The notes below the pieces were generated by a model that saw only the letters and a program-made list of their open reading frames with translations, made no database searches and was not told the DNA's origin. Made by a program: the position numbers and the translations under genes. A stretch of DNA of 64,000 nt from positions 17,884,837 through 17,948,836 of the forward strand of contig NC_087073.1 in NCBI RefSeq assembly GCF_026151205.1, in the 5' to 3' direction. This DNA is from Bolinopsis microptera. Taxonomy: Eukaryota > Ctenophora > Tentaculata > Lobata > Bolinopsidae. Below are positions 1 through 64,000 of the stretch, one piece after another. How positions within the stretch are numbered: position 1 is the stretch's first letter; every line of letters begins with the position of its first letter.

Positions 1-2850
1 TAGCTGAGGTGGTAACCATGGAAACACTAAATGCTGGCACCCGACCGCTCATTGTATTTCATGTATTAAGAGACAGAATCACATTATACCCCCCTACTCA
101 TCGCATTATTCTCCAGCTCTCCTGACTCAGCAAATGAACACTTTAATTAATGTGAATTTAAGTGATTTATTCATTCGTCCAGTTTCTAATATGATTTTCC
201 TCGTCCCCAAGTAATGGTAATATCAGTCGATCCCTAATGACTCGATTTAGATGAAACCCAGAAGTGTCGTTTGCTGGAGAACTGAAACCCAAGATAAGGA
301 TTAGGAGTTAGCATACTCCAACAATTAAATCTTTCCTTCAAGTCTGACCAAATGAAGCTCAAATTTGATGATTAGATAAATCAAAGAGTTTCTCAAAAGT
401 TAGAGCTCTCTGTAGTTCTGACTTATCAAGCCCGTTAATTGTTAAACTCCGTGCATGTAAGTCTGAAGGAGTATCTTAACCTTAGATTTTACTAATCTGT
501 CATTAACAGGGCGTTCCTGTGATACTCTAACCTTATCTCGCCAATTGAGTTAGTAAAAAGTAGGAACTTTTGACGGTAGTGTGATGTAATACCTAGCCCA
601 TATAACCCATTCATCACGTTTTTATTGTGTTGCAGAGTAGTATGAACATTGGAAACTTAACACTTGTACTCCTTATCTTAACCTACACAGAGCCAGCAGA
701 AACAGAGCTAATCTTGGTGTACATTTGTAGTGGGCTGTTTTATCAGTAATGAGGTGAAATAGAGTGTTATGAGGGGTGTTCTTTACTTTAATTAGAGGTG
801 TGACCGTGTGTAGTTTGAGTGTTATTAGAGATGAGATAGTGATTGTCTCATCGTGATTAGATTTAGATCTGTAGATTTTGCTTATTGCATGTGGGGTATA
901 AGTCTATAACTTAGTAGTTAACAAGTAATCAAACAGTGAATACTGCACAGTAACAATGAGTACAACCTCACAGGACCCTACAATACAATCACATGGGAAC
1001 CTGGAATAGTAACTAACACTCACACACTCTCACATGTACACGTGTACAAATGTACAAACAAACCGCCGCCCCCTGGCCACTGTCCAACATCTGCAGAGAG
1101 AAAAGGGCCGCAGACCATTATCAAAGAACCATCTGGATGTGTGATGAGGAGGGACATTGTTCTTATTCCCGCTCAACAACCCTCTTTACACACACACACA
1201 CTTGGAGCACCAATCACCGTTCTGGAGGCCAACATGGAGCGCCAAAAACTTGTCTCTTAGTTAACCACAGCCGCTGACCCGCCAGTATATAAACCAGTGT
1301 GTTGAATAGTGTGTGTGTGTGTGTGTGTGTAACCAATGACAATGCGTTTTATGAGAGTTTTACGAGAGTTGCAACCGTCCCGAACAGCGTGTAAAGGGCC
1401 TCAACTTTTCATCATGAGTCATTGTACTGTACATATTTGTGTATATATATACAATACTCTATTGTGAAGAGGTACACTAAATAGTACAGGGGCACATGAC
1501 AGTAGTGAACTGTGTGTAAGAATGGTTAAATAATTAAGGTACACGTATGATGACAGTGGTATGCGTTACCTTGACACTCTACACGCTGGGTTATATAAAC
1601 ATGCATGTAACTGTTCGTGATATTACCGATGGTACCTGGTATTGGTTTAACAAGGGTTGGTAAATATCTCTCTGCAGTTTAACATGGTCAATGTCTGGGT
1701 TTATTAGAGGGACTAAAGTCAGTGCCTAACTGCTTTCTGAGAGGTACACTAACAAGCTCCCCCCTATTAAACTGGTCCTAACATAACGTATTATTTGTCT
1801 TAATAAGCTGTAACATTTCACTGCATTGGTCCCCTAACATACTGTAACATTTACTGCACATGCTTACTGTGCACTGCCTCTCTCCACTTATCAGTAGCCC
1901 ACATGTTTCCAATACATTCTATGTAGATGTCTAGAATCTAGATGTACAATGTTCGGAATGTGGAGGACTCTCTGCAGAAATAGTTGCAGGCTAATTAGCC
2001 TTGCCTATAATAATGGTGGAGAGTAGCGAGGTACCCTGTGGGGCTGTAACATGTGTGGGGCGGCGATGTGTTTATATTCATGAGACAGCTGAGTGGTAAT
2101 CCAGGGGGCTGCTCTGTGAACTTACACAACATGTACTGTTCAAGTAGTGGCTCCTGTCTTTTCCTGCATGGTATGCGAATACTGTAACATAAAGTAATAG
2201 TCGTGCGAGTTACCATTGTGAGTTTTGATGCTAGACGATCTAAAGTAAACAGTGTACTGTACAGAAGATCTAAAAATCTTGCATGTTTTCTGTTGCAAAC
2301 ATTCTTGCTTACGAAATAAGCGTGTCGTTAAATAACATCTTCTTAACTGGCTCATTAAAAACTGTTAAAACTCATTACTCGTAAGCAAGATACGACAGAT
2401 TAGACCGTTTATGACCAATCAAGTCCTTGATAAGCATTGAAGTAATGCTAATCAGTTTCTTGTTTAGTGAATGGGTGACCTAAAGACAACTTGTCAGATA
2501 AGGAATTTCTTCCAACATATTATAATATGATATCATCGCCCATCGGTTGATCAATTGAAACTTGCAAGTCAATAAGTAGGTCTACACATTTTACAGGAGA
2601 ATTCTCAACTAGTATAGTATCGATCATTAATGGCTCTTTTTATAACACCTTCGATCCCTATTCCCAGAAACAACCGATGATATCACATTAAATGGGTTAC
2701 ATCATGGAAATAAGAAGAGGGACCAGGTACTAAAAACAACTAATTATCAGCTTCTTATCCTATTCACCAAAACAGATTTCAGACTGTTTATCAGCTCCAA
2801 CTTTACAACCAAACCGATCATTCAAGTTGGTTGAGTGTGACCAGTGTGTA
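1..2850. other. Stretch with no recognisable gene
   Basis: I see no exon with supported splice sites and no family match here. The open frames present are short, lack protein-like composition and overlap one another. The only distinct structures are a GT microsatellite at 1309-1330 and a short palindrome around 1033-1048 (ACATGTACACGTGTAC). It may hold the 3' flank of the minus-strand gene that ends at 2851. Confidence 0.5.
1309..1330. repeat. (GT)11 microsatellite
   Basis: An uninterrupted run of eleven GT dinucleotides, read directly from the sequence. It is not inside any gene I can support. Confidence 0.95.
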
Positions 2851-3538
2851 CTATATTTGTGGCATGATGTAATATATCATGATGCATACTCCAACTGTAA
2901 GAGTTAGGAACATTAAAATGAGTTCTAGTATGATGTAATTCTGGGAATTGCACCGTAAGGGACTGAGGTCCCATATGGTTGACGGAAGAATAGAAGTTAC
3001 ATGATTGATGAAATAATAAAATATATAATAAGCGTGCCTGACTCACAATGTAGATAATTTGTAACTTACAGTGCTAGTTGTTTCACATTTGTCCATGTCC
3101 ACAGAAAGCAACAAAGATTTAGCTCCTATGTACATTCTGCTGCCCTCTTCAGTAAGTAGAACACTGCTGACATTTTTCAAACAGTCAACGCAGTTCTGTT
3201 GCAAAGAAACCACTTCTTCCGTAACAGTACACACACTTTCACCTAATTCTGAGGAATAGACAAAATTTAAACAATTAAATTTACTTATACAATGACTTAT
3301 ATAATCTAACAGAAAACTTAAAAGAAAACTTTAAGTAACTATCAAAGAAACTTTAATTGATAGACAAGTCTAGTTCTAGAGCTTATAAAGAAGTAAAGAA
3401 TCTACCTGGTAGGGAGTATCTACTGAGAAATTGTCTTCCAAACTTTGGCACATTATGGGTGTTTTCACTTCTGCTAGATCTTGCTCTTATACAGATTCCT
3501 TGCAGAACAATCAGGAACAGCAATTTCCTAATCCTCAT
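2851..3538 (-). CDS. Putative small single-pass type I membrane protein, three coding exons
   Basis: Unrecognised family. Three minus-strand exons join in one frame: 3538-3406 (133 nt), 3248-3070 (179 nt) and 2940-2851 (90 nt), giving 133 residues and a TAG stop. The junctions are CCAG|gtagat with a cctcag acceptor, and CACT|gtaagt with a cccag acceptor; phases match at both. Exon 1 starts MRIRKLLFLIVLQG, a good signal peptide of about 20 residues. The predicted outer part is about 85 residues with four cysteines (VCTV, NCVDC, KCETT). Exon 3 encodes a strongly hydrophobic helix (LILMFLTLTVGVCIMIYY) and ends a few residues later, so almost no cytoplasmic tail is expected. What I see is the splice consistency plus the signal-to-membrane-helix layout; the function is unknown. 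Each exon is short, so chance assembly is possible. Confidence 0.5.
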
Positions 3539-3829
3539 TCTAGAAAATATTTTAGTTACTACAGACAACAAGTTTATGCATGACTTTGCAATTCACATAT
3601 TCAAAGCATAAGAGTGTGATTATAACAGTTCTAACAGAATGAATATGAACAGAAAGCAAACTTATTTAATCTGTCAATTGTTTCCAAATATAAGCAGATC
3701 CAAGCAAACACAATTCAATTGGGTTGGGGTTTTTGCTGTTTTCAGTTAAATTTGGTTCAGCAAAACATTTCAGAAAACCTCAGCAATAACTTTTAGCAAG
3801 TGTTTAAAAGCGAGAATATCTCCAATCTC

Positions 3830-4272
3830 CGTCTAATACTGTATAATGCTTTAGTCGTATCGGTTCTTATGTACAACTCATCCGATCCTGTTGGGCCGTC
3901 CCCAAAATATTCCTTGAAAAACTAGATGTTGTTCACCGCAGACATCTTCGCACTATTTTGAATATAAAGTACCCAGGAGTCATCTCCAACAAAAACTTGT
4001 ATAAACGCTGCAATGCTGAACCATTGTCAGAAAAAGTGGCCCGTAGTCGATGGAGAATGTTAGGACATGTTTTGCGGGGTCCTATTGACGGACCAGCGTT
4101 TTCTTCCCTCATTTTTGCCATCAATACACTGGACTTACCAGGGAGAAGAGGAAGACCCCAAAGCAATCTTTTCTCGCTGATTGTGCATGATTTATGTAAA
4201 AGAAATCTTTATTTGAATAATATCTTTGACCTGCATTATCTCCGTAATTTGAGTTATGACAAGAGATATTGA
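3830..4272 (+). pseudogene. LINE remnant: C-terminal end of a non-LTR reverse transcriptase
   Basis: The translation shows the tail region common to many non-LTR retrotransposon polymerases: VVSVLMYN, then after a frameshift near 3880-3890 CWAVPK, KLDVVHRRHLRTIL, the stretch ISNKNLYKRCNAEPLS, RSRWRMLGHVLR and a GRRGRP block before a TGA at about 4270. This layout (hydrophobic VLMY-N strand, HRRHLR helix, RW-LGHVLR) is typical of the thumb and C-terminal part of RTE, CR1 or Jockey-like elements. The catalytic palm and the endonuclease are missing, so this is a 5'-truncated, frameshifted dead copy. The exact clade cannot be set from this fragment. Confidence 0.75.
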
Positions 4273-5730
4273 CGGAAATTGCAATGAAGTTTTTAATTTT
4301 TAGTTTTTGTTTTAGGGAAAGATTAGACTCGGGCGTTGTTTTTTAACTATCCCTTGTTTAGAACTTTGATTTAATAATATCTCCAATATTCCACCATACT
4401 GTGGAAAGGCTGGGTTTCACTAGCAACTAAAAAACAATACTTCACATTGGAAACACCACTTACACAATCCAAATATTATGTCAGCTCAGTCCATATATAA
4501 TAATATTACTTCAGTCCAATGGTGAGCACTTATCATCAATTAACAAAGTTGATGATCATTCTCTGTCTAATGCTGTAGCCCATCAATTGGCAAAAACATT
4601 AATTTCCCAGCATGGTTGGACTCAGATAGTTTCCTAGAAAGGCCAGACTTTAGAGGTATTTTCCTAGAAAAGTCAAGCAGAGAACAATGAAAATGACTTA
4701 AATGAAATTTCTAGGACAGTGATATTACACGATCGTTGAAGCTGTGCATTTTCGATAATTTTTAGATGCAAGACAAGGGAAAGGAACCGTTGTTATATTA
4801 AGATTTGGACAGGTTGACTTCACTAAAGTTCCAGGAAAAGGTTAACAACATTTTGTAAATCAAATAACTTTTAAAAAAGGTCAATAGACTACTTAAGGAA
4901 TGGCTTCCTCCCTTTTTTGCTCACGATGACCTTTTAAACTAAATGGATGATTTTCACAGATAGGTGGATAATGTGTAAATAAGGGATCAAAAGCAATGCG
5001 TACTGAGCCTCTAGAAAACTCATGTTCTCTTATGAAAGATTTTGACAAGAAAACAAAACAAAACAATCATGACAATGGTGGAAAACAATGAAGCCAAGAA
5101 GGGTGATGTTAAGACTAAAATCAGCCCCCAGAGGAGATGAACCTTTCAGATAATATAATCTGAGGATGGGCTCCAGCACAAAGTCATACAGTAGCACACT
5201 GGGCAATAGCACATTGTGGGACTTCAGGACATGTCTCCAAATGGAATCGAGTTACTAGTCTCACACTAGTTTTCGCACGTTAGCTGAAATTTGACCCGTC
5301 GGTCTTAAGCACATAGAAAAGGTACTAATGAGAATGTGATGTTATCAAGAATACTATCAAGTTGACAAAGAACCGGTATCATGAAAACATGTCAATCTAG
5401 TGTAACCACCAGATCGTCGTATTTTTCCAAAAAGCTGATTGAACCATATAATATACTAAGAAAAGACAATTTTTTGATAAAAATTAAACACCTGTCGTAG
5501 CAGACTGTTCGCTTTATTCCTCAACTAGGGGGAAAATGTTTTCTCTAAATATAACTAACCTAACGGGTATTTGAGCTCTCAGATAAAACTTTAGAACCAA
5601 CCAACTAAATTTTTGTAACTGAGCAGTGATCTACGCAATCCTTTTTATGAACAAAAATAAAAAGCCTATTAGAAAATGTTTAAACTGTTATCATAATACA
5701 AACTGTATTTTGATTGACGATGTCAACCCT
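4273..5730. other. Stretch with no recognisable gene
   Basis: AT-rich sequence with only short, incoherent open frames. I find no splice-consistent exon, no inverted-repeat element with target duplication and no simple repeat of note. The first part may still be 3' sequence of the LINE remnant that ends at 4272. Confidence 0.4.
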
Positions 5731-5990
5731 TCCAGATCGTTGCTCTGCGAAGCATCGCAACGATCTTGTCCCTTCGATGCGAATCAAGAATGATTCGCGC
5801 GTAGTTTGCGCGGCGCGTCGAAGCGGCGAAGTCCTCCAAACTGTATTTAACGTGAATATCAAAAAGAAAAAATTCTATACAACTGACTGAATAAAAATTA
5901 AAATATTGCTAACAACTGTTGACGGATGATTCTCGTCTAAATTTCTTCGAAGTAGCGCGCGCCGCTTTCTTCTCGAAATATAATTAGCCC
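5731..5990. repeat. GC-rich interspersed repeat fragments related to 57.4 and 58.3 kb
   Basis: Two GC-rich blocks stand out from the AT-rich surroundings. The block near 5733-5755 (AGATCGTTGCTCTGCGAAGC) recurs in inverse form near 57490-57512. The block near 5933-5980 (TTCTTCGAAGTAGCGCGCGC and flank) recurs in the same orientation near 58311-58365. I could not define clean ends or target duplications for these copies. They look like short non-autonomous DNA elements of the same general kind as the 9-bp-duplication families elsewhere in the window. Confidence 0.55.
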
Positions 5991-6479
5991 AAGGCATGAT
6001 ATTTATTGCTCCAGATTTACGATTGTACTCTGCCAATTGCATTTCTTTATTTAATTTATTTTATATGTACATACTGATTGAAACTTGTTCACAGTTAAGT
6101 TCCTATATATAACAACATACAATTTAACTGAGTGCAAACAAGCGATATTGCGGTTTAAATCAATATAGCTTGTAATACGTTGTAGACCTGTCGCGCACGA
6201 GTGCGTGGCTCATGTATTGTAGCCACGATACTTACAGTATTTTATATAAGTGAACCGACAAAGGGGGTCACGATCGAACGTGATACAAAATATAGATACT
6301 GGTTCATTATCATTTATTCAATAAGTATTATGGGACGTCCGCGTCATTTAATTGCTTTGAATTGCGTAATTACCTTTTAAATTAACTATGTGATCAGTCT
6401 TTCTCAGTTCATACATTTGACATTGTAGCGGCGAAAGTCAAGTAATGTTACGATATTGCACAGATTGTAATTGTGTATT

Positions 6480-6915
6480 TGTAGGTTTACACTTTACAAC
6501 CTACCTAACCAGGACGCGCGCCGAGTTGGACTCGTCGACGAACAGATATTTTACGAGTATCACCCGTTAATTGTGTATTCACCTAACCATGTGCTTTCGC
6601 ACCACTGTGGGCGCGCTTGTTGATGCATTTGATGAACGGCGCTGCCCAGACTATACTCAACTGCCACCATTACATTTGTAAAGTGTTTTTTATTTCTTTT
6701 TGCAGTGTGTGTAATTAACGGGTGATACTCGTAAAATATCTGTTCCATATATTGGACCGTCGACGAGTCCAACTCGGCGCGTTCACATAGCCATGTGTAT
6801 ACGCGTACTGCGTGACGCGCTTGTTTCACAAGGCGGTCGCGCGCTACTGCAAGCGAGAGGGCTCTGGTTAGAGCAACTCGGCGCGCGTCCTGGTAGGTTG
6901 TAAACTTATAATGTG
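6480..6915. mobile_element. Palindromic DNA element interrupted by a short 9-bp-TSD element
   Basis: Left arm 6480-6590 (containing CCAGGACGCGCGCCGAG, GGACTCGTCGACG and ACGAGTATCACCCGTTAATT) is repeated in inverse order at 6707-6781 and 6877-6912. The right arm is split by a separate insertion at 6782-6876. The arms pair outward as far as GGTTTACA/TGTAAAC. No coding capacity is visible; open frames across it are by-products of the palindrome. Target duplication of the outer element could not be read with certainty. Confidence 0.7.
6782..6876. mobile_element. Short non-autonomous element (family M2), 9-bp target duplication
   Basis: A 95-bp unit starts TTCACATAGCCATGTG and ends GGGCTCTGGTTAGAGCAA. 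It is flanked exactly by CTCGGCGCG at 6773-6781 and again at 6877-6885, a perfect 9-bp duplication. Complete copies of the same family, in the reverse orientation, occur at 57265-57371 and 58027-58127, each with its own 9-bp duplication. Each end carries a small terminal hairpin (CACATagCCATGTG, CTCTaaCCAGAG). A 9-bp duplication points to Mutator-like (MULE) transposase mobilisation; that assignment is inference. Confidence 0.85.
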
Positions 6916-6999
6916 TGTAACATGTAAGCATTAAAACTTTCTTGTTGACAATTTAAAAAATTAATATTATCACATGCATTTCAAATTTATGTTTTACAT

Positions 7000-7130
7000 T
7001 TCACATAGCCATGTGCCTACGCGTACTGCGTGACGCGCTTGTTTCACAAGTAGGATAGGCACATACAGATCAGCACACATAAGATGGTACGTGTGCGCGC
7101 GCGCAGTGCTGACAATTGCGTCGTATTTAA
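7000..7130. repeat. Partial copy of short element M2
   Basis: Positions 7004-7050 repeat the 5' half of the M2 unit (TTCACATAGCCATGTGCCTA through GCGCTTGTTTCACAAG) and then diverge into a GC-rich tract with an alternating CG run near 7098. The 3' half and a matching target duplication are absent, so this is a truncated or recombined copy. Confidence 0.65.
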
Positions 7131-7313
7131 CCCCGGGTGCACGTACATAGTGTGCGATTATTTATACTTATCGAAGGCTATAAATGCCTCTTGTTTATTT
7201 TAATTTGGTATTGTTCACTTTTAGACGATAAAATACAGGAATTGCGGTATAATAATACGAATAATTAAGATTGTACGATCAAAATACATCACGAAACAGT
7301 ATTAACTACCTCG

Positions 7314-7390
7314 TAACCTGGGGACCCCAGGCTATTATGTTCATAAACATTAAAGATTTGGCGGAATGACAGGCTGAGCGCGGCCCAGTA
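7314..7390. mobile_element. Short non-autonomous element (family M1), 9-bp target duplication
   Basis: A 77-bp unit runs from TAACCTGGGGACCCCAGG to GCGCGGCCCAGTA. It is flanked by ACTACCTCG at 7305-7313 and 7391-7399, a perfect 9-bp duplication. Other copies lie at 22720-22841, 57614-57705 (inverted) and 57942-58142. The ends are TTAC...GTAA in better-preserved copies. No coding capacity. The right duplication overlaps by eight bases the duplication of the large foldback element that begins at 7401. Confidence 0.85.
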
Positions 7391-7400
7391 ACTACCTCGC

Positions 7401-10400
7401 TAGGGTGGATGGTTTTTTAATCGTATTTATGGAATTGTTACCGTTGTAAAACTTACATTATGACAGTTCAGATGGCGAAAGTTTTATCGAAAATGGACCT
7501 GTCATTGTTCTGGAAATAACAATAATAAACAATAATATCTATGACCAATTTAACCATATTAAGAAATGTGGTCGGTGATCCAGTATTGAGCATATGTGCA
7601 ACTGTGTGAGTTCAGTATTCTAATTGCCCCCTTCAAGCAGCTAAGGTGCGTCTTACTAGCAGTCATGTGACCGAGATCACGTGATAACACCTTTAACTAA
7701 CTTATTGCCCTGAGGATCAATTGGTACAATGTGTATTGAGGTAAATTGGTCGGGGTATGTTTTATTATATAATATCAGTATTTACACTGAAACATTCAAT
7801 AGCTTTCCTTAGCTGTTGGAACAGTGAAAGACCAAAATATTAGATGTTAACCCTGAGCAAATTGTAGCTTGTAGTTGTACATTTAATATAATCAATAATA
7901 CTACATACTACCTTGTCGGACTTTATTTAAACGGACTTTAGTTCATAGTTGGATGCTAGAAGCCCAAGTTTACAATTTACCGCAGAAATTTATCTCGTAC
8001 CGTTTTAAAACCAGATCTCGGAGAAAGGTTCACCTTAGAGTATTTTAAACCTAATTCTCGGGCAGACGTTTTACAATCTCCGAACAGTGTGACTATATTA
8101 GGTACAATCTCCGTACAGTTTGACTATATTGTGTACAATATATCCGAACAGTGTTCTGTGCAGTGTACCGTGTTATTGTAGAGTATTCTGTGCAGTGTAC
8201 CGTGTTACTATAGAGTATTCTGTGCAGTGTACCGTGTTACTATAGACTATAGAGTATTCTGTGCAGTGTACCGTGTTACTATAGAGTATTCTGTGCAGTG
8301 TACCGTGTTACTGTAGAGTATTCTGTGCAGTGTACCGTGTTACTATAGAGTATTCTGTGCAGTGTACCGTGTTATCATAGAGTATTCTGTGCAGTGTACC
8401 GTGTTACTATAGAGTATTCTGTGCAGTGTACCGTGTTATTGTAGAGTATTCTGTGCAGTGTACCGTGTTACTATAGAGTATTCTGTGCAGTGTACCGTGT
8501 TATCATAGAATATTCTGTGCAGTGTACCGTGTTACTATAGAGTATTCTGTGCAGTGTACCGTGTTACTATAGAGTATTCTGTGCAGTGTACCGTGTTACT
8601 ATAGAGTATTCTGTGCAGTGTACCGTGTTACTATAGAGTATTCTGTGCAGTGTACCGTGTTATTGTAGAATATTCTGTGCAGTGTACCGTGTTACTATAC
8701 AATATTCTGTGCAGTGTACCGTGTTACTATAGAGTATTCTGTGCAGTGTACCGTGTTACTGTAGAGTATTCTGTGCAGTGTACCGTGTTACAATAGAGTA
8801 TTCTGTGCAGTGTACCGTGTTACTATAGAATATTCTGTGCAATGTACCGTGTTACTATAGAGTATTCTGTGCAGTGTACCGTGTTACTATAGAGTATTCT
8901 GTGCAGTGTACCGTGTTACTGTAGAGTATTCTGTGCAGTGTACCGTGTTTCTATAGAGTATTCTGTGCAATGTACCGTGTTACTGTAGAGTATTCTGTGC
9001 AGTGTACCGTCATACCGTGTTACTACAGAGTATTCTGTGCAGTGTACCGTGTTACTATAGAGTATTCTGTGCAGTGTACCGTGTTACTATAGAGTATTCT
9101 GTGCAATGTACCGTGTTACTATAGAGTATTTTGTGCAGTGTACCGTGTTACTATAGAGTATTCTGTGCAATGTACCGTGTTACTATAGAGTATTCTGTGC
9201 AATGTACCGTGTTACTATAGAGTATTCTGTGCAGTGTACCGTGTTACTGTAGAGTATTCTGTGCAGTGTACCGTGTTACTATAGAGTATTCTGTGCAGTG
9301 TACCGTGTTACTATAGAGTATTTTGTGCAGTGTACCGTGTTACTATAGAGTATTCTGTGCAGTGTACCGTGTTACTATAGAGTATTCTGTGCAGTGTACC
9401 GTGTTACTATAGAGTATTCTGTGCAGTGTACCGTGTTACTATAGAGTATTCTGTGCAGTGTACCGTGTTACTATAGAGTATTCTGTGCAATGTACCGTGT
9501 TACTATAGAGTATTCTGTGCAATGTACCGTGTTACTATAGAGTATTCTGTGCAGTGTACCGTGTTACTATAGAGTATTCTGTGCAGTGTACCGTGTTACT
9601 ATAGAGTATTCTGTGCAGTGTACCGTGTTACTATAGAGTATTCTGTGCAGTGTACCGTGTTACTATAGAGTATTCTGTGCAGTGTACCGTGTTACTATAG
9701 AGTATTCTGTGCAGTGTACCGTGTTACTTTAGAGTATTCTGTGCAGTGTACCGTGTTACTATAGAGTATTCTGTGCAATGTACCGTGTTACTATAGAGTA
9801 TTCTGTGCAGTGTACCGTGTTACTATAGAGTATTCTGTGCAGTGTACCGTGTTACTATAGACTATAGAGTATTCTGTGCAATGTACCGTGTTACTATAGA
9901 GTATTCTGTGCAGTGTACCGTGTTACTATAGAGTATTCTGTGCAGTGTACCGTGTTACTATAGAGTATTCTGTGCAGTGTACCGTGTTACTATAGAGTAT
10001 TCTGGGCAATGTACCGTGTTACTGTAGAGTATTCTGTGCAGTGTACCGTGTTACTATAGAGTATTCTGTGCAGTGTACCGTGTTACTATAGAGTATTCTG
10101 TGCAGTGTACCGTGTTACTATAGAGTATTCTGTGCAATGTACCGTGTTACTATAGAGTATTCTGTGCAGTGTACCGTGTTACTATAGAGTATTCTGTGCA
10201 GTGTACCGTGTTACTATAGAGTATTCTGTGCAGTGTACCGTGTTTCTATAGAGTATTCTGTGCAGTGTACCGTGTTACTATAGAGTATTCTGTGCAGTGT
10301 ACCGTGTTACTATAGAGTATTCTGTGCAGTGTACCGTGTTACTATAGAGTATTCTGTGCAGTGTACCGTGTTACTATAGAGTATTCTGTGCAGTGTACCG

Positions 10401-11486
10401 TGTTACTGTAGAGTATTCTGTGCAGTGTACCGTGTTACTATAGAGTATTCTGTGCAGTGTACCGTGTTACTATAGAGTATTCTGTGCAGTGTACCGTGTT
10501 ACTATAGAGTATTCTGTGCAGTGTACCGTGTTACTATAGAGTATTCTGTGCAATGTACCGTGTTACTGTAGAGTATTCTGTGCAGTGTACCGTGTTACTA
10601 TAGAATATTCTGTGCAGTGTACCGTGTTACTATAGAGTATTCTGTGCAATGTACCGTGTTACTATAGAGTATTCTGTGCAGTGTACCGTGTTACTATAGA
10701 GTATTCTGTGCAGTGTACCGTGTTACTATAGAGTATTCTGTGCAGTGTACCGTGTTACAATAGAGTATTCTGTGCAGTGTACCGTGTTTCTATAGAGTAT
10801 TCTGTGCAGTGTACCGTGCTACTATAGAGTATTCTGTGCAGTGTACCGTGTTACTATAGAGTATTCTGTGCAGTGTACCGTGTTACTATAGAGTATTCTG
10901 TGCAGTGTAAACTGTAAACTTGGGCTTATAGCATCCAACTATGAACTAAAGTCCGTTTAAATAAAGTCCGACAAGGTAGTATGTAGTATTATTGATTATA
11001 TTAAATGTACAACTACAAGCTACAATTTGCTCAGGGTTAACATCTAATATTTTGGTCTTTCACTGTTCCAACAGCTAAGGAAAGCTATTGAATGTTTCAG
11101 TGTAAATACTGATATTATATAATAAAACATACCCCGACCAATTTACCTCAATACACATTGTACCAATTGATCCTCAGGGCAATAAGTTAGTTAAAGGTGT
11201 TATCACGTGATCTCGGTCACATGACTGCTAGTAAGACGCACCTTAGCTGCTTGAAGGGGGCAATTAGAATACTGAACTCACACAGTTGCACATATGCTCA
11301 ATACTGGATCACCGACCACATTTCTTAATATGGTTAAATTGGTCATAGATATTATTGTTTATTATTGTTATTTCCAGAACAATGACAGGTCCATTTTCGA
11401 TAAAACTTTCGCCATCTGAACTGTCATAATGTAAGTTTTACAACGGTAACAATTCCATAAATACGATTAAAAAACCATCCACCCTA
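7401..11486. mobile_element. 4.1 kb foldback element: ~580-bp inverted arms around a 32-bp satellite
   Basis: The left arm (7401 to about 7983) and right arm (about 10907-11486) are inverted copies; reading both through I noted about one clear mismatch (GCTAGAAG against GCTATAAG). The ends read TAGGGTGGATGG and CCATCCACCCTA. The element is bounded by CTACCTCGC at 7392-7400 and 11487-11495, a perfect 9-bp target duplication. The core holds a long 32-bp tandem array. There is no open frame of useful length, so it must depend on a transposase supplied elsewhere. The 9-bp duplication and long inverted arms suit a Mutator-like origin (inference). Near-identity of the arms means recent insertion or arm-to-arm conversion. 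Confidence 0.9.
8147..10908. repeat. 32-bp minisatellite array, about 86 copies
   Basis: The unit is a variant of GAGTATTCTGTGCAGTGTAC followed by CGTGTTACTATA, 32 bp. About 2.76 kb of array gives roughly 86 units. Units differ by single bases (GCAGTG/GCAATG, TACTATA/TACTGTA/TATCATA, TTCTG/TTTTG) and a few have length changes: an extra ACTATAG near 8243 and 9858, and a partial unit near 9010. Variants are shared by scattered units, as expected from unequal exchange. The spacing has no unique spacers, so this is not a CRISPR array. Imperfect precursor repeats with ACAATCTCCG motifs lie just outside at about 8070-8146. Confidence 0.95.
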
Positions 11487-11881
11487 CTACCTCGCTACTT
11501 ATCAACTTATACTATGTACTATGCGACAAAGATACACAATGCAATATTTATATATTTAAAGAATAAACGAAACACAGTATTCGGTATTTACTAGTACTAC
11601 CCCGCTACTAGTAGTAGTACTACAACTTAATGCGACAAAGGTCAAAGATATTGTATAAAATATAACTAAATAAACAATACGGTGCCCATGCCTGAGCTTT
11701 ATAAAACTGGAAACACTTCTCAGATTAATTATTTTGCTTCTCAAAAACAATTACAAACTAACAATTTTCGACGTTAAACAGCTACATTAAACATTAACAT
11801 TACACTTCACAATCCGAAAGAAAGGGGCTCGTCGCTGCAGGCCTGACTTTGACTTGATCCTGAAAAAGTACATGTCATTTA

Positions 11882-12168
11882 GGTACCGCGACAATTGTGA
11901 ATTGACCCCCCGACAATTGACCCCCATGTAACTACACTGGGTCAATTGATCGGGTTAGGGTCAGGGTCAAGGTCAGAGTCAGTGGTCAGTGGTCAGGGTT
12001 AGGGTTAGGGTTAGGGTCCTGGGTCAGGGTCAGGGTCAGGGTCAGGGTCAGGGTCAGGGTCAGGGTCAGGGTCAGGGTCGGGGTCAGGGTCAGGGTCAGG
12101 GTCAGGGTTAATTGTATTAAATTATATTGTCGGGGGTTAATTGTCGGGGGGTAAATTGTCGCCCACCC
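11882..12168. mobile_element. Inverted-repeat element with a telomere-like core (TTAGGG and GGGTCA)
   Basis: Inverted ends contain CGACAATT, ACCCCCCGACAATT and ACCCCC on the left (about 11889-11925), matched by GGGGGTTAATTGTCGGGGGG and AAATTGTCG on the right (about 12132-12161). The flanks carry GTCATTTA at 11874-11881 and 12169-12176, an 8-bp duplication (9 bp with one mismatch). The core from about 11945 to 12117 starts as GGTCA variants, passes through four TTAGGG units near 11997-12017, then becomes a regular GGGTCA hexamer array. The hexamer looks derived from TTAGGG. No coding capacity; the minus-strand LTLTLT frame here is a repeat artefact. Confidence 0.75.
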
Positions 12169-12177
12169 GTCATTTAA

Positions 12178-12420
12178 TGTAATTACATAATACAATATAA
12201 TACATAATACAATGTAAATGTTGCTGTTACAAAATGTATAGCTAACATAAGCGAGCGTTCATGTATGACGTCAGCAGCCGAGGGAAAATGGTATTTGGAA
12301 ATGCTGACGGTTGCTGACAGGAGGGGGAAGTATGAGCCTTGTTAACGTCAACAAAAATACGTGAATTCAAATCAATTTTATTAGCAATAAAACGTCACTA
12401 ATTTCCTTAAAATTAGTACT
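12178..12420. other. Short stretch without a gene
   Basis: AT-rich DNA between the telomere-core element and the Penelope-like remnant. I see no motif I can assign. Confidence 0.4.
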
Positions 12421-13442
12421 CGAACTGAACTCTGGTGACCAACTGCTTAAATCAGTCACACACTAATTTTCCCTGCCTCATGCCTACTACTGGAAACTGT
12501 ATCTCCAGACAAGTGTCAGACGTTACTATGCATTGGTTGCTCTTCAAAAAGGTTAGCAAAAAGATAAAGAGTGCGACCCTGATAAACTTTTGGGAGAGAT
12601 TCATCGACGACATATTTGGAGTGTGGATGGGGACAGCGGGACAATTTACAATGTTTGTCGAATTGTTGAACAAACTGGCTAAATCAAACTGGCAGAACCA
12701 TATAGAATCAAGGTTAACTTTTTAGACCTTACCTTGAGCTTGGACTCAGAAAATCAGATCTGGTACAAGCTATTTAGAAAGGAAACAGATGCTAGGAACT
12801 ACTTGAGATCAGATACATATGTAGTTTCCAACCCCACCATGTGTAGAGGACCTGGGCGAACTAAAGGAGGATCTTGCCAGATGCGGACACAACAACAACG
12901 GTGACAAACTAGAAGAAATCGAGCCGAAAGCAATACAGAGGTCTATTGAGAACCCAGGAAATCCAACCAGAGACACTGAGGATAAGACACAACAGAGCCT
13001 CGTATTTTCCGTACAACACTCTTGATAACATTAGTCTTACAAAGTTGGTTAAGAACTTAATCTGGTCATTAAGCTACTAGGTTAATGTTATGTGGGGATG
13101 TACGGATAGTATTTGCCACTAGGAAACACCCTTCAATCGGTAATACACTAGAAAAGAATCGACAACTGGAAACCCTTGATGTAGGACAATTACAGAGGTG
13201 TAATGGACCTAGCTGCAAAATTTGCCCCGTCCTCTTTGACAAGGACTCAAAAGATCATGGTCAACAACATAGAACTGGTGCTAGACGGAACTCTAAAATG
13301 CAAGGACAAGCATGTTATCTACCTTATTGGTCATAATTATCACGGAAATTACTTTCACACTGAAGACCTCAGCGTGAATAATTATGTCCGTGAAAATAAT
13401 GTCTGTGGTATTAAGGTCCGTGAATAATAAAGTCCGATAATT
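12421..13442 (+). pseudogene. Penelope-like retroelement remnant: RT palm end and zinc-knuckle/linker region
   Basis: Several frames must be joined to read it. The first carries RFIDDIFGVWMGT, the YIDD-type catalytic motif of reverse transcriptases. After a shift near 12710 the next frame reads NFLDLTLSLDS and YKLFRKETDARNYL, the typical block that follows the palm in Penelope-like elements. Further on are QRCNGPSCKICPVL (a CxxxxCxxC linker) and, after another shift near 13240, LKCKDKHVIYLIGHNYHG, the strand at the start of the GIY-YIG-type region. Frameshifts and stops show it is dead. This order (RT, NFLDL block, Cys linker, GIY-like start) is known for Penelope-like elements; the assignment is strong, the subfamily open. 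Confidence 0.75.
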
Positions 13443-13800
13443 ATTTCCATTAATTTTATGTATGGTGTAAAACAGTGTAGAGAAGTGTACGATCGAAGAA
13501 TATTTCCAGATTTAAACATGTAACAATTGTTGTTTAAATGCTACCTGAAGCTGTTCAAATGAAATTGAACTGGGAGAATCGAGAAGATTACAAGTCACAG
13601 CTACGTACAACAATCAGGGTCAGGAATGAAAAGGGATACGTAGATAGAGTTCCTTATAATCCCTGACTACGACATGGAGCTGAAGGCAGATCTGGGAGGG
13701 TCTGGGCACAATATTATATTGCTATTATATTATCATCTGCACACTTATACTTTAACTTAGCTTAAACTAATTACAACACTACAAATCCATTACATTTATT

Positions 13801-13912
13801 GAGGATATGAGTATGACGTAGTTATGTCGATACGTTATTCAACTATTTATTTCTATTAGAATCTGTCTTCACTAAGTCTATTTAGAGACAATCAGAAATT
13901 TGAATCATTTAT
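13801..13912 (+). repeat. Penelope-type 3' repeat, shared with 47129-47239; hammerhead-like pattern
   Basis: About 110 bp here and at 47129-47239 are clearly related (GAGTATGACGTAG, TGTCGATACGTTATTCA, ATTAGAATC, GTCTTCACT). Both lie a few hundred bases downstream of Penelope-type coding remnants. The pattern ATATGAG, a short stem with GTA loop, then CGATACG resembles the CTGATGAG-stem-CGAAAC core of hammerhead ribozymes known in Penelope-like elements, but both core boxes are altered. Catalytic activity is therefore doubtful. Confidence 0.5.
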
Positions 13913-15140
13913 CAAGACATTATACTTATACATCACAAAACCTCCGACTTGATTTACAACTTAACTTCACAAACACTAATCATATAATACAAACTTACTC
14001 TGTCGGTTATCATACTATAATTCAAGGCAACATTAGCGTCCGTGAATTGATCTCTGCAGGAGCCCTCCCTTACTAAAACTTGTGTCTTCATCTGCCGTAT
14101 TACTTGGGAATATCGCCGGTCTCAGCTTCAAACATAAAGGTATGATATTTAATAGACGCCGCTCTGCAAACGTCACCTTATCACCTACCTGAAACAGATT
14201 TTAAGATAAGCAACTAAATAAAGATTCGTTGAGATTCTGAGTTTCTGCCCTGACGGCTAACCAAATAAAATTTGGTCGGACAGACTCATCTCGCATATTA
14301 GGAAAAGCAGCTGAGGTTTAAGATATTTACCTTCTTTCAGATTTCTTTTTTAGACTGAACTAAACTTTAAACGATAACCTCTGAATGATCTGAACAACTA
14401 ACTTTAAGGACATCGATCCTAAGAAATGGCCGTTTTTAAAAGCTTTAAAAAATTTCAAAGGGTCTACACAATGTCAATAACGCGCGGCCGGCTGGCGCTA
14501 GATATTGTAAAAGGCTTACGATTTTTTCCTTTATTCATCAGAAAGTCAATGTGGCAGACATAAAGAGCTAAAACTCTGTCAAAGCTTCTAGATCAATCTT
14601 TTGATACTGTTTAGGCGGTAACTACGGAATTTGCAACGATTCAACTCTAACGATACTATTACACAATACACGATACAACGATATGTATTACTAATGTGTA
14701 ATCACAAATCGCGCGTTATCGCACTTTGGTATGAGAAATCAATAATAGTGTTAATTCTTCGGGATGGTACACTTTATTCAATCTTCTAAAGTTTTAAATT
14801 CTAGTGCAATGGTCATGGTTCTCGACAATAAATTAGAAGTCAGTTAAATATTGAATCTTTAATCTAAATATAATTCTAACCAGAGTATAGGAGGTGCTAT
14901 TTTCAGGTCCGTCTAGATCTCTGATAGGAAAAGTTAGTGGATCACTGGATCCGTCCCTGAAGTGAAACAAATGTTACTATCTTGCAAATGTTAACCATTT
15001 TATTTCGATTAGAATCGAATTTAACATACTTAAACTTGATATGATGTAATAATGAGGTACGTGTAAAAATCAAGGGTATCTCTCGAGCCAGTTCAGCTTG
15101 TGTAATACAACAAAATAAATAGGGAAAAATAAGGGAGAGT
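13913..15140. other. Stretch with no recognisable gene
   Basis: AT-rich DNA with one GC-rich patch near 14478-14500 (CGCGCGGCCGGCTGGCGC). No splice-consistent exon or defined mobile element could be supported. Confidence 0.4.
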
Positions 15141-15142
15141 AC

Positions 15143-15739
15143 CTGGTGCCATGCTGTGTCAACAGAAGCGTTGAGGATAAATTCAGTGAGCATTAGTTGG
15201 AAAGGATTGTCATCAGTTACTGTGTGAGTTAGTGTTGTGGTGGACGAAAGGATAAGCCGCTGATCAGGGATATAGGCCCCTCCTCACGAACTCTCTGCTG
15301 TGTTGGCGCAACGAGTGAGACTTTGGGGTGGTCAAAAGATGTGATGGTCCCGTCAAGTCTTGGCGAAACTCAACATAGGTCAGATAGGTAGAAAACAATG
15401 CCATTGGAAAACTCTATCCAATGCAATAGTCACATTATAGTCATTTCTAGAAAAAAAATAAACCTGGTTAATGTTGTTTAATGTGAGAGAATAAGATAAA
15501 AGAGTCGACCAATTTTTGTCAGTGTAAATATTGTCAAACAGCGGGCTCCAAAATCGTCTAGGGGGAAAGAGCCCTGAATATCAGCTATCTGCCTTAGTAC
15601 CTTGGCTCTAAAGTCTAAATTATGCAGCGATGACGACATAAAAAGTCGCTGTATCATGGCAAATCTTGCTTTGTCAGAACTAAAAGAAGGTTTAGGAGCA
15701 AAGTAAATATCAGACTTAAGATATGAAAGCACAGAAAGA
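15143..15739 (-). pseudogene. Possible host-gene exons or decayed gene, minus strand; unrecognised
   Basis: Two exon-like blocks with protein-like composition. Block one, 15739 down to 15478, follows a ctcag acceptor and reads SVLSYLKSDIYFAPKPSF, DKARFAMIQRLFM, NLDFRAKVLRQIADIQGS and PLDDFGARCLTIFTL before a TAA. Block two, 15259-15143, has a gatcag acceptor, 39 codons (VTDDNPFQLMLTEFILNA, VDTAWHQ) and a CCAG|gtactc donor. Between them, readable pieces such as YLTYVEFRQDL occur in shifted frames. I could not chain the blocks with matching phases, so this is either a broken gene or exons of a gene whose other parts I missed. Family unknown. Confidence 0.3.
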
Positions 15740-15798
15740 CTGAGTCAAATGTACAATTGTAGCTGCTGTCAGCTATTCTGCATCAAATAAAATATTAA

Positions 15799-16344
15799 GG
15801 GGCCATCTACTTAGGACGTCCAGCAAAAAGGGAGGGGGAGGTGGTTTTGGAATTTCGGACAAATCCGGACAGTGATAGGGAGTGGTTTCTGAAAATCAGG
15901 ACGTCCGGAAATTTTGGCAGAATTAACGAAAAAGTCGCATTTATTTCAACTCTTTGACACTAATTACTCAGTAAGTTTAGATCCCTGTATTTTGAACGAG
16001 AAGTCGTTTCCCAGAGCAGCTCATGAGAGCCGAGACACAACTCGCATATTCTGCTACTGCCTTAAAACTTATTCCATTGGATGGCTACCTACTTAAGTAC
16101 CTTAATGTAACTGTGCTAAACTTGTTCGACACTAAATGTATTATTGTCTATTCTAAGTGACTACACATTTTATTAACAATGAATTTGAGTTGGTTTTATT
16201 TGTACTCTTTAAAGTAGCTGGAAATCCGGACGTCCGGGGGAGGGGGTTTGAAAATTCGGACACACCCGGACAGGGGGAGGGGGTGCTCCCCGGGGGTGGT
16301 CTGAAAATCTGCAATTTTGACGGATGTCCCAAGTAGATGGCCCC
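15799..16344. mobile_element. Harbinger-like non-autonomous element with TAA target duplication
   Basis: Inverted ends GGGGCCATCTACTT and AAGTAGATGGCCCC bound a 546-bp unit flanked by TAA at 15796-15798 and 16345-16347. A 3-bp TWA-type duplication and G-rich ends are features of PIF/Harbinger elements. Subterminal blocks rich in GGACGTCCGG and GGGGAGGGGG occur near both ends (15820-15910 and 16225-16300), probable transposase binding repeats. No transposase frame is present. It sits directly next to the possible exon block ending at 15739. Confidence 0.8.
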
Positions 16345-16469
16345 TAAAGTCTAAACAAAAGTTCTCAAAACGTACACAACGAGAGAGTGTCGACCTACAT
16401 GTCAATGAAACAGACTGTTTCATTGTTTGAGACAACACGTGTGTTTGCGCGCAATTCTGGAATAATCCG

Positions 16470-17215
16470 AGAGATGAACTGTAGCGAGTGTAACTTTATA
16501 GTGTGCAGATGATTGTGTACTTCGATGTATACTATTTCTGCACGTACAGGATCCTTTGTAAGGGGTCATTCACATATTTAGTTATCACTCGCTAAGGAAA
16601 AAGGGGTGGGGGAATAGGACATGGTTTATAATACACGCTTAACATGTTACTGTTTGCTAACCAATACAGCAATACTGATTACTGGGGTAGGTTCACTGAT
16701 AGTGTTTCTCAGAGATATAGATGGCTGTAAATTATGCTAATAAATATATAAAAATAAATATGGTCAAATGTTAAACAATGAGATGATTTAAGAGAAGCAA
16801 ATATTAGTGGACTGAAATTATAATCTGATAAAGTGCAGCTGTGAACTCAATTGAGATGAACTGGATCAGTGTAACTTTACACTGTAATGTGTATTATATA
16901 GCGTGTACATCAATCATCAATGTATGCTATTTCTGACGACCTATGATCCTTTGTATAATAAGGGGTCATCCACATGTTTAGTAATCACTCGCTCAGGAGA
17001 AGGGGGTGGTGGGGGGGGGGGAGATGTTGGAGGGTTTTAAACGCAATTAATATGTAAACATGTATACTGTATAGCAGGGTACCAGATAATGAGATAAAGC
17101 TAAACTAGTAGGCAGGGCATAGCTAATACTGTGGTACTGTTGGCTAACAAATATTGGGGTATAGGTTCGCTTACATAGTATTTTTCAGAGATCATGGCTG
17201 TAAAAAATACAAGAG
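16470..17215. repeat. Diverged tandem duplication of a ~370-bp segment
   Basis: Unit one (about 16470-16850) and unit two (about 16851-17215) share ordered blocks: GAGATGAACTG, AGTGTAACTTTA, ATCCTTTGTA, AAGGGGTCATYCACATRTTTAG, ATCACTCGCT with a following G-rich tract, and a final CAGAGATATAGATGGCTG-like block. Similarity is patchy with many small length changes, so the duplication is old. No coding potential recognised. Confidence 0.7.
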
Positions 17216-19750
17216 TATTATACCCAACAATCAACATTCAAGACCAGCGAACTGATAGCTACTTCAGAAGCAATGAAACTACGATCTTCTAGATAAAATG
17301 AGTCATAGTACTTTCAGCCGGAGCCATCATAAGTGACATAAATCTAAAAGATAGTATGGTTATGGTTTTCAATACTATTTAAACAATGTACTATGTCAGC
17401 AAGTTGGTTGATATTGGATTTCTAGAATGTTCTACATTCGATTTTAGCGTAAAAAATATTACTTGTATTTTTTATCCGAATCTATTGGAGTCCGATTAGG
17501 CGTTGCACTGTGGTTACCTAATTACGAGAAATATTTAAAAGGTCGAAATTAAATACGGTGGTTTTCCAAAAACAAAAAAAACATCATATTTTCACGTATT
17601 TTCTTAGATTATGACTTTGTCGATTTACTATCAATATAGTTAACTATCAGTATATGATTCAACTAACAAATGAACACTAGTATTTCAACTAGGGGACTAC
17701 ACTGGAGAGAGAAACGTCCCTGAACCAGAAGATCAAGAAGAAATTGACTTGTAATTTTTCACATTTTATTTAATTGATTTTCTCATATAATATTGGGTTT
17801 TACTTTTTGTAAAATGTTAAGAAATGAAAAAAATCTCTAAATACCATGATTGAATGTGGGGTATGAAATGAGATGGTTTTCGGTAAGAAATCCCATATTT
17901 TCGGTCCCAAATCAAATTTAGGTCACCGGAATTTCGTACCTTTTAAATATGTCTCGTAAGGTAATCAGAGTGACTCTTACCTACAAAGCAATCTCAAACC
18001 GCCAAAATTCCTGACCTTCAAATCTAAGAGAGGTGGGCTTCCGACAAATAAAAAGTACAAGAATCAGTGCAGACAGTGATATCGAGAAGGGAAGAAACCA
18101 GTGGCGTAACGTTGACTGTTGGCGATCCTACGCAGTACTTCAGACGGGTCCGAATATCTGAACAACGTGATAAGGGACAAGGTTACAAGATATTTGAAAG
18201 ACAAGCTGGAGCCCCAGAGACGAAATCTCCTGGAGGTCTGTCGGAAAAATCACTCTCTGTACATCTGAACCAGCTTGTCTGAATCTATCTGTGTCCACCT
18301 CCTTTCTCAGTCGCGAGTGAAAGTGGGCCGGCTTTCAAGGTGACGAAAAACGTTGACTGAGCAGATCCTGCCGGAAAACTTAGAAATCAACTTGATGATC
18401 AACTACGACTGAAGAGCCAGAAACTACGAAATATTATATCAGTTCAAGTTCCCTCCTGATTGTTTATTGTTTATATTACATTACCCCGAACAATATGAGC
18501 AAAGACGACTCGTACGACGAGAGTATGGTTACGGAGTCAAATGAAGAGCCAGTTAGATTTATACTGACGGATCAGGTGATGAGGACATTGCGTAGGGTAG
18601 CATACTAGCATGTGTTAATTTACAGATTCTGACACAACAACTTTTGTATCCTTTTATAGCTGTACTGATTACAAGCCGTCTCACCATAATTATAAACTGC
18701 AGCACTTAACTCTGACACTAAAACCTGGTATCCGCTACTTTATAGGTATATTACAATACCTATTTTATAATTACAATAGTATGTACAAGCACAAACACAG
18801 CATAAGCTTACCCAACAAACCAGCTTACCCAACAAACCAGCTTATTTAATTTTGCCTGGGCTATTATATTGACTATTGAGGTTTAATGATGATATGGAAT
18901 TGAATTCTATATAAATTTACACTATATGTGGTTGGGGCATTTTGCATAATAAATATGGTTACTACTCATATATATCATATTATTTGATTGGTATTCGATT
19001 TCTGATTATTTCTTAGGAATATGATTATTATATCTCAATTTGGCTTTAGGTAGGGTGCCCCGCTAAAAGAACTGGATTCTTCCAGGAAGCATCCCGTGCA
19101 CAGACCTTTCACCTTGGTCTACATATATATTAAATTATTAACCATTCATTCTGTATGTGCACGAAAATTTATTTCAATCAAAAAACCAACTCTGACACTA
19201 TAACAACCCCATGGTATCCTTTATTGATTACAAGCACAAGCACATCTCACCTAACAAACTGGCACTTTTAACTCTGACAGTGTTTCATTGATTAATTAAT
19301 AACGAATTAATTGGGGACGAATAATTGGAAGATTTTTGACCGACATCGGGATTAAGCCAGGATCCCGGTCGAACCTTAACCGCAATCATAACAGTAGCCT
19401 CAGACCGGACCGAAACAGTTTTTGCCCCTAATTCTTTAGGGAAGCATTTTTACTACGTCATCGACCGGGTGATTTGGAATCAGCGTCCAAAAATACACCG
19501 CGGTTCAGGTTATTTTCATACCCTGATTAGGACCTTTTTATTTCACACAATATTTTATTGAGACGAGCGATTTAGTAGGAGCGGATTATTTGAATTGTTT
19601 TGATATGATGTGATGAAAACCCCGTTAATTTATTAAAATGGTTTTAAAATCGATGGTCATTCTTGTTTCTCAATTCTATGCGAAAGATTAAAAACTTGAT
19701 AATCTAGTTAAGAACTTTATATTGGCTGTAACTAATACTATAAGTGCCTC
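17216..19750. other. Mostly unassigned sequence; one weak first-exon candidate at 18495
   Basis: No supported gene. At 18104 there is a CAGTGGCGTAACG end motif like the hAT-type short elements elsewhere in the window, without a readable partner end. A short frame from ATG at 18495 (MSKDDSYDESMVTESNEEP...) reaches a possible CAG|gtgatg donor near 18573, but no downstream exon with matching phase was found. Short direct repeats occur at 18690-18790 versus 19185-19290 (AACTCTGACACTA, TGGTATCC, GATTACAAGC). Confidence 0.35.
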
Positions 19751-20345
19751 AACTTTGACCCGGGGATATACTTTAATATACTTTAATATACTTTGCATGA
19801 ATTGAACGAAATTAGAGATATAGCTGCATGCAACAGATGTTGGGAAAATCTTTTTCAAGGGTACAGTTTACCGCATTAAGGTATTTTTAAGAATCATTTT
19901 TGTCGGTAAGATCCTGTTTTATAATAATAATAATAATAATTAATATACTTTAATGTACTTTAATATACCTATATTATCTCCATTAAAATTTTGAACCATA
20001 TTAAAGTATATTAAAATGTAGGTTTTTTTCCAATTTTGACCCGGGATATACTTTAATATACTTTAATATACCTATATTATAAAAATATATGTGATAAATG
20101 TTGTTTTATTTCATGTATAGATTAGATTTACCTTTCATGTAAAGTTAGTCTTGTTCAAAGATATTGATACTTGACCAATTTATGAGCCAAAATAGGCCTA
20201 TATGAAGTATGAGTTCAGGGGACTAGCAATTGGCTTATCTTCTAATCTACTAATTGTAGGTATATTAAAGTATATTAAAATGTAGGATTTTTTCCGATTT
20301 TGACCCGGGATATACTTTAATATACTTTAATATGGTTGGTCCCCC
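19750..20345. repeat. AT-rich inverted-repeat units with TTTAATATAC motifs
   Basis: The motif GACCCGGG(G)ATATACTTTAATATAC recurs at about 19757, 20038 and 20302, and its inverse TATTAAAGTATATTAAAATG occurs at about 19999 and 20261. Paired inverse and direct motifs enclose short GTAGG-TTTTT spacers, so at least two palindromic units are present. They end in a 20-base C run at 20341-20360. No coding sequence. Confidence 0.65.
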
Positions 20346-20360
20346 CCCCCCCCCCCCCCC
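20341..20360. repeat. C20 homopolymer
   Basis: Twenty consecutive C residues. Similar G or C runs occur at 48988-49006, 52661-52675, 53334-53354 and 58904-58930, often at the edge of mobile elements. The exact lengths are the least reliable bases in any assembly. Confidence 0.8.
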
Positions 20361-22060
20361 ATATATTATGAATTTTAAAACATATACCTGTTGTGAACTC
20401 GGAGATCATAATAACAGTATTCACTATTCATGGGGTTCCGGGTTGCTTGACCAAAGAGACTAAATTAGTTCCCCACAAAACTCTATTTCGAAAATATAGA
20501 CAATGACAACCTTTAACATTTTTTAAGTCCAATTGCAAATGACAAAAGTGTAGCAAAGTCTGCTGATTACTGACAATTTAACAGAAACCTTTAAACCTAG
20601 AGGGGATATTAAAAACATATAAGTGATACGCAAGGATTTAATTAGCAGGAGCTTTCAAAATATTTATGTAAATCGTCTTCAGCTGACCTTCAGATGACCT
20701 TCAAACACCTTTAAAGTTGTCTCCCTTTGAATCATCCGCCGAATGATCTGATCAGCTGCCGAATAAAAGCAACGAACAAAGACACATCCGCCGAATGATC
20801 TGATCAGCTGCCGAATGATGGCAACGAACAAAGAAACAGGAAACAGTTGTAAAATGAAATGACTGAACTATACTATAAGTGCCTCCATATATTATGAATA
20901 AAACCCATACCTGTTGTGAACTCGGAGATGATAATAACAGTATTCACTATTCATGGGGTTCCGGGTTGCTTGACCAAAGAGACTAAATTAGTTCCCCACA
21001 AAACTCTATTTCGAAAATATAGACAATGACAACCTTTAACATTTTTTAAGTCCAATTGCAAATGACAAAATTGTAGCAAAGTCTGCTGATTACTGAAAAT
21101 TTAACAGAAACCTTTAAACCTAGAGGGGGGGTCCGGGACTCTAGGGCGTAAGACTCTAGGGCGTGAGACTTTAGGGCGGCGCCCTAACCCTAACCATCAC
21201 CCTAACCCTAACCCTTATCCTAACCCTAACCCTAACCCTAACCCAAACCCTAACCCTAACCCTAACCCTAAGACCCTAGAGTCTTACGCCCTAGAGTCTT
21301 ACGCCCTAGAGTCCGGACCCCCTAGAGGGGATATTAAAAACATATTATAAGTGATACGCAAGGATTTAATTAGCAGGAGCTTTCAAAATATTTATGTAAA
21401 TCGTCTTCAGCTGACCTTCAGATGACCTTCAAACACCTTTAAAGTTGTCTCCCTTTGAATCATCCGCCGAATAATCTGATCAGCTGCCGAATAAAAGCAA
21501 CGAACAAAGAAACATCCGCCGAATGATCTGATCAGCTGCCGAATGATGGCAACGAACAAAGAAACAGGAAACAGTTGTAAAATGAAATGACTGAACTATA
21601 CTATAAGTGCCTCAATATATTATGAATAAAACCCATACCTGATGTGAACTCGGAGATGATAATAACAGTATTCACTATTCATGGGGTTCCGGGTTGCTTG
21701 ACCAAAGAGACTAAATTAGTTCCCCACAAAACTCTATTTCAAAATTATAGACAATGACAAGCTTTAACATATTTTAAGTCCAATTGCAAATGACAAAAGT
21801 GTAGCAAAGTCTGCTGATTACTGACAATTCAACAGAAACCTTTAAACCTAGAGGGGATATTAAAAACATATAAGTGATACGCAAGGATTTAATTAGCAGG
21901 AGCTTTCAAAATATTTATGTAAATCGTCTTCAGCTGACCTTCAGATGACCTTCAAACACCTTTAAAGTTGTCTCCCTTTGAATCATCCGCCGAATGATCT
22001 GATCAGCTGCCGAATGATGGCAACGAACAAAGAATCAGGAAACAGTAAAATGAAATGATT
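20361..22060. repeat. Three tandem copies of a ~520-bp unit
   Basis: Copies begin at about 20361, 20887 and 21613 with ATATATTATGAAT and share long blocks (CTGTTGTGAACTCGGAGAT, TTCATGGGGTTCCGGGTTGC, AACCTAGAGGGGATATTAAA, GATCTGATCAGCTGCCGAAT). Copies one and two end in CTATACTATAAGTGCCTC; copy three stops early near 22060. Copy two is longer only because it carries the 192-bp element at 21129-21320. Within each unit a 50-bp block with CATCCGCCGAAT is itself doubled in copies one and two but single in copy three. Sequence identity between copies is high, so the array is young. Confidence 0.9.
21129..21320. mobile_element. Inverted-repeat element with a CCCTAA telomere-repeat core
   Basis: Ends read GGGTCCGGGACTCTAGGGCG and its inverse (CGCCCTAGAGTCCGGACCC), with further CTCTAGGGCG units inside each arm. 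The core (about 21183-21268) is roughly fourteen CCCTAA telomere units with a few variants. The site is empty in the two sister tandem copies, which read AACCTAGAGGGGATATT; here CCTAGAGGGG stands on both sides (21119-21128 and 21321-21330), a 9- to 10-bp target duplication. That comparison makes insertion certain rather than inferred. No coding capacity. Confidence 0.85.
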
Positions 22061-22079
22061 GAACAAAGAGATTAAATTA

Positions 22080-22700
22080 ATTCCCTCCAAAAACTCTTAT
22101 CCAACGAGAAAATATTGCACTGATTATATATGTGCAAATGCAATGCACGAGTCTAACAGTTGCAGTAACTAGACATGACTAACACGTCGCGCGCGGCATC
22201 AGAAATATAGGAGGAAATCTGGCACCACGATTTGTGGTGCCAGTTTGTGGCTGTCTATAGAGCCCTCTTTTGCCGCCTACGGCGGTCGCGCGCTACTGCA
22301 AGCGAGAGGGCTCTGGTTAGAGCAAGTTTTACATGAACAACCTGAGCCGCACATATTTATTTTTAAATTGTAATTGGTAATTTCACCTAACCATGTGTTT
22401 TCCCGCCGCTGCAGGCGCGCTTGTTTCACAAGTAAAGAAGGCGGGCGCGCGCCACTGCAAGCGCAAGGGCTATGGATAAAGCAAATTGTTGTAGCGCGAT
22501 GCGTTACTGTGCCGCGCCGCGCACTCAATAAGGCTTCTCACAACGACAGATCTCTAAATCGGCGAGATGCGCTACTGTGCCGCGCCGAGCTGAGATGAAT
22601 TGACATCGTCAATTAAAGCAAATTGGTAATGATGAATGAAATAATTCATGTGGTTTAAATAAAATAAAAACTTCAATGTACAATAACTCCCTATTCCAAC
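22080..22700. repeat. Cluster of GC-rich short-element fragments (M2-related)
   Basis: At 22275-22346 the 3' half of M2 is present (GGTCGCGCGCTACTGCAAGC to GGTTAGAGCAAG). At 22381-22490 a diverged variant reads TTCACCTAACCATGTG, CGCGCTTGTTTCACAAG and GCGGGCGCGCGCCACTGC up to AAAGCAA. Repeats of GATGCGYTACTGTGCCGCGCC follow at 22498 and 22566. Target duplications are not clean. Both-strand open frames in this area are by-products of the palindromic repeats. Confidence 0.65.
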
Positions 22701-22719
22701 TATTTTACTGGAACTAATA

Positions 22720-22841
22720 TTACCTGGGGACCCCAGGCTATTATGTTCATAAACATATTACCTGGGGACCCCAGGCTATTATGTTCATAAACATTATGAA
22801 TAAAGATTTGGCGGAATGACAGGCTGAGCGCGGCCCAGTAA
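22720..22841. mobile_element. Short element M1 with internal duplication, 9-bp target duplication
   Basis: The unit starts TTACCTGGGGACCCCAGG and ends GCGCGGCCCAGTAA. GAACTAATA flanks it at 22711-22719 and 22842-22850, a perfect 9-bp duplication. The first 37 bp are doubled in tandem relative to the copy at 7314. No coding capacity. Confidence 0.9.
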
Positions 22842-22850
22842 GAACTAATA

Positions 22851-23396
22851 TATCTAAATCGAATTAATTGAGTCGTTAAAGAAGCTGGCTAGTAAGATGG
22901 AATACCACACAGGGCAAAGCACAAAAGTACTCAGATGCAGTGGGATACATTAGGAAGCGCCTTCGTTTGGAAATCTTAAGAACGACGGTAAATTCTCTCC
23001 GGGGAGACAGAGGAGGGGCGAGAAAGAACTTTGTCAATATAGACAGTTTAGATTTAAACTTGGAGCTGCAAGGCCAAGGGTGATTTTCAAAATATTGAGT
23101 TTTTGAAGGGTTATTTTTATATAGGGTCATTGTGACATTATGTGTATACTGTTTGAAACAATTTATATATAATAATGTCGTTAAGGTCATTGTTGTAAAT
23201 TTACAATTTAATAACAACATATAATTGTGAGCACACCACCCCTTTTCACTGGAACCACAATATTATAATATTGTTATCTCGCTATCGCCCTTCTTAAGAT
23301 CGTAGTAATACTAGTGAGTGGGCCGCTTGTGCCACGAGCTCAGAGCTGGGAAGTATTGACATCGTCAATTAACACATTCCTTTACTATAACACATA
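22851..23396. other. Stretch with no recognisable gene
   Basis: No protein-like frame with splice support. A GACATCGTCAATTAA motif near 23358 also occurs near 22602, showing some repeat-derived content. Confidence 0.4.
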
Positions 23397-25043
23397 TGGT
23401 CAAGTTCGGAGACAACCTGTACATAAAATCAGTCACTAATTACACTCATTTCACTGCCATAAACGGTAAAATTAATTATAATTCCTCTGACAGTCCAAGG
23501 GGTACAGGCTCTTCAGATATTATACTCCTAACCTTTCTATAATGATATCTGGGTTCAAAATTTAAATAACTCAACCTTGGTGGAGACAGTGGCCACCTGA
23601 AAATTACAAAAATAAAGGAGCTGTAAATCACTTATGAAAACAATATTTACTCCAAATTTCACAATTTAAAGTTACGTAAGACAGGTGGGTACTCAAAAAG
23701 TGCCGGTTGAGCAGGTTTGTCTGCTCAACACAGGTGGAGCAGCTTACTGACTACATGAGCTAATATAAGTGACTAGAACTAACCCTCTTATGCTTTTTAA
23801 TTGCTCCAAATATTCTTCATTTGAGAGAACTTGCTAGTAACCGTGGTTATTGGAGTAAATTGTTCGACTTTATACTTGAGTACAAGTCAATTTGACTTTT
23901 GGGACATATAATCTTACAAAGGATCACGTTTAGGTTCTAAATTATTTTAGGATTGTTGACATATGTAAGATTGACATGTTTGATAATAATAATTGCTCCA
24001 AAGTCCTAATATTTAATATTATGGGTTATACCAATCATATTTCATAGAATAGGATCCTCAGAATCGGCTCAACCGAGGTGGAGACAACATAACATGCAGT
24101 TCAAAATCTGTTATTCTGTAGTTTAGGAGCTGTAGAGTGACTGTGGAAGTCCATTTGCAATACCAATGATTCTAAATCATCTACCAACTCATATTACAAG
24201 GCATCCTTGCTGAAAAGTACACTCAACATAGGTGGAGACTCAAATTTGGCAAATTTTGGCGTAAATTTGACCTCAGAAGTCAAGGTTCTCCACCGCGGTT
24301 GAGTGGTTGATGGCTAGTTTGATGAGTTGTATACATGCTAAAAGGTCACCCAATGTTATTTCTTCCAGAAATCAACTGCCAAAGCTCAACTCAACAAGGT
24401 GGGGCCAGTTTTAATGTATTTTTTAATGTTTTAATGTTTAATCAACAATTTCTCGACCTTGTTGAGCACCTTTTCACAACTTTGATAGTTTTTTCATTTG
24501 CTAGAACACTTTGCTTTAAGACAGAGGGGATAACAGTTTTATGATCCCTACAGTAGCAGTTAACAGAGCAGATTAGAATTAGTGATAAAACCAATGAATT
24601 TAGGCATGTTTGACAGGCTTTTTACTGTTTCTTAATGAAAGATCTCCACCCTGTTGAGCGTCAATGGAAAAAACAAAATTTAACGGGAAGTAGAAAAGGC
24701 CGAGACGCAACTTTCTAGCTAACCTAGAACTCTCTAAACCTTTCTCCACCCAGATTGCAAATTTGATGTAGTTTGTGTTACCAATAACCTTTTCCACCTT
24801 AATCAAAAGTTTCTTCAACCAGAGCCAGTCTCCACCTTAAATCTCCACCTTTTAAGGGTTTGTTTAAAACCACCTGTATCTGCTCAACCGTTCAACCTTT
24901 TAATTTTATTCTTTTACTCAGAGAAAGTCCTGAAAAATGTCTTGTCAGCCATATAATCAGGAAGTTTCATTCTGTGTTGAGCTGGCTCCACCACACACTT
25001 CTAAAAAAGTAAAAAATGTACAGGTTGTCTCCGAACTTGACCA
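23397..25043. mobile_element. 1.65-kb inverted-repeat element with TA target duplication
   Basis: Ends TGGTCAAGTTCGGAGACAAC and GTTGTCTCCGAACTTGACCA are perfect inverses and extend to about 27 bp (GTAC pairing inside). TA lies on each side (23395-23396, 25044-25045), as for Tc1/mariner-type insertions. The inside has no transposase frame but carries many copies of a motif near CTCAAC-n-GGTGGAG in both orientations (for example about 23571, 23727, 24070, 24226, 24391, 24649). Those repeated motifs are unusual for a short mariner derivative and may be internal protein-binding sites or decayed satellite. Confidence 0.75.
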
Positions 25044-25279
25044 TATCAGCTTAACTTGCTGGTAGTACGTTGCTGGTAAGAAAGATGGGGAAATATTATA
25101 GAGCTGGAAACTTATTTGGTCAAGTCTTTAAATGGCATTGTGACTTGCTGCATCATACACACTAACATTTCTTGGAGAATGGAACTAACTGACAAAATTA
25201 AAATATCCAACCTCTAGCTCTCAGCATTGTAGGTATGCTGAGGGAATTGGGCAGGGTATTTATCTTCGTCAAACAGTAT
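25044..25279. other. Short stretch without a gene
   Basis: No assigned feature. It ends in GTCAAACAGTAT (25268-25279), which is repeated on the far side of the palindromic element at 25930-25941. Confidence 0.4.
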
Positions 25280-25929
25280 CTTTTAAGGGGGCAGGGGGGG
25301 TCTTTATGAAATTTCTCTCGAAATTGATTTTATAGTTGTTTCTTATAGAGGGGAGTGATATCTACCAGATATTTTTGGTCCCATGGAAAAATTTTGTTCC
25401 TAGCCGAAACTATTGCCGGTCAAAGGTCAGCGCTCATGTGTAATTGTATTGCGCGAGCGATTTTCAATCGAGCGCCCTGAAAATCGAGTCTAAAAATCTA
25501 TCTCCTCCTACATTTTTTGAGCAATCACCTTGAAACTTTCAGGATATGTTCTAAGGACCATTTAGAAACTTTTACTCTTTTTAGAATTTCGAGATAGGCC
25601 TTTAAAAATTTTTTATTCGATTTTGAAAATCTTGGACCTGAAAAAATCGTCAAAAAACGAGGTCCAAGATTTTCAAAATCGAATAAAAAATTTTTAAAGG
25701 CCTATCTCGAAATTCTAAAAAGAGTAAAAGTTTCTAAATGGTCCTTAGAACATATCCGCTTACACATGAGCGCTGACCTTTGACCGGCAATAATTTCGGC
25801 TAGGAACAAAATTTTTCCATGGGACCAAAAATATCTGGTAGATATCACTCCCCTCTATCAGAAACAACTATAAAATCAATTTCGAGAGAAATTTCATAAA
25901 GACCCCCCCCTGCCCCCTTAATAAGAAAT
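25280..25929. mobile_element. 650-bp near-perfect palindromic (foldback) element
   Basis: The two arms run inward from TTAAGGGGGCAGGGGGG (left, 25283) and CCTGCCCCCTTAA (right, ending about 25922) to a centre at about 25640, where TTGGACCTGAAAAAATCGTC separates perfect arms. The left arm keeps about 100 bp (25437-25545, with GCGCGAGCG) that the right arm lacks. Direct repeats GTCAAACAGTAT flank the unit at 25268-25279 and 25930-25941; a 12-bp target duplication is unusual, and TTAA at the inner ends is an alternative duplication. No coding capacity. Confidence 0.8.
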
Positions 25930-26012
25930 GTCAAACAGTATATATACAATAAATTAAATCAAGTGATGCAATTGGCAGAGCACAGTCGTAAATCCTGAGC
26001 AATAGATATCAT

Positions 26013-26300
26013 CTATCCCTCGTAGCTCTTCTCCTCAGGTATCAGGTTGAAGGAGACATTGGATATAGGGGCAGTCCATGCCTTCTTTGCCTTTCCACGT
26101 ACACCTCTAACTGCTACTAGCACACTCCTCATTATATCCATGCTCAGGCGTGTCCTGATGTTACACATCACCTGGCTGTAGTCCTCCTTTGTCTTGGTGG
26201 CTATCAACACAGCAAGTCTCCTTATGAAACGCTTCTTAACGTCATTAATTTCATCATGTATAAACGGGTTTTTATATTCCACTTGCGCTTGGGCTAATTT
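26013..26300 (-). pseudogene. C-terminal ORF fragment, unrecognised, probably transposon-derived
   Basis: A minus-strand frame of about 95 codons with protein-like composition: NPFIHDEINDVKKRF, RRLAVLIATKTKEDYSQVM, RTRLSMDIMRSVLVAVRGVR and FNLIPEEKSYEG before the stop. It begins after an in-frame stop without a good acceptor, so it is a fragment. The helix-rich R-x-R-L...RS-L-A-RG-RG pattern reminds me of the ends of mobile-element proteins in invertebrate genomes, but I cannot name the family. Its surroundings are inverted-repeat elements on both sides. Confidence 0.35.
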
Positions 26301-26800
26301 TTAACTGTAAAGCATTGAATACGTTAGACTTTGTCATCAAGGATACGCGAAAGGGGAAATTTTCAAGAACTCAGATCTTACAGCAGGGCCCTTCCTCATT
26401 AAACCCTTAATCACGATCATTCACCTGAATCGACCGCATCAAACTTAAGTTGAGATTGATCTACTAATTGAGAGTCCTTTCAAGCGAACGCTGCGACTAA
26501 ACCATTGAAGGGATCACTCAACAATCAAGACAATATTAGGTTGTTTTGTGAGAATCCCTTTTCTGGTCTCAGAAAGGATGACTGTTATGAGATGTAATCC
26601 AACTGCCAATCTTCAAACTGAGCCTATTGTGTCAAACTGAGCCTATCTGTCTGACCGAGAATCTGTTCACATGCTGCATATACACGAAGACAATCATTTA
26701 ATATGGTATACTTTTGTACTATAGATTACAAAACAATAGATGTTTTTGCAGTGCCCCTTATTTAACCCTAAATCATGGACTTCTTGTGACACTCCCTACT
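26301..26800. other. Stretch with no recognisable gene
   Basis: No assigned feature other than the possible short-interspersed-element tail described at 26750-26830. Confidence 0.4.
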
Positions 26801-26830
26801 GTAGTTGCCACTTGGATCAGAACCAGACTA

Positions 26831-27899
26831 CCTTACTCGGGAATATTATAGCGGGTTAATTTATGACTGGGAAAATTAATGACCGGGAAAAATATGGCGG
26901 ACTTTCCAAAAACCCGCCAAATTATCCTGGTCATGTATTTACCGGTGGCCGACCTTTCAAGTTTTTTTTTCAGAGGTCAACAAATTTTCAACCGAAATTT
27001 CTGTTTTTTTTACTTGTTAAAGAAGTTATTTCAATTTACAGTTATTGATATTACTCAGAAATAGAAAAAAAAGACACGTCTATTTTATAAAGGAAAATAA
27101 ATCTAAGCAAGTCAAATCTTCATTAAAGCGTATTCTCATTCTCATTATCGCTAATGTCCCCGCCATTATCATTATTGATATCCCCCTGAGCTGCTGACCA
27201 TCAAATTCGAAGTTGTATTGTTGTCTTAACAAGACTTTCATTTTGTCCGCTAATGGGGCTACTGCTCTGAAGGTCAGCCGGAGCTTAACTTCCTGCCCAC
27301 CGCTTGGTATTGGGGAACGTCTTGGCTTTGCATCTTCAACTGCTCCAGTAATCAATCCACCGTGGACCATGAAATAGTGGCACAGTTTACTCACTTCTAG
27401 CGGGATGTGGCCACAAGTTACTTTAACGGGAAAAACTCCCTCTTTCTTTAGTCTACACTCTACACACTGCACACGAGAAGCGATCAATCTTTAGAGACAT
27501 TATTATTATAATATATATTATATATTATTATTATTTTCGTTTTCTTCTATAACATATATATAAATTGTTTTCTTCTCTACGATTCACTGATTCATGGGCA
27601 AGAGAAGTGAGAATCACGGTCCACCCTGAAATCTGATTTCTATAACCAAATTGTGATTTTTATAACGAAATTATGGTAGCAACCGCCAATAAAGTTACAG
27701 CCCTCCATCCACTGCTTCAAAAGTCTTCTCTAGCACATATGAGACTTCAGGTAAAATATGATGATCACCACCCCCTTGGAACCCCATAATCTGAGTCGGC
27801 GGGTTTTTTTATGACTGGTAAAATTTTTGACCGGGAAAAATATGGCGGAATCTTCCAAAACCCACCACTTTATCCCGGTTATAATATTCCCGAGTAAGG
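26831..27899. mobile_element. 1.07-kb inverted-repeat element with TA target duplication carrying an exon-like ORF
   Basis: Perfect 20-bp inverted ends CCTTACTCGGGAATATTATA lie between TA dinucleotides (26829-26830 and 27900-27901), as for Tc1/mariner insertion. Subterminal palindromic blocks containing GACCGGGAAAAATATGGCGG recur near both ends (26880 and 27820). The middle holds a minus-strand ORF at 27080-27466 that is not a transposase. So the element looks like a non-autonomous carrier of captured sequence. Its insertion splits a tRNA-like sequence. Confidence 0.8.
27080..27466 (-). CDS. Exon-like ORF (HIRAN-like 'GHIP' domain) inside a TA element
   Basis: Reading from a gtgtgcag acceptor, 128 codons run to the stop. 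The first part contains CVEC, GVFPVKVTCGHIPLEVSK, HYFMVHGGLITGAV, PSGGQEVKLRL. A block of this type (xVGHVPREISR...F...GG.I...V...R....GGLE.P) is widespread in invertebrate genomes as an uncharacterised HIRAN-like domain, often linked to mobile DNA; I recall it by pattern only. The usual N-terminal half of the domain is absent and would need an upstream exon. It may be a captured host exon or an element's own accessory gene. Expression is unknown. Confidence 0.45.
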   Translation of the reverse strand, partial: CVECRLKKEGVFPVKVTCGHIPLEVSKLCHYFMVHGGLITGAVEDAKPRRSPIPSGGQEVKLRLTFRAVAPLADKMKVLLRQQYNFEFDGQQLRGISIMIMAGTLAIMRMRIRFNEDLTCLDLFSFIK

Positions 27900-28050
27900 T
27901 ATGTAGTATGTACCCTCTGCTTGAGAATTGTTAACCACTATACCATCAAGCCTATGTCCAACGTGTGCAGTATATTGAACACTCGTTAAATGCGAGAGGT
28001 GTTTATTTTGAATCTTTAGTGTACTGTATGCAAATCATAGCACTATATTA

Positions 28051-28680
28051 TTGTACGATTGTACAAAAATGCACAAGGACCCTATTAAATTTCGATTCAT
28101 TACATCTGGAAGAAATAGTTCCTTGCAGCAGTTGTCTGTAGCTGTTGGATTATGTTTGAAAACGTGTCTGAAAGTTGCTAAAAATTATTCTAAATATACA
28201 AATAATTTTCATCGGAGGAATGATTTTTATGTATTTTATGTAATTGATAACAACAGTGACGTTCTAGATTTTATGTTTGAAAATAATTTTATTTCAGGAA
28301 ACAAAGTATTTGCACTTTTGATTTCAGTACTTTATTTACGTCAATCCCCCATAAACAACTTAAACTTTAGAGAGAATCTTACTAAATTTGTAAATAGAAT
28401 TTTTGATATCAAAGAAAAGAATTTTGTAGTATGTAATGAATATTTAAAGAATGCGTATTTTCTTTTTATAGTGTTGATATTTTCTTATTGATAATGCGTA
28501 TGTTAAACATAATAATTGTATTTATAGACAAGTTATAGGTATTCCTATGGGTACAAGCTGTGCTCCCCATAAGGCTAATGTTTATTTACACCAATATGAA
28601 CACGAGTATTTTATAAAGCTGTATGAAGCTAACAAAATTGAATACGTAACGCGGGATTTACGTCTTGGTAGATAAATTAT
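28051..28680 (+). pseudogene. Penelope-like reverse transcriptase fragment
   Basis: The first frame reads KDPIKFRFITSGRNSS and later NLTKFVNRIF; after stops and a shift near 28490 it continues NCIYRQVIGIPMGTSCAP and HKANVYLHQYEHEYF. The GIPMGTxCAPxxANxYLxxYE block is the palm segment before the catalytic aspartates in Penelope-like reverse transcriptases. The N-terminal PxKxRFI motif also fits. It stops near 28660, before the FxDD motif. This copy is distinct in sequence from the 12.4-kb remnant. It lies about 500 bp upstream of PRPF8. Confidence 0.7.
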
Positions 28681-29174
28681 TCAAGCGCTATTTGTCAGAG
28701 CGACACAAATGCGCGAGCGCTTGCGCGGCTCACTTATCCAACACTCATGTTTACATCGTATCAGGCAATGGTTCAGTTTAATTATGGTAAGGGCACAGCC
28801 TGTCAAAAACCCTTTTCGCATGATTTTAACATTTGGGAAAAATTTGGGATTAATTTAAATTCGGAATATGTATTTTAGCATGACGTGGCATTCTTTTTGT
28901 TAGTTCAGTTCGTTTTCAATTTTAATCTTAATTTTAATTTTCAGTAGGTTTTACCTTTAAACAATATAATTTTTTAGCTAGCAGAATGGTTTTCAGAGGG
29001 CATTAATGAAATGTACTATGAGCTGGTCCCAAGCCCAGACGCCATTTTATTCTTTGTAATTTTCAATAACCATGTCTAGTCATTGACTACTGATTTACAA
29101 CAATTCGATACACTGACTGAACTATATTATCAAATAAATATCTACAGCTTTAAACTATGATATAAAGACTCAGA
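28681..29174 (+). promoter_or_regulatory. Presumed PRPF8 promoter and 5' UTR
   Basis: This 494-bp interval separates the retroelement fragment from the PRPF8 start codon. It has a CpG-containing patch near 28690-28735 (GCGCGAGCGCTTGCGCGG) in otherwise AT-rich DNA, then T-rich tracts. I see no convincing TATA box at a sensible distance. The exact transcription start cannot be placed from sequence. Confidence 0.35.
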
Positions 29175-56224
<27,050 letters not shown>

Positions 56225-57255
56225 TTTATTATAACATGCATTCGGTTAATTAAGGTATTGACTTTTGCACTTGCGATCAGAAATTGATTGTCAGATCATT
56301 GCATTTGAGGGGATGAATGCGTCGCTAAATGTTGATTATTTTTAAACGGTGCTGCGCATCTTGATTCAAAAAAGAAACTGTGCTTCTCTAGCGATACAAT
56401 ATATGAAAATGACCCGAAATGACCGGCACTTTTGCCTCTCTCAGAACCACGAGCATTTTATGTTTTAATACTACTTGTATCTTTATTCTTTATTTTATCT
56501 AACAATTAGTTAAGCTTTGTTTCTATTTGACTTGGAACCGTACACTGTAACAGGTGAGCAATATTCGCTGAAGTAATTGTTATTTTACCATCCGGCTGAA
56601 GTGATTGACAGGACGCTGGGACTGTCTGATCTTTTAGCCAACGATCTGTCATTCTCCTCACTCACGAGCCATACGGGATTAGCAAGGGACATTCAGAATT
56701 TCAAAAAACAATTGCAATCACCATAAAGTTGTAGGTTTAAACAGCCTCATGTCGGAAATTTCGTGTACAGCTGTGATTGTATCGGGGGGAGGACAAATAA
56801 AAGGCAGAAAGGAGAAATCTAGCGTGCTGCGTGGACTACTGCACACTGGTCCACACAGCGTATGTCAACTGCTCGCTCCTCCCACGGATGATGATATGCA
56901 ATAAGCTAGAAAAGAGCGCCGCGCATAAGGATAGGCGCGCTTGGTAAATGTTCAATGTTACCTAGCTTCCTAATAATATTTCCTAGTCTATTTGCTATTG
57001 CTCTCACCAATTCGAAAAGTGAAATTATAGCATTTGGATTGCAGATTGGCGTGCCAGGCAAGGTAGGTGCTTGCTACACGTTGCATACCTCTCGTGCGCG
57101 CGATCAAAAGGGGTTGCAGCGTGTGTCCAGTAAGTGCCGTGTATTGTGTATATGTCATTGATGTGCACTGCATGCACAAAGTTGCAGCAGCGATGCAGCT
57201 ATAATCATACGAAATCATTTTACACCGAGCTGCAAATTAAAATTTAACACGTTCC
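56225..57255. other. PRPF8 3' UTR and flank
   Basis: An AATAAA polyadenylation signal at 56796-56801 is the first good candidate after the stop codon. The region has no other gene that I can support. A CpG-rich patch lies near 56915-56940. Confidence 0.4.
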
Positions 57256-57264
57256 CCAAACAGA

Positions 57265-57371
57265 TTGCTCTAACCAGAGCCCTTTCGCTTGCAGTAGCGC
57301 GCGACCGCCGTGAAACAAGCGCGTCACGCAGTACGCGTAGGCACATGGCTATATAGCCACATATATGTGAA
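57265..57371. mobile_element. Short element M2, 9-bp target duplication
   Basis: Starts TTGCTCTAACCAGAGCC and ends ATGTGAA. CCAAACAGA flanks it at 57256-57264 and 57372-57380, a perfect 9-bp duplication. Inverse in orientation to the copy at 6782-6876. The right end has about 15 extra bases (TATAGCCACATATATG). Confidence 0.88.
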
Positions 57372-57613
57372 CCAAACAGATGAAATTGAAATTGCACATG
57401 TTCATGTTACAGGACTTTGACGCGCCGCGCGAACTATCAATTGCATTTTTGCTTCGTATCGAAGATCTAACAAGATCGTAATGTTTTGCTTAGCAGAGCA
57501 ACGATCTAGAAGGGCCAGGGATGACATTTTCTGCAAGCAAAATTGTATACTTAAAACTTAACTGAAACAAAAAGCCACCATTTGATTTACGATGTTGGAT
57601 GTCAATCCTTCGC

Positions 57614-57705
57614 TTACGTATGGGCCGCGCTCAGCCTGTCATTCCGCCTAATCTCTATTCTGTTGTTTAACAACATTAAAGCCTGGGTGCTGGGGTCCTC
57701 AGGTA
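57614..57705. mobile_element. Short element M1 (inverted copy), 9-bp target duplication
   Basis: The 92-bp unit reads TTACGTATGGGCCGCGCTCA through GTCCTCAGGTA. ATCCTTCGC flanks it at 57605-57613 and 57706-57714, a perfect 9-bp duplication. Inverse to the copies at 7314 and 22720. Confidence 0.85.
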
Positions 57706-57941
57706 ATCCTTCGCATGAGCTCGGTGAGGCCCAGTGGTGCATTTTGCCGATTTGTCGAAAAAGATCAGTTGCGAGAAAATTTATTAAATGCGCGGCGTGG
57801 CCCAATTTAAGTCGCGTTTTTGACACCACTTTTGGGGCACTAAAATTCTCGTTCCTGTGCCTATTTTGTTAAAATGCTGATTTAAAGGCCATTTAAAGCA
57901 TTTGAACTAGTGAAGTGGCGTAACGTAGGGCCCCGCTGACC

Positions 57942-58142
57942 TTACCTGGGGGCCTCAGGCTATCATGTTCATAAACATGAAACAACAACGAATAGAGATT
58001 AGGCGAATGATTGGTTTAGCGCGGCCTTGCTCTAACCAGAGCCCTCTCGTTTGCAGTAGCGCGCGACCGCTATCTACTTGTGAAACAAGCGCGTCACGCA
58101 GTACGCGTAGACACATGGCTATGTGAAAGCGCGGCCCAGTAA
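57942..58142. mobile_element. Short element M1 interrupted by M2, 8- to 9-bp target duplication
   Basis: Ends TTACCTGGGGGCCTCAGG and GCGGCCCAGTAA. CGCTGACC flanks it at 57934-57941 and 58143-58150 (nine bases if one mismatch is allowed). Removing the inner insertion restores a normal M1 copy. Confidence 0.82.
58027..58127. mobile_element. Short element M2 inserted into M1, 9-bp target duplication
   Basis: The 101-bp unit begins TTGCTCTAACCAGAGCC and ends GGCTATGTGAA. AGCGCGGCC flanks it at 58018-58026 and 58128-58136. Because AGCGCGGCC is part of the M1 consensus (present once in the other M1 copies), the duplication is proven by comparison. Confidence 0.92.
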
Positions 58143-58239
58143 CGCTGACCCCGCTGAGCTGTGCAAAACTGCTAGTTTTGCTCTAGAAGCACACTTTTTT
58201 AGAGATTTTAGCGGCGTATCCTCTAAAATCACATAATCA

Positions 58240-58640
58240 CCTACATATATATTATATAGATCGTCTCGCTTTATATATATAGTAAGATTAAATACAGGTT
58301 TGCAATATGATTGACGGATGTTACTCGTCTAAATTTCTTCGAAGTAGCGCGCGCCGCTTTCTTCTCGAATGGCAAGTGCTACGAAGTAGCGCGCGCCGGG
58401 CCAGATCATTAATAATGGTCAACAATATGATATGTTTGACAAAAGTTATACAAGTTTAATGAAAATGCCATAAGAAGGTGAGTTTGTTTGTGTGGGACGT
58501 GTGATGAGATAATGTTATAAATTAAAAGGAAATAGTGAATAGAAGAAATGTAGAGCATAGAGATTAAGCTAAATTATTCTGTTCACTATGCAGTAAACTT
58601 TTCCATAGGTGAAAAAAAGGGGGTACCCCCAACCCATGTA
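58240..58640. other. Repeat-derived stretch without a gene
   Basis: It contains a block inverse to 52880-52905 (TCTCGCTTTATATATATAGT) and the TTCTTCGAAGTAGCGCGCGC block shared with 5948. The rest is AT-rich and unassigned. Confidence 0.5.
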
Positions 58641-58655
58641 GCTGAGACTCCTCAC

Positions 58656-58901
58656 CAGTGGCGTAACAAAGGGCCCCGCTGTGCAGGGGGGGGGCGCCGT
58701 CTTAAGGGGGCGCCAAATAGTCGTTTGAATGTGGGACAATTTCGAAAACGTAACTAAAGTACTAGCAAAACTGTGCGTTTTGCTCTAGATACACACTTTT
58801 TTATATATTTTACCGGTGTATCCTCTAAAATCATCTAATTTGTTCAACTTAAGGGAGGGGCACCAAAAGGGGAGGGGCGCCAACAGGGGGCGCCTTTTCG
58901 G

Positions 58902-58934
<33 letters not shown>

Positions 58935-58956
58935 AACAGGCAACGTTACGCCACTG
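58656..58956. mobile_element. hAT-type short non-autonomous element (CAGTGGCGTAAC ends)
   Basis: Perfect-type hAT ends CAGTGGCGTAAC and GTTACGCCACTG bound a 301-bp unit. Flanks CTCCTCAC (58648-58655) and TCCCTCAC (58957-58964) match at six of eight positions, fitting an aged 8-bp duplication. The inside has GGGGCGCC repeats and a G27 run at 58904-58930. Related pieces lie at 39709, 45745, 57913 and perhaps 18104. Confidence 0.85.
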
Positions 58957-58964
58957 TCCCTCAC

Positions 58965-60156
58965 AGCCTAGTAGACCAAAGTGGCTCTTGTTTGTGAAAA
59001 GTGTATCAACTACCCACCGAAGCGGGTAGGTGCATTATGACTTCTGATTTAAAAAGACTACTTGACACCATCAATGTCTCACCTGTAAAATGAGTCCATT
59101 CCAAAGTAAATGGGTCCTGTAGAAAAATGATTTTGACAGTGGACTTTTTGAGGTACTGATGAAGCATAAATTCTGACTTGGGTAAAATTGATGAAACAAT
59201 AGACAAACTGTCGAGGTAGCACCGTCTTAGTCGAGAAATGCCCTGGCAGTAATACTGATAAAAGTGAGGCAATGACACAGGAATATCAGGGAATCAGGGG
59301 TATCAATTAATCGCAAAAAAGAACAAAATCGCCCATATCTCTAAAACTTAAGGTCAAAATGCGATTCTACGTTGATTCTGAAAATTTCATGTAAAAATAT
59401 TGAAACCCTATTGAGTTCTATTGTTTTGAACGAAATCAGTTTCGCAAATATCACGAACTGAGATATGGGCGATTTTGTTCTTTTTTTGCGATTAATTGAA
59501 CACAGAGTCCACAGTTAGGTAGATACTGAGCTGATAATCAAAGAGAATGTGTAGTATAGACTTACCTTCCATATAAAGTTGGTTTCATTCAAAAATATTG
59601 ATATTTGACCAATTTATGGGCCAAAATCGACCAAACTTGGTGCGTATGCCCAAATATGGGCATATGGTTTTTGGCTCATAACTCAGTCATTTTTGTCCAA
59701 TCTTGATGAAAATTCATGTACAAATTCAGGGGACCACTAGCTACAAGTAGAGCACCTAAAGTCTGGGTTTTGGGCATGTTCAGGGTATTTGGCTAAATTG
59801 GGCCTAATTTGGACCAAATATGGGCGTGGCTGCCCCGCAGGCACCGTTTGGCGGTTGAGGTCCAGGACCCCCTCAAAAGTTCGGTCACGGGTCCTAGTTT
59901 GTTGGTCAACTGCTATCTCGAAACCAAGTTTCACAATTAATTATATTAAGATAAATAAATTGCTTGACAACTTTTTTCATTTTAAAATTTTGAATCTGTT
60001 TCGTGTCCTCTTTTCAGTTTATATTCTATATACTTAAAGACGTTTGCTAACACAAATATAAGCAATTCAATGTTGATTTGCCAAAATGTTCATATACTTT
60101 AACCAGAAATTATTGATATTCTTGTGATGACTTTCACTTCGATAGATACAACTTGA
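58965..60156. other. Stretch without a gene; contains a ~190-bp hairpin
   Basis: Inverted repeats at about 59306-59345 and 59458-59503 (AATTAATCGCAAAAA, AACAAAATCGCCCATATCTC) form a long hairpin with a loop of about 115 bp. Blocks near 59570-59620 (AATATTGATATTTGACCAAT, TATGGGCCAAAAT) resemble 20153-20200, so part of this DNA is a dispersed repeat. No exon could be supported. Confidence 0.5.
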
Positions 60157-61198
60157 ATGGGTCTAATAGACAGAGCAAACGACTTGCTTGCTCGGTGGGA
60201 GAAAGAAAACAGAACGCTTCCTCTGCCTGATGATTATCCTAACAATGTACTCATGTGCATTGCAGGTACATAACACTAAAAATTGCACTCATTATTGTAG
60301 TTGCAAGACAGATTAATTACTCTGCAAGCAAGATCGATGGAGCCCAACCATCACCATTAGTCCCAATGTGGTGCTAGCTTATCATTTATTGTAGGTGTAT
60401 TCATTCAAGGTTTCTGCCTATATTATTGAATGTTGCACTATCTGTAATACCTTTTATTGCAGATGTTATAGATGAAGCAAAGGATGAAGTTCAGAAGCTA
60501 GGATTGGACCCTTATGACGACTTCAAAGATATCACTGAAAATGTTGAAAGTGATCTTATAAAATGCATCCTAGATAATGAAGAATTTCTTGAAACAGTAA
60601 GATTTTGTTCATACATTTTCATCATATTCTACGGCTATGTGCTGACGTTTTTAATAGCAGATTATAGGATAAATGAAAAAACTTGGGCAGCAATCGGGAA
60701 ATGTGCTATCAAATCTATTTTGAAAAACCGACCAGATTTCAAGCTAGTCAAATTGATAACTTTAGGACACATTGACTAGTAGAGACTAGACAGTAGTCAA
60801 TGTGTCCTAAAGTTATCAATTTTGTTATGGTCAGAAATTATTATATGTAAGTTTCCTTCCGAAAATTACACTGTCTGAGTTGAGCATCTTTTAAAATTAT
60901 TTACTATTTACATGTTTTCTAACATTTTCCTCTACAGTTGACTTCCACCTATCTAACTGGATCTCGCTATGCTAATGACGAGAAAGTGAAGATCTTGGCC
61001 GCTAGGATCATGTCCTCTGCTATGAACGGGATTAATGCTAATGCTTACTTCAAAGAAGTTGTAAGTTACAAATTATAAGCACACAGCATAGTTAGTATTA
61101 TTTTATGTAATGTATTTAATTTCATCACATAATTTTGTAAATAGGTTGTTCTGCCAAAGTTTGAGTCTTTGGCAACTACTTCCAATCAATTTGATTAA
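60157..61198 (+). CDS. Unrecognised 139-residue protein, four exons
   Basis: Exons 60157-60265, 60463-60596, 60938-61060 and 61145-61198 join in frame (420 nt). The borders are GCAG|gtacat/attgcag, AACA|gtaaga/ctacag and AGTT|gtaagt/aatag. An in-frame TGA directly precedes the ATG, supporting this start. The protein begins MGLIDRANDLLARWEKEN, continues LPLPDDYPNNVLMCIAD, EAKDEVQKLGLDPYDDF, DNEEFLETLTSTYLTGSR, KVKILAARIMSSAMNG and ends LATTSNQFD. It is acidic and helix-rich, has no signal peptide or membrane helix, and is probably soluble and intracellular. I do not recognise the family. Intron 2 contains a 33-bp-arm hairpin at 60746-60828. Confidence 0.65.
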
Positions 61199-61508
61199 TT
61201 CAGGTAGGTAGGAAAATCATAGACGACTTTGCTCCCAAGAATTGATTTTGTTTTTTTAGTTAAACCAGTGGTATAGGTACCCACCGGTTTGAGGTTTTGG
61301 CAGGCAGACCGGAAACGGCCGGATCTTAATCTTTCTTCTGGTTTTGCCGGATTTTGCCTGGACCAAAACCGGGTGTTACAGGAAGATTAGATGAAATTTA
61401 AGGCTGCCGGAAAATATAAATTATGAATCCTTATTTTTGGGCTTTAATCAACCATAATTTACTTAAAAGGGGTCAATCAAAAAACAGTGCAGGTAATCCG
61501 TGAATCTG
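61199..61508. other. Gap between the small gene and the hAT derivative
   Basis: Unassigned, with a G/C-rich palindromic patch near 61285-61385 (repeated CCGG, CCGGTTT, AAACCGG). No gene. Confidence 0.4.
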
Positions 61509-61516
61509 AGCCAGCT

Positions 61517-62803
61517 TAGGGTTTGCAATCGATAATATCGGCGATAAAATTATAGGCGATAATTCGTAGTAAAATCGTTATCGGTTATCGGCGATAATTT
61601 CTGACCGATAAACCGATAATTTCAGAAATTTCTTTTCAAAAATAATTTCGGAATTTTCGAGACTTTACAGCTAACTCGCAGATTCTTACCTCTCATTTTC
61701 ACTAGATTGATCATAAGATATGTGTGAAACTGATCAAAACATCTGAATTTGCTACTTAAGTACTTAAATCAGCAAGATTTGCAATGTTATCTTATCACTG
61801 TTGATTGGTGAAACAAGGTATGTACTATGTAAAAGTATTCATATTTCATGGGATAGTTGCATATTTGAATTCAACGGAATTAAAGTTTAAACGGTAAATC
61901 TGTAATAAGTATCCCGTAGTTTCGCCCCACCCTATTACAGATAAGCTGTTCACTTCAAACTATCAATTCAGTTACAACCGTATAAGGTAATAATTTGAAC
62001 CCGACACAGTACACAGTACACACCATAACAACACAATACACTCCTGCACAGTCCACACTCCACGCCCCTCCCCTGAGAAATGCCGATGATTAACTTGCCG
62101 ATGATTAACTTGCCTGGGTCGCTCATTTGCTTAAATCGCTGATTGATTACGTTACACGTATCAGTTGTTATCTGTTTTCTGTTGTGTCTCGGAAAACTAG
62201 TTAATCTTGATATGTCAACCAACGAGATCTGGAAACATTTCACAAAAGAGGGGGACAACGTGGCCTGCATGCAATGTGACAAGTCTTTTCTCAGCACAAC
62301 AGCCAAAAGGTCTTACACTAATCTTTGGTACCACTTGAGAGTTAAACACGGTATAGAAAATGCAGCTGCTAATAATGATAAATCTTCGGCATCCCCCAAA
62401 GTCAAGCGACCAAAAAATCAGTCCCCAATAGTATCTTACATCGAAAAGAAAACTCAAGCCGAAATGTATAGCCGTTTAGCGGCTGTGGAGTTCCACTTTG
62501 TGTAAGATTGTTATTGTCACTGACTGTTCACTGTAAAGTATATCGGATCTTCACTTTCAATTAATTGACTATTTTGAAATTACGCGTTTACAATTTGTGT
62601 ACGATATCTCGGGAATTCATGACCCTCAATCACGGAAGTTATAAATCATGAACGTATGATTAGTTAAGCCACTGAATCGATGGAAAATAAGCTAATTGTT
62701 CTGACCAAATTTTATCGCCGATAATTATCGTTATCGCCGATAATTGAAAAATTATTATCGGTTATCGGCGATAAAAAATTGTGGACCGATAATGCAAACC
62801 CTA
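61517..62803. mobile_element. hAT-type element retaining only a BED zinc-finger ORF, 8-bp target duplication
   Basis: Ends TAGGGTTTGCA and TGCAAACCCTA lie between perfect 8-bp duplications AGCCAGCT (61509-61516, 62804-62811). Subterminal arms hold many TTATCGGCGATAA-like repeats in both directions (61540-61630, 62712-62790). The only ORF is at 62212-62505. The catalytic RNase H-like domain and the dimerisation domain of hAT transposases are missing, so this is an internally deleted derivative. Confidence 0.9.
62212..62505 (+). CDS. BED-type zinc-finger protein, truncated hAT transposase N terminus
   Basis: 97 residues. EIWKHFTKEGDNVACMQC gives the aromatic and CxxC part, and NLWYHLRVKHG gives the Hx4H part of a BED finger (C18, C21, H42, H47 approximately). 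A basic linker (KVKRPKNQ) and SYIEKKTQAEMYSRLAAV follow, a stretch typical of hAT transposases just after the BED domain; then the frame ends EFHFV. In full-length relatives the protein continues for several hundred residues. The BED finger is the DNA-binding part that recognises element ends. If expressed, this product could bind the element's own repeats; that is inference. Upstream in-frame sequence from 62143 could extend the N terminus. Confidence 0.8.
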   Translation: MSTNEIWKHFTKEGDNVACMQCDKSFLSTTAKRSYTNLWYHLRVKHGIENAAANNDKSSASPKVKRPKNQSPIVSYIEKKTQAEMYSRLAAVEFHFV

Positions 62804-62811
62804 AGCCAGCT

Positions 62812-64000
62812 GTGAGTAATGAGTATTGACTTGATTCATAATTTTGGATCAATAATTCTTCGAAATATTGGCTAACGTAGATGACTTCGAAACTGATTGT
62901 TTTGCTGATGTTTCTTCTTCGAAACTCTGCTATCAGACTCACCTAAATGTCATTGTGAATAATTATTGACCTTTTTTATACTAATTCCACCGTTCCTTGC
63001 TTACCTTTCATCGTATCATTCTCCAAGTACATATCTTTCAGCCTTCTGGGTCGCTTCTAGGGATACATATTACATGACAGATAGACATGTTTACATCCAG
63101 CAGCTCATTATCACCTTATGACCTTAACCCTTCACAGCTTTGAGTCTAATAATGAGTTAATTGCCAACTAACTTAGTAGCTAGTTCCTGTGATGCCATAC
63201 ACATTGATAAGCTATGTAGTATGTACGTATGCAACCCACACGAAACTTTTGGCTACCACCTTAATCACATAATCCTTCATTTATAAACAACGGGTCCAAC
63301 ATTATTATATCAGAAGTGATAATATGTGTAGTGAGCAAAACATGTTAGAGGGTGATACATAAGTTTTTACCGTGTGTGATACATTTAAAAAAGTCAAATA
63401 AAGTACTTTGGTTCTTAAATTTGTTACTAGTATATTCATAAGATATTGAGTATCTAGTTTTTGAGTACATTGCAAGGCCAGCTTCTTTGACATCGGCAAT
63501 CTTTATTCTAATTTTGATTATTGATATAAGCGGGATAAAAATACTGTATTTCAATTTCAACAATACTGCGCTGCAAGGAAACAGTATAAAAATAGCACAA
63601 CAATTAGAAAAATCTCGTGAGCGTGGCTTTCCCGTTCATACACCTACTCTCCTCACTGCCTTCCTAGGCCCCCGTTTTCTTGTTTGCTTTTTAGTTCAAT
63701 AGAGAAGAGAAATCCAGAATTGTTTTACGATTACCACTCTTAGGTCAAAATTGTTTTTAGCACCCATTTAGCTTAAGTTTAAAATTACCTTTTGTCTACT
63801 TCTGGAGGAGAAGTAGGTCTCTAGCATTCCTCTGGAAGTACTCATGGCACTCCGAGTGATGGCCGCTAGCCATAACCCTACGATTATTACAGAAGTGCCA
63901 ACTGTTCTGGAGAATTCTAGATTTCCTCCCTCAGGCACCTGAATAGACCCTCAACAAGTGACAAGTGTGTTAGACATGGTCATTAACTTTTCGACACTCG
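62812..64000. other. Stretch with no recognisable gene
   Basis: AT-rich sequence with short incoherent frames. No splice-supported exon, element ends or RNA gene could be identified, although an exon of a gene outside the window cannot be excluded near 63,880-63,945. Confidence 0.4.

Follow-up and report, generated by a model that had tools for sequence, protein, structure and literature searches.

By what means short tandem arrays reach scattered sites of a genome, and how new satellites are born, are open questions. Both are raised by a stretch of 64,000 nucleotides from the ctenophore Bolinopsis microptera (C2:17884837-17948836, hereafter the window), which belongs to a genome whose 232 contigs total 264,652,675 bases. 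A preliminary description had read a segment of the window as a foldback transposon built around a satellite array. Here, we asked whether this segment is mobile DNA and where its array came from. The element was found to be real and apparently recent jumping DNA.

Structure of the window element

The element occupied positions 7401-11486 (4,086 bp), and its parts are listed in Table 1. Its two 580-nt arms were identical at 578 of 580 positions (the mismatches fell at arm positions 559 and 575), and it was flanked on both sides by a perfect 9-bp target duplication, CTACCTCGC; on both points the preliminary description was accurate. The 32-bp array comprised 85.6 copies with 95% matches according to TRF, and wraparound parsing gave 85 full units and one partial unit, with 46 of the 85 identical to the consensus. 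The array had been described as an ~86-copy satellite forming the sole core. The copy number held, but between the left arm and the array the interior also contained a spacer of ~91 nt and a distinct 31-bp unit repeated 2.6 times. The right arm abutted the 32-bp array directly, with a 3-nt overlap, so the interior was asymmetric. Positions 7401-8153 could be aligned to the elements C12 and C9, and positions 7401-8100 to C7b.

Inverted repeats of 580 nt around a non-coding middle, here a tandem array, are a foldback trait. Tandem repeats within the arms are common in foldback elements but not universal, and TRF found none in the arms of the window element. Arrays of GGGTTA/GGGTCA hexamers were observed at window positions 11952-12108, ~460 bases to the right of the element, and at L009 5890-6183, directly adjoining the C3 insertion.

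Table 1. Coordinates of the window element, its target and the candidate gene of a 10.3-kb relative (~, approximate).
Feature	Sequence	Position	Strand	Basis
Target interspersed repeat, left part, with small insert at ~7314-7388	Window	7201..7391	.	Empty paralogues, L049 alignment
Left target-site duplication CTACCTCGC	Window	7392..7400	+	Matches 11487-11495; one copy in aligned empty site L049
Left terminal inverted arm, 580 nt, outer end TAGGGTGGATGG	Window	7401..7980	+	Found again elsewhere in genome
Left spacer, also in relatives with other cores	Window	7981..8071	+	Alignments to relatives
31-bp unit, 2.6 copies; arranged in long arrays in C9 and C16, two relatives	Window	8072..8154	+	TRF
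32-bp minisatellite array, 85 full units and a partial one	Window	8150..10909	+	TRF, wraparound parsing
Right terminal inverted arm, 580 nt, joined to array	Window	10907..11486	-	Junction identical in 7/7 elements with 32-bp core
Right target-site duplication CTACCTCGC	Window	11487..11495	+	Matches 7392-7400
Target repeat, right part, extent as tested	Window	11496..11695	.	Empty paralogues, L049 alignment
Candidate gene exons (~)	L021	3598-3952, 4089-4247, 4444-4553, 4681-4804, 5019-5134		Splice motifs and frames
Candidate gene exons (~), continued	L021	5327-5563, 5748-5922, 6253-6443, 6674-7051		Splice motifs and frames

Empty sites and precise insertion

The insertion target in the window was an interspersed repeat. 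When the flanks of the window element were joined (200 + 200 bases) and searched against the genome, with 40 of 2050 candidates scored, at least 21 places outside the window matched the query from position 189 or 190 to 400 at 93-99%. All of these matches crossed the insertion point at base 200, and each adjoined a match to the left flank. The one that was aligned, L049, carried a single CTACCTCGC and lacked the element as well as a small neighbouring insert. For the joined flanks of a second element, C51, 38 of the 42 matches listed extended past the insertion point, with 87-99% identity; 37 of these covered almost all of the query. A single ATATTACAT was present in both loci read. The empty sites, which were compared for these two elements, are direct evidence that both were inserted precisely.

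The small insert beside the window element was ~75 bp long and MITE-like. It adjoined the element, had copies of TAACTACCTCG on both sides, used the same target and had matches elsewhere in the genome.

Copies in the genome

The window arm gave at least 46 matches, grouped into at least 23 loci; 46 is a lower bound, as scoring covered 40 of the 76 candidates. Both ends were checked for target duplications in 15 of the 23 loci, the others being C5, C12b and C8, with one arm each within the stretch fetched, and five loci with short or diverged arm matches. Exact duplications of 8-9 bp were found in 11 of the 15 elements (9 bp in five, 8 bp in six). Another element lay in a run of G with 16 matching bases, where the length of the duplication is unreadable. 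The three elements in which no duplication was found at the two ends were C16, whose right end was altered, C9, whose left end was truncated, and C7a, an indel-rich duplicate of C7b with its flanks included. The motif TAGGGTGGATGG stood at both ends in 12 of the 15, and these fixed ends, a near-fixed target duplication and the empty sites of the two elements tested are the properties of a transposon with terminal inverted repeats (TIRs). The flanking sequence varied from copy to copy. The foldback reading was thus borne out by other loci with both arms and with duplications of their own.

Several copies had complex surroundings. In the C10 copy, a 680-bp insertion (L011 4223-4902) interrupted the right arm, with arm bases 380-391 present on each side of it. 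Long reverse transcriptase-like ORFs were recognized by eye in the arm-bearing stretches L026 (C8:8565514-8575400) and L016/L017 (C11:4312944-4331256), which also contained long arrays of 11- or 33-bp units and were read as nested insertions. The segment C7:17693245-17703257 (L027, L028) duplicated, at 86%, both the flanks and the body of the 10.3-kb element found ~34 kb away at C7:17727753; it was rich in indels and stops and may represent either decay after duplication or a duplicate left by poor polishing of the assembly.

The 32-bp core and its junctions

Seven elements contained the 32-bp array, and the numbers of full units differed among them: 85 in the window element (C2), 132 in C3, 40 in C4, 92 in C10, 86 in C1a, 70 in C1b and 124 in C51. 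The variation in unit number that the preliminary description expected from a genome search with arm and unit was therefore present. The bases at the left and right junctions were identical in all seven, which indicated that the 32-bp core spread from one founder. The right junction had the look of a join made by deletion, a few bases being shared. In C4, the array was broken by ~1.4 kb of other DNA nine bases past the left junction. In both C1a and C1b, one arm was shortened by 26 bp, on the same side in each; given this common shortening, they are probably sister copies.

Allowing up to three mismatches, the 32-mer had 795 matches in the genome and a reversed control pattern had none; together with the at least 46 arm matches, this indicated that the pattern of the window was not due to chance. 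Element loci, of which 18 were counted, contained 627 of the 795 matches, all confined to eight loci, namely the seven arrays and C5 (two units). The others comprised 166 in L042, one straddling the start of L042 and one not located. The 167 matches at L042 formed an armless array at C10:17742988-17748669, interrupted once by ~310 bp. Arm queries found no arm in the 2.1 kb upstream or the 0.83 kb downstream of it, and the terminal motif had a single match nearby, with two mismatches and inside a G-rich simple repeat. Diversity was about equal in the armless and the element arrays, the parsed figures for the armless one containing misparsed sequence of the interruption, and each had private variants.

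Different cores on near-identical arms

The arms of C12 (C12:4251646-4256046) differed from the left arm of the window element at one of 580 positions and were identical to one arm of C1a, and its core was made up of a 36-bp unit in two arrays, inverted relative to each other, with 29.2 and 51.3 copies. In C9 and C16, the arms were 3-4% away from those of the window element and the arrays were of the 31-bp unit. Paired inverted arrays occurred in the relatives C9 and C12, unlike the arms of the window element. The 32-bp and 36-bp cores both replaced the 31-bp array from one position, directly after CCGAACAGTG.

The genome was searched with the 31-, 32- and 36-bp units; the cores of C1c, C8 and C11a stood outside this search. 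The 36-bp unit had 73 matches: 55 in C12, 10 in an array without these arms at C10:10147287-10147800, and eight as inverted pairs on C4, C5, C6 and C8, which gave five 36-bp loci besides C12. The 31-bp unit had 95 matches, 90 of them in arm-bearing elements and five at C9:11600887-11601108, where no arm was found within ~1.5 kb on either side, barring a 13-base match at chance level. Each of the three units thus had at least one armless array. In shuffle tests of the 32- against the 36-bp unit, the two strands gave p = 0.207 and p = 0.017 without correction for the 12 comparisons of that series; we regard the units as different, not as proven unrelated.

The 36-bp pair on C4 lay in a large palindrome (L044, C4:7543800-7553300). 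Its arms were at least 4.3 kb long and 99.5% identical around a spacer of 887 bp, it spanned to both ends of the stretch, and it contained tandem repeats of 63, 43 and 36 bp.

Gene-bearing relatives and a candidate mobiliser

The preliminary description had also named an autonomous relative sharing the ends as support. Two relatives of 10.3 kb, C7b (C7:17727753-17738043) and C11:13175177-13185497, had the same ends and 8-bp duplications, and their arms as measured were 10-12 substitutions and one indel away from the window arm. Between the same arms, both carried a gene that has introns and shows a D, D and CxxH pattern. Gene-bearing relatives were therefore found, and they may be autonomous. 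By its position and its residue pattern, this gene is a candidate for the mobiliser. The gene model starts at ~3598 in L021 (Table 1), exons farther upstream lying outside it. Among the frames listed for a third copy, on C12 (L020), the three longest of those bearing exons were open. The last exon had 36 matches in the genome at E <= 0.001, some overlapping and many at ~30% identity. The exons of the gene in C7b were conserved, and homologues were found at 85-87% identity in the last exon. In the homologues in L052 and L050, which shared 60% and 39% identity with the first sequence, the exon pattern was kept. The conserved residues were an aspartate in FFD (covered by two of the three sequences), GGD, and CLLH followed by VEL. 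The CLLH recalls the C(2)H pattern known from several transposase superfamilies.

For three joined-exon homologues with their N-termini missing, Pfam gave no family at E values of up to 10, and a MULE transposase domain was likewise not found in these sequences. A sequence search of PDB matched no transposase chain. Four weak matches to ribosomal S10 proteins in the PDB profile search (E 0.034-0.16) were taken as chance. Since neither database gave a useful match, the candidate protein was assigned to no superfamily. A PHD-like cysteine pattern was not found in six unspliced frames of C7b, the N-terminal exons lying outside the gene model, and in C3p the same scan gave simple-repeat matches only.

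Spread of the element and origin of its arrays

Taken as a whole, the observations are probably explained by a non-autonomous, foldback-like cut-and-paste transposon of which one founder acquired a 32-bp array, spread as a composite and changed in array length. The element would be a geneless transposon with long TIRs and target duplications of 8-9 bp, most likely mobilised in trans by the protein of the 10.3-kb relatives that have the same ends. A single founder would have gained the 32-bp array, joined on the left directly after CCGAACAGTG and on the right at one position of the arm, and the composite, moving as one piece, would then have reached at least seven sites. There the arrays would have been lengthened or shortened to 40-132 full units, perhaps by slippage or unequal exchange, and cores may have been exchanged with arrays elsewhere through ectopic break repair. 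What was observed directly is that insertion was precise, that empty sites exist, that junctions are common to the copies while array lengths vary, and that near-identical arms hold different cores.

Two explanations were considered for the origin of the core. The first is that the armless arrays are older host minisatellites which were copied into the interiors of elements during gap repair, the proposed sources being C10:17742988-17748669 for the 32-bp unit and C10:10147287-10147800 for the 36-bp unit. We gave it nearly an even chance of being right. It agrees with the different cores on arms 0-1 substitutions apart, with the 36-bp units at five loci outside C12 (one armless array and the inverted pairs on C4, C5, C6 and C8), and with the length of the armless 32-bp array, which at 166 or more units exceeds every element array. 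However, no collinear match between this array and the element arrays was seen by eye in alignments and variant tables, and several variants typical of the elements were missing from the armless array, and vice versa.

The second explanation, that the 32-bp satellite was born inside the element from its own 31-bp unit and that the armless C10 array is a descendant which left or lost its arms, is rather doubtful. The 32-bp array begins within the third 31-bp unit of the element, at ACAGTG, and C5 has the same left junction followed by only 2.5 units. The gene-bearing relative C11b holds a 31-bp unit, and a similar history has been suggested for Tetris and, by one of the accounts of it, for miDNA4. 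In the alignment of the 31- and 32-bp units, 4 of 1000 shuffles reached the observed score (an earlier, laxer single-base test gave p = 0.007 with 300 shuffles), but this result depends on a TRF consensus that is no actual unit. The 31-bp units alone were at chance level against the 32-mer, with 159 of 1000 dinucleotide shuffles reaching the score, and the resemblance was therefore not taken as proof. The arm of C5 carried 52 substitutions and 17 indel events, which makes its age or its sequence quality doubtful, and its junction with 2.5 units fits an early stage or a remnant equally well. On the strength of the 36-bp case, we lean slightly towards the copying of host arrays into the element.

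An ordinary segmental duplication or an assembly artefact instead of transposition is extremely improbable, although one real segmental case exists (C7:17693245, a duplicate of C7:17727753 with its flanks): flanks were unlike between copies, copies had target duplications of their own, and empty sites were precise. For the window copy, an assembly artefact was rejected on the precise empty sites and the independent copies, and a segmental duplication on its copy-specific flanks, its own duplications and the empty sites. Both were outcomes that the preliminary description had named against itself, as arms known only from a segmental duplication or an inverted arm made by the assembly.

Relation to known systems and significance

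Mutator-like elements, including Rehavkus, and Drosophila FB/NOF are among the closest known systems. Target duplications of 8-9 bp together with long TIRs fit Mutator-like elements including Rehavkus. Mutator-like elements are described with duplications of 8-11 bp and often long TIRs, both of which are present here, and Rehavkus with a 9-bp duplication, a minisatellite before the 3' TIR and a PHD finger in the transposase protein (PMC6446971). Compared with Rehavkus by that description, the elements here had duplications of 8-9 bp, and in C7b tandem arrays lay before the right TIR (PMC6446971). Unlike in these groups, the candidate protein had no MULE domain in the Pfam search and no PHD-like cysteine pattern in the frames scanned.

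Tetris, a foldback transposon of Drosophila virilis, has repeats of ~220 bp within its TIRs that are thought to be TIR-derived (PMC4079207). It is described as non-autonomous and as a source of satellite DNA, with long TIRs, variable tandem arrays and duplications of 8-10 bp, and resembles the present elements in these respects (PMC4079207). In contrast to that description, the window arms contain no tandem repeat, cores differ between near-identical arms, and gene-bearing relatives were found here, none being given for Tetris in the account cited (PMC4079207). The Tc1/mariner MITE miDNA4 of Xenopus tropicalis likewise combines TIRs with a satellite whose copy number varies; a single satellite is described for it in the reviews cited, and the present elements differ by their 580-bp arms, duplications of 8-9 bp and several cores (PMC12628747, PMC9659126). 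According to one of these reviews, capture of an existing tandem repeat has been suggested, and arrays without inverted ends can follow; the other describes a monomer born inside the MITE (PMC12628747, PMC9659126). In the Pacific oyster, related Cg_HINE Helentrons also have different tandem-repeat cores; unlike the present elements, they are of Helitron type, without target duplications, and their flanks are described with element-specific changes, whereas the flanks here are nearly identical (PMC7492417).

Transport of satellites by transposons is thus already known, and because miDNA4 and the oyster Helentrons are precedents, the claim that a satellite core is unusual was weakened. No published description of this element was found in the literature search, Repbase being outside its scope. 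What is new here is that near-identical arms carry different cores (32 and 36 bp, and 31 bp in a branch whose arms are 3-4% distant), and that each of these units has an armless array. The precedents lower the novelty; the different cores, the armless arrays and the unclassified gene raise the interest.

We speculated further that the transposase is of a type outside Pfam and that near-identical arms repeatedly swap cores with armless arrays, so that satellites would enter the element, travel with it and may leave it again; this is possible, though somewhat short of an even chance. A single genome provides a series in which the same arms occur with 31-, 32- and 36-bp cores, together with a gene-bearing relative, empty sites and armless arrays, and it shows one way for satellite DNA to move and be exchanged within a genome.
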